64,000 bases of DNA from Microbispora sp. H11081. Its GTDB lineage: Bacteria > Actinomycetota > Actinomycetes > Streptosporangiales > Streptosporangiaceae. Below, in pieces: positions 1 to 64,000 of the stretch. Within the stretch, counting starts at the first letter, position 1, and every line of letters starts with the position of its first letter. The notes below the pieces were generated by a model. It did not search any database and was not told the DNA's origin. It was given only the letters and a program-made list of their open reading frames with translations. The position numbers and the translations under genes are program-made. The DNA lies in the NCBI RefSeq assembly GCF_012999535.1, contig NZ_JABBWV010000008.1, forward strand, positions 186,001-250,000, written 5' to 3'.

Positions 1-156
1 AGTCCATCCGCCTCCCACCCGGCGCCTGGTCCTGTACGGGCATCACCGGTGCGTTCCGCCATCCAAGGGACAAGTGGCGGTAAGGGTTCTTCTCAATGCC
101 CCGTACCGGGCGCACACTGAAAGGGACACCATAGGCGATTGAGCGTGGAGTAGCTC

Positions 157-945
157 GTGCACGGTCACATGCCCTCAGCGATGCCCATGTTGTCTCGCGG
201 CAAGCATCGCAGTCCCAGCAAGGGCGCCTGCTTCATGGAGTTCGCGTCCTATCTCGCAGGTGAGCGGTGGAGCGACCATCCGTCGTGCACGCACCCACTG
301 CTCGCCGGGCTCGCCCGGCTCGTCAACGACCACACCTCCGACGCCGCCAGGCCTCAGCTGGCCGGGCTGATCCCGTCCGTGATCGGGCTTACGGGCGACG
401 ATCCACGGCTCGAGGCGCGGATCGCCCTGTGCGCGGCCAGGGCCGCGCTGCCCGTCGTCGCGCACGAGCGCCAGCTCGCGATGGCGGTCTCGATCCTGTC
501 GGCCGAGCACGTGCTCGCCGAGCTGGAGGGCCGTCCCGCCCGCGACCTGAGCGAGCGCAGCCGGCAGGCGCTGGCCGAGGTGCCTGACGCCGCCAGGTGG
601 GCCTACACCTTCGGGCGCGGCGTGCGGGTCTCGCCCAAGGGCTTCCGCAGGTACGCCGCCCCCAACACCGTGCAGCTCGCGGTGCGGGGCATCGCGCAGG
701 CGTGCGTGCCCGACCCCGATCCGCTGCTACGCGATCTGCTGGCCGACGCGATCGACGACTGCTGGGCGCTGTTGCGCCCCGCCGCCGCGACCGCCCCCGG
801 CACCGGGTCACTGGCCGGCACCGCGACCGGCACGGACGCAGGCGCGGACACGGGCACCGGCACGGGCACCGCAGGGCCTGCTCCGGCCGCGGTCGACCCC
901 GCGCGGTGGGCGGACGCCTGCCGCCTCACCGGCGTGTCGGCCTGA
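157..945 (+). CDS. Conserved actinobacterial protein of unknown function
   Basis: 262 residues if the GTG at 157 is used; a GGAG lies about 7 bases upstream. In-frame ATGs follow at 172, 181 and 187. The core (about residues 17-200) starts with a KHRSPSKGACFMEF segment and a Cys/Trp-containing helical region; I recall it as a conserved actinobacterial family of unknown role. The last 50 residues are low complexity, rich in Gly, Thr, Ala and Asp with GTG/GTD-like pairs, probably a disordered tail. No signal peptide or membrane helix is seen. It stands alone and converges on the PAP2 gene downstream. Function is not recognised. Confidence 0.75.
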   Translation: MHGHMPSAMPMLSRGKHRSPSKGACFMEFASYLAGERWSDHPSCTHPLLAGLARLVNDHTSDAARPQLAGLIPSVIGLTGDDPRLEARIALCAARAALPVVAHERQLAMAVSILSAEHVLAELEGRPARDLSERSRQALAEVPDAARWAYTFGRGVRVSPKGFRRYAAPNTVQLAVRGIAQACVPDPDPLLRDLLADAIDDCWALLRPAAATAPGTGSLAGTATGTDAGADTGTGTGTAGPAPAAVDPARWADACRLTGVSA

Positions 946-980
946 CCCTTCCGGGCCACCGGCTCCCCCGGCGGGAGCCG

Positions 981-1730
981 TCAGGTCCGTGCGGCGGCGC
1001 GTGCGGAGCGCCGCGACGCCGCGATCGGCCGCAGCAGCAGGGCCTGGGCGAGCACGACCACGCAGAAGATCCCGAGCACCCAGCCCCAGCTCACGTCCGT
1101 CAGATGGTGCATGCCCCGGTAGAGCCTGGCCAGGCCGACCGACAGGGCCGCGCCCGCGCCGAGCAGCCACCACAGGGCCTTGAGGATCGTGTGGCGGTGC
1201 GTGTGCAGCGTCAGGACCAGCGCGGTGCCGCAGTAGAACGCCACGGCGGCGCTGGTGTGCCCCGACGGATAGCTCGACGTAGGCGGGGCGGGGTCGAGGT
1301 GCGGCACCTCCGGGCGGTTCCGCTGCGCGAACACGGTCGCGAGCAGGAAGATCGCCGACTGGGCGCAGACGGCGGCCACCAGGAAGATCGACTCCCGCCA
1401 GCGTCCGTAGCCGAGCCGGAAGACCACCACCATGACCGCAGTCACGGCGATGATCACGGGGGTGTCGGCGAGCGTCGAGGCCCAGTGGGTCACCTCGTTC
1501 CAGAACGAGGTGCGCTCCTGGGCGATCTCGCGGCTGATCGCCTCGTCCTGCGCGACGAGCGTCGAGTGCTCCATCACCTTGGTGATCAGCAGGCCGAGCC
1601 CGATGGTCACCAGCGCCATCAGCGCGAGCGGGAGCAGGATCCGCCGTCCCGTCTCCGCGGCGACCCCGCGCCCGGGCCCGGAGGACGATCCCCGCCCCTC
1701 GCGGGCCTGACGTTCACGAACCGTGGCCAA
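981..1730 (-). CDS. PAP2-family membrane phosphatase
   Basis: 249 residues. A membrane phosphatase of the type-2 phosphatidic acid phosphatase superfamily, expected to hydrolyse lipid phosphates or pyrophosphates at the outer membrane face. Motifs are readable in order: an RNRPEVP segment (motif 1), SYPSGHTS (motif 2, with the acid-base His) and ARLYRGMHHLTD (motif 3, with the nucleophilic His and its Asp). About five to six hydrophobic helices are visible. The start overlaps the end of another PAP2 gene by 17 bp, making it the last gene of a three-gene membrane operon. The lipid substrate cannot be told from sequence. Confidence 0.88.
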   Translation of the reverse strand: MATVRERQAREGRGSSSGPGRGVAAETGRRILLPLALMALVTIGLGLLITKVMEHSTLVAQDEAISREIAQERTSFWNEVTHWASTLADTPVIIAVTAVMVVVFRLGYGRWRESIFLVAAVCAQSAIFLLATVFAQRNRPEVPHLDPAPPTSSYPSGHTSAAVAFYCGTALVLTLHTHRHTILKALWWLLGAGAALSVGLARLYRGMHHLTDVSWGWVLGIFCVVVLAQALLLRPIAASRRSARAAART

Positions 1731-2484
1731 GTCGTCCTCCCTCTGGGGTGATCTCCCTCTTCGCCTCAGGGCCGACGCCCTCGCGTAACGGCTGGGCCGG
1801 GCGTCGGCCCGCGTCCCGGCGCCATGTCTCGAACGCCGCGGCCGTGGCGGCCACCACGGCCACGCCGAACACCAGGCCGCCCACCACGTCGCTCAGCCAG
1901 TGCACGCCCAGCGCGATCCGGCTGAAGCCCACCGCCAGCGGGATCAGCACGGCGAACGTCCAGGCGACCGCGCGCCCCCGCTCCCGTACGAGGGGCAGGA
2001 CGAGCAGCAGCAGGATCCCGGCCCCGAGCGTCGCGTTGACCGTGTGCCCTGACGGGAACGACGCGCCGGGAGCGATGGCGACGGGGTCGGGCAGGCTGGG
2101 CCGGGCCCGCGCGACGACGACCTTCAGGGCGAGGCCGAGCAGGCCGCCGACGGTGATCGTGGTAGCCGCCCACAGGGCCAGGCGGTACGCACGGCGCCAC
2201 ACCAGCCAGGCGACCACGGCGCCGACCACGATCCGCCACGTCAGCGGCGCGAACACGTCGCTGACCAGTCCCATCAGCCGGGCGAAGCCCGGGTTGGCGA
2301 CCGCGTAGGCGTGCAGGTTCCGCGCGGCGCTCTCGTCGATCTCGGTGAGTGGGGCGAAGGACGTCTTGACGAAGACCAGCAGCACGGTGAACGGCACCCC
2401 GATGAGCGCCACCGCCGCCGTCGCCACCGCCAGCCGCAGACCGAGTCCCTGCCGGGCGTCGAGCCGCCCGCCTTGCCGCCTCAT
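1714..2484 (-). CDS. PAP2-family membrane phosphatase (second copy)
   Basis: 256 residues from the ATG at 2484, which overlaps the TGA of the upstream yihY-like gene as an ATGA junction, so translation is probably coupled. PAP2 motifs: ARARPSLP (motif 1), SFPSGHT (motif 2) and SRIALGVHWLSDVVGG (motif 3). Several hydrophobic helices surround them. It is clearly diverged from the PAP2 gene that follows, so the two are unlikely to be a recent duplication. The reading frame stays open far upstream, but that part is antisense-type noise over the YihY gene. Confidence 0.88.
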   Translation of the reverse strand: MRRQGGRLDARQGLGLRLAVATAAVALIGVPFTVLLVFVKTSFAPLTEIDESAARNLHAYAVANPGFARLMGLVSDVFAPLTWRIVVGAVVAWLVWRRAYRLALWAATTITVGGLLGLALKVVVARARPSLPDPVAIAPGASFPSGHTVNATLGAGILLLLVLPLVRERGRAVAWTFAVLIPLAVGFSRIALGVHWLSDVVGGLVFGVAVVAATAAAFETWRRDAGRRPAQPLREGVGPEAKREITPEGGRLGHGS

Positions 2485-3479
2485 CGGCCGCTCCCCACGG
2501 GCCGGCGCTCGTACGACGCAGCGGGGGCGGGGCCGGGGTCGGGTTCCGCCGGTTCGCCGCACCCCGCGCGGCACGCCTCCAACTGCGCGGAGAAGGCGAG
2601 GCCGAGGAACAGCGCCATCGAGCTGAGGAACGACCACAGCAGCAACGCCATGACCGCCGTGAGCGGGCCGTACGTCGCGCCGAAGGTGTGGTTGCCTGCG
2701 GTGTAGAGCGCGAGCAGCCAGGTGAGCAGCGTCCACAGCAGCACGGCGACCGTGGCCCCGACCGCGAGCCAGGTGTGGCCCGGCTGCCGGCGTCTCGGCG
2801 AGGCGCGGAACAGCACCGAGATCGACGCGACGGCGAGCAGGAAGCCGATCGGCCACCGCAGCCAGCCCCACAGCCGCTCGGTCGCGCCGCTCCAGCCGTA
2901 GGCGTGCGCCGCGGCCTCGCCGACCGCGCCGCCCCCGACCAGGATGACGAACCCGACGCTCATGAGGAGGCCCGCCGTGACGGCCATCAGCAGCGCCCTG
3001 CCGTACTTGGCCGCGAATGGGCGGTCACGCTCGATGCCGTAGATGCGGTTGGCCCCGCGTTCGAACTGGGCCATGGCGGTGGTCAGCGACACCACCGCGG
3101 TCAGCAGGCCGAGCCACAGGGCCAGCCTCCCTCCGGCGCCAGAGGCCTGGTGGGTGCGGGTGAGCGTCTCCTGGATCACCCGCGACCCCGCGCCGGGAGC
3201 GAGCCGCCGGAGGGTGAGCTCCAGGAGCCGGCCGAGCCGTTCCTGGTGCAGCACCGAGCTCAGGCCCACGACGGCGATCGTTCCCGGGATGATCGCAAGG
3301 CAGGTCTGGAACGCGAGCGCGCGGGCGTTGCTCACGCCCTCGCCGTATCTGAACCGGACGTACGCGTCACGGATGAGGTGCCAGCCGCCGTACCTGCGCA
3401 TGGCGGCGTAGGCGTCGTCGGCCGACAGCTCGTCGCCGCTCATGCGCCTGGTCTCCGGCACCGGGGTCGCGGTTCCCAT
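2481..3479 (-). CDS. YihY/virulence factor BrkB family inner membrane protein
   Basis: 332 residues with about six membrane helices. It carries the family's early signature, SNARALAFQTCLAIIPGT, where polar residues sit at the start of helix 1, and the late GNHTFGATYGPLTAVMALL segment. Members of this family are membrane proteins of unsettled function (BrkB, YihY, YhjD). The first 35 residues are soluble and acidic. It is the first gene of a three-gene operon with two PAP2 phosphatases, so a role in lipid or envelope metabolism is a reasonable inference. Confidence 0.85.
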   Translation of the reverse strand: MGTATPVPETRRMSGDELSADDAYAAMRRYGGWHLIRDAYVRFRYGEGVSNARALAFQTCLAIIPGTIAVVGLSSVLHQERLGRLLELTLRRLAPGAGSRVIQETLTRTHQASGAGGRLALWLGLLTAVVSLTTAMAQFERGANRIYGIERDRPFAAKYGRALLMAVTAGLLMSVGFVILVGGGAVGEAAAHAYGWSGATERLWGWLRWPIGFLLAVASISVLFRASPRRRQPGHTWLAVGATVAVLLWTLLTWLLALYTAGNHTFGATYGPLTAVMALLLWSFLSSMALFLGLAFSAQLEACRAGCGEPAEPDPGPAPAASYERRPVGSGR

Positions 3480-3641
3480 GTCAGTCCCTCACAAGTCCGG
3501 GGTGGGAGCCGCCGGAGGCCGGGTCGCGGGCCGGTCTCCGGCGGTTCCCGCCGGCCCGCCGACTACCCCGGCCACCACGTTTGGAACGCCGGGCCCACCG
3601 GAAATACCCCGGCCCCGGCGCCGGCTCTCCCGTGACACGCC

Positions 3642-3671
3642 GGAGGGCCGGCCCTTCCGGGCCGGCCCTCC
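3642..3671 (-). terminator. Strong hairpin terminator after the secreted repeat protein
   Basis: A perfect 13-bp stem (3642-3654 with 3659-3671) closes a 4-base TTCC loop. It lies about 80 bp downstream of the stop of the minus-strand secreted protein, and upstream of the start of the yihY-like operon, so it should isolate the two. There is no clear U-tract, as is common in actinobacteria. Confidence 0.7.
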
Positions 3672-3672
3672 A

Positions 3673-3711
3673 TGTCCGTCTGCGGTGTCCGTCTGCGGTG
3701 TCCGTCTGCCG
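3673..3711. repeat. 13-bp tandem repeat, about three copies
   Basis: The unit TGTCCGTCTGCGG recurs at 3673, 3686 and 3699, the last copy ending with one change. It lies directly next to the terminator hairpin, between it and the upstream gene's stop. It is short and probably a replication-slippage product. Confidence 0.6.
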
Positions 3712-3753
3712 GGTCCGCCTGTCGCGGGAGCCCCTGTTCCCCGCCTCCTGGTG

Positions 3754-4476
3754 TCAGAGGACGGCGCAGCCGACGCGTACGGGAACCTTGGCCGACCAGC
3801 GGCCGGAGACGACGTCCTGCGCCTGGGCGTAGGCGTTGGCCGGCTTGCCCCCGAAGGCGCAGTCGAACACGCCGGTCTTCTTGCCGAAGCTCCCGGCGAC
3901 GTACCCGCTGTGCGCGCTCGCGGTCACGGTGCCGCTCCAGTAGAGCTTGCCGCTGGTGTAGCGGATGAAGAGCCTGACCTTGCCGTGGTTGAAGTGGTCG
4001 CCGTTGATCTTGATGCGCGGGATGTCGTCGACGGAGGTGCTGGTGGAGGTGCCGTCGCCGTTGTCCACCGGCGGCACGGTGTAACGGGTGACCCACAGCC
4101 TGGCCGAGACCCTGCGGTCGGCCGCCTTGCCGTTGTCGGCCTTGGCCTGCGCGCGGACGGCAGGGGTGACGCAGACGTCGTCGCCGGTGAACGCCTCGCG
4201 CCACACGTAGCCGGTCTTGCAGGTGTGCGGGCCGAACGCGCCGGAGGTCCAGCGGGACGCCCTGGCGGCGTTGTCGGCGAGGGTCTGCGTGCGGGTCGCG
4301 GAGGTGACGCAGACGCGGTCGCTGGGGCGGGCCTCGCGCCAGACGTAGCCCTCGACGCAGGTGTCCGGGCCGTAGTCGCCGCTGGCGGAGGCGGGTCCTG
4401 CCATGAGAGTGACGGGGGCGGTGACGGCCAGACCGGAGATCGCGGCGGCGGCCAGACCGAGGAGGGTGCGCTTCAT
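3754..4476 (-). CDS. Secreted protein with two YVWREA-type repeats
   Basis: 240 residues from the ATG at 4476, chosen because CAGGAGAC precedes it and a signal peptide (MKRTLLG, hydrophobic core, ASA cleavage region near residue 31) begins there. The mature part opens with two tandem repeats of about 43 residues, each with the pattern GPxTCxxGYVWREA, then DxVCV, then RxQ and DN, with two Cys per repeat that probably form a disulfide. A C-terminal domain of about 120 residues (DDIPRIKINGDHFNHGKVRL onward) is beta-rich and holds two more Cys. I recall the YVWREA repeat from other secreted actinobacterial proteins, with no known function. Confidence 0.8.
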   Translation of the reverse strand: MKRTLLGLAAAAISGLAVTAPVTLMAGPASASGDYGPDTCVEGYVWREARPSDRVCVTSATRTQTLADNAARASRWTSGAFGPHTCKTGYVWREAFTGDDVCVTPAVRAQAKADNGKAADRRVSARLWVTRYTVPPVDNGDGTSTSTSVDDIPRIKINGDHFNHGKVRLFIRYTSGKLYWSGTVTASAHSGYVAGSFGKKTGVFDCAFGGKPANAYAQAQDVVSGRWSAKVPVRVGCAVL

Positions 4477-4647
4477 GACTGTCTCCTGGAAGTGCGGTGA
4501 GGGTGTTTCCGGTCTGGCCGTCGCCGCCGGGGTGTGCACCTCAGTGATAGGCCCGCCCGCCTGCACGCCCCTTGACAGCGGCTTACCGCGCCGCTGCAAG
4601 CCGTCCGCAAGCCCGGCGCCGCCCCCGCCGCCGGCCGTGCCGTGGCG

Positions 4648-5196
4648 TCAGATCCGGGCCCCGCGAGAGGCCGCCCGCATGCCGAGTCCGTCGATGATGA
4701 CGGTGGTCAGCGCGTCGTCGGGCCGGGCGCCAGGGCGGCACACGGCCACGCTGAGCAGACCGACGACCTCGCGCGGCGTGATGTCGTCGCGGACGGCGCC
4801 CTCCCGCTGGGCTCCCGCGGCCAGGTCTTCGAGCATGGCGTCGAGGTCGTGTACGAGCGGACCCAGCTCAGGATGGGCCTCGGCGCCGTCCGACAGCGAC
4901 TTGGTCAGGGCCAGTGGCAGGTCGGCGCCGCACCGGACGCACGCCAGCAGCGCGTCCCACCGGCTCACCGGGCGGGCGGCGTGGTCCCGCGCGGCCTCGA
5001 GCAGGGTCCGCAGCGCGCCGGCCGCGATCTCCTCCAGCAACGCCTGCCGGTCCGGGAAGTGGCGGTAGAGCGTGCCCACGCCGAGCCCGGCCGCCTGCGC
5101 GATCTCCTCCATCGAGGCCTCCGGGCCCCGGGCCGTGAACAGGTCGACGGCCGCGTCCACGATGAGCGCGCGGTTGCGCCGGGCGTCGGCTCGCAC
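4648..5196 (-). CDS. TetR/AcrR family transcriptional regulator
   Basis: 182 residues, starting at a GTG preceded by GGAGACC. The N-terminal helix-turn-helix is typical: RRNRALIVDAAVDLF, then AAGLGVGTLYRHFPDR. The C-terminal ligand-binding part is helical with two Cys near residues 85-88. It is divergent from the LLM oxidoreductase gene with an 87-bp shared promoter region that contains repeated AACCGGAAT elements, so it very likely represses that gene and itself. The ligand is unknown. Confidence 0.9.
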   Translation of the reverse strand: MRADARRNRALIVDAAVDLFTARGPEASMEEIAQAAGLGVGTLYRHFPDRQALLEEIAAGALRTLLEAARDHAARPVSRWDALLACVRCGADLPLALTKSLSDGAEAHPELGPLVHDLDAMLEDLAAGAQREGAVRDDITPREVVGLLSVAVCRPGARPDDALTTVIIDGLGMRAASRGARI

Positions 5197-5207
5197 AGGT
5201 CTCCTCC

Positions 5208-5264
5208 AACCGGAATCCGAGATTCACCTTATTGTAGGGTGCGTATCCGGAACCGGAATTTCCG
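5208..5264. promoter_or_regulatory. Candidate TetR operator region
   Basis: AACCGGAAT occurs twice in the same orientation (5208-5216 and 5251-5259), 43 bp apart, close to four helical turns. The second copy merges into an 11-bp palindrome, CGGAATTTCCG (5254-5264). Both lie between the divergent tetR and LLM oxidoreductase starts. That they bind the TetR protein is inference from position. Confidence 0.5.
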
Positions 5265-5283
5265 CTTCAGATTTGGGGGCACG

Positions 5284-6204
5284 ATGAAACTCGGAGTGGC
5301 TGCCGGAGGGATCGGCCTGAGCCTGGACGAGCTGATCGGGCAGGTACGCGAGGCGGCCGAGGCCGGCCTCGACAGCGCCTACTTCAACCAGGTCCTGTCG
5401 TGGGACGCCGTCCAGCTCGCGGCGCTCGCCGCCCGCGAGGTGCCCGGCATCGCCGTCGGCACGGCGGTGACCCAGACCTACCCGAGACATCCGCTGGCGC
5501 TCGCCGGGCAGGCGCTCACCACCCAGGCGGCCAGCGGCAACCGCTTCACGCTCGGCATCGGGCCGAGCCACAAGCCGCTCATCGAGACTCACTTCGGCCT
5601 GTCGTACGACCGACCGGCCCGGCACGTCCGCGAATACCTGTCCGCACTGGTGCCGCTGCTGCGGGGCGAGCAGGTCGACTACCACGGGGAGACTCTGACC
5701 GCGGCGGGGCGGGTCGAGGTGCCCGGCGCCGAGCCGCCGCCGGTCCTGCTGGCCGCCCTCGGGCCGGTCATGCTGCGGATGGCCGGCGAACTCGCCGACG
5801 GCGCGGTGACCGTCTGGACCGGCCCGGAGACGATCGCCGACCATGTGACGCCTGCGGTCACCCGCGCCGCCGCGGCCGCCGGACGGCCGCGGCCGCGCGT
5901 CGTCGCCGGTGTGATCGTGAGCGTGACCGCGGACCCCGAGGGCGTACGGCGGCGGGTCGCGGAGTCCCTGGGACCCGCCGGCGACCTGCCCAGCTACCGG
6001 GCGATCCTGGACCGCCAGGGCAGGTCGGGGGTGGAGGAGACGGTCGTGGCCGGGGACGAGTCGGCGGTCGAGCGCGCCGTGCGGGCCTATGCCGAGGCGG
6101 GCGCGACCGAACTCGTGGTGAGCCCCTTCGGAGACGCGCGAGAGCGGGCGCGGACCCTCGGCCTCCTGGCCGCGCTGCGCGGGCGGCGCGACGGCGCTCA
6201 GTAG
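5284..6204 (+). CDS. LLM-class flavin-dependent oxidoreductase, F420-type
   Basis: 306 residues from the ATG at 5284, with a G-rich GGGGGC stretch just upstream. The fold is the luciferase-like TIM barrel: MKLGVAAGG at the first strand, EAAEAGLDSAYFNQ, then SGNRFTLGIGPSHKPL and EYLSALVPLL, characteristic of F420-dependent members. These enzymes transfer hydride between reduced F420 (or FMN) and a small substrate. It is controlled most likely by the divergent TetR. Its last 7 bp overlap the convergent VOC gene. The substrate is unknown. Confidence 0.85.
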   Translation: MKLGVAAGGIGLSLDELIGQVREAAEAGLDSAYFNQVLSWDAVQLAALAAREVPGIAVGTAVTQTYPRHPLALAGQALTTQAASGNRFTLGIGPSHKPLIETHFGLSYDRPARHVREYLSALVPLLRGEQVDYHGETLTAAGRVEVPGAEPPPVLLAALGPVMLRMAGELADGAVTVWTGPETIADHVTPAVTRAAAAAGRPRPRVVAGVIVSVTADPEGVRRRVAESLGPAGDLPSYRAILDRQGRSGVEETVVAGDESAVERAVRAYAEAGATELVVSPFGDARERARTLGLLAALRGRRDGAQ

Positions 6205-6590
6205 GACTGGAGCTCCAGCAGGTTGCCGTCGGGGTCGCGCAGGTGGGCGGTGCGGCAGGTCGGCCCCCATTCGGGCCGGGCGCTCGGCGGCGCCACGACC
6301 CGGCCGCCGCAGGCGGCCCCCACGGCGGCGGCCCGGTCGACGTCGTCCACGGTCAGGACCAGCATCGTCCCGTCGCGTCCGCCGCCGAGGTCCACGCCGG
6401 TGACCTTCGCGAGCATCTCGCGGTCGAGCAGGGCCAGCACCGCCTCCGCGTCCCGGTCCCAGTTGGCGTACGGCCCCGCCTCCGTGCCCTTGGCGAGGCG
6501 CGCGCCCGCCACCTCGGTGAGCAGGCCGTCGTAGAAGCGGAAGCACTCGGCGAACCGGGAGGCGAGCACGCGAGGGTAGAGAGCGTCCAT
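6198..6590 (-). CDS. VOC/glyoxalase-like protein
   Basis: 130 residues with the paired beta-alpha-beta-beta-beta fold of the vicinal oxygen chelate superfamily. MDALYPRVLASRFAECFRFYDGLL is the first half and the segment ending in HLRDPDGNLLELQSY is the characteristic C-terminal strand with its metal-ligand Glu. The gene diverges from a MarR gene across a short operator region. Possible roles are a dioxygenase, a glyoxalase-like lyase or a drug-binding protein; sequence alone does not decide. Confidence 0.8.
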   Translation of the reverse strand: MDALYPRVLASRFAECFRFYDGLLTEVAGARLAKGTEAGPYANWDRDAEAVLALLDREMLAKVTGVDLGGGRDGTMLVLTVDDVDRAAAVGAACGGRVVAPPSARPEWGPTCRTAHLRDPDGNLLELQSY

Positions 6591-6599
6591 GAAGAATCC

Positions 6600-6621
6600 T
6601 TGGTAAGTACCAACTATTGGT
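6600..6621. promoter_or_regulatory. Triple half-site operator between VOC and MarR genes
   Basis: Three alternating half-sites form two overlapping palindromes: TTGGTA-AG-TACCAA (6600-6613) and ACCAA-CTA-TTGGT (6609-6621). The element fills the gap between the VOC start (6590) and the MarR start (6641). Such symmetry is typical of MarR- or HxlR-type operators; assignment to the adjacent MarR is inference. Confidence 0.6.
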
Positions 6622-6640
6622 CGTGCCCTATCCTGCTCTC

Positions 6641-7099
6641 GTGAGCGACGAGCCGCAACTTCCCCCGTCCCTGCTCGGGATCACCGCGTTCCTGGTCTCG
6701 AAGGTGGGCATCGCCGGGCGACGCCGCATGGGCGACCGGCTGCGCGGACACGGCATCGGCCTGTGGGACCTGGCCGTGCTGGCCGCGCTGCGCGACTTCG
6801 GCCCGGCGTCCCAGCGCGACCTCGGCGCCCGGCTGGGCATCGACCCCAGCGACCTCGTGGCGGTGATGGACACGCTCGTGCCGCTCGGCCTCGTGGAGCG
6901 CGAGCGCGACCCCCGGGACCGGCGGCGATACCGGGTCGCCGTCAGCTCGCAGGGCCTGGCCACGCTGGAGACGGCCCTGCGCGAGGCGGGCGAGGTGCGC
7001 GACGACCTGCTGGCCGCGCTCGACGAGGACGAGCGGGCGACCCTGCACGCGCTGCTCCGCAAGGCGTACGCGGGGCTGGAGCCGCGAGCACGGGCCTGA
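6641..7099 (+). CDS. MarR family transcriptional regulator
   Basis: 152 residues from the GTG at 6641; the frame is open slightly upstream to a TTG at 6617, but that codon lies in the operator palindrome. The winged helix is clear: GLWDLAVLAALRDFGPASQR, then LGIDPSDLVAVMDTL, then the wing RERDPRDRRRYRVAVS. It likely controls the divergent VOC gene and itself, perhaps in response to a phenolic or similar small ligand. Confidence 0.88.
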   Translation: MSDEPQLPPSLLGITAFLVSKVGIAGRRRMGDRLRGHGIGLWDLAVLAALRDFGPASQRDLGARLGIDPSDLVAVMDTLVPLGLVERERDPRDRRRYRVAVSSQGLATLETALREAGEVRDDLLAALDEDERATLHALLRKAYAGLEPRARA

Positions 7100-7166
7100 G
7101 ACGCCTCCGGCGGCGTCGAGGAGCGCTCCATAGCGCGCGGAGCCGTCCGTAGCGCGCGAAGCGGTC

Positions 7167-7895
7167 TCAGCCGGAGGTGAGCCAGACGTAGCCGGCGAAG
7201 CGCCCGGTGCGCTGCTCGCGGCGATAGGAGTAGAGATCGGCCGTCTCGATCGTGCAGCGGTCGTCGTGCCGGACGTCGGCCACGCCGGCCCGGGCGAGCT
7301 GGGCCGCGATCCCGGCCCTGATGTCGAGCGCGGGCGTGCCGTGCCGGGTCCGCGACCACGTCTCCGGCACGCGGGCGGCGACGCGCTCGCGCAGGTCCTC
7401 CGGCACCTCGTAGCACAGCCCGCAGGCCGACGGCCCGATCACCGCGACCATCCGCTCCGGCTCGGCCCCCCGCGCCGCCATCGCCTCGACCAGGGCGGGC
7501 ACCACGCCCGCCTCCGTGCCCGGCCGCCCCGAGTGCGCGCCGCCGACGAGACCGGCCTCCGGGTCGGCAACAAGCACGGGCGCGCAGTCGGCGACCAGGA
7601 CCGCCAGGCCGAGCCCGGGACGGCCGGTGAACACCCCGTCCAGCGCGGGCGGCTCCCCTCCAAACGGCTCTTCCCCGAACGGCTCCTCCACGTAGGCGAC
7701 GCCGGTCCCGTGGACCTGGCGCATGAACACCACCTGGTCGAGCCCGAACTCAACGGCCGTCTTCGCCCGGTTCTCGGCGACCGCCGCCGGGTCGTCCCCC
7801 ACGGCCCCGCCGAGGTTGCGCGTGCCGTACGGCCCGGCGCTCACGCCGCCGTGCCGGTCGGTGAAGGCCATCCGTGTCCGGCCGATCGCAATCAC
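7167..7895 (-). CDS. pgeF: Peptidoglycan editing factor PgeF / purine nucleoside phosphorylase (YfiH, laccase-domain)
   Basis: 242 residues from a GTG at 7895. This family (YfiH/YlmD/LACC1) binds zinc or copper through a His-Cys-His set, all visible here: QVHGTG, VADCAPVL and GGAHSGRPG. Family members have been assigned purine nucleoside phosphorylase or deaminase activity and, in E. coli, a role in correcting muropeptides. The usual company of ftsZ and sepF is absent here; the gene stands alone, convergent with marR and divergent from the alcohol dehydrogenase. Confidence 0.85.
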   Translation of the reverse strand: MIAIGRTRMAFTDRHGGVSAGPYGTRNLGGAVGDDPAAVAENRAKTAVEFGLDQVVFMRQVHGTGVAYVEEPFGEEPFGGEPPALDGVFTGRPGLGLAVLVADCAPVLVADPEAGLVGGAHSGRPGTEAGVVPALVEAMAARGAEPERMVAVIGPSACGLCYEVPEDLRERVAARVPETWSRTRHGTPALDIRAGIAAQLARAGVADVRHDDRCTIETADLYSYRREQRTGRFAGYVWLTSG

Positions 7896-7929
7896 CCGAT
7901 TAGCGTACGGCCTGGGAAAGGAGCGTGAC

Positions 7930-8973
7930 ATGCGCGCGGTGGTGTACGAGGAGTTCGGCGGGCGGGCCGAGGTGCGCGAGGTGGCGGACCCGGTGGCGCC
8001 CCCGGACGGCGTGGTGATCAGGGTCGAGGCGACCGGGATGTGCCGCAGCGACTGGCACGGATGGATGGGCCACGACGCGGACATCACCGTGCTGCCCCAC
8101 GTGCCGGGGCACGAACTGGCGGGCGTGGTGCACGCGGCCGGCCCTGGGGTGAGCCGCTGGCGGCCGGGCGACCGGGTGATGGTGCCGTTCATCTGCGCCT
8201 GCGGGACCTGCCGGGAGTGCACGACCGGCGACCAGCAGGTGTGCGAGCGCCAGACGCAGCCCGGTTTCACCCACTGGGGATCGTTCGCGGAACTGGTGGC
8301 GATCGACCACGCCGACGTGAACCTCGTGCGGCTGCCGGACGGCATGGCGTTCGCCACGGCGGCGAGCCTCGGCTGCCGTTTCGCGACCGCGTTCAGGGCC
8401 GTCATCGAGCAGGGGCGGGTGCGGGCGGGCCAGTGGCTCGCCGTGCACGGCTGCGGCGGGGTCGGGCTGTCGGCCGTGATGATCGGCGCCGCCGTGGGGG
8501 CGCGGGTCGTCGCCGTGGACGTGTCGCCCGCCGCGCTCGACCTGGCCGGGCGGTTCGGCGCGGCCGAGTGCGTCCTGGCCGGCGAGGGCGACACTCCCGA
8601 GGAGGTCGCCGCGCGGGTGAGGGCGGCCACCGGGGGCGGCGGCGCCGACGTCTCCCTCGACGCGCTGGGCGACCCCGCCACCTGCGCCGCGTCGATCGGC
8701 GGCCTGCGCAGGCGGGGCCGCCACGTGCAGGTGGGCCTGCTCCCCGGGCACACCTCCCTGCCGATGGGCCGGGTGATCGCGCACGAACTGGAGATCCTGG
8801 GCAGCCACGGCATGGCCGCCCACGCCTATCCCCCGATGCTGGAGCTGATCGCGGCGGGCGTGCTCCGCCCCGACCTGCTGGTCACCCGCACCATCGGCCT
8901 GGAGGACGCGCCGGACGCGCTGACCCGGCCGGGCGCGCATCCGGGCGTCACCATGATCATCCCTGGCGGGTGA
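7930..8973 (+). CDS. Zinc-dependent alcohol dehydrogenase (MDR superfamily)
   Basis: 347 residues from the ATG at 7930, with GGAAAGGAG upstream. The catalytic zinc site is MCRSDWHGW with VPGHELAG. The structural zinc Cys cluster is CACGTCRECTTGDQQVC. The Rossmann motif for NAD(P) is HGCGGVGLSAVMIG near residue 175. It oxidises or reduces an unidentified alcohol/aldehyde pair. Its 3' end overlaps the convergent glgM gene by 17 bp. Divergent from pgeF by about 34 bp. Confidence 0.9.
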   Translation: MRAVVYEEFGGRAEVREVADPVAPPDGVVIRVEATGMCRSDWHGWMGHDADITVLPHVPGHELAGVVHAAGPGVSRWRPGDRVMVPFICACGTCRECTTGDQQVCERQTQPGFTHWGSFAELVAIDHADVNLVRLPDGMAFATAASLGCRFATAFRAVIEQGRVRAGQWLAVHGCGGVGLSAVMIGAAVGARVVAVDVSPAALDLAGRFGAAECVLAGEGDTPEEVAARVRAATGGGGADVSLDALGDPATCAASIGGLRRRGRHVQVGLLPGHTSLPMGRVIAHELEILGSHGMAAHAYPPMLELIAAGVLRPDLLVTRTIGLEDAPDALTRPGAHPGVTMIIPGG

Positions 8974-10141
8974 GCGACGCGTAAAGCTCGTGGGTGCGCT
9001 CGGCGATCCGCCGCCAGGAGAAGTGCTCGATCGCCCGCACCCGCCCGGCCTCGCCCATCGCGGCGGCCAGGCGCGGATCGCCGAGCAGCGCGTTCACCCG
9101 CTCGGCCAGCGCCGCGGCGAACGCCTCCGGGTCGTGCGGCTCGCCGTCCACGCCCTGGTCGATGGGGACGAGCAGGCCCGTCTCGCCGTCGGCGACGACC
9201 TCGGGGATGCCTCCTGTCGCGGTCGCCACGACGGCGGTCTCGCACGCCATCGCCTCCAGGTTCACGATGCCCATCGGCTCGTACACCGACGGGCACACGA
9301 ACACGGTGGCGTGCGTGAGGATCTGGATCACCTCCGGCCTGGGCAGCATCTCGGAGATCCACACCACGCCCTTGCGGGCCGCCGACAGCTCGCGCACGAG
9401 CGCCGTGACCTCCTCGGCGATCTCCGGCGTGTCGGGCGCGCCCGCGCACAGCACGAGCTGCGCCGCCGGGTCGAACGAGCGGGCCGCGTGGAGCAGGTGC
9501 ACCAGGCCCTTCTGCCGGGTGATCCGCCCCACGAAGACGACGTACGGCACGGCCGGGTCGATGCCGTGCCGCACCAGCGCCTCGGTGCCCCTGGACGGCG
9601 CGTACTCCTCGGTGTCGATGCCGTTGTGGATCACCCGTACCCGCTCGGCGGCGATCTCGGGGTAGGCCGTGAGCACGTCGCGGCGCATGCCCTCGGACAC
9701 CGCGACGATCGCGTCGGCCGACTCGAGCGCGGTGCGCTCCGCCCACGACGACAGCGTGTAGCCGCCGCCGAGCTGCTCGGCCTTCCACGGCCGCAGCGGC
9801 TCCAGGCTGTGCGTGGTGGCCACGTGCGGCACGCCGTACAGCATCTTGGCGACATGGCCGGCGAAGTTGGCGTACCAGGTGTGGCTGTGCACGACGTCGG
9901 CGCCCTCGCACCCCGCGGCCATCTCGACGTCGACGCCGAGCACCTGCAGTGCGGCGTTCGCGCCGGACAGCCCCTCCGGGACCGCGTACGCACGCACCCC
10001 TGGCTCGTCGCGCGGCGCGCCGAAGCAGCGGACGCGCACGTCGGCCAGGCCGCGAAGCTCCCGGGCGAGGTACTCGACATGGACTCCGGCGCCGCCGTAC
10101 ACCTCGGGCGGATACTCACGGCTCAGCAGATCGACGCGCAT
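8957..10141 (-). CDS. glgM: Alpha-maltose-1-phosphate synthase (glycogen synthase-like GT4)
   Basis: 394 residues. A retaining glycosyltransferase with two Rossmann domains: [19 protein letters not shown] at the N-terminus, [18 protein letters not shown], and in the C-terminal half VGRITRQKG and the [19 protein letters not shown] donor site. The divergent neighbour is glgC, the same arrangement as mycobacterial Rv1212c/Rv1213, where this protein makes maltose-1-phosphate from ADP-glucose for the GlgE alpha-glucan pathway. That assignment is by context and similarity; it is often annotated glgA. No Shine-Dalgarno precedes the ATG, suggesting a very short leader. Confidence 0.85.
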
Positions 10142-10226
10142 ACGAGTGAGCTTAGAGTCCCCGATCCGCACCGTTTGCCGGTGTCCCTGGTGTTTGTTAG
10201 CCATTTCGCGGGTTAAGGTCCTGCCT

Positions 10227-11453
10227 ATGAAGGTCCTGGCGATCGTGCTCGCTGGTGGTGAGGGCAAGCGGCTGATGCCGCTGACGGCGGACCGGGCGAA
10301 GCCCGCCGTCCCCTTCGGGGGCATCTACCGGCTCATCGACTTCGTGTTGTCCAACCTGGCCAACGCGCACTACTGGCAGATCGTGGTGCTGACGCAGTAC
10401 AAGAACCACAGCCTGGACCGGCACATCTCCCGGACGTGGCGGCTGTCGTCGATGCTCGGCAACTACGTGACCCCCGTGCCCGCGCAGCAGCGGCTCGGAC
10501 CGCGCTGGTTCGCCGGATCGGCCGACGCGCTCTTCCAGAACCTGAACCTGATCTACGACGAGATGCCCGACCACGTGATCGTCTTCGGCGCGGACCACAT
10601 CTACCGGATGGATCCCCGCCAGATGGTCGACCAGCACATCGACTCGGGCGCGGACGTGACGGTCGCGGCGATCCGCCAGCCGCTCGAACTGGCCGACCAG
10701 TTCGGGGTCATCGAGGCCGACGCCTCGGGCCGCCGGATCGCCGCGTTCCGCGAGAAGCCGAAGGACGCGGTGGGGCTGCCCGACGCGCCCGACCAGATCT
10801 TCGCCTCGATGGGCAACTACGTCTTCAGGACGCAGGCTCTGATCGAGGCCCTGCGCGAGGACGCACTCGACCCCAGCAGCAGGCACGACCTGGGCGGCGA
10901 CATCATCCCGAAGTTCGTCAAGAGCGGCGGCGCCGAGGTGTACGACTTCGCGGACAACGTGGTGCCGGGCTCCAACGAGCGCGACCGGGGCTACTGGCGC
11001 GACGTGGGGACGCTGGACGCCTACTACGAGGCCAACATGGACCTCATCTCGGTGCAGCCGGTCTTCAACCTCTACAACGACCGGTGGCCGATCTACACGG
11101 GCAACGATCCGCTGCCGCCGGCGAAGTTCGTGCACAACGAGGGCGACCGGGTGGGGCACGCCCTGGAGTCGCTCGTGTCCCCCGGGGTCATCGTGTCGGG
11201 CGGCACCGCGTTGCGCTCGATCCTGTCGCCCGGTGTGGTGCTGCACTCCCACTCGCACGTCGAGGACTCGGTGCTGATGGGCTCGGTCAAGGTCGGCAGG
11301 GGCGCGATCGTCCGAAAGGCCATCATCGACAAGAACGTGGTGATCCCCGACGGCGCCAGGATCGGCTTCGACCTGGACTACGACCGCCAGCGGTTCGCGG
11401 TGACCCGCAGCGGTGTCGTGGTCATCGGGAAGAACGAGATCGTCGACCGCTGA
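10227..11453 (+). CDS. glgC: Glucose-1-phosphate adenylyltransferase (ADP-glucose pyrophosphorylase)
   Basis: 408 residues. Catalyses ATP plus glucose-1-phosphate to ADP-glucose, the committing step of glycogen and alpha-glucan synthesis. The nucleotidyltransferase signature [20 protein letters not shown] is at residues 8-27, followed by [13 protein letters not shown] and the [10 protein letters not shown] metal site. Substrate-binding FREKP and GNYVF are present. The C-terminal third is a left-handed beta-helix ([17 protein letters not shown]). It is divergent from glgM across an 85-bp gap, so the two genes for making and using ADP-glucose share a control region. Confidence 0.95.
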
Positions 11454-11474
11454 TGCCCCCGGGCGAGGGGGCGT

Positions 11475-12065
11475 TCACCGGCCGTTGATCCGCCACATGG
11501 GCTCGACCACGGTCCACTGCGCCTCCCACACCCTGCGGGCCCTGCGCTGGTTTACCAGGCGGGTGCAGGTGACCAGCAGCGCGAGGACCGCGGCGGCGGC
11601 CAGCGGCACGCCCGTGCCGACGGTCAGCGCGGCGACCACCGTGGTCTCCCGATCCTGCGGCCTGGGCGCGATCACGCCCGTGCCGTCGGTCCAGATGCGC
11701 ACCGTCTCGCCCGCCCGCCTGCCGGGCGAGACCTCGATGACCCCGGCTCTCGCCGTGCCGTCGGGTGCCACCCAGGCCGCCTGGGCGTGCCCGAGCGCCG
11801 CTCCGGCCACCGACAGCCGGGGCGCCGTCACGTCGCCCGACAGCGTGGCGACGACCTGATGCCGGTCGCGCGCCTGCTGTGCCTCGGTCCGCAGGCCGTT
11901 GCCGTACTCGCGGATGCCCAGCATCACGCCGAACACGATCGCGACCACGACTCCCAGCACCGCGGCAAGCCGAACCACCGCTTCGACCCGGTCGCACCGG
12001 CGCCGAAGCGGATTCCTGTCAAGTCCCAGCCAGCGGGCGAGCCTGGCGAATAGATTCTGCGACAT
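11475..12065 (-). CDS. Rv1733c-like membrane protein
   Basis: 196 residues with the hallmark start RNPLRRRCDRVEA followed by a first membrane helix (about residues 29-50), an outside loop of about 90 residues, a second helix (about 143-165), and a conserved Trp-rich C-terminus (VWEAQWTVVEPMW). This matches the actinobacterial family typified by M. tuberculosis Rv1733c, a DosR-regulon antigen of unknown function. It follows the enoyl-CoA hydratase gene on the same strand with a 44-bp gap, and is preceded by a GAGG site. Confidence 0.82.
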   Translation of the reverse strand: MSQNLFARLARWLGLDRNPLRRRCDRVEAVVRLAAVLGVVVAIVFGVMLGIREYGNGLRTEAQQARDRHQVVATLSGDVTAPRLSVAGAALGHAQAAWVAPDGTARAGVIEVSPGRRAGETVRIWTDGTGVIAPRPQDRETTVVAALTVGTGVPLAAAAVLALLVTCTRLVNQRRARRVWEAQWTVVEPMWRINGR

Positions 12066-12109
12066 CTCACACCTCACAGGGTCATTACCACTGCGAGTCC
12101 CGTTTATGC

Positions 12110-12874
12110 CTATTTTGCATCCCAAGAGAATCCAGGGGAACGCCCCTCCCGATATGCCCGGACACCTTCGGCCAATTCGCCGCTCTCCCGCGCCTCTCGC
12201 TGCCAGGCACGCACCTCGGCCTCCCCTGCCCCGCCGTCGATCACCCGCTTGGCGGCCGTCAGCGTGAGCCTGGACCTGCCGGCGATCGTGGCCGCCAGGC
12301 CGTACACCCGCTCGCGCAGTTCCTCCGGTGGGCACACCTCGTCGACGAGGCGGGCACGCAAGGCGTGATCTGCGGTGATGAGGTCGGCCGAGAAGAGCAG
12401 GAGCTTCGCCGTGGCGGGGCCGGCGATCTCGGCGAGCCGCCGGGTGGAGCTGAGCGGGTAGACGACTCCCAGCTTGGCCGGGGTGACGCCGAAGAGCGCC
12501 CCCGCCGCCGCGATGCGCAGATCGCACGCGAGCGCGAGCTGGCATCCGCCGCCGACGCAGTAGCCCTCGATCATCGCGATCGCGGGCTTGGGAAAGGTCA
12601 TCAGCGCCCGCTCCGCGGCGACGGTGAGACCCGTGTCGTCGTCGTTATCCCTAAGTTCATGAATTTCCGAAATATCGGCACCAGAGCAGAAAGTTCGCCC
12701 GGCACCGGTAAGGACCAGTACACGAATCTTCGAATCCCTCGCGAGGTCCGCCAGAATTCCCGGCAGGCCACGCCACATGGCGGCCGTCAGGGCGTTGCGC
12801 TTGGCGGGCCGGTCGAAGGTGAGGGTGGCGACGTGCTCTTCGACGGTCAGGCCGAACCCGTCCATGACTTCCAT
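12110..12874 (-). CDS. Enoyl-CoA hydratase/isomerase family protein
   Basis: 254 residues from the ATG at 12874 (an in-frame ATG at 12865 is an alternative). Crotonase-fold signs: FDRPAKRNALTAAMW, the CoA and oxyanion region GAGRTFCSGADISE, and GYCVGGGCQLALACDLRIAA. The Glu usually found in hydratase active sites in the FGVTPAKLGVVYP region is replaced (the canonical form is FGxPExxLG), so hydratase activity is uncertain and another crotonase reaction is possible. The gene diverges from the DUF5685 gene. Confidence 0.85.
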   Translation of the reverse strand: MEVMDGFGLTVEEHVATLTFDRPAKRNALTAAMWRGLPGILADLARDSKIRVLVLTGAGRTFCSGADISEIHELRDNDDDTGLTVAAERALMTFPKPAIAMIEGYCVGGGCQLALACDLRIAAAGALFGVTPAKLGVVYPLSSTRRLAEIAGPATAKLLLFSADLITADHALRARLVDEVCPPEELRERVYGLAATIAGRSRLTLTAAKRVIDGGAGEAEVRAWQREARESGELAEGVRAYREGRSPGFSWDAK

Positions 12875-12932
12875 TCCTCGATTGTGCAGGCCGTCCGCCC
12901 GGCTTCTCCGGCAGGACTCCCGTCGCCGATGG

Positions 12933-12961
12933 CATAATCGCCGCGCAACGGGATGATCCCG
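12933..12961 (+). promoter_or_regulatory. Candidate promoter and operator of the DUF5685 gene
   Basis: A -10-like CATAAT lies at 12933-12938, and a 13-bp perfect palindrome CGGGAT-G-ATCCCG at 12949-12961 ends five bases before the ATG at 12967. The palindrome overlaps the place where a Shine-Dalgarno should be, so a bound protein or hairpin here would block expression. Functional assignment is inferred from position. Confidence 0.4.
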
Positions 12962-12966
12962 TACGC

Positions 12967-14247
12967 ATGACCCCAAGGAGTCGCTGGGTGTTCGGGATCC
13001 TCCGGCCGTGTGCCCGCCACTCCTGCCCGTCCGTCCGCGAAGCCTGGCGCGCGCACCTGTGCGGGCTGTGCCTGACGTTGCGGGACCGGCACGGGCAGCT
13101 GGCCCGCATGGCGACCAACTACGACGGCCTCGTCCTGTCCGTGCTGACCGAGGCCCAGTCGGGGAAACGGGCGGGAGTCGGGCCAGGCCGGCGGACCGCG
13201 GGGCCCTGCGCGCTGCGCGGCTTCCGGCCGGCGGAGGTGGTGCGGTCGGACGACCCGGGCGCCCGCCTGGCCGCCGTGGTCTCCCTGGCCCTCGCCGCCG
13301 GGAAGATCCGCGACCACGCGTCCGACGGCGACGGGATCGCGGCCCGGCGGGTGACCGGCGTCCCGCTGCGCGCGACGGCCGCCGCCTGGGCCTCCGCCGC
13401 CCGGCGCGGCGCGGCGCCGATCGGCTTCGACACGGCCGTCCTGACCGAGGTCTCCGCCCGCCAGGCACTGCTTGAGGCGTCTCCAGGGCGCGCCCTGCTC
13501 GACGTCACCGAGCCCACCGAGACCGCCGTGGCCGCCGCCTTCGCGCACACGGCCGTGCTGGCCGGCCGGCCGGGCAACGCCGAGAGCCTGCGCGAGGCCG
13601 GGCGCTTCTTCGGCCGGATCGCGCACGTGATCGACGCGGTGGAGGACCTCGACGACGACCGGGCGCGCGGGGCGTACAACCCTCTCGACGCGACCGGCAC
13701 CTCCCCCGCGCAGGCGCGGAGCGTGTGCGAGGAGGCGCTGCACGGGCTGCGCCTCGCCGTACGCGACCTCGACCTGGAGGAGCGGCACCTGGTCGAGACG
13801 CTGCTGTGCGGCGAGACCCGGCGTGCCGTCGACCGGGCGTTCGGTACGCGCGCCCACGACGGCGCCTGCGCCACCCGCCGCGCGCCGTCCGCCGAGTCCG
13901 CCCCGCCCGACGAGCCGCCAGGACCGCCCGGGCACCCGCCGGGCATGTCCCCGGGGATCGTGCCGGCGGCCGCGGCCGGAGCGGCGATCTTCCTGACCTG
14001 CGGGCTCTATCGCCCGCCGTGGAGCACCTACAGGAACGCGCCGTGGCACGACCGCTGCTTCTGCGACCGGTGCGACTGCTGCCCCGACTGCTCATCCTGC
14101 TGCGACGGCTGCTCGGGATGCTGCGACGGCTGCTCGGCGTGTTCCAACTGCTGCTCCGGCGATGGCTGCTGCTCCGGCGATGGCTGCTGCTCGGGCGATG
14201 GCTGCTGTTGCTGCCCGGACGGCTGCTGCTGCGACTGCGGCTCCTGA
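12967..14247 (+). CDS. DUF5685 family protein with Cys-rich C-terminal tail
   Basis: 426 residues. The N-terminal 300 residues match DUF5685: paired cysteines (CARHSC, then CGLC), TNYDGLVLSVLTEAQ, a FGRIAHVIDAVEDLDDD acidic helix and AYNPL. A Pro-rich linker (about 305-330) leads to a hydrophobic segment and then a 63-residue tail containing 27 cysteines, ending in three CCSGDG hexads encoded by an 18-bp tandem repeat around 14150-14210. The tail could bind metal or form a disulfide-rich knot. Function is not known. Third-position GC bias supports this frame through to the stop. Confidence 0.8.
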   Translation: MTPRSRWVFGILRPCARHSCPSVREAWRAHLCGLCLTLRDRHGQLARMATNYDGLVLSVLTEAQSGKRAGVGPGRRTAGPCALRGFRPAEVVRSDDPGARLAAVVSLALAAGKIRDHASDGDGIAARRVTGVPLRATAAAWASAARRGAAPIGFDTAVLTEVSARQALLEASPGRALLDVTEPTETAVAAAFAHTAVLAGRPGNAESLREAGRFFGRIAHVIDAVEDLDDDRARGAYNPLDATGTSPAQARSVCEEALHGLRLAVRDLDLEERHLVETLLCGETRRAVDRAFGTRAHDGACATRRAPSAESAPPDEPPGPPGHPPGMSPGIVPAAAAGAAIFLTCGLYRPPWSTYRNAPWHDRCFCDRCDCCPDCSSCCDGCSGCCDGCSACSNCCSGDGCCSGDGCCSGDGCCCCPDGCCCDCGS

Positions 14248-14261
14248 GCCCCCCAACCCCC

Positions 14262-14498
14262 GTGATCTTGTAGTTTGTCGCACGCATACCCTCTGAGCTG
14301 CGCATCTCCTTGTGGTGATCATGCACTCCCGACGGGCATCGGTGGCCTGAGCTGCGCTTATCGCCTCCGTGATCTTGCAATTGCAAGATCACGGAGGATG
14401 AATGCCCTGGTGGCCGGCCTTTCCGCCGATTCTGTGCATGATCACGGACTATGAATGAGCTGCTCGGCGGGGGTTCGTGCGACAAACTACAAGATCAC
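14262..14498. repeat. 237-bp nested palindromic element (MITE- or REP-like)
   Basis: Three pairs of perfect inverted repeats share one centre at 14380: outer arms of 23 bp (14262-14284 and 14476-14498), middle arms of 12 bp (14315-14326 and 14434-14445), and an uninterrupted 34-bp palindrome (14364-14397). The motif GTGATCTTG or its complement starts or ends both the outer arms and the inner palindrome. No coding frame with actinobacterial codon bias is seen inside. The local base composition is less GC-rich than its surroundings. It fills the gap between two convergently unrelated genes on the plus strand. Confidence 0.8.
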
Positions 14499-14534
14499 CA
14501 CGGGTCCTTCGGAGATCGGCGGTATGGTCGGCGC

Positions 14535-16100
14535 ATGGGAAGATCACGGCCTCCCTTCCGCCGGCTCACCCCCGCCGAGCGGCTGCTGTGGGACGCCTAC
14601 CCCACCGGCGCCTGGGCCGACCTGCGCCAGGGCCGGGAGACGGACTCCTCGTCCGGCGGCTCGTGGCCCCGCTCCCGGGTGGTCCGCGCCGAGGTGATCA
14701 CCGCTCTGGCGCTCGACCGGGGCGCGGGCGGGACGGCCTCGGTGCCGGGCGTACGGCTCGCCGGAGCCCGGATCGTCGGCGACCTCGACCTGTCCGACGC
14801 CACGATCGAGACGAAGGTCCACCTGCTCGACTGCCACCTCGCGGGAACGGTCTCGCTCTCCGACGCCAGGACCAGGGGCGTGCGGCTGCGACGCTGCGAC
14901 GTCCTCCACTTCCGCGCCAGCCGGGCCACGGTCGACGGGCTCCTCGACCTCGACGGATCGGTCGTGCACGCGGGCGTGCGCCTCGACAACGCCCACGTGA
15001 CCGGGCAGCTCCGGCTCTCCGGCGCCCGGCTGGGCACCCCTGGCGCCATGCCGTACCGGACGCAGGCGCCCCCGTGGGAGCAGGGCGGCTGGACCGGGCC
15101 GGAGGGATCGAAGGAGCCGCGGACCTGGGAGTCGGTCGCGCTGTGGGCCGGCGGGCTCGTGGTGGACGGCAGCGCCTTCCTGCGCGACCTGCGGGCCACC
15201 GGCGGGCTGCGGCTGATCGGCGCGCGCTTCTCCAGCGGCCTCTACCTTGAGGGCGCCGTCGTGACGGCGCACGGCGCCCCCGCCGTGTACGCCGATCACC
15301 TGCAGGCCGCCGCGGCCGAACTCGGCGCGGGCTTCACCGCCGACGGCACCGTGCGGCTGCGCGGCGCGCGGATCGGCGGGGTCCTGTCGTTCCACGGCGC
15401 GGTGCTGCGGGCGCCCGGCCGGGTGCTGCACCTGAGCCACATGCAGGCCGACGAGGTCATCCTGCTGCCCGAGTCGATCGAGGGCGAGGTCAACCTCGGC
15501 TACTCCCGGCTGGGCGTGCTGTTCGACCGCCCGGAGAGTTACCCGGGCGACGTACGGCTCAACGGGCTGGCGTACGAGTCGCTGCGCGGGCCCGCGACCC
15601 TGGCCGACCGGCTCTCCTGGCTGCGGCGCGACCCCGGAGGCTACCTGCCCCAGCCGTACGAGCAGTTGGCGGCGTACTGCCGGCGCATCGGGCACGAGCC
15701 GGACGCCCGCCGGGTGCTGCTGGCCAGGCAGCGGGCGCGGCGGCGGACGCTGCGGCTGCCCGGCCGGCTGTGGGGCCGCCTGCTCGACGGGCTCGTCGGG
15801 TACGGTTACCGGCCCTGGCTCGCGGGGCTGTGGGCCGCGCTGCTCCTCGCGACGGGCACGGTGGTCTTCACGCGCTGGCCGCCGCACCAGATCGGACTGG
15901 ACGAGTCGCGCCGTTTCGACGCGTTCGTCTACACGCTCGACCTGCTCGTGCCGGTGAGCGTGTTCGAGCAGCGGGGCGCCTGGGAGCCGTCCGGATGGAC
16001 CCAGTGGCTGGCGAACGGGCTGGTCGCGGCGGGATGGATCCTCGCCACCGCGCTCATCGCGGGCGCGAGCAGGCTCCTGCGCCCGCCCAGCGCCCCCTGA
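14535..16100 (+). CDS. Beta-helical repeat protein with C-terminal membrane helices
   Basis: 521 residues from the ATG at 14535. Residues about 70-370 are built of repeats such as VRLAGARIVGDLDLSDATI and VRLRGARIGGVLSFHGAVL, with small and hydrophobic residues recurring every few positions, suggesting a right-handed beta-helix like pentapeptide or bactofilin folds. After a linker, two hydrophobic helices (about 440-460 and 490-515) flank a segment RRFDAFVYTLDLLVPVSVFE that resembles a short pore-type re-entrant loop. Homologues are often labelled membrane-associated oxidoreductase, but I see no cofactor motif supporting that. Function is unknown. Confidence 0.72.
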   Translation: MGRSRPPFRRLTPAERLLWDAYPTGAWADLRQGRETDSSSGGSWPRSRVVRAEVITALALDRGAGGTASVPGVRLAGARIVGDLDLSDATIETKVHLLDCHLAGTVSLSDARTRGVRLRRCDVLHFRASRATVDGLLDLDGSVVHAGVRLDNAHVTGQLRLSGARLGTPGAMPYRTQAPPWEQGGWTGPEGSKEPRTWESVALWAGGLVVDGSAFLRDLRATGGLRLIGARFSSGLYLEGAVVTAHGAPAVYADHLQAAAAELGAGFTADGTVRLRGARIGGVLSFHGAVLRAPGRVLHLSHMQADEVILLPESIEGEVNLGYSRLGVLFDRPESYPGDVRLNGLAYESLRGPATLADRLSWLRRDPGGYLPQPYEQLAAYCRRIGHEPDARRVLLARQRARRRTLRLPGRLWGRLLDGLVGYGYRPWLAGLWAALLLATGTVVFTRWPPHQIGLDESRRFDAFVYTLDLLVPVSVFEQRGAWEPSGWTQWLANGLVAAGWILATALIAGASRLLRPPSAP

Positions 16101-16118
16101 GCAGGGGGCAGGCGCGGG

Positions 16119-17174
16119 TCACCGGGCCGGTAACTCCAGGCGCAGGCGGGGCAGGCTCTCCGGATACTTCTCGCGGACGAACGTCACCAGGTGCTCGCGG
16201 ATGTCGCAGCGCAGGTCGAAGGCGCTCGCCGAGTCCGCCGCGCTCATCAGGGCGCGCAGCTCGACCAGCCCGCCCGGGGTGATGTCGGTGACCTGGAGCG
16301 TCCAGTCCTTCTGGTCCCACAGCGGGTTGCCGCGCAGCGCCCGGTAGAGCTCGGCGCGGACCTCCTCGACCGGAATCGACCAGTCCACGCGGAGGTACAC
16401 GCTGCCGAGGATGCGGCTCTCGTGCCGCGTCCAGTTCTCGAAGGGGTTGGCGGTGAAGTAGGACACCGGCAGGATGAGCCGCCGCTCGTCCCACAGGCGC
16501 AGCGCCACGTAGGTGAGCGTCAGCTCCTCGATGCGGCCCCACTCGTCCTCCACCACGACCACGTCGTCGAGCCGCAGCGCGTCGCTGAAGGCCAGTTGCA
16601 GCCCGGCCAGCAGGTTGCCGAGCGTGGACTGGGCCGCGATGCCGCCCACCACCCCGGCGATCCCCGCGGAGGCGAGCAGCCCCGCGCCCAGCGCCCGCAC
16701 CTGCGGGAACGTGAACAGCATCGCCCCCAGGGCGAGCACCACGACGACCGCCGCCGACACCCGCCGCACCAGCGCGATTTGGGTGCGGATGCGCCGGGCG
16801 CGGCGGTTGCGCTCGCCCTCGATCCGCGTGAGCCGGTCGAGGACGACGTCGGTGACCGCGTACGCCGCCTGGATCAGCAGCCAGGTCACGCAGCCGATCA
16901 GCAGCAGCGAGAGCACCTGCTGGAAGCCGTGCGAGTCCGACCCCGGCATGTCCGGGTCGTACACCGCCTTGACCGTGCCGGTCACCGCCGAGGCGAAGCC
17001 CGGCCAGGTGCAGCGGCGGGTGACCGGCCGGGCGAGCGCCCACCGCTCCCCCACGAGACGCGATCTCAGCACCCGCCTGACCAGTTCCACCGAGACGACC
17101 GCCGTGGTCACGGCGACCGCCAAGGTCGCCCAGTTCCACGCTGCCGCTGTGACGGCGCCCCCTGTCGTCGTCAT
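16119..17174 (-). CDS. Mechanosensitive ion channel, MscS family
   Basis: 351 residues starting at the ATG at 17174 after AAGGGAA. An N-terminal helix and a middle pair of helices precede the pore-lining TM3 region (GLLASAGIAGVVGGIAAQST), followed by the beta domain entry LGNLLAGLQLAFSDALRLDD and VVVEDEWGRIEELTLTYVAL, the classic MscS signature. It should open under membrane tension to release solutes. It follows nrdB by 43 bp on the same strand, so it may be read from the nrdAB transcript. Confidence 0.88.
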   Translation of the reverse strand: MTTTGGAVTAAAWNWATLAVAVTTAVVSVELVRRVLRSRLVGERWALARPVTRRCTWPGFASAVTGTVKAVYDPDMPGSDSHGFQQVLSLLLIGCVTWLLIQAAYAVTDVVLDRLTRIEGERNRRARRIRTQIALVRRVSAAVVVVLALGAMLFTFPQVRALGAGLLASAGIAGVVGGIAAQSTLGNLLAGLQLAFSDALRLDDVVVVEDEWGRIEELTLTYVALRLWDERRLILPVSYFTANPFENWTRHESRILGSVYLRVDWSIPVEEVRAELYRALRGNPLWDQKDWTLQVTDITPGGLVELRALMSAADSASAFDLRCDIREHLVTFVREKYPESLPRLRLELPAR

Positions 17175-17217
17175 GGGGTTCCCTTTGCCCTTGACGACGA
17201 CGCGGGAAACGGCCGGA

Positions 17218-18222
17218 TCAGAAGGCTTCGTCGAAGCTGACGTCACCCTCTACGGCCACCTGGTAGGCCGAGACCCGGCGCTCGAAGAAGTTCGCCAGCT
17301 CCTGCACGTCCTGGAACTCCATGAAGGGGAACGGGTTGTCGGTGCCCCACCGCACGGGCAGGCCGAGCCGGGCCAGCCTGCGGTCGGCGACGTACTCCAG
17401 GTAGCGCCGCATGTTGTCGGCGCTCATCACGCCGTGCCCGTCGCCGCACAGGTCGCGGGCGAAGGCCAGCTCGGCGGCGACCGCCTCCTCCAGCATCCGC
17501 GTCACCTCGGCCGCCAGCTCGTCGTCGAACAGGTCGGGCTCCTCGCGGCGTACGGTGTCCACCACCTCGAACGCGAACTCCATGTGCATCGACTCGTCGC
17601 GGAACACCCAGTTGGTGCCGGTCGCCAGGCCGCCGAGCAGCCCGCGCGAGCGGAACCAGTAGACGTAGGCGAAGGCGCCGTAGAAGAACAGCCCTTCGAT
17701 GCAGGCGGCGAAGCAGACGAGGTTGAGCAGGAAGGCCCGCCGGTCCTCCCGGGTCTCCAGCCGGTTCAGCTCGCTGATCGAGTCGATCCAGCGGAAGCAG
17801 AACTCGGCCTTGTCGCGGATCGACGGGATGTGCTCGACGGCGGCGAACGCCTTGGCCCGCTCGTCGTGGTCGGGCAGGTAGGTGTCCAGCAGGGTCAGGT
17901 AGAACTGGACGTGCACCGCCTCCTCGAACAGCTGGCGGCTCAGGTAGAGCCGCGCTTCGGGGGCGTTCACGTGCTGGTAGAGGTTCAGCACCAGGTTGTT
18001 GGCCACGATCGAGTCGCCGGTCGCGAAGAACGCCACGAGCCGGTTGATCAGGTGCCGTTCCCCCTCGTCGAGGGTCGCGAGGTCGGCGAGGTCGGAGCCG
18101 AGGTCGACCTCCTCGACCGTCCAGGTGTTCCTGATCGCCGCGCGATACCTCTCGTAGAACCCCGGGTAGCGCATCGGGCGCAGGGTCAGGTCCATGCCCG
18201 GGTCGAGCAGCATCGTTCTCAT
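17218..18222 (-). CDS. nrdB: Class Ia ribonucleotide reductase, beta subunit
   Basis: 334 residues from the ATG at 18222, which forms an ATGA overlap with the nrdA stop and has GAGG seven bases upstream; an ATG two codons earlier is possible. The di-iron and radical residues can be read as EEAVHVQFY: Glu, His three later and the candidate radical Tyr four after that, the spacing of E. coli E115, H118 and Y122. The second half-site is RDESMHMEF. The C-terminal tail FDEAF is the expected docking peptide for NrdA. Together the subunits reduce NDPs to dNDPs with oxygen-dependent radical generation. Confidence 0.93.
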   Translation of the reverse strand: MRTMLLDPGMDLTLRPMRYPGFYERYRAAIRNTWTVEEVDLGSDLADLATLDEGERHLINRLVAFFATGDSIVANNLVLNLYQHVNAPEARLYLSRQLFEEAVHVQFYLTLLDTYLPDHDERAKAFAAVEHIPSIRDKAEFCFRWIDSISELNRLETREDRRAFLLNLVCFAACIEGLFFYGAFAYVYWFRSRGLLGGLATGTNWVFRDESMHMEFAFEVVDTVRREEPDLFDDELAAEVTRMLEEAVAAELAFARDLCGDGHGVMSADNMRRYLEYVADRRLARLGLPVRWGTDNPFPFMEFQDVQELANFFERRVSAYQVAVEGDVSFDEAF

Positions 18223-20459
18223 TGGCATGCCTCGCAGATCTCCGGGTTCTCAAGGGAGCGGTTCTCAAGGGAGCAGGCGACCGCCTCGACCGGCGCCATG
18301 GCCGGCACGGTCGTCTGGGCGATCCGCGTCGCCGGGCGGGAGCGCAGGTAGTAGGTGGTCTTCAGGCCCGACCGCCACGCGTAGGCGTACATCGACGAGA
18401 GCTTGCCGATGGTGGGCGCGGCCATGAAGAGGTTGAGCGACTGCGACTGGTCGACGTACGGCTGCCGCGCGGCGGCCATGTCGATCAGCGCCTTCTGGGG
18501 CAGCTCCCAGGCGGTGCGGTAGAGCGTCTTCAGCTCGCCGGGGATGCCGGGGATGTCCTGGATCGAGCCGTCGTTGAGCTTGATCGCGTCGCGCATCGGC
18601 CCGGTCCACAGGCCCAGCGACTGGAGGTCGCGGACGAGATACCGGTTGACCTGGAGGAACTCCCCCGACAGGGTCTCCCGCTTGAAGACGTTGGACACCT
18701 GCGGCTCGACGCACTCGTAGCAGCCGGCGATGGAGGCGATCGTGGCCGTCGGCGCGATCGCGACCAGCAGGGAGTTGCGCAGCCCGGTCTCCGCGATCCT
18801 CGCCCGCAGGGCCGCCCACTCCTCCGGGTGGGCCGGGGCGCACGAAAAGTGGTCGGGGTGCAGGACGCCGCCCGCCGCCCTGGTCTGCTCGTACGCCGGG
18901 TGGCGTCCGCGCTCCACCGCCAGGTCGGCGGAGGTGCCGTACGCCGCGAGCGCGATCTCCTCGGCGACGCGGCTCGACAGCGCCAGCGCCTCCGGCGAGT
19001 CGAACGGCAGGCGCAGCGCGAAGAACACGTCGGCGAGGCCCATGACGCCGAGCCCCACCGGCCGCCACTTCCGGTTGGCCGCCTCCGCCTCCGGCGTCGG
19101 GTAGAACCCGAGGTCGATCGTCCGGTCCAGGAACCGTACGGCGGTGCGGACGGTGGCGCGCAGCCTGCCGAAGTCGACGGCGTCGCCCTCCGGCGTCAGG
19201 TGCGCGGCGAGGTTGACCGAGCCGAGGTTGCACACGGCCGTCTCGCCGTCGCTGGTGACCTCCAGGATCTCGGTGCACAGGTTGGACAGGTGGATGACGT
19301 TGCCGGGCAGCGCGGTCTGGTTGGAGGCGCGGTTGGCGGCGTCCTTGAACGTCATCCAGCCGTTGCCGGTCTGGGCGAGCGTGCGCATCATCCGGCCGTA
19401 CAGGGCGCGGGCCGGCACCTGCCGTACGTATCGCCCTGCGGCCTCCAGTTCGCGGTAGCGCACGTCGAACGCCTCGCCCCACAGGTCGGTCAGCTCGGGG
19501 GCCTCCTTGGGGTCGAACAGCGACCACGTGCCGTCCGCCTCGACCCGGCGCATGAACTCGTCGGGCACCCAGTTGGCCAGGTTGAGGTTGTGCGTGCGGC
19601 GCGACTCCTCGCCCGTGTTGTCGCGCAGTTCCAGGAACTCCTCGATGTCGGCGTGCCAGGTCTCCAGGTAGACGCACGCCGCGCCCTTGCGCCTGCCGCC
19701 CTGGTTGACGGCCGCCACCGACGCGTCGAGCGTGCGCAGCCACGGCACGATGCCGTTGGACAGGCCGTTGGTGCCCCGGATCAGCGAGCCGCGCGAGCGC
19801 ACCCGGGTCCAGGCGACGCCGATGCCGCCGGAGTACTTCGACAGCCGGGCCGCCTGGCCGTAGCGCTCGTAGATGCTCTCCAGCTCGTCGCGGGGCGAGT
19901 CGAGCAGGAAGCACGACGACAGCTGAGGGCGGCGCCCGCCCGAGTTGAACAGCGTCGGCGAGCTGGGCAGGTAGGCGAGCGTGGACATCAGGCCGTACAG
20001 CTCGGCCGCCTCGGCCACCGTGTCCGACAGGCCGCAGGCGACCCGCAGCAGGAAGTGCTGGGGGCGTTCAAGCACGCGCCGGGTGACCGGGTGGCGCAGC
20101 AGGTAGCGGTCGTAGACCGTGCGCAGCCCGAAGTATTCGAACCGGTCGTCGGCGGCCGGGTCGGCCAGCGCGTCCAGCGCCACGGCCTCGCGGGCCACGA
20201 ACGCGGCGACAGCGTCGCCGAGCAGCCCGGCGGCGTGGGCGGCGGCGACCGACTCGGAGAACGCGCGCACCCCCTCGGCCGCCGCCTCGTCCGCGATCAG
20301 CCCGTTCAGCAGCTTGGCCGCCCGGCGCGAGTTCTCCGGGTCGGCGATGACCCCGGCCGCCGCCTCCTCGATGGCCTGCCACACGGCCGCCGTGTCCCGC
20401 GCGCCGCCGTCCCCTGGCACGGGGACGGCGGACGCGGAGGCCGGGTCGGTGATCGTCAT
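18219..20459 (-). CDS. nrdA: Class Ia ribonucleotide reductase, alpha subunit
   Basis: 746 residues. The catalytic barrel shows the two redox cysteines (QLSSCFLLDS and TAVCNLGSVN), the thiyl-radical Cys with its Asn and Glu (HLSNLCTEI) and the allosteric and phosphate-binding segments (NQGGRRKGA, APTATIASIAG). The C-terminus ends ICEACQ, the CxxC-type pair that relays electrons from thioredoxin. The N-terminal cone is poorly conserved, so ATP/dATP overall regulation may be weak. Expression is governed by the upstream cobalamin riboswitch, NrdR boxes and a sequestered ribosome site. nrdB follows, translationally coupled. Confidence 0.95.
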   Translation of the reverse strand: MTITDPASASAVPVPGDGGARDTAAVWQAIEEAAAGVIADPENSRRAAKLLNGLIADEAAAEGVRAFSESVAAAHAAGLLGDAVAAFVAREAVALDALADPAADDRFEYFGLRTVYDRYLLRHPVTRRVLERPQHFLLRVACGLSDTVAEAAELYGLMSTLAYLPSSPTLFNSGGRRPQLSSCFLLDSPRDELESIYERYGQAARLSKYSGGIGVAWTRVRSRGSLIRGTNGLSNGIVPWLRTLDASVAAVNQGGRRKGAACVYLETWHADIEEFLELRDNTGEESRRTHNLNLANWVPDEFMRRVEADGTWSLFDPKEAPELTDLWGEAFDVRYRELEAAGRYVRQVPARALYGRMMRTLAQTGNGWMTFKDAANRASNQTALPGNVIHLSNLCTEILEVTSDGETAVCNLGSVNLAAHLTPEGDAVDFGRLRATVRTAVRFLDRTIDLGFYPTPEAEAANRKWRPVGLGVMGLADVFFALRLPFDSPEALALSSRVAEEIALAAYGTSADLAVERGRHPAYEQTRAAGGVLHPDHFSCAPAHPEEWAALRARIAETGLRNSLLVAIAPTATIASIAGCYECVEPQVSNVFKRETLSGEFLQVNRYLVRDLQSLGLWTGPMRDAIKLNDGSIQDIPGIPGELKTLYRTAWELPQKALIDMAAARQPYVDQSQSLNLFMAAPTIGKLSSMYAYAWRSGLKTTYYLRSRPATRIAQTTVPAMAPVEAVACSLENRSLENPEICEACQ

Positions 20460-20466
20460 CAGGTGC

Positions 20467-20508
20467 CCTCTCCTCGTCGTCTCGTGACCCGGCCGGAGCG
20501 AGGAGAGG
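20467..20508 (-). promoter_or_regulatory. Hairpin sequestering the nrdA Shine-Dalgarno
   Basis: On the nrdA transcript the ribosome site CGAGGAGAGG (20476-20467), 7 bases before the ATG, is exactly complementary to CCTCTCCTCG (20508-20499) 22 bases upstream. The perfect 10-bp stem would hide the ribosome site. It lies just downstream of the cobalamin aptamer, so it is the natural expression platform of that riboswitch. A partly matching GA-rich segment at 20583-20574 could compete as an anti-sequestrator. The mechanism is inferred. Confidence 0.65.
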
Positions 20509-20623
20509 CATGCCGCGGCGCACGCGCACGAGAGCCCAGCAGGTGGCCTCGTGCCGTGGCGGCCGGCGGCGAACCCTCCCTCGGGGCCCGGCGCGGGGCG
20601 CGCGGCGTCGCGCGCGCGTCGCG

Positions 20624-20795
20624 GGCAGGTCTTCGGACTCGCGGGCGTCCGGCCGGGCTCGCGCCCGCCGGTCCTACTGGCCGTCGCTTCCCAGGCGCGC
20701 TCGCGCCCAGTGCCTGTGACGGCGGTCGTTCCCGCTCACCGCTGCGGGGCAGTCCCGGATTCGCACCGGGTTCCCTCTTGCCTCACCAAAGTGAA
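20624..20795 (-). ncRNA. Cobalamin (B12) riboswitch of nrdAB
   Basis: Read on the minus strand, the conserved core appears in order: AGAGGGAACCCGGTGCGAAT with CCGGGACTGCCCCGCAGCGG, then GCCTGGGAAGCG with GGCCAGTAGGAC, and the 3' closing block GAAGACCTGCC. These are the hallmark segments of the adenosylcobalamin aptamer (B12 box and the CTGCCCCGCA core). It sits in the nrdA leader. In Streptomyces coelicolor a B12 riboswitch is known to shut off nrdABS when the B12-dependent class II reductase can work; the same logic is inferred here. Confidence 0.95.
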
Positions 20796-20810
20796 CCAGC
20801 GACGCGATGG

Positions 20811-20838
20811 ATCCTACATCTTGTGGCCCTTCGCGCAA
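20811..20838 (-). promoter_or_regulatory. nrdAB promoter
   Basis: On the minus strand, -35 TTGCGC (20838-20833) and -10 TAGGAT (20816-20811) are separated by 16 bp. Transcription would start near 20804, just upstream of the riboswitch. The -10 lies inside the first candidate NrdR box. Confidence 0.6.
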
Positions 20839-20857
20839 CCGCCCCCACACGTTGTGC
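20811..20857. promoter_or_regulatory. Tandem NrdR boxes
   Basis: Two 16-bp sites, 20811-20826 (ATCCTACATCTTGTGG) and 20842-20857 (CCCCCACACGTTGTGC), match the NrdR box consensus ACACWATATATWGTGT at 11 and 9 positions by my hand count. Their starts are 31 bp apart, the three-turn spacing typical of paired NrdR boxes. The first overlaps the -10. NrdR is the ATP-cone repressor of ribonucleotide reductase genes; its gene is not in this window. Confidence 0.65.
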
Positions 20858-20860
20858 TTC

Positions 20861-21796
20861 TCAGCGGAGTCCGAGCTCGCTGAGCAGCGCGGTCGTACGA
20901 CGCGCCTCGCCGGTCAGCCACTGCCGGAAGTCGTCGCCTTCGAGCCACATCGGCGTCCAGTCGTTGTGCTCGCACAGGTTGTGCCACCCCCTTGTGGCGG
21001 TGACGGCCCGGCACAGGTCGAGCAGGGCGTCCCGACCGGGCGTGCCGCGCGGAGCGACCAGCCCGGTCCAGTCGGCGAACACGACGCGTACGCCCGACTC
21101 CGACAGCGTCGGCGCGTCGATCCCCGGCAGCCGCTCGCCCGAGGAGACGGCGAGCGGTCGCAGGCGTCCCGAGCGCACGTGCGGCGCGACCTCGCGCCTG
21201 TCACCGAACGCGAGCGCGACCCGCCCGTCGAGCACGGCGTCGACGGCCTGCGCCCTGGTGCCCAACGCGACGTAGTCGAGCAGTCGCGGGTCGGCCCCCA
21301 GACCCTGCGCGGTCAGTCCGAGCAGCAACTGCTCCGGCCCGCGGTCCGCGCCGCCGGCCACCCTGACGCGGCCGGGGTCGCGCAGCAGCGCGGCGGCGAA
21401 CTGGTCGAACGTGCGGTAGTCCGACTCCGGCGAGGCGACGAGCACCTCCCACTCCCCCGCCAGCCGCGCGAGCGGGACGGCCCTGGAGACCAGGAACGGG
21501 TCGCGGGCCAGCGCGCATGCGGCGAGCAGCGCGGAATCGGCGACCACCAGGCCGGTCCGCGGCATGACCGGCGAGCCGAGACCCCCTCCGCCGGCCTCCC
21601 AGCTGATCCGTACGGCGCGGGCCCAGCCACGGCCCTCGACGAGCGCCTTGAACCCGGCGGCCACGCCGTCCCCGCATCCTCCCGGCGAGCGGGGGACGAT
21701 CAGCGACAACTCCTCCCACCGGCGCGGTGGCGCCTTGACGCCGCACGCGCCCGTGAGGGCCAGGACTCCCATTGCGAGGACGGTACGGCGTCGCAT
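20861..21796 (-). CDS. TctC-type tripartite tricarboxylate transporter substrate-binding lipoprotein
   Basis: 311 residues after an AGGAGGGT ribosome site. The signal peptide ends in a lipobox, ALTGAC, so the protein should be lipid-anchored outside the membrane. The Bug/TctC fold is indicated by LSLIVPRSPGG, GLVVADSALL, FDQFAAALL with RVAGGADRG, and the ALGTRAQAVDAVLDGRVALAFG segment. Normally such proteins deliver carboxylates to TctAB membrane subunits, but none is found nearby. It lies upstream of nrdAB on the same strand, and its stop is 4 bp from the NrdR site. Confidence 0.8.
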   Translation of the reverse strand: MRRRTVLAMGVLALTGACGVKAPPRRWEELSLIVPRSPGGCGDGVAAGFKALVEGRGWARAVRISWEAGGGGLGSPVMPRTGLVVADSALLAACALARDPFLVSRAVPLARLAGEWEVLVASPESDYRTFDQFAAALLRDPGRVRVAGGADRGPEQLLLGLTAQGLGADPRLLDYVALGTRAQAVDAVLDGRVALAFGDRREVAPHVRSGRLRPLAVSSGERLPGIDAPTLSESGVRVVFADWTGLVAPRGTPGRDALLDLCRAVTATRGWHNLCEHNDWTPMWLEGDDFRQWLTGEARRTTALLSELGLR

Positions 21797-21925
21797 GTCG
21801 GCACCCTCCTACCCGAAGAGTCCCTTACACGCACAGACTATGAGTAACTACACCATGTCACCACATAACGGACGTTAGGGATAAGGCGATCGATACACCT
21901 CCCCCCTCGCGTCGCGCCCGCATGC

Positions 21926-21962
21926 GCGTACGGCCCGCGCCGGGTGGGCGCGGGCCGTACGC
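21926..21962 (-). terminator. Terminator after glmS
   Basis: A perfect 16-bp stem (21926-21941 with 21947-21962) around a 5-base loop begins 14 bp past the glmS stop. It is the strongest hairpin in this region and should also block read-through toward the TctC gene. Confidence 0.8.
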
Positions 21963-21975
21963 GGAAAGGCGGTCC

Positions 21976-23793
21976 CTACTCGACCGTGACGCTCTTGGCG
22001 AGGTTGCGCGGGCGGTCGACGTCGCGGCCGAGGGCCACGGCGGCGTGGTAGGCGAACAGCTGCAGCGGGATCGTGAGCAGGATGGGGTCGAGCTCGACCT
22101 CGTTCTTGGGCACCACGATGCAGTCGTCGGCCGCCTCGGAGGTGCGGTGGCCGATCATGAGGATGCGCCCGTGCCTGGCCCGGATCTCGCCCAGCGTGGT
22201 GAGGTTCTTGTCCAGCAGCTCGTCGTCGGGGACGATCGCGACCGTCGGCAGCTCGGGGCTGATCAGCGCGAGCGGCCCGTGCTTGAGCTCGCTCGCCGGG
22301 TACGCCTCGGCGTGGACGTAGGAGATCTCCTTGAGCTTCTGGGCGCCCTCGCGGGCCACCGGGTAGCCGCGCACCCGGCCGACGAACATCATGCCCGCCG
22401 AGTCGGCGTACTTCTTCGCCAGCTCCCTGATCCGGTCCTCCAGCGTGAGGATCTCCTTGATCTGCTCGGGCAGCCGGCGCAGGCCCTCGCAGATCCTGCG
22501 GCCGTCGGCGGGCGACAGGTCGCGTACGCGGCCGAGGTGCAGGGCGAGCAGCGCGAACGCCACGGCCGTGGAGGTGAACGCCTTGGTGGAGGCCACCGAG
22601 ACCTCGGGACCCGCGTGCAGGTACATGCCGCCGTCGGTCTCCCTGGCGATGGCGCTGCCGACGGTGTTGACGATGCCGAGCACCCGGCCGCCCTTGCGCT
22701 TGAGCTCCTGCACAGCGGCGAGCGTGTCGTACGTCTCGCCCGACTGGCTGATCGCGACGTACAGCGTGTCGGGCTCGACGACGGGGCTGCGGTAGCGGAA
22801 CTCCGACGCGGGCTCGGCGTCGGCGGGGATGCGGGCCAGCTCCTCGATGAGCTGCGCACCCATCTGCCCCGAGTAGTACGCGGACCCGCAGCCGATGATC
22901 TTCACCCGGCGGAAGGAGCGGGTCTCGCGGGCGTCCATGTTGAGGCCGCCGAGGTGGGCGATGTGGAACCGGTCGTCGATGCGGCCGCGCAGCGTGCGGG
23001 CGACCGTGTCGGGCTGCTCGGAGATCTCCTTGAGCAGGTAGTGCTCGTAGCCGCCGTTGTCGTAGTGCCCGGCGTCCCAGTCGACCGTGAACGGCTCCTT
23101 GGCCGTCTCCCTGGCGTCGCTGGTGAACGTGTTGAACCCGTCGGCCTTGATGACGGCCAGTTCGCCGTCCTCCAGGTGGACGACCTGGCGGGTGTAGCGG
23201 ATGAGCGCGGCGACGTCGGACGCGGCGAACATCTCCTTCTCGCCGAGGCCGAGCACGATCGGGCTGCCGTTGCGGGCCACCACGATCTCGCCGGGGCGCT
23301 GCTCGTCGATGACGGCGATGCCGTACGTGCCGACCACGCTCTTCAGCGCCCGCAGCACGGCCTCCCGCAGCGACTCGGTCTCCTTGACCATCCGCCCGAT
23401 GAGATGCGACAGCACCTCGCTGTCGGTCTCGCTCTCGAACTTCACGCCCTCGCCCTCCAGGCGGCGGCGCAGCTCGTCGGCGTTCTCGATGATGCCGTTG
23501 TGCACGACGGCGATCCGCTGCTCCTGGTCGAGGTGCGGGTGCGCGTTCACGTCACTCGGCGCGCCGTGGGTGGCCCAGCGGGTGTGCCCGATGCCGATCG
23601 TGCCCTTGAACTTGGCGGGAACCGCCGCCGCCAGGTCGGCCACGCGGCCCTTGACCTTGCGCGTCTTGAGGCTCTTGGCGTTCACGACGGCGAGGCCGGC
23701 CGAGTCGTAGCCCCGGTACTCCAGCCGCTGGAGACCTTCGAGCAGGATGGGCGCCGCATCCTTCGGCCCGACATAAGCGACGATTCCGCACAT
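21976..23793 (-). CDS. glmS: Glutamine--fructose-6-phosphate aminotransferase (isomerizing)
   Basis: 605 residues. It makes glucosamine-6-phosphate for cell-wall UDP-GlcNAc. MCGIVAYVG places the N-terminal nucleophile Cys, followed by the glutaminase motifs RLEYRGYDSAG, GHTRWATHG and VHNGIIEN. Two SIS sugar-isomerase domains follow (IIGCGSAYYSGQMGAQLIEE, then VGRVRGYPVAREGAQKLKEI), with the conserved C-terminal LAKSVTVE. A 91-residue gene ends 8 bp upstream on the same strand, so the two are probably co-transcribed. No GlmS ribozyme is visible in the short leader. Confidence 0.96.
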   Translation of the reverse strand: MCGIVAYVGPKDAAPILLEGLQRLEYRGYDSAGLAVVNAKSLKTRKVKGRVADLAAAVPAKFKGTIGIGHTRWATHGAPSDVNAHPHLDQEQRIAVVHNGIIENADELRRRLEGEGVKFESETDSEVLSHLIGRMVKETESLREAVLRALKSVVGTYGIAVIDEQRPGEIVVARNGSPIVLGLGEKEMFAASDVAALIRYTRQVVHLEDGELAVIKADGFNTFTSDARETAKEPFTVDWDAGHYDNGGYEHYLLKEISEQPDTVARTLRGRIDDRFHIAHLGGLNMDARETRSFRRVKIIGCGSAYYSGQMGAQLIEELARIPADAEPASEFRYRSPVVEPDTLYVAISQSGETYDTLAAVQELKRKGGRVLGIVNTVGSAIARETDGGMYLHAGPEVSVASTKAFTSTAVAFALLALHLGRVRDLSPADGRRICEGLRRLPEQIKEILTLEDRIRELAKKYADSAGMMFVGRVRGYPVAREGAQKLKEISYVHAEAYPASELKHGPLALISPELPTVAIVPDDELLDKNLTTLGEIRARHGRILMIGHRTSEAADDCIVVPKNEVELDPILLTIPLQLFAYHAAVALGRDVDRPRNLAKSVTVE

Positions 23794-23801
23794 AACCGCT
23801 C

Positions 23802-24077
23802 CTATCCGTAAACGATTCGCCGGAGCTGGCGCAGGGTCAGCTCCGGTGCCGCGACACGTCTTCCCGCGAGCTCGGCGGAGATTCTGGGAAAAATCTGATC
23901 GTTGGTCAGCCCCCTCGACTTGAGTTCGCCGTGGCGGCGCCGCACGTACTCTTCCGCGGACTCGCCGAAGTACGCCAGAACGTCGGCCACCACGCGGGCC
24001 GCCTCCCCGGGCCCCAGCGAGGTGGTCCGGGTGAGGTGGCCGATCAGGTCCTCGAAGGGATGCCGTGCCGTGGACAC
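23802..24077 (-). CDS. Small conserved helical protein upstream of glmS
   Basis: 91 residues from the GTG at 24077. The sequence is mainly helical: HPFEDLIGHLTRTTSLGP, a middle ADVLAYFGESAEEYVRRRH segment and a basic C-terminus LTLRQLRRIVYG. It has no signal peptide. I recall similar short proteins next to glmS in actinobacteria but no function. A -35/-10-like pair TTGGTA and TTAGGG (18 bp apart) precedes it between 24083 and 24112, which would drive both this gene and glmS. Confidence 0.65.
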   Translation of the reverse strand: MSTARHPFEDLIGHLTRTTSLGPGEAARVVADVLAYFGESAEEYVRRRHGELKSRGLTNDQIFPRISAELAGRRVAAPELTLRQLRRIVYG

Positions 24078-24120
24078 AGAGCAGGACCCTAACGCAGCAC
24101 TGATGCCGACTACCAAGTTT

Positions 24121-24140
24121 CCTGCCCGTTTTCGGGCAGG
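24121..24140 (-). terminator. Hairpin terminator
   Basis: A perfect 8-bp stem, CCTGCCCG-TTTT-CGGGCAGG, lies between the decayed lipoprotein gene and the small gene before glmS, on the downstream side of the former. Confidence 0.6.
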
Positions 24141-24181
24141 ATCAGTCCGAAGCCGCCCCCGGCGACGTCCTGGCGGTCGCC

Positions 24182-24561
24182 TCAGCCGCCCACCGTGATG
24201 TCCGCCACGCTGAAGGACATGAGTTGGGGGATCGTCGGCGAGGGGCAGCAGGTCCGCGGGCCACCCACTGAGGACGAAGCCGTACACGCCCTGGCCGGGG
24301 ATGGTCTTCAACTCGTCGGTCCTCCGCGCCAGAGGAGGGCGACGGCCGCCGGGGCTCGATGGAGGTCCAGCCGTCAGGGGAGCCGAAGCCTTTGGCGCCA
24401 CCGAATTGAATCACCCGGTAGTCGGGATTGGTCACCGAAAGCAGGTTTCTCCAGACGGCGACCGCGTGCCCGTCAGCCGAGTGCGCGGAGCATCCGTTGA
24501 CCCCCACCACCGTCATCACCGCCAGCCCGACGAGCAGCGTCCGCTTTTCTCGTATTCGCAC
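24182..24561 (-). pseudogene. Frameshifted lipoprotein gene
   Basis: The first 70 codons from the ATG at 24561 read as a lipoprotein: basic start MRIREKR, hydrophobic core, VGVNGC lipobox, then NPDYRVIQFGGAKGFGSPDG. The frame then becomes Arg/Pro-rich noise. Sensible sequence resumes in a second frame (RRTDELKTIPGQGVYGFVLS) and again in a third (TIPQLMSFSVADITVGG, stop at 24182-24184). Two indels around 24370 and 24235 explain this. The parent family is not recognised. Two sequencing errors in one short gene are less likely than decay. Confidence 0.5.
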
Positions 24562-24662
24562 CCGCTCATCAATCTCACACGACCCGCTGACGCGGAATGC
24601 GCCCCGAGTACGGCTATTGCCTCGCAGCCTGCCGCGTCACCGGCAGGTGAACGTTTTACCTG

Positions 24663-24809
24663 TCAATGCCTGACGCTGTTCCGGCCCGATGACCGCGGTA
24701 CGGCCTCGACGACATGGATGTCGCGCACCGCGGGCTTTTCGAGCATGCCCAGCAGATCTTCCTTCGTCATCCAGTTGGCCACGAAACCGTACACCCGGCC
24801 GCGAACACT
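24663..24809 (-). pseudogene. Truncated remnant related to the neighbouring lipoprotein
   Basis: A 48-codon frame between two stops reads VYGFVANWMTKEDLLGMLEK, then PAVRDIHVVEAVP. The VYGFV-plus-DLL pattern resembles the second segment of the adjacent frameshifted lipoprotein, so I take it as a 3' remnant of a related gene whose N-terminal part is lost. There is no start codon or ribosome site at its head. Confidence is limited by its shortness. Confidence 0.35.
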
Positions 24810-24875
24810 TCAGGCACCGCGGGGACCCTAACCCATTCCGCGTGCGCCGGAATTCATGGACGTGCCAGGCGGAAT

Positions 24876-25514
24876 TTATCTCCTGCGCATCAGCAGACGG
24901 CCCTGGCGGAAGCGCTCGCCTTCCAGTGGCTCGCGCAGCATCCGTCCGATCTCACGGAAATCCGCCTGGCGGGCCAGCGCGGCGAGGTCGTCGATGGGCC
25001 AGCGGTACGCCGGCGCCGCCTTGTGGTCGAACTCCGACACCGGATCGCCCTCGGATTCGAAGAATCCGAGCAGGAGGAGGCCGCCGGGGGCGAGTACGCG
25101 GCGGAACTCGGCGAAGTACGGCGGCAGTTCCCGTGGCGGGGTGTGGATGACCGAGTACCAGGACAGGATGCCGCCCAACTCGCCGTCGGCGAGGTCCAGC
25201 GCGTGCATGGACCCGACTTCGAAGCGCAGATCGGGATAGGCCGCGCGGGCGAGCTCGATCATCTTGGGCGACAGGTCGACGCCGAAGGCGTTCAGTCCCA
25301 GGTCCCGCAGGTGCGCCGTCACGTGGCCGGGGCCGCAGCCGACCTCGGTCACGGGCCCGGCACCCGCGGCCCGTACGGACTCGGCGAACGCGGCGAGCAT
25401 CGCGCGGTCCAGCGGCAGGCGGTCGAGCGAGTCCCGGAAGAGGTCGGCGTAGAGGACGGCGACGGCGTCGTACGCCTCCGCCGTCGCGGTGAGATAGGAC
25501 GCGGATTCGGTCAC
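24876..25514 (-). CDS. Class I SAM-dependent methyltransferase
   Basis: 212 residues. Motif I for S-adenosylmethionine is TEVGCGPGHVTAHLRDLG near residue 56, followed by the acidic end of strand 2 (FGVDLSPKMIELA), a motif II-like region GSMHALDLADGELGGILSW, and LAPGGLLLLGFF. These place it in the type-11 methyltransferase group. The acceptor is unknown; such genes often act on small metabolites. It stands alone on the minus strand next to decayed lipoprotein DNA. Confidence 0.88.
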   Translation of the reverse strand: MTESASYLTATAEAYDAVAVLYADLFRDSLDRLPLDRAMLAAFAESVRAAGAGPVTEVGCGPGHVTAHLRDLGLNAFGVDLSPKMIELARAAYPDLRFEVGSMHALDLADGELGGILSWYSVIHTPPRELPPYFAEFRRVLAPGGLLLLGFFESEGDPVSEFDHKAAPAYRWPIDDLAALARQADFREIGRMLREPLEGERFRQGRLLMRRR

Positions 25515-25672
25515 GGCGGGCGACTCTATTGCCTCGGCTCACCCGTGCGGCCGTCGAACGGGCCGCGCGGAGCCGCCGCGGCCGTGCTCCGGGGGTGACG
25601 GCCGGCCGCCTCATCGCCGGCGGACGGGCCCAGGCCAGGCGGGAAACCGGGTGAAGCCGAAGCACCCCGACG

Positions 25673-25699
25673 GGGCGGATCAGGAGCCCTGATCCGCCC
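25673..25699 (-). terminator. Terminator after the PfpI-like gene
   Basis: A perfect 12-bp stem GGGCGGATCAGG with CCTGATCCGCCC closes a 3-base loop 21 bp beyond the stop of the minus-strand PfpI-like gene. Confidence 0.75.
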
Positions 25700-25719
25700 T
25701 CTGCCGGTCGGTGCGGGGA

Positions 25720-26283
25720 TCAGGACGCCGGGGCGACGGCGCGCAGCACCTTCATGAACTCGCGCATCCACGCCGGGTGGTCCGGCCAGGCCCGCCCGGT
25801 CACGAGGTTCTGGTCGACGTGCGCCTCGCTGTCGACCCACGTGCCGCCGCCGCTCTCGACGTCGGTCGCGCAGGCGGGGTACGCGCTGCTCTCCCGGCCC
25901 TTGAGCACTCCGGCCGCCGCGAGCACCAGCGGCCCGTGGCAGAGCGCGGCGATCGGCTTTCCGGCGCCGGCGAAGTGGCGGACGATCTCCTGGACGTCCC
26001 GGTCGCCGCGGAGGTACTCGGGGGCGCGCCCGCCCGGCACCACCAGCGCGACGTACTCGTCCGGGTTCACGTCGGCGAACGCCAGGTCGGCGGCCCAGGT
26101 GTGGCCCGGCTTCTCCGTGTAGGTGTCGTAGCCGTCGACGAAGTCGTGCACCACGAACTGGAGCTTCTTGGCGGACGGCGCCGCGATGTGCGCCTCGTAG
26201 CCCTCCTCGAGAAGCCGCTGGTAGGGATACATCACCTCCAGGTCCTCGGCCGCGTCACCGGTGATGATGAGCACCTTCGCCAT
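25720..26283 (-). CDS. DJ-1/PfpI family protein
   Basis: 187 residues from the ATG at 26283. The flavodoxin-like DJ-1/PfpI fold is clear: MAKVLIITGDAAEDLE with the conserved Glu, LVVPGGRAPEYLR, and the nucleophile elbow AALCHGPLVLAAAG with its Cys followed by His. Members act as glyoxalase III or deglycase-like enzymes, stress proteins or intracellular peptidases; the exact one cannot be chosen. No neighbours suggest a pathway. Confidence 0.88.
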   Translation of the reverse strand: MAKVLIITGDAAEDLEVMYPYQRLLEEGYEAHIAAPSAKKLQFVVHDFVDGYDTYTEKPGHTWAADLAFADVNPDEYVALVVPGGRAPEYLRGDRDVQEIVRHFAGAGKPIAALCHGPLVLAAAGVLKGRESSAYPACATDVESGGGTWVDSEAHVDQNLVTGRAWPDHPAWMREFMKVLRAVAPAS

Positions 26284-26429
26284 CGAGTAACCCCTTCCCG
26301 CGTACGGTCGCGGCCTCATCCTGTGCACGGCATCCCCCGGAGGTCAACGTCTCACCCCACTTCGGTCACAGCGGCGCGTCCGCGTGTGTGATTCGGGCCC
26401 GGTTGGCACCGGCACCCCCGGGAATCCGC

Positions 26430-26435
26430 TAGAGT
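26430..26435 (+). promoter_or_regulatory. Candidate -10 of the tRNA pair
   Basis: TAGAGT lies 35 bp upstream of tRNA-Gly in an otherwise GC-rich region. A TTGGCA at 26403 is too far (21 bp) to be a standard -35, so the promoter is only tentatively placed. Confidence 0.3.
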
Positions 26436-26470
26436 TGTTCACGCGTCGCCGGGGAAACCGGGCGATGACT

Positions 26471-26542
26471 GCGGAAGTGGCTCAGTGGTAGAGCATCACC
26501 TTGCCAAGGTGAGGGTCGCGGGTTCGAATCCCGTCTTCCGCT
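26471..26542 (+). tRNA. tRNA-Gly (anticodon GCC)
   Basis: 72 bases with full cloverleaf: acceptor GCGGAAG with CTTCCGC, D arm GCTC-AGTGGTA-GAGC, anticodon stem TCACC with GGTGA enclosing TTGCCAA, and T arm GCGGG-TTCGAAT-CCCGT. The discriminator is T and CCA is not encoded. Confidence 0.97.
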
Positions 26543-26567
26543 CGGAGTCCGGATCACGTCCGGGCAC

Positions 26568-26642
26568 GGACGATTAGCTCAGCGGGAGAGCGCTTCCCTG
26601 ACACGGAAGAGGTCACTGGTTCAATCCCAGTATCGTCCACCA
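26568..26642 (+). tRNA. tRNA-Val (anticodon GAC)
   Basis: Acceptor GGACGAT with ATCGTCC, D arm GCTC-AGCGGGA-GAGC, anticodon stem CTTCC with GGAAG enclosing CTGACAC, T arm ACTGG-TTCAATC-CCAGT. The discriminator A is followed by an encoded CCA (26640-26642), unlike the preceding tRNA-Gly. It starts 25 bp after that tRNA. Confidence 0.97.
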
Positions 26643-26646
26643 CGAT

Positions 26647-26685
26647 CCGAAGGCCGGATCCGCGATCAGCGGGTCCGGCCTTCGG
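26647..26685 (+). terminator. Terminator of the tRNA-Gly/tRNA-Val unit
   Basis: A 17-bp stem with one mismatch (CCGAAGGCCGGA arm with TCCGGCCTTCGG) begins 5 bp after the tRNA-Val CCA and is followed by CGTTT. Confidence 0.8.
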
Positions 26686-27024
26686 CGTTTCCCCGCCCTT
26701 CGCACCGCGGAGCGCACGCGCACAGCGGTAGAACGCACGGCGGTGGAACACACCATGGCGGAACGCACCCCGGCGGAACGCACGGCGGCGGCGCCGGCCG
26801 CTGACGCAGGGCCGGCGCCGCCGGAAAGCGCGGCAGTCGGTTTCCGGAACGGAACCTTTCCGCCGCCACCGGTACGGCCCCCGCCATTGAGCACCGGTGT
26901 CACACACAGAGCGCGGCCCGTTCCCCGCCGGATCCGCGCGCCGAGATATCTTCTATCAATTGCCCCCGGACGTACACAATCCATTTTATCCGGAAATCTA
27001 AGGAACCCAGATCTACATTTTCCC
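26686..27024. other. Intergenic stretch with a 15-bp tandem repeat and an AT-rich block
   Basis: No credible gene is seen in these 339 bases. Four 15-bp units of the form xxCGGxGGAACGCAC run from 26724 to 26783. From about 26940 to 27024 the DNA is much more AT-rich than its surroundings, just beyond the stop of the minus-strand pentad protein. Open frames across it lack actinobacterial codon bias. Confidence 0.6.
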
Positions 27025-27801
27025 TTAATGGCGGGATTTGTCGTCGTTCTCCGCATGCGGGACGGCGAGCACCTGTGGCGCCGCCTGGCGCATACGGGTG
27101 CGCAGCCAGAGCAGATGGACGGCCGTCTCGGGGGCACAGTGGCGGGTGAGATCGAGCAGGTCGTCGTCCCTGAGCCCGCGTGCCGCCTGCGCGAGCAGGC
27201 CCCAGGACAGGTCGCACTCCGTCGCGAGGAGATACAGCCCGTGCAGGTCCCGCAGCAGCGTGAGGCCGCCGCCGTCCCCGCCGCCCCGCCCACGTGTCAG
27301 CGGACGCCGTGCCGTTCCAGGGTCCGCGTCCTCCACGCTCGCCCGCTCCCGTTCCGCCGCCGCGCGAACGACCCGCTGGAGATCGGCCGTCTCCAGACCC
27401 GCGGCGTCGAATCCTCCACCTTCGAAACCGCCGGAGTCGAAACCCCCTGGATCGAACCCATGGAGATCGAAGCCGCGGGCGTCGAAACCGTGGGCGCCGA
27501 GGCCCCCGGCGTCGAAACTCGCGGTCTCCAGACCCGGCGCCTCCAGGCCCGGCGGCATCGGCCCCGCCGTCCTCGGCTCGGCCCCGGCCGCCCGCGGGTC
27601 GCGCGCTCCGCCGGAGCGGTAGCGCCGCAGGAATGGCTTCAGCCGCTCGGCGTGGTCGCGGCACTGCGCGGCCAGCCGCTCGCAGACGCCGCCCAGGTCG
27701 GGCTCGCGGGGATGGCCGCGCCACAGGGCGCGGAATCCCGACGACAGCTCGTGCTGCGTGAGGGAGAGCGTCTCCATGTAGCGCGCCAGACGTTCGCTCA
27801 C
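27025..27801 (-). CDS. Unknown protein with central GFD pentads, partner of a molybdoenzyme homologue
   Basis: 258 residues from the GTG at 27801 (another in-frame GTG at 27813). The N-terminal 60 residues are helical (RLARYMETLSLTQHELSSGF, then CERLAAQCRDHAERLKPFL). Residues 85-141 are pentads with GF[DE] or GL[ED] at each repeat; they differ from true pentapeptide repeats because the position two before Phe is not always small. The C-terminal 90 residues are helical with Leu/Trp-rich DLHGLYLLATECDLSWGLL and LDLTRHCAPETAVHLLWL. It lies about 110 bp downstream of the molybdopterin oxidoreductase gene on the same strand. Function is not recognised. Confidence 0.65.
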   Translation of the reverse strand: MSERLARYMETLSLTQHELSSGFRALWRGHPREPDLGGVCERLAAQCRDHAERLKPFLRRYRSGGARDPRAAGAEPRTAGPMPPGLEAPGLETASFDAGGLGAHGFDARGFDLHGFDPGGFDSGGFEGGGFDAAGLETADLQRVVRAAAERERASVEDADPGTARRPLTRGRGGGDGGGLTLLRDLHGLYLLATECDLSWGLLAQAARGLRDDDLLDLTRHCAPETAVHLLWLRTRMRQAAPQVLAVPHAENDDKSRH

Positions 27802-27914
27802 AGATCGCCCCACCCGCTGGCCGTGTGCCCCCCAGCGGTGCGGCGTGTGTGCGCAGGGACCATCTCGTCGCTTCCTTCCGGTAGGCCGGCCCACCTCTCC
27901 GGCGAACGCGGACG

Positions 27915-30455
27915 TCAGAACTCCTCGTACCGCTCCGGCGCCTCCCCTCCTCCCGTGGCGGCCGCCACCTCGGGCCGCGCGGTCATACCGCGGCCGATGC
28001 GCAGGGCGGCGGAGCACAGGCCCTCCTCCACGGAGGTGTCCCCGCGCCGCCCGGCCTTCACCAGCCGGACCGCCACGGCGCCGCGCAGCGGCCTGCGGGA
28101 CACCGCGTCCCAGGCGGTGAGCGTGAGCTCCTCCGCCGCCCGTGTCACGGCCTCGCCCTGCCCGTCGAGCAGCAGGACCACCGCTCCGGGACGTACGCCC
28201 GACAGGTGCGCGACTGCCTCCAGCACGCCCAGGGGCGACTCGACCCGGACGAGGTCGCCGTCCTCGACGCCGAGCACGGCGGCGTCGCCGGGATGGACCT
28301 CGAGGAACGGCTCGGGCGCCGCGGCGTCGCCGAGCCGCGCCAGCCGGCCGGGAAAGGGGTGCAGCGCGCGGCGGGTGGTGAGGACCAGGGGATACTCGTC
28401 GTCGGCCACCTCGGGCGACGGCTCGAAGTCGGCGGCGTGGAGGAAGGCCCGTCCTCCCGGGTCCTCGGCGCGGTACCGCTCCTCGCCGTACTCGGCCCCC
28501 GTGGCGAGGTCGGCCCCGAACGTCTGGCAGTGCCCGGGCCCGGTGGCGAAGTGCCCCCCGGCGTACAGGCGCTCGACGCCGTGGGTGCCGGACGGCGCGC
28601 AGGGCCACTGGATGCCGCCGGCCCGCAGCCGCTCGTAGCTGATCCCGGTGTGGTCGCACGGGCGGCCCCTGGTGCACGCCTTCCACGCCTCGAACGCCGA
28701 CTCCGCGTCCGTCCAGCCCACGAGCGGCCTGCCGTCCCGGTCGCGCAGGCCCATCCGCCGCGCGTAGTCGAGCAGGATGTCGAGGTCCGCCCTGGCCTCC
28801 CCCGGTGGCTCGACCGCCTTCTCGCACAGGTGCACCGTGCGGTCGGCGCCGGTGACGGTGCCGGTCTTCTCGCCCCAGGCCGCCGCCGGGAGCACCACGT
28901 CGGCCAGCCGCGCGGTCTCGGTCAGGTACGGATCCTGGACGACGACGAACAGGTCGTCGCGGCCGAGGACCCGGTCGAGCCCGGGCATCGTGGCGGCCGG
29001 GTCGGACGCGGTGATCCACAGCAGGCCGAGCGACCCCTCCTCGGCGTACCTGAGGATCTGACCGGCGTGCGTGGCAGGCCCCCAGTGCGGGATGACGGCG
29101 GGGTCGACGTTCCACAGGTCCGCCAGTTCGCGCACGTGCCCGTCGTCGGCCCAGTTGCGCAGTCCGGGCAGGTCAGCGGCCGAGCCCGCCTCCAGCGCGT
29201 CGCACCCGGGCCCGCCGAACTGGAACAGCCCCGCTCCCGGACGGCCGAGCATGCCGCGCAGCAGGTGGACGTTGTTGACCTGGCAGGCCGCTTCGGTCGC
29301 CTGGTTGGAGCCCAGGATGGCCTGGCCCACCGTCGACACCAGCCGTTCTGCCGCGCCCAGGATCTCGGCGGCCTGTTCGATGAGCGCGACCGGCACTCCG
29401 CAGATCTCCGCGGCCCGCTTGGCCGGATAGGCCTCGACGACGCGCCACAGCCGTTCGAACCCGACGGTGTGCGCGGCGACGTACGCCGCGTCGTGCCAGC
29501 CGCCCGCGATCAGTTCGTGCAGCAGTCCGTTGAGCAGCGCCACGTTGGTGCCGGGACGTACGGCGAGGTGGACGTCCGCCTCCCCGGCCGCCGCCGTCCC
29601 CTCGGGCCCGATCGCGATCATCGCGGGGGGCGCGGGCCCGGACCGCCGGTCGAGCATCCGCTCCCACAGCACGGGATGGGAGGCGGCGCAGTCGTGCCCC
29701 CACAGCGCGAGCGCGTCGCAGTGGTCCACGTCGGTGTAGGAGCCCGGCTGCCCGTCGGCGCCGAAGCTCGCCGCGAGCGCGGCCGCCGCGGCCGCCGCGC
29801 CCCAGCGGGTGTCGCCGTCCATGTGGGGGGTGCCGATCCCCGCCTTGCCGATGACGGCGAGGGTGTAGTGCTCCTCCAGGAACAGGCGCGTGCCCGTGTG
29901 GAAGGCGAGGCGGCCCCAGCCGCCCGGGCGGGCGAGGAGCTCCCTCGACCTCGCCGCCACGCGGTCCATCGCGGTCTCCCACGTGGCCTCGACCAGCCGC
30001 CCGTCCTCGCGCGCCCCGCCTTCCCGAACCAGAGGGCGGGTCAGGCGTTCCGCGCGCGGCTGCCAGGCGTGCCACTCCCGGGGGTCGAGCCTGCCGTGGT
30101 TGACGCGGTCGCCGGCCCGGCCGCGTACGCCGGCGACGCGGCCGTCGCGCACCGCCAGGTCGAGCGCGTTGTCGCCCCAGCCCGCCGCGGAGACGGCGCC
30201 GGCCCAGTGCTCGACCTGCTGCTCGGTGAGGCCCTCCTCCAGGACGACGTCCACGCGCACCGGCCAGGGGCTGCCGAGACGGATGACCGGGGGGAGCGCG
30301 TCCCGCATGTGGCTCGGCAGGGCCGCCGCGAGCCGCTCCACCGCGTCAGGAGGCCCGTACGGCGTGCGCCCCCTCCTGGGATCGGCGATCCGGTCCAGCA
30401 CCTGGCACCTCCGCGGCGGTGATGTGTGAACGTCGCGTCCCGTACCCGGTGCCAT
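27915..30455 (-). CDS. Molybdopterin oxidoreductase homologue lacking the N-terminal Fe-S cysteines
   Basis: 846 residues from the ATG at 30455, preceded by AGGGAAG. The DMSO-reductase-type body is well kept: DRVNHGRLDP, RLTRPLVREGG, IGKAGIGTPHMDGDTRWG, QATEAACQVNNVHLLRGMLG, VLPAAAWGEKTGTVTGADRT and a C-terminal MGD-binding beta domain. But the region before DLAVRDGRVAGVRGRAGDR (about residues 84-98), where relatives carry the C-x2-C-x3-C cluster ligands, reads WAGAVSAAGWGDN, with no Cys. The usual active-site ECGAD-like segment is also altered (LEAGSAAD). It may lack the [4Fe-4S] cluster or be catalytically changed. Closest to assimilatory nitrate reductase/formate dehydrogenase-like family members. 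Confidence 0.82.
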   Translation of the reverse strand: MAPGTGRDVHTSPPRRCQVLDRIADPRRGRTPYGPPDAVERLAAALPSHMRDALPPVIRLGSPWPVRVDVVLEEGLTEQQVEHWAGAVSAAGWGDNALDLAVRDGRVAGVRGRAGDRVNHGRLDPREWHAWQPRAERLTRPLVREGGAREDGRLVEATWETAMDRVAARSRELLARPGGWGRLAFHTGTRLFLEEHYTLAVIGKAGIGTPHMDGDTRWGAAAAAAALAASFGADGQPGSYTDVDHCDALALWGHDCAASHPVLWERMLDRRSGPAPPAMIAIGPEGTAAAGEADVHLAVRPGTNVALLNGLLHELIAGGWHDAAYVAAHTVGFERLWRVVEAYPAKRAAEICGVPVALIEQAAEILGAAERLVSTVGQAILGSNQATEAACQVNNVHLLRGMLGRPGAGLFQFGGPGCDALEAGSAADLPGLRNWADDGHVRELADLWNVDPAVIPHWGPATHAGQILRYAEEGSLGLLWITASDPAATMPGLDRVLGRDDLFVVVQDPYLTETARLADVVLPAAAWGEKTGTVTGADRTVHLCEKAVEPPGEARADLDILLDYARRMGLRDRDGRPLVGWTDAESAFEAWKACTRGRPCDHTGISYERLRAGGIQWPCAPSGTHGVERLYAGGHFATGPGHCQTFGADLATGAEYGEERYRAEDPGGRAFLHAADFEPSPEVADDEYPLVLTTRRALHPFPGRLARLGDAAAPEPFLEVHPGDAAVLGVEDGDLVRVESPLGVLEAVAHLSGVRPGAVVLLLDGQGEAVTRAAEELTLTAWDAVSRRPLRGAVAVRLVKAGRRGDTSVEEGLCSAALRIGRGMTARPEVAAATGGGEAPERYEEF

Positions 30456-30557
30456 GCTTCCCTGATCCCGTAATCGCCCGAACTGACCGGTTCCTTTTCG
30501 AATAATTTCCAAATGGGCTTAATGCCGAGCTGCTACCCCTGTACGATCTGTTGATCT

Positions 30558-30572
30558 GTAAAGTGCGTTTAC
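30558..30572. promoter_or_regulatory. Small inverted repeat in the molybdoenzyme/LuxR divergent region
   Basis: GTAAA-GTGCG-TTTAC lies in a relatively AT-rich 140-bp gap between the divergent molybdoenzyme homologue and the LAL regulator. A TTGATC at 30551 nearby could be a -35 for the plus-strand gene. It could be an operator; evidence is position only. Confidence 0.3.
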
Positions 30573-30598
30573 TGGATTGTCTGCGCGGCTCATAAGGG

Positions 30599-33532
30599 GT
30601 GGCCCGCGTATTCGCGTGTGGGGTGCGGATGGATGGACGCGCGGCCGGGCCGGTCGTCTCGGGCGCTTCCGCGCCGCTGGTCGGACGGCAGGACGCGCTG
30701 GCCGCGCTGAGAGGCGCCACGGCCGCGAGCCGGCGGGACGGATTCCAGTTCGTCGCGCTGGTCGGCGAGCCGGGCGCGGGCAAGACGCGGCTGCTCGGCG
30801 AGCTGATGGCGATGGCGAGCCGGGACGGATTCGCCGCGCTGTGGGGACGCGCCGCGGAGTACGAGCAGATGCTGCCCTTCAGCGCCCTGGTGGACGCGCT
30901 CGACGACCACCTCGACGCCAACCGCGACGAGGTCACGAGGGCCGTGGGGACGGGGCAGGCCGCCCTGCTGTCCGGCGTCTTCCCCGGGCTGGCCTCCGGC
31001 GGCGGCCCTGCCGGCGACGAGCCCTCCCTCGCCGACGACCGCAGCGGCCTGGCCCGCTACCGGCTCTACCGGGCCCTGCGTCACCTCATGGGCGCGCTGG
31101 CCGGGGACTCCGGCGTCCTGCTGGTCCTCGACGACGTCCACTGGGCCGACGACGGCACGATGGAGTTCCTCGACCACGTGGTGCGTCATCCGCCCGCGGG
31201 CCCTGTGCTTATGGCCGTGGCCTACCGTCCGGCCCAGGCCGCCCCGCGCGTCGCCAGGCTCGCCCCGGCGGCCGGCCCGCGCGGGCACGAGGTCGTGGTC
31301 GGCCCGCTCAGCGCGGCGGAGGTCAGGCAGTTCCTCGGCCCGGGCGTCAGCAGGGGGCGGGGCACGGCACTGTACGAGGCCAGCGGAGGCAACCCTTTCT
31401 ACCTTGAGGCGCTGGCCAGGATGGGCGGCACCGACGTGGCGGAACTGCCGCCGACCATGCGCGCGGCGCTCCAGGTCGAGCTGGGCGACCTGTCCCCCGG
31501 AGCGCTGCTGGTGGCCCAGGCGGCCGCCGTGACCGCCGACGAGTTCGAACCGGCCGTCGCCGCCGTGGCCGCCGAGGTGTCGGCGCAGGCCACGCTCGCC
31601 GCGCTGGACGAACTGGTCGAGCGCGACATCGTCCGCAGCGTGGGCGGGCGGTTCCGATTCCGTCATCCCCTCGTGCGCCGCGCGGTCTACGAGTCCGCCG
31701 CGGCGGGCTGGCGCCTGGGCGCGCACGCGCGGATCGCCGCCCACCTCGCCGGGCTGGGGGCTCCCGCGACGGTGCAGGCCCACCACGTGGAGCACTCGGG
31801 GTCGTTCGGCGACCGGCGGGCGGTGGAGGTGCTGGTGGAGGCGGCCCGCGCGGTCACCGCGCACGCTCCGGCCACGTCGGCGCACTGGCTGCAGGCGGCG
31901 CTGCGGCTCATGCCCGACGACGCCGCGGCCAGGGAGGACCGGCTCGCCCTGATGATGGAGCTGAGCTGGGCGCAGGGCATCAGCGGCAGACTGGCCGAGG
32001 GCCGTGACACCGCCCGCGAGCTGCTGCGCAGGCTCCCTGAGGACGACTATTCCCGCCGTGGCCCGGCGGCCCGCGTGTGCGCGCTGATGGAGCGCCAGCT
32101 CGACCGCCCGCACGAGGCGCGGGCGCTGCTGCTCGACGAGCTGAGCCGCATGCCGAACCCGCGGGCCGCCTCCGCGGTGCCGCTGCGGATGCGCCTGGTC
32201 GCCGAGAGCATGCTGCGGGTGGACTTCCGGGCGGCGCAGGCCGTGCTCGACCTGATGCCCGACAACGCCGACGACTGGGAGCCCGGCCTCGCGGTCGCGG
32301 TCGCGGCGCTGCGCCCGATGCCCGCCCTGGCCGCCCGCCGTCTGGACGACGCGCTGCGCTACGCCGAGATCGCCGGCAAGCTGCTGGCGGACGCGCCCGA
32401 CGAGCACCTGTCGGAGTGGCTCGACGCCATCGCCTGGCTGTGCTGGGCCGAGTCCTACCTCGGCCGGTACGGCGAGGCGCTGCGCTACTTCGACCGGGTC
32501 GCGGCCGTGGCCAGGTCGACGGGGCAGAGCTACATCCTGACCAACCTCCTGGCGGGCCGGGCCAAGACGCTGGTGGCGATGGGCCGCCTGGCGGAGGCGG
32601 GGGCCACCGCCGAGGAGTCCGTCGAGGGCGCGCGGCTGCTCGACTCCGGCCAGCAACTCGTCTTCGCGCTCACCCAGACCTGCCTGGTCGAGTCGTGGAG
32701 CGGCGACGACGACGCGGCGCTGCGGGCCGGCGAGGAGGCCGTGCGCCTCGGGGTCGGGGCCGGCGAGACCTGGGAGGCCTCGGCCCGCTACGCGCGCGGG
32801 GTGGCCCTGGTCAACGCGGGCAGGTGCGCCGAGGGCGTCGCGGCGGTGCTGGACGCGTGCAACGGGTTCGAGTCGCCGCGCCTTGACCTGGGGACGCTGC
32901 TCCAGGCGTGCGAGACGCTCGCGTACGCGGACGCCTCCCTTGAGACGACCGCGGGAAAGCCTGGGCGCGCGGCGAAGTGGGCGGCGCTCGCCGCGCGGCT
33001 GGAGGACCCGCGCCTGCCGGCGTACTGCGGCTTCGCCGCGCTCTCCCGCGCGCACGCGCTGTCCGGGGAGGACCCGGTCGCGGCGGCGGCCGCCGCCGAG
33101 GAGGCGGCCGGTCAGCTCAGGGTGGGCGAGCGGCGGCTCGACTCGGGCCGGGCGCTGCTCACCGCCGGGCAGGCGCGTCTGCGCACGCCGGGCGGCCGCG
33201 CCCGCGCCAGGGAGCACCTGCGGGCGGCGGCCGAGATCTTCGACTCGTGCGGCGCCCGCGCGCTCAAGGCCCGCACCGAGCGGGAGCTTCGCCGCCTCGG
33301 CGTACGGGTGGGCGGCGGCGCGACCACCCCCTCGGACGGCGACGCGCCCCCGCTGGGGTTGTCGCCCAGGGAGCTGGAGGTGGCGCTGCTCGTCGCCGAA
33401 GGGCTGACGAACCAGCAGGTCGCGGAGCGGCTCTTCCTCAGCGTCCGCACGGTGGAGACCCATCTGTCGCGGATCTTCGCCAAGCTGGGGGTCACCTCGC
33501 GCGTCGGCGTGGCGACCGCCCTGAAGCGGTGA
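30599..33532 (+). CDS. LAL-type LuxR family regulator (AAA ATPase plus TPR plus HTH)
   Basis: Up to 977 residues from a GTG at 30599; the ATG at 30629 is an equally good start, since the AAGGG before the GTG abuts it. The N-terminal ATPase carries Walker A LVGEPGAGKTRLL and Walker B LLVLDDVHWADD. A long helical, TPR-like middle follows. The C-terminal LuxR helix-turn-helix is LSPRELEVALLVAEGLTNQQ, then VAERLFLSVRTVETHLSRIF. Such regulators usually activate nearby genes; the hydrolase and GMC oxidoreductase follow at once on the same strand. Confidence 0.9.
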   Translation: MARVFACGVRMDGRAAGPVVSGASAPLVGRQDALAALRGATAASRRDGFQFVALVGEPGAGKTRLLGELMAMASRDGFAALWGRAAEYEQMLPFSALVDALDDHLDANRDEVTRAVGTGQAALLSGVFPGLASGGGPAGDEPSLADDRSGLARYRLYRALRHLMGALAGDSGVLLVLDDVHWADDGTMEFLDHVVRHPPAGPVLMAVAYRPAQAAPRVARLAPAAGPRGHEVVVGPLSAAEVRQFLGPGVSRGRGTALYEASGGNPFYLEALARMGGTDVAELPPTMRAALQVELGDLSPGALLVAQAAAVTADEFEPAVAAVAAEVSAQATLAALDELVERDIVRSVGGRFRFRHPLVRRAVYESAAAGWRLGAHARIAAHLAGLGAPATVQAHHVEHSGSFGDRRAVEVLVEAARAVTAHAPATSAHWLQAALRLMPDDAAAREDRLALMMELSWAQGISGRLAEGRDTARELLRRLPEDDYSRRGPAARVCALMERQLDRPHEARALLLDELSRMPNPRAASAVPLRMRLVAESMLRVDFRAAQAVLDLMPDNADDWEPGLAVAVAALRPMPALAARRLDDALRYAEIAGKLLADAPDEHLSEWLDAIAWLCWAESYLGRYGEALRYFDRVAAVARSTGQSYILTNLLAGRAKTLVAMGRLAEAGATAEESVEGARLLDSGQQLVFALTQTCLVESWSGDDDAALRAGEEAVRLGVGAGETWEASARYARGVALVNAGRCAEGVAAVLDACNGFESPRLDLGTLLQACETLAYADASLETTAGKPGRAAKWAALAARLEDPRLPAYCGFAALSRAHALSGEDPVAAAAAAEEAAGQLRVGERRLDSGRALLTAGQARLRTPGGRARAREHLRAAAEIFDSCGARALKARTERELRRLGVRVGGGATTPSDGDAPPLGLSPRELEVALLVAEGLTNQQVAERLFLSVRTVETHLSRIFAKLGVTSRVGVATALKR

Positions 33533-33613
33533 TTTCCGGCAAGTACGGGTTTTCCACGATGCCACCGGTATGGGTGGGCCTGCGATCGTATCTGCCAGCA
33601 GAAAGGCGAACGC

Positions 33614-34732
33614 ATGGGACACCGTATACCCCGGTTCACGCACGACGGTGTGGGTAAGGCCGAGGTCACGGTCCATGCGTTCGCCACCGACGACGAGCTG
33701 GGGTTGCAGCTCACCCGGTTCCGCCGGGACGACGCGCCGGCGCTGGGGGCGCCGGACGTCGTGCTGCTCGTGCACGGCCTGAGCTCGTCGAGCGACATGT
33801 TCGTCATGCCGGAGCACACGAACCTCGTCCGGTTCCTGCACGACAACGGGTTCTGCGACGTGTGGGCGCTGGACTTCCGGATGAGCAACAGGTTTCCGTA
33901 CACCATGGAGACCCGTAGGGACACCCTGGACGACATCGCCCAGTACGACCACCCGGCAGCACTGCGCGAGATCCGCCGCCACGTGGGGGCGCGGCGGATC
34001 CACGTGGTGGCCCACTGCCTGGGGTCGATGACCTTCAATATGAGCCTGTTCTCCGGGGCCGTACGCGGGATCGCCAGCGTGGTCGCCAACAGCGTCGCGC
34101 TGACGCCCCGGGTCCACCCCTGGGCCCGGCTCAAGCTCGCCCTCGGGCCCGCGCTGCTGGAGTACGGCGCGGGCCTGTCCTACCTGGACCCCAGGTTTCG
34201 GGACGCGCCGCCGCTGACGCGGCGGTGGCTGCTGGCCCGCGCCGTCTCCTTCCTCCATCCCGAGTGCCGGGAGGCCGCGTGCCACATGCAGAGCTTCATG
34301 TGGGGCAGCGGCAGGCCCGCGATGTACCGGCACCGCAACCTGGCACGGAGAACGCACGTGCACGAGCGGCTCGCCGACCTCAACGGCGCCTGCGACCTGC
34401 ACTACTACCGGCACGTGCGGAAGATGGTGGCCGCCGGGCGGGCGGTGAAGTCCGGCGCGGGCGACCCGCGGTACGCCGCCCTGCCGGACGACTACCTGGC
34501 CGGCGCGGCCGGCGTGGACACGCCGATCCTGTTCCTGACCGGCGACCGCAACCACGTCTTCACCGACTCCAACATCGTCTGCCACCGCGTGCTGTCGAAG
34601 GCGGCGCCGGGGCTGCACGAGCTGCGGGTGCTGCGCGGCTACGGGCACATCGACCCCCTGATAGGGGCGAACGCGCACCGGGACGTCTACCCGCACATTC
34701 TCGACTTCATGAAGCGACACAGCGGTCGCTGA
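33614..34732 (+). CDS. Alpha/beta hydrolase with a Cys nucleophile
   Basis: 372 residues after an AAAGG ribosome site. The fold is indicated by VVLLVHGLSSSSDMF (oxyanion strand), the nucleophile elbow VVAHCLGSMTF with Cys at position 135 instead of Ser, and candidate Asp (LTGDRNHVFTD) and His (GYGHIDPLIG). A Cys elbow occurs in dienelactone-hydrolase-like enzymes and, as I recall, in hydrolase domains linked to cholesterol-oxidase-type GMC proteins. It is 21 bp upstream of such a GMC gene, so joint action on one lipid or sterol-like substrate is inferred. Confidence 0.8.
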   Translation: MGHRIPRFTHDGVGKAEVTVHAFATDDELGLQLTRFRRDDAPALGAPDVVLLVHGLSSSSDMFVMPEHTNLVRFLHDNGFCDVWALDFRMSNRFPYTMETRRDTLDDIAQYDHPAALREIRRHVGARRIHVVAHCLGSMTFNMSLFSGAVRGIASVVANSVALTPRVHPWARLKLALGPALLEYGAGLSYLDPRFRDAPPLTRRWLLARAVSFLHPECREAACHMQSFMWGSGRPAMYRHRNLARRTHVHERLADLNGACDLHYYRHVRKMVAAGRAVKSGAGDPRYAALPDDYLAGAAGVDTPILFLTGDRNHVFTDSNIVCHRVLSKAAPGLHELRVLRGYGHIDPLIGANAHRDVYPHILDFMKRHSGR

Positions 34733-34753
34733 AGCGGCACTGAGAGATCACCT

Positions 34754-37204
34754 ATGGAACATGTCGACGCGGTCGTGGTCGGTTCGGGTTTCGGCGGCGC
34801 CGTCGCCGCCTACCGTCTCGCCGAGGCGGGACTGTCCGTGGTCGTCCTGGAGCGGGGCAGGGCGTACGCGCCGGGGGACTTCCCGCGCGGCCCGGTGCAG
34901 CTCGGGCGTGCCTTCTGGGACCCCGCCGAGGGCCTGTACGGGATGTACGACATCTGGAGCTTCTCCGACTGCGACTCCGTGGTGTCCAGCGGCCTCGGCG
35001 GCGGCTCGCTCGTCTACGCCAACGTCATGATGCGCAAGGACGAGGACTGGTTCGTCCACGAGCAGGCGCTCCCCGGCGGCGGCTACGAGTCGTGGCCGGT
35101 GACCAGGGCCGACCTCGATCCGCACTACGACGCGGTCGAGCGCATGATCGGCGTGGCGCCGTACCCGCTGGGCCGTCCCGGCTTCGACGACACGTTGAAG
35201 ACCATCGCCATGCGGGACGCGGCGGCCGAGCTGGGGCTCGACTGGCGGCTCCCGCCGCTGGCCGTCAGCTTCGCGCCGTCGCCGGACGAGGAGCCCCGCC
35301 AGGGCGTGCCCGTCGCCGCCGCCGCGTACGGCAACCTGCACGGCGTGCCGCGCAGGACGTGCAGGTTGTGCGGCGAGTGCGACATCGGCTGCAACGACGG
35401 CGCGAAGAACAGCCTCGACCACACCTACCTGTCCGCCGCCCGGCGTCACGGCGCGGACCTGCGCCCGCTGCACGAGGTGCGCCGCGTCCGGCCGCGTGTC
35501 GGCGGCGGGTACGACGTGGAGTACGTCGAGCACCTGCCGCGCGGGGACGACCCGGGCGGGCGCGGCGACGGGCCGCCGCGACGGACGGGCCCGCACACCA
35601 TCAGCTGCGAGCGGCTCGTCCTGGGCGCGGGCGCGTACGGCACGTCGTACCTGCTGCTGAAGAACCGGGCCGCATTCCCCGGCCTCAGCGCGGCCCTCGG
35701 CACGCGCTTCTGCGGCAACGGCGACATGCTCGCGTTCCTGCTGAGAGCCACCGACCGGAGCAGGACGCGGCCCATCCGGGCGAGCCGGGGACCGGTCGTC
35801 ACCAGCGCGATCCGGCTCGACGACGGTCCGGACGGGCGCGGCGCCTACATCGAGGACGGCGGTTATCCCGAGTTCGTCGACTACCTGGCCGAGGCCGCGG
35901 CCGTGCGGCCGGGCCGGATCGCGCGGTTCCTGCTGCGGCGGCTGCGCAACATCGTCACCCACGACGCCAACCTGTCGGCGGAGATCGCCGACCTGATCGG
36001 CCGGGGCGAGCTGTCGGGCAGTTCGCTGCCGCTGCTCGGCATGGGCCGCGACGTCCCCGACGGGAGGCTGCGCCTGCGCGACGGCCGCCTCGACGTGGAC
36101 TGGCCGGCCGAGACGAGCGAGGACTACTTCGAGCGGGTCCGCGCGATCATGCGCAAGATCGGCGACGTCCTCGGCGCGGAGTACGCCGACAGCCCGCCGT
36201 GGTGGCGCAAGCGGGTCATGACCGTGCACCCGCTGGGCGGCGCGCCGATGGGTCTCCATCCTGGCGAGGGGGTGTGCGACGCGTACGGGGAGGTCTTCGG
36301 GTTCCCCGGGTTGTACGTCGCGGACGGCGCGGCCCTTCCCGGGCCGGTCGGCGCCAACCCGTCGCTGACGATCGCCGCGCTGGCCGACCGCATGTGCACC
36401 CGGCTGCTGGAGACCCGCGCGTCGGTCGCCGCGCCCCTGGCGGCCCCGATCGGGGCGCGGGCCGTGCCGGTGGGCGCGGTGGCGCGGCCGGCGGCGAGCT
36501 CCCCCGGCGCGCCGTCCGCCGCCGCGGACGGCCCGCGCGCGCTCGCGGCGGCGCCGCCGGACGAGCCGAGCGTGTTCGAGGACCGCACCTCGCTGTGGTT
36601 CGTGGAGGAGATGCGGGGGCTCCTGCTGCCGGCCCCGCCCGGCCGCGCCGCTCGTGGAGGCGCCGCCCGCGGAAGCGCGGCCCCCTGGGGTGCGGCCGGA
36701 GGCTTCCCGTTCGCCTTCCGCCTCACGATCACGATCGACGACGTCGAACGGTTCCTCACCGAACCCGATCACGAGGCCAGAGCGGAGGGCTGGATCGAGG
36801 CCGACCCGTGCGGGGGCAGACGACCCCTCGCCCGGGGGTCGTTCAACCTGTTCGTCCCCGGGGAGCGGGCCGGGCAGCGGCACATGCGCTACCGCCTGCA
36901 CTTCTACGACGCCGACGGCCGCCCCCGCACGCTGGCCGGGCACAAGGAGATCCAGCCGGGCGCGCCGGCCCGCCTGTGGCTGGACACCTCCACCCTGCAC
37001 GCCCGCCTGCTGGAGGGACACGTCGAGGAGGACGGGGACGACCGTGCGGCCGTGGTCGCCGCGGGGGCGTTGCGCATCCTGCCGTCCGACCTCGTGCGGA
37101 TGCTCACGACCTTCCGTACGGCGGGCCCGGACGGCGCGGCGGCGGTGGCCCGCTTCTGCCGCTTCTTCCTCGGCGAGCTGTGGGACGTCTACGGCCCGGG
37201 CTGA
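34754..37204 (+). CDS. GMC-family (cholesterol oxidase-like) flavoprotein with extra C-terminal domain
   Basis: 816 residues. The FAD site is VVGSGFGGAVAAYRLAEAG, followed by SGLGGGSLVYANVMM, a Cys-rich CRLCGECDIGCNDGAKNS loop typical of the cholesterol oxidase branch, and the C-terminal active site VHPLGGAPMG with GANPSLTIAALADR. After residue about 560 comes a 60-residue Ala/Pro linker and a 200-residue beta-rich domain beginning SLWFVEEMRGLL and containing HMRYRLHFYDADGRPRTLAG. It should oxidise an alcohol or sterol with oxygen. Its 3' end overlaps the convergent ligD-like gene by 16 bp. Confidence 0.85.
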   Translation: MEHVDAVVVGSGFGGAVAAYRLAEAGLSVVVLERGRAYAPGDFPRGPVQLGRAFWDPAEGLYGMYDIWSFSDCDSVVSSGLGGGSLVYANVMMRKDEDWFVHEQALPGGGYESWPVTRADLDPHYDAVERMIGVAPYPLGRPGFDDTLKTIAMRDAAAELGLDWRLPPLAVSFAPSPDEEPRQGVPVAAAAYGNLHGVPRRTCRLCGECDIGCNDGAKNSLDHTYLSAARRHGADLRPLHEVRRVRPRVGGGYDVEYVEHLPRGDDPGGRGDGPPRRTGPHTISCERLVLGAGAYGTSYLLLKNRAAFPGLSAALGTRFCGNGDMLAFLLRATDRSRTRPIRASRGPVVTSAIRLDDGPDGRGAYIEDGGYPEFVDYLAEAAAVRPGRIARFLLRRLRNIVTHDANLSAEIADLIGRGELSGSSLPLLGMGRDVPDGRLRLRDGRLDVDWPAETSEDYFERVRAIMRKIGDVLGAEYADSPPWWRKRVMTVHPLGGAPMGLHPGEGVCDAYGEVFGFPGLYVADGAALPGPVGANPSLTIAALADRMCTRLLETRASVAAPLAAPIGARAVPVGAVARPAASSPGAPSAAADGPRALAAAPPDEPSVFEDRTSLWFVEEMRGLLLPAPPGRAARGGAARGSAAPWGAAGGFPFAFRLTITIDDVERFLTEPDHEARAEGWIEADPCGGRRPLARGSFNLFVPGERAGQRHMRYRLHFYDADGRPRTLAGHKEIQPGAPARLWLDTSTLHARLLEGHVEEDGDDRAAVVAAGALRILPSDLVRMLTTFRTAGPDGAAAVARFCRFFLGELWDVYGPG

Positions 37205-38388
37205 TCGCCGCCCCAGGGGTCGTAGTCGACCTCCAGCGGTTCCTGGCCGGGCCGGTCGGGCTCGGGGACGTGCTGGAGGTTGACCCGGATCCGCGTCCAC
37301 ACGGAGCTGCGCCCCCGCATCGAGTCGACCAGGACGTCGGCCGGCCGCAGGAGGCGGGCCACCTCGGGGTGGCGTGCCTTCCAGCGTTCCAGCCCGGCCA
37401 GCGCCTCGTCCCGCGTGGCCGCCCTGGCGATCTCGACGAGCGGCATGACCGGCCGGCGCCGCCCCCCGGCGGGCGGGGCCGCGGGTCTGTCCGGCCGCGG
37501 GCCCTGGGCCTCGGCCAGCTCGAGCAGGGCGTCCAGGGAGCCCGCCCGCTCGTCCATCCCGGCCCACGGGTCGCCAACCTCGGCGTACCTGTCGGGCATC
37601 GACGCCAGCGTGAAGTCCTCCGGCCGGCACCCGGGCACCTCGTCCCAGGCCAGCGGGGCCGAGACGAGGCCGGTCGGCCGCACCGAGTAGGCGGAGGCGA
37701 CGGTGTGGTCGCGGGCGTTCTGGTTGTAGTCCACGAAGACGCCCTGGCGCTCCTCCTTCCACCACCGGCTGGTGGCGACGTCCGGCTCCCGCCGCTCGAC
37801 CTCCCTGGCCACCGCCTCGGCGGCCCGCCGCACCTCGCGGAAGGTCCAGCGCGGCTCGATGCGGGCGTAGACGTGGAACCCGCGTGAGCCGGACGTCTTG
37901 GGCCAGGCGGTCAGGCCGTGCTCCTCCAGCACGTCCCTGGAGACCAGGGCGACCCTGACGATCTGCTCCCAGCCCACGCCGGGCACCGGGTCGAGGTCGA
38001 TCCGCAGCTCGTCCGGGTGGTCGAGGTCCCAGGCCCGCACCGGATGGGGGTTGAGGTCGACGCAGCCCAGGTTCACGGTCCACAGCAGGACGGCGAGGTC
38101 GCGGATCACCACCTCGTCCGCCGTACGGCCCGAGGGGTAGCCGAGCTCCACGACCTCCACCCACTCGGGGCGCTTGGCGGGCGCGCGCTTCTGGAAGAAC
38201 GCCTCCCGGTCGACGCCGTGCACGAAGCGCTTGAGGATCACCGGCCGGTCGGCCACGCCGCGCACCGCTCCCTCGGCGACCAGCCGGTAGTAGGAGATCA
38301 GGTCGAGCTTCGTGTGCCCGGTCCGCGGGAAGACCACGCGGTCCGGATTCGTGATCCGCACGATCCTGCCGTCGAGCTCCAGCGTCAT
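37189..38388 (-). CDS. LigD-type polymerase/primase domain protein (non-homologous end joining)
   Basis: 399 residues. It matches the PolDom family of bacterial NHEJ: TKLDLISYYRLVAEGAVRGV, LKRFVHGVDREAFFQKRAP, the catalytic two-Asp site ELRIDLDPVPG, and SGSRGFHVYARIEPRW. It lacks ligase and phosphoesterase domains, so it is a stand-alone polymerase. No Ku gene is in the window. The C-terminal 110 residues include a variable Pro/Arg linker and an extra helical segment before VDYDPWGGDQPGP. Confidence 0.9.
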   Translation of the reverse strand: MTLELDGRIVRITNPDRVVFPRTGHTKLDLISYYRLVAEGAVRGVADRPVILKRFVHGVDREAFFQKRAPAKRPEWVEVVELGYPSGRTADEVVIRDLAVLLWTVNLGCVDLNPHPVRAWDLDHPDELRIDLDPVPGVGWEQIVRVALVSRDVLEEHGLTAWPKTSGSRGFHVYARIEPRWTFREVRRAAEAVAREVERREPDVATSRWWKEERQGVFVDYNQNARDHTVASAYSVRPTGLVSAPLAWDEVPGCRPEDFTLASMPDRYAEVGDPWAGMDERAGSLDALLELAEAQGPRPDRPAAPPAGGRRRPVMPLVEIARAATRDEALAGLERWKARHPEVARLLRPADVLVDSMRGRSSVWTRIRVNLQHVPEPDRPGQEPLEVDYDPWGGDQPGP

Positions 38389-38443
38389 GCCGCCACACTA
38401 CGTCGCTCCCCCGTCCGCGCCCCGGAGCGCGTACGGAAGGGCC

Positions 38444-38472
38444 CTGACATTTACCGGCGGACGCTCTAAGAT
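38444..38472 (+). promoter_or_regulatory. Promoter of the P450 gene
   Basis: -35 CTGACA (38444-38449) and -10 TAAGAT (38467-38472) are separated by exactly 17 bp. Transcription would begin near 38480, about 60 bases before the ATG at 38539. Confidence 0.6.
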
Positions 38473-38538
38473 CGCCGCCCATACCGAGGTTCACACGGCT
38501 GAGAACGGCTCGGTGACCCGAAAGGCAGGCGCACACCC

Positions 38539-39921
38539 ATGATCTCCGACAGAACGTCCGGGTCGCCCGTGGAAAATCTCATCTCGCTGCCGCTGGAGCC
38601 GCTGCTCACCAGGGACTACGAGACCGACCCCGCGCTCGTCCACGAGCGGCTGCGCGCGATGTACGGCCCGGTCGCCCCGGTCGACCTCCTCGGCGTGCCG
38701 GTCTGGTTCGCGTCCGGCTACGACGAGGTGCTGCACGTCATGCAGAACCACGGCGACGTGTGGAGCAAACGCGTGGACAACTGGCGGGCGTACGCGGAGG
38801 GACGCGTCCCCGCCGACTGGCCGCTGCTCTCCCTCATGGCCGCCGACAACTCGGGCTTCCACGACGGGGACAGGCACCGGAGGCTGCGCGGCGTCTGGGA
38901 CGAGGGACTCCGGCCGTTCCAGACGACGGGGAGCGGGCAGGCGCTGCGGCTGGAGCGCGCCATGCTGCGGTTCTGCGACGACCTCATCGGCGTGATAACG
39001 GAAGACGGCCCCTCGGGGCAGATGGACCTCGTCGTCCAGTACGGGCGGCCGTTCCCGCTGCTCGTCGCCAACCACCTGCTGGGCGTCGCCCTCGAGCGGG
39101 GCGAGGAGATGGTGGCCGACCACTGGCGCCTGCTCGACGGCCCCGACTCCGCCGGGGCCTACCAGCGGCTGTACGCCGCCCTCCTGGAGCTGGCCACGCT
39201 CAAACGGCATCGGCGCGGCGACGACCTGCCCTCGCACATGCTCGACGCCGACGCGAGCCTCACCGACGAGGAACTGGCCCGCGAGCTGTTGATGCTGGCC
39301 GGCTTCCTCGACTTCACCGGCAGCCTGATCTGCAACGTCATCGTCGAGGTGGTCACCAACCCCGGCATGCGCGAGACCGTGTCGGTCGGCGCGATCGAGG
39401 AGACCGTCAACCGCGTCGCCCTGCTGAACCCCGCGCTCGCCAACCTGACCTTCCGCTACGCGAGGACGGACGTCAGGCTGGGCCGCTTCGTGATCGCGGC
39501 CGGCGACCCGGTGATGCTGTCCGTCTCGGGCGCCCACGCCGACCCGCGGTTCGCCTCCGCGCTCCGGGACACCATCCGCAGCACCCGGGCCCACCTGGCC
39601 TGGGGCGCGGGCCCGCACAGGTGCCCGAGCCGGCGGCTGGCCACCCAGATGGCCACGATCGCCGTGCGCCGGCTGCTCGACCGGTTCTCCTCGCTCCAGC
39701 TCGCGGTCCCGGCCGACCGGCTCTCCTGGCGTCCCTCCCCCTTCATCCGCACACCGCGCTCCCTGCCCGTGGCCTACCGGCTCGACCAGTCGTCCGTCCC
39801 CGCGCCCGGCCCGCGGCAGGAGGCCGGCGCCGGGCCGTCGCCGGCCGCGGAGGACGGCGGCGACGCGCGGCCGAGGCCCGGTCTCCTGGCGTTCCTGCGC
39901 AAGCTGCGCCGCAGGCAGTGA
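38539..39921 (+). CDS. Cytochrome P450, CYP157-like, without ExxR
   Basis: 460 residues. The heme-binding loop is WGAGPHRCPSRRLATQMA, with the Cys ligand. The K-helix reads AIEETVNRVALLNPAL, so the Arg of the near-universal ExxR is displaced and an Asn takes its place. The I-helix AGFLDFTGSL is also atypical. The following NLTFRYARTDVRLGRF resembles the actinobacterial CYP157 group, which is known for lacking ExxR. The C-terminus has a 40-residue extension ending LLAFLRKLRRRQ, which could bind membrane. No ferredoxin or conservon genes are adjacent. Substrate unknown. Confidence 0.85.
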   Translation: MISDRTSGSPVENLISLPLEPLLTRDYETDPALVHERLRAMYGPVAPVDLLGVPVWFASGYDEVLHVMQNHGDVWSKRVDNWRAYAEGRVPADWPLLSLMAADNSGFHDGDRHRRLRGVWDEGLRPFQTTGSGQALRLERAMLRFCDDLIGVITEDGPSGQMDLVVQYGRPFPLLVANHLLGVALERGEEMVADHWRLLDGPDSAGAYQRLYAALLELATLKRHRRGDDLPSHMLDADASLTDEELARELLMLAGFLDFTGSLICNVIVEVVTNPGMRETVSVGAIEETVNRVALLNPALANLTFRYARTDVRLGRFVIAAGDPVMLSVSGAHADPRFASALRDTIRSTRAHLAWGAGPHRCPSRRLATQMATIAVRRLLDRFSSLQLAVPADRLSWRPSPFIRTPRSLPVAYRLDQSSVPAPGPRQEAGAGPSPAAEDGGDARPRPGLLAFLRKLRRRQ

Positions 39922-40006
39922 TCGAAGCCGTAGGACCGCAGCGGTGCCACGGCCGGTCCGCGCTCCGGCCGGACCATTCCGGCTCCCGACGACGTGACCG
40001 TACCGG

Positions 40007-40942
40007 TCACGCGAACCAGGCGATCGCCTGCCCGTGCGACCGGGTCCAGGCGAGCGGAGTCCCGTCCAGCGCGAGGACGTTCGACAGCGCCGTGCCCGGC
40101 GGCCGCGGCAGCCCGGCGTACGCGAGCACGTCCGGGGCCTCGTTCGCGATCCAGTGCCCCGGCAGCCCGCGGGCCAGCTCGGCGAACGCCTGCCGCCTCG
40201 GCGCCGGCACCTGGTACAGGACCGAGGTGTGGAACACCACCGGCGTCGCGCCCCGCGGCGCCTGCGCGGCCAGCGCCGGCAGGTCGTCCACCAGGTCGCC
40301 GCGCACGAGCAGCGGCGGCTCGGCCGCGGCGACGGACGCCGCGGCCCGCAGCCGGGCCCGGCGGTGAACGTGTTCCGGCCAGATGAGGGCGTCGAGCCAC
40401 GCGACGTCCGCGGGATCGGTCACGTCGAGCGGGTTCAGATCCAGCCCGGCCCGCCATACGACCCGGGGTAGGCGGGCCGGCGGCGCCACCCCGGTCGCGG
40501 CACAGTCCAGGACCGGTTCGCCGGACCCGACCAGGTGGTCGCCGTAGCGGTAGGAGTACCGGTCGGGATAGAGACACAGCCCTGCCGAGGCCCCGACCTC
40601 CAGCAGGGCGAGCGGCTGCGGCAGCGCGGCGAGCACCGGCAGCAGCACCGCGCACCGCCCGGCCTCGTTCGTCTGTGTGGTCCGGGTGCGCATCTCCACT
40701 TCGACCGCCGGCCAGTTCCCCAGAACGTGGTCACGGAACGCGGCGGGGTCCTCGACCGGGCCGCCGAGGAGCCGTACGACGCCGAACAGCAGGTTCGGCT
40801 GCCGCTTCGCCGGCGGGAGCGCGCCGAGCAGCGCGAGCATCTCGCGGTCGCGGGAGACCGCGAGCGCCAGGCGCTCGTACGCCGGGGACACGCCACGCGC
40901 CTCCCGAGCGGCGAATCCGGCGTAGATCTCGCTGGTCGTCAT
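40007..40942 (-). CDS. DUF2332 family protein
   Basis: 311 residues. Matches the DUF2332 pattern: SPAYERLALAVSRDREMLAL, RQPNLLFGVVRLL, EVGASAGLCLYPDRYSYRYG, GLDLNPLDVTDPADVAWLDA and FHTSVLYQVPAPRR. EVGASAGL resembles a methyltransferase motif I, so a SAM-binding fold has been suspected in such proteins, but function is unknown. It starts 15 bp after the inferred end of a frameshifted small gene and forms a minus-strand cluster with it and the kinase-like gene. Confidence 0.85.
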   Translation of the reverse strand: MTTSEIYAGFAAREARGVSPAYERLALAVSRDREMLALLGALPPAKRQPNLLFGVVRLLGGPVEDPAAFRDHVLGNWPAVEVEMRTRTTQTNEAGRCAVLLPVLAALPQPLALLEVGASAGLCLYPDRYSYRYGDHLVGSGEPVLDCAATGVAPPARLPRVVWRAGLDLNPLDVTDPADVAWLDALIWPEHVHRRARLRAAASVAAAEPPLLVRGDLVDDLPALAAQAPRGATPVVFHTSVLYQVPAPRRQAFAELARGLPGHWIANEAPDVLAYAGLPRPPGTALSNVLALDGTPLAWTRSHGQAIAWFA

Positions 40943-40957
40943 GTCCCAATGATCGCC

Positions 40958-41303
40958 TCACGCCGCCCCTCGCGCCGACCCCCCGACGCGCGCGGCGTAC
41001 GCGGGCCAGTCGCCGTCGGGCAGGGACGGCCGGGCGTCGGGGGGCATGCCGGGACGGGCGAACCGTTCGGGCCGGTCTGGGCACGCGAGCGTGGGCCGCG
41101 GGTCGGCCGTCCACGCCTCCCCCGACTCCCCCGCCGCCCGCCCGTCCCGTTTCGCCTCCCGAGCCGTCGGACCCGGCGCAACACATCGCGTCGCGGACGG
41201 CGGCGAACACGTCGAGGGCGGCGTCGAGGGTGGCCAGGTCCTCGCGGAAGCCGTCCGAGTCGCCGTAGGGGAGGCCCACCCACCCGCCCGCCCGCGCCGT
41301 CAT
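40958..41303 (-). pseudogene. Small gene with a one-base frameshift in a G-run
   Basis: The ATG at 41303 overlaps the upstream kinase stop as ATGA. The frame reads MTARAGGWVGLPYGDSDGFR, then DLATLDAALDVFAAVRDA, then runs without codon bias into the DUF2332 gene. Removing one base in the G-runs at 41119-41132 restores ESGEAWTADPRPTLACPDRP and DGDWPAYAARVGG, stopping at 40958-40960, just before DUF2332. The restored protein is about 114 residues; its family is not recognised. It may be a true mutation, an assembly error or a slippage site. Confidence 0.5.
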
Positions 41304-42298
41304 GATCCGCTGAGATAGCGCTCGGCCAGCTCGCAGCTGCCCAGGGTGTAACCGGCGCCGAGCTCCCCGGCGATGGCGGCGGCCGGATGGGAGCCGATCC
41401 AGGCGACGAGGAGAAGGCGGCGGAACATGATGAACGTCCAGATCTCGGCCTCGTCCTCCTTCGGCAGGCCGAGCACGGACCGGTAGCCGCGCACCCACGA
41501 CTCCGCCATGTGCGGCACCTCGGGACGGTGCTCGATGAAGCTCAGGGCGGCGCCGAGGTCGTAGAGGTACCAGCCGAGGCCGCAGTCGTCGAAGTCGATG
41601 ACGCCGATCCCCGCCTCGCCGTCCACGAGCAGGTTGGCCAGGCGGAGGTCGGCGTGGATGAGCCCGTACCGGTCCCGGCCTCTGCCGAACCGCTCCAGCC
41701 TGCGGCGCAGCTCGGCCTCCAGCCGGGCGAGCACGGCGTGCGCCTCCTTGTCCACTCCCACGCCGTCCTGCCACCTGCCCCACCGCGCCCGCGGGCCGAA
41801 GGCGGCGTCCAGGTCCCAGTGGAACCGGGTGAAGGACGCCGGCCTCCTCCAGGCGCGGGCGTGGCGGTGCATGCGGGCGGTGAGCGCGCCCAGCCGCTCG
41901 AACTCCTCCACCAGCCGGTCCTCGGCCGGCTCGGCGCCGGGCAGGAACTCGAACATCACGCAGTGGCGCGGCTCGAAGCCGGGGTCCTCCACCACGACGA
42001 CCCGCGACCCGTCCGGGGCCGGCAAGACGCGGGGCGTGACGACGCCCGCCTCGTCGCGCAGCGCCTCCAGCCAGGAGAGCTCGCTGGCGATGGCCTCCGG
42101 CGAGTGGTAGCCGAGCCGGTGGACCCGCAGGATCGCCGTCGCGCCGTCGTCGTCGACCCTGAAGGTGGCGTTCTCCGACACGTTGAGCAGCGTCACGGAG
42201 GCGTCCGGGGACAGGCCGTACCGCTCCGCGGCGCGGCGGGCGACCCCCTCGACGCGGGTGAGGACGTCGCCGCCCCCGGACAGGTCGTGGACCCGCAT
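41300..42298 (-). CDS. Aminoglycoside phosphotransferase-like kinase
   Basis: 332 residues from the ATG at 42298 after GGGAGAA. The kinase core is recognisable: NVSENATFRVDDDGATAILR as the nucleotide loop and Lys-equivalent region, the catalytic loop YGLIHADLRLANLLVDG and the metal-binding GVIDFDDCGLGW. This family phosphorylates small molecules such as homoserine, choline, aminoglycosides or macrolides. The next gene starts inside its stop codon. The substrate is not evident. Confidence 0.85.
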   Translation of the reverse strand: MRVHDLSGGGDVLTRVEGVARRAAERYGLSPDASVTLLNVSENATFRVDDDGATAILRVHRLGYHSPEAIASELSWLEALRDEAGVVTPRVLPAPDGSRVVVVEDPGFEPRHCVMFEFLPGAEPAEDRLVEEFERLGALTARMHRHARAWRRPASFTRFHWDLDAAFGPRARWGRWQDGVGVDKEAHAVLARLEAELRRRLERFGRGRDRYGLIHADLRLANLLVDGEAGIGVIDFDDCGLGWYLYDLGAALSFIEHRPEVPHMAESWVRGYRSVLGLPKEDEAEIWTFIMFRRLLLVAWIGSHPAAAIAGELGAGYTLGSCELAERYLSGS

Positions 42299-42434
42299 GC
42301 GTTCTCCCAAAAGCCCTGTGCACGTGTCCGTCAGATCTTCCCCCGCGGTGTTCCCCGCACGGCCCATCGGGGTGCTCACGTCCGCCGGCCGGGCCCGTTC
42401 CTCTCGCGAACCGGGTCCGGGTGCACGGGGCCGG

Positions 42435-42463
42435 TTGACGCCCAATTGGCTAACCGCTATCTA
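42435..42463 (+). promoter_or_regulatory. Promoter of the PadR-ABC operon with CCAAT half-sites
   Basis: -35 TTGACG (42435-42440) and -10 TATCTA (42458-42463) are exactly 17 bp apart. The spacer starts with CCAATTGG, and CTATTGG overlaps the -10, giving CCAAT and ATTGG half-sites across the promoter, a plausible PadR operator for autorepression. Confidence 0.65.
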
Positions 42464-42489
42464 TTGGGGGTCGCAGAGGAGGGTGGCCC

Positions 42490-43032
42490 GTGCAGGACGT
42501 GGTGCTGGCGCTGCTCACCAAGGAGCCGTCGCACGGCTACGACCTGCGCCAGCGGCTGGCGGCAGCGCTCGGACCGCTGGGGGACGCGCTGAACGCGGGG
42601 CAGATCTATGTGACGCTCACGCGGCTGGAGAAGGCGGGTCTGGTCCTCCAGGAGCGTGAGGACGCGCCGGTGCGCGGCCCGCGGCGCAAGGTGTACGCGC
42701 TGACCGCGGCAGGGCAGCAGCGGGTGGCCGCGTGGATGGCCGAGAGCGCCGGGCCCAGAGCGGATGTGACGGAGTTTCATCTGAAGCTGGTGGCCGCCGC
42801 GGAGTCGGGCCTGACCGACCCGCTCGCGCTCGTGGACGCGCGGCGGCGGGAGCTGATGCGCAGCCTCGCCGAGGCCCAGCGCGCTGCCCTCGCTTACGAC
42901 ACGGTCTCGGAGGCCGGACTGCTTCTGGAGGGCATCACGCTCCGGCTGCAGGCCGATCTGCGCTGGTTGGAGGCGTGCGAGCGGACCTGGTCCGCCCGCG
43001 CCCCACGCGGGGAAGGCGAAGGAAACGGATGA
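42490..43032 (+). CDS. PadR family transcriptional regulator
   Basis: 180 residues from the GTG at 42490 after GGAGGGTGG. The winged helix is the PadR type: VVLALLTKEPSHGYDLRQRL, then GQIYVTLTRLEKAGLVLQE and the wing RRKVYALTAAGQQRVAAW. A C-terminal helical dimerisation region follows. It overlaps the ABC ATPase gene by ATGA and so probably represses the transporter operon until a toxic or signalling compound is present. Confidence 0.9.
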   Translation: MQDVVLALLTKEPSHGYDLRQRLAAALGPLGDALNAGQIYVTLTRLEKAGLVLQEREDAPVRGPRRKVYALTAAGQQRVAAWMAESAGPRADVTEFHLKLVAAAESGLTDPLALVDARRRELMRSLAEAQRAALAYDTVSEAGLLLEGITLRLQADLRWLEACERTWSARAPRGEGEGNG

Positions 43033-43922
43033 AGACAGTCGTGCCTAGGGGCAGCGGCAGGAACAGGGGCAGGGGCAGGTCGTCGCGGAGTGAGACGGGC
43101 GACAGCCCGCGCTCGGGACCGGCCGGCCGCCGGCCCGCCGAGCCTGCCGGGCCGGCGTTGCGGGCCGTCGGCCTGACGCGCGTGTACGGAGAGGACGAGA
43201 GCCTGGTGTGGGCCGTCGACGGGGTCGACCTCGATGTCCCCGCGGGGCAGACGCTCGCCGTGACCGGGCCCAGCGGCTGCGGCAAGTCCACGCTGCTCCA
43301 GCTTCTCGGCGGGCTCGACCGGCCCAGTGAGGGCGAAGTGTGGCTCGGCGGCCTGCGCATCGATCACCTCGGCGAACGGGCGCTGGCCCGGCTGCGGCGC
43401 CGCTCCGTGGGGTTCGTCTTCCAGGCCTACCACCTGATGCACGAGCTGAGCGCGGCGCAGAACGTCGAGCTGCCCGCGCTGCTCGCCGGCGCCTCACCGC
43501 GGGCCGCCCGCCGCCGCGCCGCCGAACTGCTCCAGCAGGTCGGGCTCGCCGGCCGCGCCCGGCATCTGCCCTCCGAGCTCTCCGGCGGGCAGCGGCAGCG
43601 GGTCGCGGTCGCCCGCGCCCTCGCCAACGATCCGCTGGTCGTCCTCGCCGACGAGCCCACCGGCAACCTCGACAGCGCCGCGACCCACGACATCCTCCGG
43701 CTCTTCGACGAGCTGCGCGCCGCCGGCCAGACCCTGGTCATGGTCACCCACGACGAGCGCGTCGCCGCCACCGCGGACCGCGTCGTCTCCATGCGCGACG
43801 GGGCCGTGGCGGACGACACCCGCCTGGACGGCGACGGCCGCGGCACGAGGCACACCCACGGCTACGGCGGCGGCCACGGCGGCGGCACGGGGCTCGGCGC
43901 GCTGCTGCGCTGGGAGGACTGA
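43029..43922 (+). CDS. ABC transporter ATP-binding protein (MacB/LolD type)
   Basis: 297 residues. Walker A is [17 protein letters not shown], the Q-loop FVFQAYHLM, the signature [16 protein letters not shown] and Walker [13 protein letters not shown]. An unusual basic N-terminal extension of about 40 residues (rich in Arg, Gly, Ser) and a Gly/His-rich C-terminal tail are low complexity. It starts inside the padR stop and is followed after 2 bp by an FtsX-type permease, with which it should form an exporter or mechanotransmission complex. Confidence 0.92.
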
Positions 43923-43924
43923 GC

Positions 43925-45700
43925 ATGGGACGCCTGTTGCTGACCTGGCGTCTGATCCGGCACGACCTGCGCCGCCGCCCCGACGAGGCCCTCGTGTTCC
44001 TGATCGCCGTCACCCTCGCCATCGCCTCCCTGACGCTCGGACTGACGGCCCGCAACGCCCTGGCCACGGCGTACCTGAAGACCCGCGCGGCCACCGCCGG
44101 TCCCGACATCACCGCCATCACGACGGACACGGACCCGTCCGGCCTGGCCGGACGTCTCGCGGACACGCCCGGCGTGGCCACGCAGGCCGACCCGATCTTC
44201 GCGTTCGACACCACCATCCGGGCACACGGCCAGGCCGCGCACTCCTCGGTCGAGGGACGTGGCAACGCACCGTCCGCCGTGGACCGGCCGCTGGTGACCT
44301 CCGGGACCTGGGTGCGTCCCGGCGGCGCCGTGGTCGAGCGCGGCTTCGCGCAGGCACTCGGCGTGCGCGTCGGCGACCGTGTCACCATCGTCAAACGCAG
44401 CTATCCGGTCGTCGGGATCGCGATCAGCGCGGCCACCCCGGTGTATCCGTGGAGCGACTGGGCCCAGGGGCCCGGGCCGTCCGACTACGGCGGCAGGATC
44501 TGGCTCACCACGGCCGACGCCCACGCGGCGGCGGGCCACACCCCCGGTGTCCACCTGATCCACCTGAAGCTGACCGACCCCACGGATCCCCACCGGTGGA
44601 GCGCCACCGTGTTCACCGACGACCGCAGGGGCGACTCCTGGGTGAACACCCACAACTGGCAGACCGTCCTCAATACGGACGCCGTAATGATCAGGAACAT
44701 GCAGCCCGCCCTGGTCGTCGGCGGCTGGCTGCTCGCCGCGGCCGCGCTCGTCACCCTCGCCGCGCTCGCCACCGCGCGCGCCGCCCGCGACAACCGGCGT
44801 GCCGCACTGCTCAAGGCCGTCGGCGCCGGCCCGGGCACCGTCACCGCCGTACTGCTGGCGCCACACCTGCTGCTGACCTTCCTGTCCACCGCGCTCGGAC
44901 TGACCGCGGGGACGCTGGCCGCGCCCCACCTGATCGATCCCAGCGCCGGGCTGCTCGACACCGCCGGCCCTCCGGACTCCGTCACCGTCTTCGCCGCGGT
45001 CTTCCTCGCCGTCGTGGTCGCCGTGACCGGTGCGCTCGGTCCCGCCGTACGCGCCGCCAGGGGCAGCACCGTCCAGACCCTGGCCGACCCGGCGCACACG
45101 CTCACGCGCCGCCCGCGCCTGAACGCCGTGACGGCCTACCTGCCCACCTCGCTGCTGCTCGGCGTCCGGCTGCTCGCCCGCCGGCCCGGCCGCGCCGTCC
45201 TGGCCTCCGCCGGCACGGCCGCCACCACCGTCATGGTCACCGCGCTGCTCACCTTCCACGCCGAACTCGACGCGACCCCCGCCGTCAGGCGGTTCGGCCC
45301 TCTCGAAGTGCGGACCGACCAGACCGGCCAGGTGCTGCTCGCCGTCACCTTCGCGCTGGTTGCGCTGTCCACGCTCAACACCCTGCTGCTCAGCTGGGGC
45401 ACCGCCGTGCAGGCCCGGCGCGCCCTGACCATCACCCGCACCCTCGGCGCCACTCCCGGCCAGATCGTCGCCGCGCACTGCGTCACGCAACTCCTGCCCG
45501 CGGCGCCCGGAGTGGCGGCGGGCATTCCGGTCGGGCTCGGCCTGTACTGGTTCTTCGCCACACCGATCACGCCCCCGGGATCGTGGTTGCTCACCGCCGC
45601 GCTCGCCATCCTGCTGGCCGTCGCGGTGCTGACCGCGCTCCCCGCGTGGGCCCACACCCGCGTGCCCGCGGGACGCGTCCTCACCATGGAAGCCGCGTGA
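43925..45700 (+). CDS. ABC transporter permease, FtsX/MacB-like
   Basis: 591 residues. One N-terminal helix (about 22-44), a large extracytoplasmic domain (about 50-255), then a block of helices including ALATARAARDNRRAALLKAVG, the FtsX-domain coupling segment, and a second such block at the C-terminus (ALTITRTLGATPGQIVAAH). This is the duplicated FtsX permease plan. It pairs with the ATPase just upstream. Likely exports a peptide, lipid or antibiotic; the cargo is unknown. Confidence 0.88.
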   Translation: MGRLLLTWRLIRHDLRRRPDEALVFLIAVTLAIASLTLGLTARNALATAYLKTRAATAGPDITAITTDTDPSGLAGRLADTPGVATQADPIFAFDTTIRAHGQAAHSSVEGRGNAPSAVDRPLVTSGTWVRPGGAVVERGFAQALGVRVGDRVTIVKRSYPVVGIAISAATPVYPWSDWAQGPGPSDYGGRIWLTTADAHAAAGHTPGVHLIHLKLTDPTDPHRWSATVFTDDRRGDSWVNTHNWQTVLNTDAVMIRNMQPALVVGGWLLAAAALVTLAALATARAARDNRRAALLKAVGAGPGTVTAVLLAPHLLLTFLSTALGLTAGTLAAPHLIDPSAGLLDTAGPPDSVTVFAAVFLAVVVAVTGALGPAVRAARGSTVQTLADPAHTLTRRPRLNAVTAYLPTSLLLGVRLLARRPGRAVLASAGTAATTVMVTALLTFHAELDATPAVRRFGPLEVRTDQTGQVLLAVTFALVALSTLNTLLLSWGTAVQARRALTITRTLGATPGQIVAAHCVTQLLPAAPGVAAGIPVGLGLYWFFATPITPPGSWLLTAALAILLAVAVLTALPAWAHTRVPAGRVLTMEAA

Positions 45701-45861
45701 CCGCCCTCCGGTCCTCACCCGGCGGGCCCGGCGGCCACCGCGGCCGAACGCGGGTCCTGGGGCGTCGGCGGCTCCTGGTCGTGGGCCGACGCCCTGGTGG
45801 ACGCGGCGCTCCGGGCGGCGCATGACGACGGGCAGGTAGGAGCGGCGAGGCGCGGCCCGCG

Positions 45862-47277
45862 TCAGGTGGCCGGGGCGTCCGTCTCCGTAGTCACCGCCAC
45901 CCCGGGCTGGGAGTCCAGTGGGAGGCGTACGACGAAGCGGGCGCCTTGGTCGCTGTCCCGTATGGTCAGCGTGCCCTCGTGGCGTTCGGCGATCAGACGG
46001 GCGATGGGGAGGCCGAGGCCGATTCCTCCGGCGTCCCTGCTGCGTGCGCTGTCCAGCCGCGTGAAGCGCTCGAACACCGTCTCGCGCTGGTCGGCGGCGA
46101 TCCCGGCGCCGTCGTCGAGGACCTCCAGTGCCGCGACTCCCTTCGCGCAGCGCGCGTCGCCGTGCTCGCGCCGGAGCGTGACCGTGACGGTGGAGCAGGC
46201 GTGCCGCTGGGCGTTCTGGACCAGGTTGCAGACCAACTGCCGCAACTGCGCCCGGTCACCGTTGACGATCAGCCCAGGTGTGAGCTGGAGGACGAGCCGC
46301 CTTCTCACCTGGTGGCTCCTCATCTCCAGGGCGACGAGCTCGGCCAGGTCGACCGGCTGTCGCGGGCACGGGGCGCCGGCGTCGAACCGGGTGAGCGTCA
46401 GCAGACCGGCGGTGATCGACTGGAGACGCTCCACGCTGGGAAGGACGTCGTCGCACAGCTTGCTCAAATCGACGTCTTCGGCCGCCAGGAGGGCGTCCTC
46501 CAACTGGACGCGGATGGCGGTGATCGGGGTGCGGAGCTCGTGTGACGCGTCGGCGCAGAAGCGCCGCTGCTGTTCGAGCATGCGCTCCAGCCGTTCCAGC
46601 GTCTCGTTCACGCTCCGGGCCAGCCGGTAGATCTCGTCCTTGACCTTGGGGACGGGGACCCGGCGGCCCAGGTTGGTGCTCCGGATGTGGTCGAGCTGTG
46701 CCCGGATGGCGTCCACGGGTCTGAGCGAGCTGGCGACGGTGTGCCGCGCCCCACAGGCGACCGCCCCTGTGAAGACGGCCGTTCCCGCGACCAGGAGGGC
46801 CGCCATGCCCGGATAGACGAAGAACGGCAGCGTCGGTGCGGCGCTGTACACGGTCCAGTCGCCGTTGCGATACACCTGTTGCGCGACGACGATGTGGCAG
46901 CCGCCGGAGGGAAAGACGGCGGAGTCGCAGACCACGGCGGTCGCCACCCGCCTGGGGCTTTTCGGCGCGAAATGCGCCATCGGCGGCCGGTGCTGCAAGT
47001 CCCTGGTCGCGGCGACCACGTGTCCCCGCGGGTCGACCACCTGGACGGGGCGGATCAGGTTCTGCGGGATCGGCGGCAGCGGATTGACGAGCCGGCCGTG
47101 GTCGACGTCGTACGCGGTCAGCTCACCGACCGCCATCACCTCTTTGATGAGGTCCTCGGTGGCCATCCTGTTGAGGGCGAACAACAGCGCGATGGAGAAC
47201 GCGATGCAGAGCACGCCGACCGCGATGCCGGTGAACAGCGCCAGGCGGGCGCGGATCGAACAGTTCTCAAGCTTCAT
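45862..47277 (-). CDS. Sensor histidine kinase
   Basis: 471 residues from the ATG at 47277, which overlaps the stop of the preceding kinase gene as ATGA. Two membrane helices flank a sensor region of about 135 residues holding two Cys (VVCDSAVFPSGGCHIV). A HAMP linker leads to the H-box FCADASHELRTPITAIR, the N-box NLVQNAQRHA, and the G-boxes DDGAGIA and GIGLGLPIARLIA. All catalytic motifs are intact. No response regulator lies next to it. Confidence 0.9.
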   Translation of the reverse strand: MKLENCSIRARLALFTGIAVGVLCIAFSIALLFALNRMATEDLIKEVMAVGELTAYDVDHGRLVNPLPPIPQNLIRPVQVVDPRGHVVAATRDLQHRPPMAHFAPKSPRRVATAVVCDSAVFPSGGCHIVVAQQVYRNGDWTVYSAAPTLPFFVYPGMAALLVAGTAVFTGAVACGARHTVASSLRPVDAIRAQLDHIRSTNLGRRVPVPKVKDEIYRLARSVNETLERLERMLEQQRRFCADASHELRTPITAIRVQLEDALLAAEDVDLSKLCDDVLPSVERLQSITAGLLTLTRFDAGAPCPRQPVDLAELVALEMRSHQVRRRLVLQLTPGLIVNGDRAQLRQLVCNLVQNAQRHACSTVTVTLRREHGDARCAKGVAALEVLDDGAGIAADQRETVFERFTRLDSARSRDAGGIGLGLPIARLIAERHEGTLTIRDSDQGARFVVRLPLDSQPGVAVTTETDAPAT

Positions 47278-48845
47278 GACGATCCCGTTCGATTCGGCCT
47301 GCCTCGGGGCAGCCGCAGGACGAAACGCGCCCCGCCGACTGTGCTTTCTTCGACGCTGAGGGTCCCCTGATGCGCCTGGGCGATGTCGCGGGCGATGGCC
47401 AGGCCCAGCCCGGTGCCGTGGCGGTCGAGCCTGCGGGCGTCGTCGAGCCGGATGAAGCGCTGGAACACCCGCTCGCGGTCGGCCTCGGCGATCCCCGGCC
47501 CGTCGTCGCTGACCGCGACCTCGACCGCGGTGGGCTCGGCCCGCACCTCGACGCACACCACACGCCTGGAGTGCCTTTGCGCGTTGTTCAGCAGGTTGGC
47601 GAGCAGCCGGCTGATCTGGGAAGGCACGGCCGTGACGGTGGCGCCGGGGGTGATGCGGAGCCGCACCGGGTGCCGATCCGCACGTCGCGCGATCTCGGCC
47701 TCGACCAGGGCCGCGAGGTCGAGCTGACGCCACTCGGCGGGCGGGCAGCCGGGCATGCGAGCGAGGCACAGGATGTCCTCGGTGATCGCCTGAAGCCGGT
47801 CCACCTGACCCAGAGTCGTCTCCAGCAGCGTCGGCAGCGGCACCCCGCCGGGATCCTGCTGCGCCGCCTCCAACTGCACCCGCAGCCCGGCGATGGGAGT
47901 GCGCAGTTCGTGGGCGACGTCCAACGCGAACTGCCGCTGGCGGCAGGCGAACTCCTCGAGTTCCTCCTTGGCCTTCCGCAGCCGCCCCAGGGCCTGATTG
48001 ATCGCACGGCTCAACCGCGTGATCTCCTGCGCCCTCCTCGGCGCCGAGATGCCGGCGGACAGGTGGCCGAAGTCGACCAGGGAGACTTCGGCGCCCACCC
48101 TCTCCAGGGGGCGTAGCAGCCATCCGCTCATCTTCCAGGTGACCCAGGCGTTCAGGGCGATCAGCGCGGCGGCCCCGAGCGACACGGGCAACAGGAGACC
48201 GGGCCGCGCGAGGGCCTGCAGCGGCCGCCCCGCCTCGGCGACCATGCGGGACCCGGCGGAGAGGGCGGCGGTACACGCCGGCAGGTGACGTGCGGAGCCC
48301 GTCCCGGCGGCCCCGCACGGATCGCACCGCCATCGAATGGTCCCGGCTCTGGCCAGAAGGTACATCCCCCTTCCCGCCGGGAGGAGGGTGAGAGCGGTCA
48401 TGGCGGCGGTGAGCAGGGTCATCTGTCCCCGGATCGAGCGGGGCGCCCAGCGCCCCCACAGGGCCGGCCGCCGCCGGTCCGGATGCCGGCAGCCGTTCTC
48501 ACGCCTCATCGAGCCGGGTGACGACGCTCCGGCGAGGCCGGAGGTCTCGTGCGCGTGCCCGGTGCGGGCGTGGCCGGCGGAGCCGGTCGCGGAGGGCCGG
48601 TCCCGCGGCCGCTCGGCTCTCGGGGGGCGGGTGGGCCGCGGCGGGGATCCGTGTTCGCCGCTCTCCGCGCGAGCGGCCTTCGCGCGGTCCGCCCTGTCGC
48701 TCGTCTGGAGCGCGCGCCAGGCCACCGTCGACGACCCGCCGGTCGGCGCGTACGCGAGGCCTTTGGCGACGGCCGTCCACGCGAGCGGCGCGAACAGCGG
48801 CCACATGAGCATCAGCGATTTATCCGCCAGGTCCACCATCGCCAT
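47274..48845 (-). CDS. Sensor histidine kinase with N-terminal extension
   Basis: 523 residues from 48845 (ATG, with an AAAGG better spaced for the ATG at 48839). The first 110 residues hold one hydrophobic helix (LMLMWPLFAPLAWTAVAKG) and a long Arg/Pro-rich linker, unusual for this class; a start at the ATG 48509 would give a normal two-helix kinase of 411 residues. The kinase core is intact: FALDVAHELRTPIAGLR, NLLNNAQRHS, DDGPGIA and GTGLGLAIARDIA. A second kinase gene follows, translationally coupled. Confidence 0.85.
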   Translation of the reverse strand: MAMVDLADKSLMLMWPLFAPLAWTAVAKGLAYAPTGGSSTVAWRALQTSDRADRAKAARAESGEHGSPPRPTRPPRAERPRDRPSATGSAGHARTGHAHETSGLAGASSPGSMRRENGCRHPDRRRPALWGRWAPRSIRGQMTLLTAAMTALTLLPAGRGMYLLARAGTIRWRCDPCGAAGTGSARHLPACTAALSAGSRMVAEAGRPLQALARPGLLLPVSLGAAALIALNAWVTWKMSGWLLRPLERVGAEVSLVDFGHLSAGISAPRRAQEITRLSRAINQALGRLRKAKEELEEFACRQRQFALDVAHELRTPIAGLRVQLEAAQQDPGGVPLPTLLETTLGQVDRLQAITEDILCLARMPGCPPAEWRQLDLAALVEAEIARRADRHPVRLRITPGATVTAVPSQISRLLANLLNNAQRHSRRVVCVEVRAEPTAVEVAVSDDGPGIAEADRERVFQRFIRLDDARRLDRHGTGLGLAIARDIAQAHQGTLSVEESTVGGARFVLRLPRGRPNRTGSS

Positions 48846-49169
48846 CCTTTCGAAACAGGGATTCGAGGGGGATGCCAGGCGCCTGAGAGGGCCGGGGAGG
48901 CGTGGCGCGTCGTCCGCCGCACACGTTTCCCTCGGTGCCGCCCAGTCGTGGGGCTCTTCCGCGTCAGCTCATGAGCTCATCAGCGAGAAGCGAGTTTACG
49001 AATACGATCCTGAACGGCGGGCGAGCGTGGCGTATCACACATCTGTGTAGCCTTACGCTCCTGCTCGCGACCCTGTGATCAGCCGTACGGCCTCGCCCCG
49101 CTGGGCGATGGACGGGCGCACCGCGCGGTCCGGTTGCGTGGCCGCGCGCGCCGGGTGTCTCATGGATTC
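48846..49169. other. Divergent regulatory region between kinase and LAL regulator
   Basis: No gene is supported in these 324 bases. A 12-bp palindrome ACACA-TC-TGTGT lies at 49037-49048. The part from about 48985 to 49050 is less GC-rich than its flanks and is where I would expect the promoters of the two divergent genes, but no clear -35/-10 pair is seen. Confidence 0.4.
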
Positions 49170-52025
49170 ATGGGGGATCCATCCCAGAATGTCCCTGATG
49201 CGGTAGAAGATCCCGGTTTTCGGGAGGCATCCTGGCCTGGGTGGCGCGGCCGTGCCCGGGAGTGGGGGCTCGTCGCCGGCCTGCTCAGGGCGGCGCGGGT
49301 GGGCAGGGGCGGGGTCGTACTGGTGGAGGGCCGGCCGGGCGTCGGCAAGAGCCGCATGCTCGACGTGGCCGCCGCCACCGCGACCAGGTCGGGGTTCCGC
49401 GTGGCCCGCGGCGTCGCGGACGAACTGGCCCAGCTGATGCCGCTGGCCCCGCTGATCTCGGCGCTCAAGGAGTCGGGCTGCCCCCTGCGCGCCGGCGACA
49501 GCGGCGGTGAGCCCGGCCCGGTCGACCGGCGGTTGCTGTTGCTCGAACATCTGCATGAACCGCTGGAGACGCTCGTGGCGCACGGGCCCGTGCTGCTCAC
49601 CGTGGACGACGCGCACTGGGCCGACCCCATGACTCTGCTGGCGCTGCGGTCGCTGACCGTGGACTTCGCCTCCTCTCCGCTCATCTGGATGGTGGCCCGT
49701 ACGACCGGCGGCGGCGACGCCCTCCGCCTCGACCGCGTGTTCAACGCGCTGGAACGCGAGGGCGCGACGCGGATCCGGCTGGGGGCTCTGGACGATGCGG
49801 CGGTGGCCGAGGTGGTCACCGACGTCCTCGGGGCGGCGCCCGAGCCGGACGTGCTGGCCCTGGCCGGCATCGCGGACGCCAACCCCTTCCTGCTCGTCGA
49901 CCTCATCGAGAAGCTCAGACGCGAGGGCGGGTTCCGGATCGCCGACGGCCGCGCGCGGCTGGTGTCGACCCGGCTGCCGCCGGCTCAGGCGGTCACCCGG
50001 GAGCGCCTGGAGGACCTGTCCCGGCCGACCAGGCACATGCTCCAGGTCGCCGGGATCCTGGGCCGTTCCTTCTCGGTCAAGGACCTGGCCGAGATGCTCG
50101 GCGAATCGACGGGCGATCTGCTGCCCATGCTGGAGGAGGCGATGTCGGCGCGCATCGTCGAATCCGCCGGGCACGAACTGGCGTTCCGGCACGAACTCCT
50201 GTGGGAGGCGGTGACGGAGACGCTGTCCAGCGCCGTCCGGCGGGCCCTGCACCGCGAGGCAGGGGAAATACTGCTCAAACGCGGCGGATCGGCCATTCCC
50301 GCCGCCGCGCACCTCATCCGCAGCGCCGGCCACGGTGACGTGTTCGCCCTGCTCGCGCTGGACCGGGCGGCGCGGGAGGTGCTGCGGTCCTCGCCACAGA
50401 CCGCCGCCGATCTCGCCCTCCGGGCGCTGGAGCTGACCGACGCCTCCGATCCCGACTGGGTGGGCCGGGCCGCCGTCGCGGTGGACGCCCTGACGGCCGT
50501 CGGGCGGCTGGGCGAGGCCGCCGATCTCGCTCGTCCCGCGCTCGGCAGGGCTCCCCCCGTGTGGGCGCATCGCCTGCGCTGCGCGCTGGCGTACATCCTG
50601 CTTCTGAGCGGCCGGCCGGCCGACGCCGTGTCCCAGGCCGAAAGCCTGCTCAGCCGGGAGGACGTCTCCCGCGACCTTCGCGACGTCGCCGAGTGGACGG
50701 TGTTCTGGGGGCTCATCTGCCTGAACGACGTGAGAGAGGGACAACGGCGAGCGCAGGCCGTCCTCGCCGATCGCGACAAGCGTTCCGGCACGGCCGTGAT
50801 GGGCGCCCTGCTGATGCTCTCACGGTGCGCCCTGATCGACGGACGGCTCGACGACTCGTTCACGCATCTGCACGAGGCCCTGCGGATCGGCGGCAGCGGC
50901 ACCGTGGAGGCCGTCCAGCGGCCGTACGCACGGCTGCTGCTTGGTCATCTGCACCGGTGCCTGTGTCAGTTCGAGGCGGCCGACCTGGCCATCCGGGCGG
51001 CCGAGGAGGAGATCGAGGCCCTCGGCGTCACCGTGCTGGCCGCGCAGCCTGCGCTCTTCCGCGCCCGCGTGAAACTGGCCGCCGCCCGGCTCCACGACGC
51101 CGCCGCCGAGGCCGAGGCCGGAATGAGGATCGCGGACGACATGGGCACGCACGAGTCCATCCGCGTGGGGCTGTCGATACTCGCGTACATCGCCGTGCGG
51201 CGCGGCGACATGAACGCCGCGGGCCGGAACATCAGGAAGTACGCGCGCGAGCGCGGCGGCGCCGGAATGCTCTTCGGATCGGCGTGCGGGTGGGTGGAGG
51301 CCGTCGTCGCCGAGGCCCAGGGTGATCGCGAACGTGCGATGGACATCTTCGGCCCCGCCTACACCGACGCGGAGAGACGGCAATGGATGCTCGTCACGGC
51401 GCCCCTCGCGGCGGCCTGGATGACCAGGCTCGCGCTGGCCTCGGGGAACCGGGCGTACGCGCAGACCATCGTCGACATGGCCGGCCGCCTCGCACGCAAG
51501 AACCCCGCCTACCCCGTTTTCGCCGCCGCCGCCGCGCACGCTCGCGGCCTGCTCCGGGCCGACCCCGCCGACCTCGCCTTCGCCGCCGCCAACCACCCGC
51601 AACTGTGGGAGCGCGCCTCGGCCGCCGAGGACCTCGGGGTCCTGCTTACGACGTCCGGCGCCGCCGCCGACCGCGAGCGGGCCATCACCAGCCTCGACCA
51701 GGCGCACGACGGCTACCAGCAGATCGGCGCCCTCCGGGACGCGGCCCGCACGCGGGCGCGCCTGCGCGCACTCGGCGTCCGGCGCCGCCACTGGGTCCGG
51801 TCACACCAGCGGGAAGTCGGATGGGGCAGCCTCACCGACACGGAACGCGCGGTGGCGAAGCTGATCGCCCAGGGATTGACCAATCGTCAGGCCGCCGCCC
51901 GGATGTTCCTGTCTCCGCACACGGTCTCGGCCCATCTTCGCCGGATCTTCACCAAGCTCGACATCGCGTCCCGGGCCGAACTCGCCCGCATCTTCGCCGA
52001 AGAGTGCCCTGACCGGGACTCCTAA
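49170..52025 (+). CDS. LAL-type LuxR family regulator
   Basis: 951 residues from the ATG at 49170; the frame is open to 49134, but the upstream part is Arg-rich noise. The ATPase has Walker A VEGRPGVGKSRML and Walker B LLTVDDAHWADP. A helical middle of about 600 residues follows, with TPR-like pairs. The LuxR helix-turn-helix at the C-terminus is LTDTERAVAKLIAQGLTNRQ, then AAARMFLSPHTVSAHLRRIF. It is only distantly like the other LAL regulator in the window. It diverges from the kinase pair and precedes a cbiX-like gene; its targets are unknown. Confidence 0.88.
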   Translation: MGDPSQNVPDAVEDPGFREASWPGWRGRAREWGLVAGLLRAARVGRGGVVLVEGRPGVGKSRMLDVAAATATRSGFRVARGVADELAQLMPLAPLISALKESGCPLRAGDSGGEPGPVDRRLLLLEHLHEPLETLVAHGPVLLTVDDAHWADPMTLLALRSLTVDFASSPLIWMVARTTGGGDALRLDRVFNALEREGATRIRLGALDDAAVAEVVTDVLGAAPEPDVLALAGIADANPFLLVDLIEKLRREGGFRIADGRARLVSTRLPPAQAVTRERLEDLSRPTRHMLQVAGILGRSFSVKDLAEMLGESTGDLLPMLEEAMSARIVESAGHELAFRHELLWEAVTETLSSAVRRALHREAGEILLKRGGSAIPAAAHLIRSAGHGDVFALLALDRAAREVLRSSPQTAADLALRALELTDASDPDWVGRAAVAVDALTAVGRLGEAADLARPALGRAPPVWAHRLRCALAYILLLSGRPADAVSQAESLLSREDVSRDLRDVAEWTVFWGLICLNDVREGQRRAQAVLADRDKRSGTAVMGALLMLSRCALIDGRLDDSFTHLHEALRIGGSGTVEAVQRPYARLLLGHLHRCLCQFEAADLAIRAAEEEIEALGVTVLAAQPALFRARVKLAAARLHDAAAEAEAGMRIADDMGTHESIRVGLSILAYIAVRRGDMNAAGRNIRKYARERGGAGMLFGSACGWVEAVVAEAQGDRERAMDIFGPAYTDAERRQWMLVTAPLAAAWMTRLALASGNRAYAQTIVDMAGRLARKNPAYPVFAAAAAHARGLLRADPADLAFAAANHPQLWERASAAEDLGVLLTTSGAAADRERAITSLDQAHDGYQQIGALRDAARTRARLRALGVRRRHWVRSHQREVGWGSLTDTERAVAKLIAQGLTNRQAAARMFLSPHTVSAHLRRIFTKLDIASRAELARIFAEECPDRDS

Positions 52026-52042
52026 GCGGCGGGGCCGCGAAC

Positions 52043-52065
52043 GCCGCCGTGACGTTCGGCGGCGC
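52043..52065 (+). terminator. Terminator after the second LAL regulator
   Basis: An 8-bp stem CGCCGCCG with CGGCGGCG closes a 7-base loop 18 bp after the stop codon. Confidence 0.6.
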
Positions 52066-52169
52066 AGACCTCATCCAGAGGACGCGTCATGTGACGATCA
52101 TGTAAACCGGATAGATCACCAAGACGCAACAAGCCGCGCGTTGGTTCTGCTATTCGACCAGATTCGCCC

Positions 52170-52175
52170 TAGAAT
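52170..52175 (+). promoter_or_regulatory. -10 element of a leaderless cbiX-like transcript
   Basis: TAGAAT ends 8 bp before the GTG start at 52184, so transcription would begin at or next to the start codon. No Shine-Dalgarno is present, which fits leaderless translation, common in actinobacteria. No clear -35 is seen. Confidence 0.45.
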
Positions 52176-52183
52176 CCGCCGAT

Positions 52184-53059
52184 GTGAACGAAGGTCACGA
52201 GGACCCCCCGAAGCTCCCCATCAGGGAGCGCTCTCCTCGGCCAGGGACCGGCCGTCACCGCCGGCCGCTCCCCGCCGACCTGCCGTCCGACGCGCCCGCC
52301 CTGGTCCTCGCGGTGCCGGGCAGGGCGGGGGACCCGGTGGGGCCGTACGGGGACGTGGCCATGGAGGTCGCCTCCATCGTCAGGATCGACAACCCGCAGA
52401 TCGACCTTCGCATCGTCTCGCTGGCGGACGGCGGCGCCGATCTCACCAAGGAGTTCACCTCCATCGCCGCGCAGCGGTCCGCCGACGGACCCGGCGCGGT
52501 GGTCGTCCCGCTCGTCACCGGCCCCCACCCGCGCGTGCTGCGCGCCGTACGGGACGCCGTGACGCAGAGCGAGACCACGGTGCGGATCACCGAGCCGCTC
52601 GGCCCGCACCCGCTGCTGGCCGAGGCCCTGCACGTCCGCCTGGCCGAGGCGGGCCTGGCCCGCGCCGACCGGATGCGGCTGTTCAACGTCTCCTCCCCCG
52701 TCGACGGGATCATCGTCGCGACCGCCGGGGGCGACGAGGCCGCCAGGGGCGCCGACGCGACGGCCGTCCTGCTCGCCGCCCGCCTGACGCTCCCCGTCGT
52801 CCCTGCCGCGCTGGACGGCCAGCCGAGCGTCCGCGACGCCGCCGAGCGCCTGCGCAACATCGGCGCCAACCGGCTGGCCATGGTGCCGTACGTCATCGGG
52901 CCCGAGACCGACCGCGACCGCATCACGACGGCCGCCGAGTCGATCGGCGCCGGGTGCGCCGAACCGCTCGGCGCGCACGAGTCCGTGGCCCGCATGGTCT
53001 GCGTCCGGTACGGCGCGGCCTTCGGCGAGATCGAGGGCTTCGACGACCTGTCCGACTGA
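52184..53059 (+). CDS. CbiX/SirB-like sirohydrochlorin chelatase family protein
   Basis: 291 residues from a GTG. Two similar halves are expected of the long CbiX/SirB form: ALVLAVPGRAGDP starts the first, TEPLGPHPLLAEALHVRL ends it, and VDGIIVATAGGDEAARGAD with LAMVPYVIGPETDRDRI forms the second. The chelatases insert Co or Fe into sirohydrochlorin for B12 or siroheme. The first metal-binding His of the usual AHGSRDP is a Pro here, while the GPHP His is kept, so chelatase activity is uncertain. No other tetrapyrrole gene is adjacent. Confidence 0.7.
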   Translation: MNEGHEDPPKLPIRERSPRPGTGRHRRPLPADLPSDAPALVLAVPGRAGDPVGPYGDVAMEVASIVRIDNPQIDLRIVSLADGGADLTKEFTSIAAQRSADGPGAVVVPLVTGPHPRVLRAVRDAVTQSETTVRITEPLGPHPLLAEALHVRLAEAGLARADRMRLFNVSSPVDGIIVATAGGDEAARGADATAVLLAARLTLPVVPAALDGQPSVRDAAERLRNIGANRLAMVPYVIGPETDRDRITTAAESIGAGCAEPLGAHESVARMVCVRYGAAFGEIEGFDDLSD

Positions 53060-53094
53060 CCGGCGCCCGCCGGAAGCCGGAAGGGCCCGCGGGG

Positions 53095-53457
53095 TCAGGG
53101 CAGCGGGCGGCGGCCGGGGAAGCCGAGGTCGCTGCGGTGGTACCAGCCCAGGGCGGTCTCCCCCTCCAGCCAGCACAGCCGCACGGACACCTCGCCGAGC
53201 ACGGCGGGGAAGTCGACGAGCAGCGGGGCGACGCCCTTGATCTCGATCTCCTCGGCGTCGAACCAGCTCAGGATCTCGTCCATCCGCGCCTCAAGGCCCT
53301 TGGCCTCCGGCAGGCCGCCGAGAGGCGAGGCGCCCGCGTGCCGCAGGTCGTGGGTGAGCTCGGCCAGGTCGGCGCGTACGGCGACGAACTCCCGGGCGTG
53401 CTGGAGCACCGCCGGCATCAACGATTCGGCCTCGTCGACCGTGAAGATCCTCGCCAC
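53095..53457 (-). CDS. DUF2203 family protein
   Basis: 120 residues. Matches DUF2203: ARIFTVDEAESLMPAVL, EARMDEILSWFDAEEIEIKG, APLLVDFPAVLGE and LCWLEGETALGWYHRSDLGF. The Trp/Tyr-His-rich C-terminus and the GRRPLP ending are typical. Function is unknown. It follows the VOC gene on the same strand by about 34 bp and converges on the cbiX-like gene. Confidence 0.85.
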   Translation of the reverse strand: MARIFTVDEAESLMPAVLQHAREFVAVRADLAELTHDLRHAGASPLGGLPEAKGLEARMDEILSWFDAEEIEIKGVAPLLVDFPAVLGEVSVRLCWLEGETALGWYHRSDLGFPGRRPLP

Positions 53458-53491
53458 CCTCCGGACGCTATCGCATCGGCCCGCGGGAGGC

Positions 53492-53863
53492 TCACAGGCG
53501 GCGGCGCAGCAGGCAGAACTCGTTGCCCTCCGGGTCGGCGAGCACGTGCCAGTCCTCCTCGCCGGTCTGGCCCACGTCGGCCGGCACCGCGCCGAGCTTC
53601 AGCAGGCGCTCCAGCTCGGCCTCCTGGTCGCGGTCGGTGGGGTTGACGTCGATGTGCAGGCGCAGCTTGTCCCGCTTGGGCTCCGGCACCGGCTCGAAGA
53701 TGATCGTCGGCTGGAGACCGCCGAAGCCGACGCCCGGCGGGCCGATCTCCACACAGCCGTCCTCGCGCCCGATCACCTCGAAACCCAGCACCTCGCACCA
53801 GAAGGCGGCGAGCCGCTCCGCGTCCTCGCAGTCGAGGACGAGCTCACTGATTCGACAGGCCAT
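53492..53863 (-). CDS. VOC family protein
   Basis: 123 residues from the ATG at 53863. The glyoxalase-like fold is seen in ELVLDCEDAERLAAFWCEVL, GLQPTIIFEPVPEPKRDKLR with LHIDVNP, and the closing strand HVLADPEGNEFCLLRRRL. This is the small, single-module type common in actinobacteria, with no assigned substrate. It lies between the MmyB-type regulator and DUF2203 genes, all on the minus strand. Confidence 0.88.
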   Translation of the reverse strand: MACRISELVLDCEDAERLAAFWCEVLGFEVIGREDGCVEIGPPGVGFGGLQPTIIFEPVPEPKRDKLRLHIDVNPTDRDQEAELERLLKLGAVPADVGQTGEEDWHVLADPEGNEFCLLRRRL

Positions 53864-53873
53864 GGGCCGGACT

Positions 53874-54761
53874 TTACCCCTGGACCACCGGCTCATGCCG
53901 TGGGCAGTGGACGGCCTCCGGATGGGCAAGCAGCCACTCGATGCGGTCGCGGCTCTCGTCGTCGGCCGGCGTGTGGACCACGAGCCGGGTCTCCGGCGGC
54001 GCCGCCAGCGCCATGCTGGTGGACGCCAGGCGGACCATCCCCACCGCGGAGTGCTGGTACAGCTTCATCCGCGGCCCCGGCCTGGCCACGTCGTGCTTCG
54101 CCCACATCCGGGCGAAGTCGGGGCTGGCCGCCGACAGCCGGCTGACGAAGTTCGTCCACACCGGCTCGCCCACGTGCCTGCCGAAGGACGCCCGCAGGGT
54201 GGCGACCATCCTGGGGTACTCCTCCTCCTTGTTCACCAGCGGGCAGCAGCACTCCGGGACCGTGAACACGCGCCACAGGACGTTGCGCTCGCCCCGGGGG
54301 CAGGAGACCAGTGACACGAAGATCCGGGCGTACGCGGCGTTCCAGGCAAGCAGGTCATACCTAGCGTTGTGGACGTACGCCGGAAGCGGGTCGAGCTGGC
54401 GCAGGATCGTGTGCACCTCGGCGTCGAGGCCTTCCTCGTCGTCCACGGGGCCGGCGACCTCCGGCAGCTCGGCCAGCCGGTAGAGGTGCTCCCGCTCGGC
54501 CGCGTCCAGCCTCAGCGTCCGCGCGATCGCGTCCAGCACCTGCACCGACGCGTTGATGGGACGGCCCTGTTCCAGCCAGGTGTACCAGGTCACGCCCACC
54601 CCGGCGAGCTGGGCGACCTCCTCCCGCCGCAGCCCCGGCGTACGGCGGCGCAGCCCGGGCGGCAGCCCGACGTCCTCGGGCCGGATCCGCTCGCGCCTGC
54701 TGCGCAGGTAGGCTGCGAGCTCCTCACGCCTGGTGTTCCTTGTGCGGGTCCCCGTCGTCAC
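53874..54761 (-). CDS. Helix-turn-helix regulator with MmyB-like ligand domain
   Basis: 295 residues. The N-terminal XRE-type DNA-binding domain is highly typical: RREELAAYLRSRRERI, LRREEVAQLAGVGVTWYTWL, EQGRPINASVQVLDAIARTL. The C-terminal MmyB-like ligand-binding domain carries LDPLPAYVHNARYDLLAWN and SPDFARMWAKHDV. Such regulators often control a divergent oxidoreductase or exporter; here an MFS gene diverges with a 102-bp gap, so it likely represses it. Confidence 0.9.
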   Translation of the reverse strand: MTTGTRTRNTRREELAAYLRSRRERIRPEDVGLPPGLRRRTPGLRREEVAQLAGVGVTWYTWLEQGRPINASVQVLDAIARTLRLDAAEREHLYRLAELPEVAGPVDDEEGLDAEVHTILRQLDPLPAYVHNARYDLLAWNAAYARIFVSLVSCPRGERNVLWRVFTVPECCCPLVNKEEEYPRMVATLRASFGRHVGEPVWTNFVSRLSAASPDFARMWAKHDVARPGPRMKLYQHSAVGMVRLASTSMALAAPPETRLVVHTPADDESRDRIEWLLAHPEAVHCPRHEPVVQG

Positions 54762-54790
54762 CTCCCCATCCTCGCAAGCGAGGGGCCGGG

Positions 54791-54819
54791 TTGCCAGGTG
54801 GTGGCACTACCAGTATCCG
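54791..54819 (+). promoter_or_regulatory. Candidate promoter of the MFS gene
   Basis: TTGCCA (54791-54796) and TATCCG (54814-54819) are 17 bp apart. Two related octamers, CCAGTATC (54810) and CCGGTATC (54833), 23 bp apart, could be regulator sites. Assignment is tentative. Confidence 0.35.
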
Positions 54820-54863
54820 CAGGCTCTCGGCACCGGTATCACCCCGGCCGCATCGTTGCCTGC

Positions 54864-56264
54864 ATGACCACTGTCACCACCCGCGCGCCGGCCGCGCGGC
54901 GGACCCCGTCCTCCGCTCTGCTGCTCACCGTCATCCTGGCGGGGCAGTTCATGGCCATCCTCGACTCCACCATCGTCAACGTCGCCGCGCCCACGATGCG
55001 CGCCGATCTCGGGGCCACCGGCTCCGGGCTGCAACTCGTCATCTCCGGCTACACCGTCGCGTACGCCATGCTGCTGATCACCGGGGCGCGCCTCGGGGGG
55101 CTGCTCGGCTACCGGCGGCTGTTCCTCACCGGGCTCGCGGTGTTCACGGCCGCGTCGCTCATGTGCGGGCTCGCCCCGTCGACCGGCGTGCTGATCGCCT
55201 TCCGGCTCGTGCAGGGCGCGGGAGCCGCCCTGATGGTGCCGCAGGTGCTCAGCCTGATCCAGGTCACCTTCGACGGCGCCTCGCGGGGGCGGGCGCTCGG
55301 CGTCTACGCCACGGTCATCTCGGCCGGCGCGGTCGTCGGGCAGGTGCTCGGCGGGCTGCTGGTGACCGCCGACCTGTTCGGCACGGCCTGGCGGCCGGTC
55401 TTCCTGGTCAACGTGCCGATCGGGCTCGCCCTGCTGGCCGTCGGAGCGCGGAGGCTGCCCGCCGAGCACGTGCGGCGTGAGCAGGGTCTCGACGTGCCCG
55501 GCCTGGTCACCCTGTCGCTCGCGGTCTGCCTGCTGGTCGTGCCGCTCGTGCTCGGGCACGAGCAGAACTGGCCGCTGTGGGGGTGGATCTCCATGGGACT
55601 CGCGGTCCTCGCGTTCTGCGCGTTCCTGCTCGTGGAGCGGCGTACGGCGCATCCGCTCGTCCCCGGCCGGCTGCTGCGCGCGCCCGGTGTGTCCGCCGCC
55701 GCGTCCGGCATCTTCCTCGTGATGGCGGCGTACGGCGGCTGGCTGTTCGTCATGGCCCTCCACCTGCAGGGCGGCCTCGGCGACAGCGCCCTGCGGGCGG
55801 GCTGCCTGTTCATCCCCGCGGCCGCCGCCTTCGGGCTCACCAGCCTCAACTGGAAGCGGCTGCCGGCCCGCCTGCACCGGCCGGTGATCGTCGCCGCCGC
55901 CGTCGTCACCGCCGCGGGCGAGCTGGCCCTGGCGGCGGCGCTGGCCGGCGGCGGCCACGGCGAGCCGCTGCTGGAGATCAGCTTCGCGGCCATCGGAGCC
56001 GGGATGGCGGCCATGTACAGCCCGCTCATGGCGGTGGCGCTGGCCCGGGTCGCGCCCGCCGACGTGTCCGACGCCAGCGGCCTGCTGGCGATGATGCTCC
56101 AGCTCGGCCAGGTGGTCGGCGTGGCCGTCTTCGGCACGCTGTTCCTCAGCCTCACCCCATCCGCGCACGCCGCCGTGGTGACGTCGGTCTCGCTGGCCGT
56201 GGTCTCGCTGGCCGCCGGCGGGTGCGCGCTGCCTCTCCTGCGCACCCGCCGGGACCAGGGATGA
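54864..56264 (+). CDS. MFS exporter, DHA2 (EmrB/QacA) family
   Basis: 466 residues. The family motif in helix 1, FMAILDSTIVNVAAPTM, is exact for DHA2 drug:proton antiporters. Motif A-like GGLLGYRRLFLTG and FRLVQGAGAALMVPQVLSL follow, and about 14 helices can be counted. It probably exports an antibiotic, dye or metabolite. It is divergent from a MmyB-type regulator. It converges on gdhA with a shared hairpin between them. Confidence 0.9.
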   Translation: MTTVTTRAPAARRTPSSALLLTVILAGQFMAILDSTIVNVAAPTMRADLGATGSGLQLVISGYTVAYAMLLITGARLGGLLGYRRLFLTGLAVFTAASLMCGLAPSTGVLIAFRLVQGAGAALMVPQVLSLIQVTFDGASRGRALGVYATVISAGAVVGQVLGGLLVTADLFGTAWRPVFLVNVPIGLALLAVGARRLPAEHVRREQGLDVPGLVTLSLAVCLLVVPLVLGHEQNWPLWGWISMGLAVLAFCAFLLVERRTAHPLVPGRLLRAPGVSAAASGIFLVMAAYGGWLFVMALHLQGGLGDSALRAGCLFIPAAAAFGLTSLNWKRLPARLHRPVIVAAAVVTAAGELALAAALAGGGHGEPLLEISFAAIGAGMAAMYSPLMAVALARVAPADVSDASGLLAMMLQLGQVVGVAVFGTLFLSLTPSAHAAVVTSVSLAVVSLAAGGCALPLLRTRRDQG

Positions 56265-56274
56265 GCACCCGCCC

Positions 56275-56304
56275 GAGCGCCCGCCCGAGCACCCGGGCGG
56301 GCGC

Positions 56305-56306
<2 letters not shown>
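56275..56306. terminator. Bidirectional terminator between MFS gene and gdhA
   Basis: A perfect 12-bp stem GAGCGCCCGCCC with GGGCGGGCGCTC closes an 8-base loop. It lies between two convergent genes and its right end runs into the gdhA stop codon (56305-56307). Confidence 0.7.
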
Positions 56307-57657
<1,351 letters not shown>

Positions 57658-57679
57658 TTATTTCTGTTTCCTCCATATC

Positions 57680-57707
57680 ACAGTAGAGGCATCCGGGTTG
57701 TGAGCAA
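57680..57707 (-). promoter_or_regulatory. Promoter of gdhA
   Basis: On the minus strand, -35 TTGCTC (57707-57702) and -10 TACTGT (57685-57680) are 16 bp apart. The leader to the ATG would be about 25 bases and is AT-rich. Confidence 0.5.
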
Positions 57708-57714
57708 CGCGGTC

Positions 57715-58647
57715 TCAAGATCCGGGACGCAGGAGGGCCCGCCAGACGTCGATCACGAGCACGGAGCGCATGCCCACCGACCGGTAGAGGCCGAGCGCGG
57801 GGGTCGTGTTGTTGCCGTCCACGTGCAGGATCGTGCCCGCCCGGCCGCGCCGCTCGTCGGCCTCGAAGGCCCACGTGAGCAGCAGCCGGCCGAGACCGCG
57901 CCCGCGGAAGGCCGGGCGCGTCGCGAGCGTACGGACATAGCCGCAGTTCTCGTCGGGCACGAAGTGGTTCGTCCCGAGCAGCATGGCCGCGGGCTCGCCG
58001 TGCACGCGGGCCAGCAGAAGTTGCGTCCAGTCGTTCGCGCTTGACGCCTCCATCTCCCCGGCCCACTCCTCGAACGTCGCAGGCACGAACCCGAAGTGCT
58101 CGGCGAACGCCTCCTGCTGGACGGCGTGCGCCGCGCGCAGCACCTCCCCGCCGCCGGGCGAGCCCGCCTCGACCGTCACCCCGGGCAGGGAGAGGGGTCG
58201 TACGCCGGAGTGGTCGGCCCGCATGCGGTGGAAGCTCGTCGCGGGCGCGAAGCCGCGCTCCTTGGCGGCCTCGCGCATGACCGTGTCCTGCTCGTAGACG
58301 CTGACGTCCACCACGGCGTGGTCGTGCCCGGCCTCGCGGGCGAGGTGGCCTGCGCGGCCGAGCACCAGGTCCCACAGCAGCGCCGCCGCGCCCGGCTCCC
58401 TGGCCTGCACGTCGATGTCCACGTTGTCGCTTCCGCCCTTGCGCCTGGCGTAGCCCCAGCCGAGGAGCCGCCCGCCCGAGCCGATCACCCAGCTGTCGCG
58501 CTCCAGGTCCAGCTCACCGAGGGTGTCGGCGATGTCGTCGAGCGTCCAGTCGGGCTTGCCCGTCACCTGGATGTCGTGCTCGGCGACCAGGTCGTGGATC
58601 GCCGCCGCGTCGCCGGACACCGGACGCCGGATGTCGTAGTCGTTCAT
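57715..58647 (-). CDS. GNAT N-acetyltransferase (two-domain type)
   Basis: 310 residues from the ATG at 58647 (another lies six codons upstream). Two GNAT halves can be read. The first, degenerate one spans about residues 1-140; the second has the acetyl-CoA loop RTLATRPAFRGRGLGRLLLTW and the typical NNTTPALGLYRSVGMRSV. This resembles the tandem-GNAT layout of mycothiol synthase, but the active-site sequence is not close enough to call it that. It is followed by gdhA and preceded by a frameshifted GNAT gene. Confidence 0.82.
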   Translation of the reverse strand: MNDYDIRRPVSGDAAAIHDLVAEHDIQVTGKPDWTLDDIADTLGELDLERDSWVIGSGGRLLGWGYARRKGGSDNVDIDVQAREPGAAALLWDLVLGRAGHLAREAGHDHAVVDVSVYEQDTVMREAAKERGFAPATSFHRMRADHSGVRPLSLPGVTVEAGSPGGGEVLRAAHAVQQEAFAEHFGFVPATFEEWAGEMEASSANDWTQLLLARVHGEPAAMLLGTNHFVPDENCGYVRTLATRPAFRGRGLGRLLLTWAFEADERRGRAGTILHVDGNNTTPALGLYRSVGMRSVLVIDVWRALLRPGS

Positions 58648-58737
58648 GCCGCTGTTTCTACGCATCGCGACTTGTGGGCGGCTTGCCGAGGAGTTGGCGG
58701 CGCCCCGCGCATCCCCAGGGACCTCGGAGCCGGTTGC

Positions 58738-59633
58738 CTACCGGGGGACGGCGGCGGGTTCGAACAGCACCCTGGCCCGCACCTGCCGGAACCCGCTCCG
58801 TTCGAGATCGGCCGTCGCCTCCGCCCGATGCGCGTCCACGTCGGCGATCACCTCCATGGCACCGCCGCCGAGCAGCGCCCGGACCGCCTCGGCCAGGAGT
58901 TCACCCCGGGCCGCCCCGTCGAGCACGCCGAGATAGACGACGAGGGATAGCACGCGTCCCCCGCCGTTCCGGCCAGGCCGATCGGCTCTCCCGCGTCCAG
59001 CGCCACCCGCCATCGGCAGAGCGGCCCCGTCCACCAGGCCAGCGGATCCGTGGCCGTGTCGACGCCGGCGACCGCCCGCGCGATCTCGGCGCCCGTCAGC
59101 AGGTCCGGCTCCGCGATCCGCGCAACCAGGGCGCGGATCTCCGCCGCGCCGCCGGCCGGGCGGAAGGTGTACCGCCCGGAGGGCGCCGGGGGCGGCGTGC
59201 CCGTCCACGAGTATCTGAGCCGCTCACCACGCTCGGCCAGGCCGGCGAGGCGGGCCGCGGCCATCGGCGCCTCCACCACGGCGAGGACCTCCGGCCTGTC
59301 GCGCCAGTGCGGCGGCAGGGCGGCGTAGTACGCCCCCGGCCCGCCGAGCGCCTGGTGCGCGGCGCGCAGCAGCGCGGCGCCCACCTCCGGCTCGGCGTCC
59401 AGGTCGAAACGCTCCAGCCAGGGAGCGCCGGCGGCGCCCGGCGGCAGGAGCCAGGCCGCCCGGCCGACGACACGCCCGGCACGCAGGGCGACCCAGGTGT
59501 TCTCGGGCCGGTAGCCGCCGCCGGCGATGCCCTCGGCATAGCCGACCTGGCGCAACTGGGGCAGCGGATCGGGCATGGAGTCGAACAGGCTCTCCTCGCC
59601 CGCGACCAGCGGGCGGATGACCACGTCGGTCAT
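58738..59633 (-). pseudogene. GNAT-like gene with a one-base deletion in a G-run
   Basis: From the ATG at 59633 (after GGAGGATC) the frame reads a GNAT-like protein for about 225 residues (VIRPLVAGEESLFDS, then WVALRAGRVVGRAAWLL, then ALDAGEPIGLAGTAG). It then loses codon bias. One extra G in the run at 58958-58962 would join it to a second frame reading GRVLSLVVYLGVLDGAARGE, then GGGAMEVIADVDAHRAEATA, and stopping at 58738. The full protein would be about 298 residues. It could be a mutation, a sequencing error or programmed slippage. Confidence 0.6.
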
Positions 59634-59666
59634 TGGTTGATCCTCCGGGAAGGCGGACGCCCCGGA

Positions 59667-59717
59667 TCAGATCCGCGCGGACGCCGGAACGCGGACGGGG
59701 CGCAGAACATCGGACAT
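59667..59717 (-). CDS. Possible 16-residue leader peptide
   Basis: MSDVLRPVRVPASARI starts at an ATG preceded by GGAGGGAGG at a good distance and ends 34 bp before the frameshifted GNAT gene. The very strong ribosome site for so short a frame suggests a regulatory leader peptide, but nothing else supports it. Confidence 0.25.
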   Translation of the reverse strand: MSDVLRPVRVPASARI

Positions 59718-59976
59718 TGTTCTGACCTCCCTCCGGCTCGACGGCGTACCCGGAACCTACTCGCCGCGTTCGCGGGCCGCAAGACCGCCGATCATCGGGA
59801 CGCCCGCGATCGCGCCGGCCTGCCGCGGGCCGCGTGAAAGTTTCCCGGGCGGGACCCGGACGGCGGGCGTACGCGCAGGTCGGAGAACAGGCGCCCACCG
59901 GGCGGTTGCCCCGGGCACGGCGGGCGCTTTCGATGACCTTGAGCCGGAAGCCCCCGTCCCGCCCCGGGAGCATGTG

Positions 59977-61824
59977 ATGCCCAAGCGACTGTCCGCGGCA
60001 TTCTCCGTCGTCGTCTGCGCCGTGGTCGCCGCGGCGGCGCTCGTCGTGACCAGGCCGGCCCCGGCGGACGCGGGGACGGGCGGGTTCGACTTCACGCGGG
60101 CGCAGATCGTCGCGACGAACCTGCGGGTGCCCTGGGGCATGGCCTTCCTCCCCGACGGCAGCGCGCTCGTCTCGGAACGCGACACCGCGATCATCGTGCG
60201 GGTGCGTCCCGGATCCTCGCCGGAACAGGTGGCCATGGTCCCGAACGTGAAGCCGGGCGGCGAGGGCGGCCTGCTCGGCCTCGCGCTCTCCCCCACGTTC
60301 GCGCAGGACCAGATGGTCTACGCGTACTACACCAGCGCATCGGACAACCGGGTGGTCCGGTTCAGGCTCGGCGCCCCGCAGAGCCAGCAGGTGATCCTCG
60401 CCGGCATCCCCCGGGGCCAGTCGCGCAACGGCGGGCGCATCGCGTTCGGCCCGGACGGCCTGCTGTACGTGGCCACAGGCGACGCCGGATACCCGGCGAA
60501 CGCCCAGGGATCGAGCCTCGGCGGCAAGATCCTGCGCGTCACCCGGGACGGCGCGGTCCCAGCGACCAACCCGTACTCCGGCTCGCCCGTCTACAGCTAC
60601 GGCCACAGCAACGTCCAGGGGCTCGCCTGGGACGAGGCCGACCGGCTGTACGCCACCGAACTCGGCCAGAACACCACCGACGAGATCAACCACATCCTGC
60701 CGGGACGCAACTACGGCTGGCCCTCCTGCGAGGGCGTGTGCGGCAACCCCAACCTCGTGAACCCCCTGGTGACCTGGAACTCGGCCGAGGCCTCGCCCAG
60801 CGGCCTCGCCCACGCCAACGGCACGCTCTTCGCCGCCGCCCTCGCCGGCAAGCGGCTGTGGACGGTGCCGGTCAGCGGAGGCGTCAGGACGGGCGATCCT
60901 GCGGCCGAACTGCGGGGCTCGCCGGGCCGGCTGCGCACCGTGGCGGTCGGGCCCGACGGATGGCTCTGGGTGACGACGAGCAACCGCGACGGCAGGGGGG
61001 CGGCCGGCCCCGGCGACGACCTGGTCCTCCGGATCCCGCCGGTCGGCACGTGGCCGCCGGGGAGTTCGTCGCCCTCGCCGTCGCCCATCCCGTCGCCAAC
61101 GCCGTCACCCTCGTCGCCCGGCGGCCAGTCGCCGTGCCCCTCCCCCTCGTCGAGCCCTCCGCCGCCGAGCCCGTCGCCTTCTCCCAGCCCGTCGCCTTCT
61201 GCCAGCCCGTCGCCTTCTGCCAGCCCGTCGGCGTCCCCCAGCGCCTCCGCCTCCGCCAACCCTTCGCCCTCCCCCAGCCCTTCACCGTCCCCAAGCCCGT
61301 CGCCCAGCCCTTCCCCCAGTCCGTCGGCGTCGCCCAGCCCGTCGGCGTGTCCCTCGCCGTCGCCAAGCCCTTCACCGTCGCCGAGCCCCTCGCCGTGCCC
61401 CTCCCCCTCGCTCGGCGCGTCACCCTCGCCGTCGCCCTGGCCGTCGGTGTCGGCGAGCCCGTCGCCGTGCGCCTCGCCGTCACCCGCCGCGTCGCCCTCG
61501 CCCAGCCCGGCGCCCAGCCGGACGTGTGAGGCGACGATCCGGCTCTACCTGACGTGGGCGGCGGCCCCGTGGGGCGAGCTGACGGTGCGGAACACGGGAG
61601 TCCTGCCGATCAACTCGTGGATCGTCACCTTCACGGTCCCCGCCGGTCTGACCTACGTGCACATGGGGGACGGCAACTACGCCCCGCCGGGAACCACGGT
61701 GACCGTCACCAGCCTGTCTTACAACGGAGTGCTGCCGCCGGGCGCGTCGATCACGCGGCAGTTCGCGATCGGCTGGAACAGCGGCGCCGTCCAGGCGCCG
61801 ACGGCCACCTGCACCGCCATCTGA
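59977..61824 (+). CDS. Secreted PQQ-type sugar dehydrogenase paralogue with altered active site, CBM2-like domain
   Basis: 615 residues from the ATG at 59977, with GGGAG 6 bases upstream. A signal peptide (about 1-32) leads to a six-bladed glucose/sorbosone dehydrogenase beta-propeller (about 36-365). Relatives hold a catalytic His in HNGGRIAFGPDG; here it is SRNGGR, Arg at 150. The PQQ-contacting Arg of GHRN is Ser (GHSNVQG, 211). A Ser-Pro-rich linker of about 150 residues leads to a CBM2-like beta-sandwich with two Cys. Probably a pseudoenzyme or altered-specificity sugar-binding protein. Next to an intact paralogue. Confidence 0.85.
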   Translation: MPKRLSAAFSVVVCAVVAAAALVVTRPAPADAGTGGFDFTRAQIVATNLRVPWGMAFLPDGSALVSERDTAIIVRVRPGSSPEQVAMVPNVKPGGEGGLLGLALSPTFAQDQMVYAYYTSASDNRVVRFRLGAPQSQQVILAGIPRGQSRNGGRIAFGPDGLLYVATGDAGYPANAQGSSLGGKILRVTRDGAVPATNPYSGSPVYSYGHSNVQGLAWDEADRLYATELGQNTTDEINHILPGRNYGWPSCEGVCGNPNLVNPLVTWNSAEASPSGLAHANGTLFAAALAGKRLWTVPVSGGVRTGDPAAELRGSPGRLRTVAVGPDGWLWVTTSNRDGRGAAGPGDDLVLRIPPVGTWPPGSSSPSPSPIPSPTPSPSSPGGQSPCPSPSSSPPPPSPSPSPSPSPSASPSPSASPSASPSASASANPSPSPSPSPSPSPSPSPSPSPSASPSPSACPSPSPSPSPSPSPSPCPSPSLGASPSPSPWPSVSASPSPCASPSPAASPSPSPAPSRTCEATIRLYLTWAAAPWGELTVRNTGVLPINSWIVTFTVPAGLTYVHMGDGNYAPPGTTVTVTSLSYNGVLPPGASITRQFAIGWNSGAVQAPTATCTAI

Positions 61825-61837
61825 CGCCCGCCCGTCC

Positions 61838-61882
61838 CGCCCGCGCCCCGGCCCCGTACGCGTGTCGGCCGGGGCGCGGGCG
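61838..61882 (+). terminator. Terminator between the two sugar dehydrogenase paralogues
   Basis: A perfect 16-bp stem (61838-61853 with 61867-61882) around a 13-base loop begins 14 bp after the first paralogue's stop, so the two genes are probably separate transcription units. Confidence 0.75.
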
Positions 61883-61940
61883 CGGCGGAGGTGTTCGATC
61901 GGACCTGAGCCGGAAACCACGTATCGACCTGGAGCCTTCG

Positions 61941-63479
61941 ATGTCCAAGCCTCTCGCCACGGCACTCGCGGCCGCACTCGGCGCGGTGCTCGCCTCCGCC
62001 GCGCTCGTCGCGACCGGGCCCGCTCCGGCGGGCGCGGCCACCGGCGGATTCGACTTCACCCGGGCGCAGGCCGCCACCACGGGCCTCCGGGCGCCCTGGG
62101 GCATGGCCTTCCTCCCCGACGGCAGCGCCCTCGTCTCGGAACGCGACACCGCGACCATCGCGCAGGTGCGACCAGGATCCGCGCCCGTGCGGGTGGCCAC
62201 CGTCCCGAACGTGTCGCCGGGGGGCGAGGGCGGCCTGCTCGGCATCGCCGTCTCCCCCTCCTACGCCCAGGACCAGTGGGTCTACGCCTATTTCACCTCC
62301 GCCTCCGACAACCGGGTGGTCCGGTTCAGGCTCGGCTCCCCGCAGACCCAGCAGGCGATCCTCACGGGCATCCCCCGCGCCCAGTTCCACAACGGCGGGC
62401 GCATCGCGTTCGGCCCCGACGGCATGCTGTACGTCAGCACCGGCGACGCGGGGACCACCGCCAACGCCCAGGACCTGAACAGCACCGGCGGCAAGATCCT
62501 CCGGATGCGGCCCGACGGCACGGTCCCGGCGGACAACCCGTTCTCCGGCTCGCGGGTCTACAGCTACGGCCACCGCAACGTGCAGGGGCTCGCCTGGGAC
62601 GAGAGCGGCCGGCTGTACGCCACCGAGTTCGGCCAGAACACCACGGACGAGATCAACCACATCCAGCCGGGACGCAACTACGGCTGGCCGGTCTGCGAGG
62701 GCGTGTGCGGCGACTCGCGCTACACCAACCCCATCCAGACCTGGAGCACCTCGGAGGCCTCGCCCAGCGGCCTCGCCTACGCCAACGGCACGCTCTTCGC
62801 CGCGGCGCTGCGCGGGACGCGGCTGTGGGCGGTCCCGGTCAGCGGGGGCAGCAGGTCGGGCACGCCGGTGAGCGAGTTCCAGGGCACGTACGGACGCCTG
62901 CGCGCCGTGACCGTGGGCCCGGACGGATGGCTCTGGGTGGCGACGAGCAACCGCGACGGCAGGGGGACCCCGGCCGCCGACGACGACCGGATCATCCGCG
63001 TCCCGCCGGCGGGCGGCCCCTCGCCGTCGCCGAGCCCTTCACCGAGCCCTTCACCGAGCCCTTCACCGTCGGCCAGCCCGTCGCCGTCACCGTCGCCGAG
63101 TCCCTCGCCGTCGCCCAGCGTCTCTCCCTCCGCCCGCCCCTCGCCCGGCGTCTCGCCGTCGGCCGGTCCGCGCGCGTGCTCGGCGTCGTACCAGGTGGTC
63201 AACCAGTGGCAGGGCGGCTTCCAGGGCGAGCTGACGGTGCGCAACACGGGAACCGCGGCGACGTCGTCGTGGACCGTCACCCTGACCTTCCCCAACGGCC
63301 AGCGCGTCACGCAGATGTGGGGCGGGCTCTTCACCCAGTCGGGTGCGACGGTCACCGTCACCAACGAGTCCTGGAACGGCACGCTCGCGCCGAACGCGTC
63401 GACGACGGCCGGTTTCCTCGCGAGCTGGTCCGGCGGCGCCAACGGGACCCCGGCGCCCGTGACCTGTACGGCCGCCTGA
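61941..63479 (+). CDS. Secreted PQQ-type sugar dehydrogenase with CBM2-like domain
   Basis: 512 residues from the ATG at 61941, after GGAG. A signal peptide ending near AGAA leads to a glucose/sorbosone dehydrogenase propeller with the catalytic His (FHNGGRIAFGPDG, H150) and PQQ-contacting Arg (GHRNVQG, R212) intact. A Ser-Pro linker of about 50 residues leads to a CBM2-type domain with three exposed-type Trp (QWQGG, QMWGG, ESWNG) and terminal Cys. It should oxidise sugars or polysaccharide ends outside the cell using PQQ, tethered to cellulose or similar glycan. Confidence 0.87.
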   Translation: MSKPLATALAAALGAVLASAALVATGPAPAGAATGGFDFTRAQAATTGLRAPWGMAFLPDGSALVSERDTATIAQVRPGSAPVRVATVPNVSPGGEGGLLGIAVSPSYAQDQWVYAYFTSASDNRVVRFRLGSPQTQQAILTGIPRAQFHNGGRIAFGPDGMLYVSTGDAGTTANAQDLNSTGGKILRMRPDGTVPADNPFSGSRVYSYGHRNVQGLAWDESGRLYATEFGQNTTDEINHIQPGRNYGWPVCEGVCGDSRYTNPIQTWSTSEASPSGLAYANGTLFAAALRGTRLWAVPVSGGSRSGTPVSEFQGTYGRLRAVTVGPDGWLWVATSNRDGRGTPAADDDRIIRVPPAGGPSPSPSPSPSPSPSPSPSASPSPSPSPSPSPSPSVSPSARPSPGVSPSAGPRACSASYQVVNQWQGGFQGELTVRNTGTAATSSWTVTLTFPNGQRVTQMWGGLFTQSGATVTVTNESWNGTLAPNASTTAGFLASWSGGANGTPAPVTCTAA

Positions 63480-63491
63480 CGCCCGCCCGGG

Positions 63492-64000
63492 TCAGCGTGG
63501 CCCGACGAAGAGGGTCTGGGTGGCCGTGCCGACCTCGCCCGACTGGTCGAACAGCGTGGTGCGGGTGAGCCCGCGCCCCTGCGGCCCGATCGTCGTGGCG
63601 GCGTCCAGGCAGATCCACTCCCCTTCGGGGGCGCGGAACAGCGAGATGGTGAGGTCCACGTTGGCGAAGAGATAGGCGTCGAAGTCCAGGACGCCGCTGA
63701 TGCCGCTGGCGCTGTCGGCGAACATCGCGAGCCGTTCCAGCGGCGTGATGTCCTCGCCCTCGACCAGTGGCACCCGGGCCCTGCCCCACGCCACGGCGGG
63801 CCCGGGCTCGTCCGCTGAGCCCTTGACGAACCGCCAGTCCGTGGCCCTGCCGTACCCGAAGCCCCGGGCGATCCAGGAGCCGGCGTCATCGGGGACGGGC
63901 GGCGGGACCGGCGCGGGCGGCGGCGCGGCCTCGCTGGCCGGGCTGCCGGCTTCCCTGATGCGCCAGACGGTCGCCCTGACCAGCTCACGCCCGCCGGAGA
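63492..64000 (-). CDS. TesB-like acyl-CoA thioesterase family protein, 5' part outside the window
   Basis: The last 168 codons of a gene that continues past the right edge. The C-terminal hot-dog domain is seen in PLERLAMFADSASGISGVLD, AYLFANVDLTISLFRAPEGE and WICLDAATTIGPQGRGLTRT, ending LFDQSGEVGTATQTLFVGPR. This is the TesB-like double hot-dog fold, in which such C-terminal halves carry the active-site Asp and Thr region. A Pro-rich interdomain segment precedes it. Substrate unknown. Confidence 0.82.
   Translation of the reverse strand, partial: SGGRELVRATVWRIREAGSPASEAAPPPAPVPPPVPDDAGSWIARGFGYGRATDWRFVKGSADEPGPAVAWGRARVPLVEGEDITPLERLAMFADSASGISGVLDFDAYLFANVDLTISLFRAPEGEWICLDAATTIGPQGRGLTRTTLFDQSGEVGTATQTLFVGPR

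Follow-up and report, generated by a model that had tools for sequence, protein, structure and literature searches.

On balance, the molybdopterin oxidoreductase homologue described here appears to be a cofactor-free MopB pseudoenzyme, working together with a ferritin-like partner. Its metal ligands have been lost, yet selection on it persists and the gene of the partner adjoins its own: for these reasons the protein has probably turned into a non-catalytic scaffold. The gene lies in a stretch of 64,000 nucleotides from Microbispora sp. H11081, here called the window, and its product is indicated as the window protein. Gene and sites are reported in Table 1.

Table 1. Localization of the two genes and of the relevant protein segments within the window
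Feature	Position	Strand	Details	Basis
Candidate MopB-fold pseudoenzyme gene	27915..30455	-	846 aa; ATG at 30455, stop codon 27915-27917	ORF, Pfam, AF2 model
Former Fe-S ligand segment	30168..30191	-	SAAGWGDN, aa 89-96	alignments
Former fourth-ligand and conserved-lysine segment	30075..30095	-	GRLDPRE, aa 121-127	alignments
Former Mo-ligand Cys position, now Gly219	29799..29801	-	GDTRWG vs NTRLC in relatives	alignments
Degenerate segment	29184..29216	-	aa 414-424, GG--PGCDALE vs NGQPTAQNTRE	alignments
Site of lost YHFHTRTKTGR loop	28341..28373	-	aa 695-705	alignments, AF2 model
Site of lost FHYGYWD loop	28149..28175	-	aa 761-769	alignments
Four-Cys segment	28527..28676	-	C594, C600, C619, C643	alignment; 22/22 of the window's clade
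Partner gene, predicted ferritin-like four-helix bundle	27025..27801	-	start 27801 inferred	profile, model of a relative

The window gene and its former ligand sites

The window protein belongs to the MopB superfamily by both domain sequence and fold. Pfam detects the Molybdopterin domain (PF00384, E 6.7e-41); Molybdop_Fe4S4, present in both of the three-Cys relatives scanned, is not detected. The Molydop_binding domain (PF01568, E 3.1e-11) still scores above the Pfam cut-off (43.7 bits vs 26.8), an observation that speaks against a pseudoenzyme. The closest solved structure by sequence is NapA from D. desulfuricans; the AF2 model (pLDDT 80.0, pTM 0.83) superposes on it with Z 37.5 and rmsd 2.8 over 680 aligned residues, at 29% identity, and on a Methanospirillum formate dehydrogenase chain with Z 38.5 over 538. 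The MopB fold is thus retained in the predicted model, as in NapA, NasA/NasC and FdhF, from which the window protein differs by the absence of the Fe-S ligands, the Mo-ligand Cys and the pterin loops.

The top NCBIfam profiles are Fdh-alpha, NasA and NasC; 27 families were matched, including NapA, NuoG and QrcB, and for all of the 25 listed the score falls under the curated cut-off (for the Fdh-alpha equivalog model, 321 vs 666 bits). The window protein belongs to an uncharacterised MopB family, whose members often carry the annotation "nitrate reductase". Nitrate-reductase homologues of M. smegmatis have been tested (PMC7816997); within the accessible part of that paper, none could be linked by sequence to the window family.

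The gene is a single unbroken ORF, with zero internal stops, and its former Fe-S site is devoid of cysteines: the first-pass annotation had claimed both, and was right. In the alignment with C-x2-C-x3-C, the three cysteines correspond to Ser89, Gly92 and Asn96, and the fourth ligand position is Asp124, so that the N-terminal C-x2-C-x3-C...C ligand set of NapA/NasA/Fdh-type enzymes is not present. The segment around the fourth position reads GRLGPKG in three-Cys relatives and G-x-L-C-x-K-G in outgroups; in the window protein its conserved Lys is replaced by Arg. Cysteines total 12, none of them close to the N-terminal site, the nearest being at aa 17 and aa 246. A sequencing error or a frameshift is ruled out, because orthologues from independent assemblies share the absence. 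The 'ECGAD' segment, counted in the same annotation as a further ligand loss for being Cys-free, is uninformative, because the column is mixed in 22 three-Cys relatives (C 11, T 8, A 3) and is not a conserved ligand.

The same annotation described the pterin-binding segments and the C-terminal beta domain as well kept, and the enzyme as otherwise intact. For the window protein this description has to be abandoned, because the Mo-ligand Cys, the pterin loops and the conserved Lys are all lost. The position aligned with the Cys of D. desulfuricans NapA is occupied by Gly219, instead of a Cys, Sec, Ser or Asp able to act as Mo ligand. Three motifs conserved in relatives, NGQPTAQNTRE (presumably pterin-binding), YHFHTRTKTGR and FHYGYWD, all of which we take to contact the pterin, are degenerate or absent; where the second was lost, the confidence of the AF2 model is low (aa 697-713).

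Among the 22 members of the window's clade, the Mo-ligand column features G in 13, while Q, D, S, W and a gap are found once each: the replacement residue varies, as expected under relaxed constraint. Cys is still present in the remaining 4 of the 22, a count that weighs against a pseudoenzyme. Five Planotetraspora proteins have most of the C-terminal domain deleted.

A second intact copy is not available in the same genome: the next best match is only 38% identical and of the four-Cys outgroup type, with all three motif cysteines and the Mo Cys present. The genome has two homologues of this type (L002, L003) whose ligand motifs are intact, and loss of the Moco supply is therefore an unlikely cause.

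Homologues, ligand groups and order of loss

Sequences were obtained from the own genome, 150 genomes of the same order (30 of 50 matches fetched), 44 genome-contig loci, plasmids (14 of 536 records fetched) and 396 genomes of the phylum. The genome-contig scan was queried with peptide patterns taken from the window protein, and distant members are therefore under-sampled. Loci duplicating a named record (14), the partial sequences L007, L113 and L119, and matches below 590 bits were excluded from the count. The resulting alignment includes 99 sequences, 94 family members and 5 outgroups, and was used for a maximum likelihood tree (FastTree), rooted on the outgroups. Family members are classified in three groups, according to their ligands; L081 and L093, whose N-terminal data are absent, fall outside them.

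Group i (22 members) features C-x2-C-x3-C; in 22 out of 22 the fourth position is Gly and the Mo-ligand Cys is present. Its hosts are Hymenobacter, a Chitinophagaceae bin, Deinococcus, Halomonas, Modicisalibacter, Methylobacterium, Noviherbaspirillum, Nitrospira and Nitrosospira bins, planctomycete bins, a Staphylococcus plasmid and five actinobacteria. Group ii (48 members) is found exclusively in Actinomycetota: the first Cys is replaced by Ser, Ala or Thr, the second by His (46 of 48), the third by Asp (48 of 48), the conserved Lys (48 of 48) is followed by Asp instead of Gly (48 of 48), and the Mo Cys is retained in 47. Group iii, the window's clade, is composed of 14 Microbispora, 6 Planotetraspora and two other relatives of the same family (L020, L024), both genera belonging to the Streptosporangiaceae. 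Here the three positions are S, G/H/Q and D/E/N, the conserved Lys is found in none of the 22 members, and the Mo Cys is lost in 18.

In the tree, group iii is a single clade with local support 1.0 that arises from within group ii, and the two together form a single Cys-less clade (0.956). The first-pass annotation had asked for such a clade, with the same neighbour gene, in other genomes, and both are found. The change from three-Cys to Cys-less takes one step by Fitch count; the two Fe-S losses counted by Dollo are an artefact of L093, because of its absent N-terminal data. For the Mo Cys, when no regain is allowed, Dollo gives four losses in group iii and one in L063, while Fitch gives four changes over the whole tree, L063 included. 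No description of this clade, its stepwise loss or its partner was found in the literature searched, in which few subscription papers were covered.

Four members of group iii, L048 and three Microbispora sequences (L044, L017, L054), keep the Mo Cys and already lack both YHFHTRTKTGR and FHYGYWD: if no regain occurred, the C-terminal loops were lost first and the Mo ligand later. In groups i and ii, 227 columns are conserved at 95% or above; for 53 of these, over half of the group iii members have lost the residue. The 53 cluster round the Mo ligand and at the loops of the C-terminal domain, and are concentrated, in reference numbering, at 150-200 (8 of 25), 300-350 (5 of 9) and 650-750 (19 of 29).

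Between groups i and ii, only three columns in the whole protein swap one fixed residue for another (thresholds 85% and 80%), and all are in the former Fe-S site: they are the changes of the second Cys, of the third Cys and of the Gly after the conserved Lys, described above. The first Cys, replaced by Ser in 38 of 48, narrowly misses the threshold. Such a pattern is unlike random decay. A tentative interpretation, with rather less than even chances, is that in group ii the site was rebuilt, maybe as a novel site for a mononuclear metal or for proton relay, within a Mo enzyme; starting from there, the window's clade would have become a scaffold, free of cofactor, that serves a ferritin-like subunit.

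As the sequences show, the ancestor had three cysteines near the N-terminus, a fourth position that was already Gly, and a four-helix partner of its own. Within Actinomycetota these cysteines were swapped for Ser/Ala/Thr, His and Asp, the Mo-ligand Cys being retained; in the Streptosporangiaceae clade (Microbispora and Planotetraspora) the pterin loops of the C-terminal domain were lost, and then, repeatedly, the Mo-ligand Cys (four times, if never regained).

The predicted ferritin-like partner

In the window, the gene that follows directly downstream codes for a helical protein, the partner. A profile of the partner matches downstream on the same strand, with a gap of 148 bases at most, or in the same ORF, for 90 of the 94 family members; it is not matched beside L064, L067, L087 and L118. 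Homologue and partner are fused into one ORF in six cases (L066, L069, L073, L075, L076, L083), while the partner of L071 is cut at the locus end and that of L093 is split across two ORFs. By the same profile, the partner is absent next to all five outgroups. The profile matches 57 of the 150 same-order genomes, including all of the 49 with a Mo homologue at E <= 1e-100. Among the other matched genomes, an intact partner ORF is found in G035 and G104, where the Mo gene is reduced to a short N-terminal remnant; G007 and G043 carry a partner match plus Mo gene fragments; G012 and G013 carry a partner match, with zero trace of the Mo gene within the stretch fetched; matches in G018 and G129 are weak and partial. 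A complex between the two proteins may be proposed from neighbourhood, fusion and co-occurrence.

A named ferritin family could not be assigned to the partner: neither Pfam, on four partner proteins, nor NCBIfam, on two, gave a family above the cut-off. A profile search against solved structures gave 12 weak matches, the best (E 0.0006) being a designed coiled-coil. The partner encoded in the window bears an insert of Gly/Phe/Asp-rich repeats. For the Planotetraspora partner, which is free of it, the AF2 model (pLDDT 92.2) is a four-helix bundle, resembling bacterioferritin: against apobacterioferritin it scores VIA Z 17.4, with rmsd 3.2 over 142 residues, a value to be read with the caution that in helical bundles Z up to about 13 may reflect the shared arrangement alone. 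By Foldseek the best E is 0.0068, and none is at or below 0.001. ExxH is the di-iron motif of ferritins. Among 30 aligned partners a conserved helix ExxH is absent, which sets them apart from bacterioferritin and ferritin: it occurs at one helix column in 4 of 30, while 10 of 30 have it at one column of the loop that joins helices 2 and 3.

Selection, known systems and alternative readings

Selection was evaluated by dN/dS on homologous columns, as medians over sequence pairs, which are not independent of each other: for the 12 Microbispora sequences (66 pairs) the core scores 0.190 and the C-terminal pterin domain 0.518. The Planotetraspora core scores 0.149. The surviving C-terminal columns of this genus score 0.144, i.e. 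they are not relaxed, an observation that goes against a pseudoenzyme. For comparison, the core scores 0.166-0.242 in four Cys-less groups with a retained Mo site, and 0.124 in Hymenobacter, which has three cysteines. The Microbispora core is not relaxed, since that of the Planobispora/Streptosporangium group, where the Mo site is kept, scores higher (0.242). As judged from these sequences, the core of the window gene is under purifying selection.

These data bear on the possibility of a slow decay, in which the Mo homologue is dying and its presence in Microbispora is residual. Such a decay may be supposed because some related genomes feature broken or deleted Mo genes beside the partner gene, and it fits with the relaxed C-terminal domain of Microbispora and with the absence of most of this domain in the five Planotetraspora proteins. 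The core values of the two genera, however, are within or below those of the groups keeping the Mo site, and the reading frame is intact in all 12 Microbispora sequences, with no broken ORF; internal stops are similarly absent from the 11 same-genus genomes, own included, among the 150 of the same order. In a simple neutral simulation, stop-free runs were 117, 5 and 0 out of 2000, at 0.05, 0.1 and 0.17 substitutions per site respectively. Slow decay is therefore regarded as unlikely.

A second possibility is that the protein is cluster-free and still catalytic, with a Mo-bis-pterin bound in the absence of a protein ligand, and with electrons transferred directly to a partner, or a reaction that is not redox. 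BisC, like DorA, is devoid of the N-terminal cluster, and both are active enzymes. According to the accessible part of one report, DorA lacks the N-terminal Fe-S cluster and both use Ser as Mo ligand, Mo is coordinated with no amino-acid ligand in AioA, and in IdrA a [3Fe-4S] cluster is reported while the amino-acid Mo ligand is absent (PMC10100899). By the AioA case, absence of the Mo ligand is in itself no proof of Mo loss, which leaves a catalytic Mo protein a small probability. The window protein shares with DorA the absence of the N-terminal Fe-S ligands; it differs from DorA and BisC in having Gly at the Mo-ligand position (bisC_fam, 77.7 vs 1017.6 bits). As in AioA and IdrA, the fourth Cys is missing at the base of the family, but in the window protein the three cluster cysteines are gone as well (arsenite_ox_L, 107.8 vs 359 bits). 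The retained fold, the detectable Molydop_binding domain and the intact Mo Cys in nearly all of the surrounding Cys-less group would agree with catalysis; the loss of the three pterin motifs, the change of Lys to Arg and the variable residue at the Mo site argue against it, and make this possibility quite improbable for the window protein. Of the two options offered by the first-pass annotation, the non-catalytic role is thus better supported, because Mo ligand and pterin-binding loops are also lost, while cluster-free catalysis better suits, as far as sequences tell, the surrounding group of 48.

Finally, it is very unlikely that the family-specific four-Cys segment forms another metal centre replacing the N-terminal cluster: all four cysteines are present in 82 of the 94 family members, and outgroups have at most one equivalent each, but one to three are missing from the alignment in the other 12 members, and the segment also occurs beside an intact C-x2-C-x3-C, which excludes a relocation of the lost cysteines.

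The preferred reading remains that of a cofactor-free protein. The window protein would no longer bind Mo-bis-pterin or the N-terminal Fe-S cluster, nor catalyse the ancestral reaction; it would persist in a complex with the ferritin-like partner, acting there as scaffold or regulator, and whatever function remains would be carried by the partner. MopB subunits of this kind are already known: Nqo3, ActB and FhcB, which are parts of complexes, are described in the accessible part of the report as lacking Mo/W-bisPGD (PMC10100899). By its sequence, the window protein resembles them in its MopB fold, in the lost Mo site and in being kept under selection. Its scores for three NCBIfam models are far under the cut-offs: NuoG 68.7 of 470 bits, FwdB-type 32.8 of 327.8 and QrcB, which is titled 'molybdopterin-binding-like', 55 of 440. 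A ferritin-like partner is not known from the Nqo3, ActB, FhcB or QrcB complexes.

Cofactor-free MopB proteins, such as Nqo3 (NuoG) of complex I, ActB of alternative complex III and FhcB, have so far been known mainly as end products. Here every stage is represented by living members of a single family, always with a constant partner, and the losses seem to have followed an order: the fourth Cys, the other three, the pterin loops, the Mo ligand and finally, in some genomes, the protein as a whole. The transition from redox enzyme to scaffold becomes, in this family, a testable question. The analysis also points to 48 predicted Mo proteins in which a His/Asp set replaces the Fe-S ligands, and brings to light a widespread two-gene system, often labelled 'nitrate reductase'.

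Neighbourhood of the molybdopterin oxidoreductase homologue

The regulator, hydrolase and oxidoreductase genes adjoining the gene of the Mo homologue (first row of the table) are found next to it in 8 of the 11 named Microbispora loci and in all six named Planotetraspora loci; this set was not found at the homologue loci L044, L046 and L054. Family members on plasmid records are often annotated as "nitrate reductase", and at some of the plasmid loci (among L082-L095) the neighbours include four-helix bundle copper-binding proteins, HPP family proteins and FdhD.

Features of the Mo homologue, its partner gene and their surroundings (window positions)
Feature	Position	Strand	Remark
Divergent LuxR-type AAA regulator, alpha/beta hydrolase, GMC oxidoreductase	30599-37204	+	adjoin the Mo homologue gene
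Four-Cys segment (C594, C600, C619, C643) of the Mo homologue	28527-28676	-	from alignment
Gly/Phe/Asp-rich repeat within the partner gene	27422-27524	-	15-bp period

The partner gene

In the Microbispora partner, a predicted ferritin-like four-helix bundle, the Gly/Phe/Asp-rich repeat sits as an insert between helices; its similarity to a decapeptide-repeat model is weak, scoring below the model's cut-off. The length of the partner ORF varies among other Microbispora. At L133 (genome G104) and L134 (G035), from one genus, a partner near-identical between both genomes is retained, while the Mo gene is reduced to an N-terminal remnant, directly upstream of it. At L087, where a distant member with the N-terminal C-x2-C-x3-C motif (L087:5986-8412) lies on a Staphylococcus saprophyticus plasmid, directly preceded by a hypothetical gene, a partner profile search of the locus returned no partner.

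Lost and retained cysteines

Absence of the Mo-ligand Cys extends beyond the window's clade of 22 Streptosporangiaceae sequences: in L063, from an actinobacterial MAG outside it, the aligned site reads RLG, yet the pterin motifs are nearly intact. By alignment, C594, C600, C619 and C643 are all present in 82 of the 94 family members, a family signature that the five aligned outgroups do not share. Despite the loss of catalytic ligands, it is complete in all 22 members of the window's clade; the segment is possibly a metal site.
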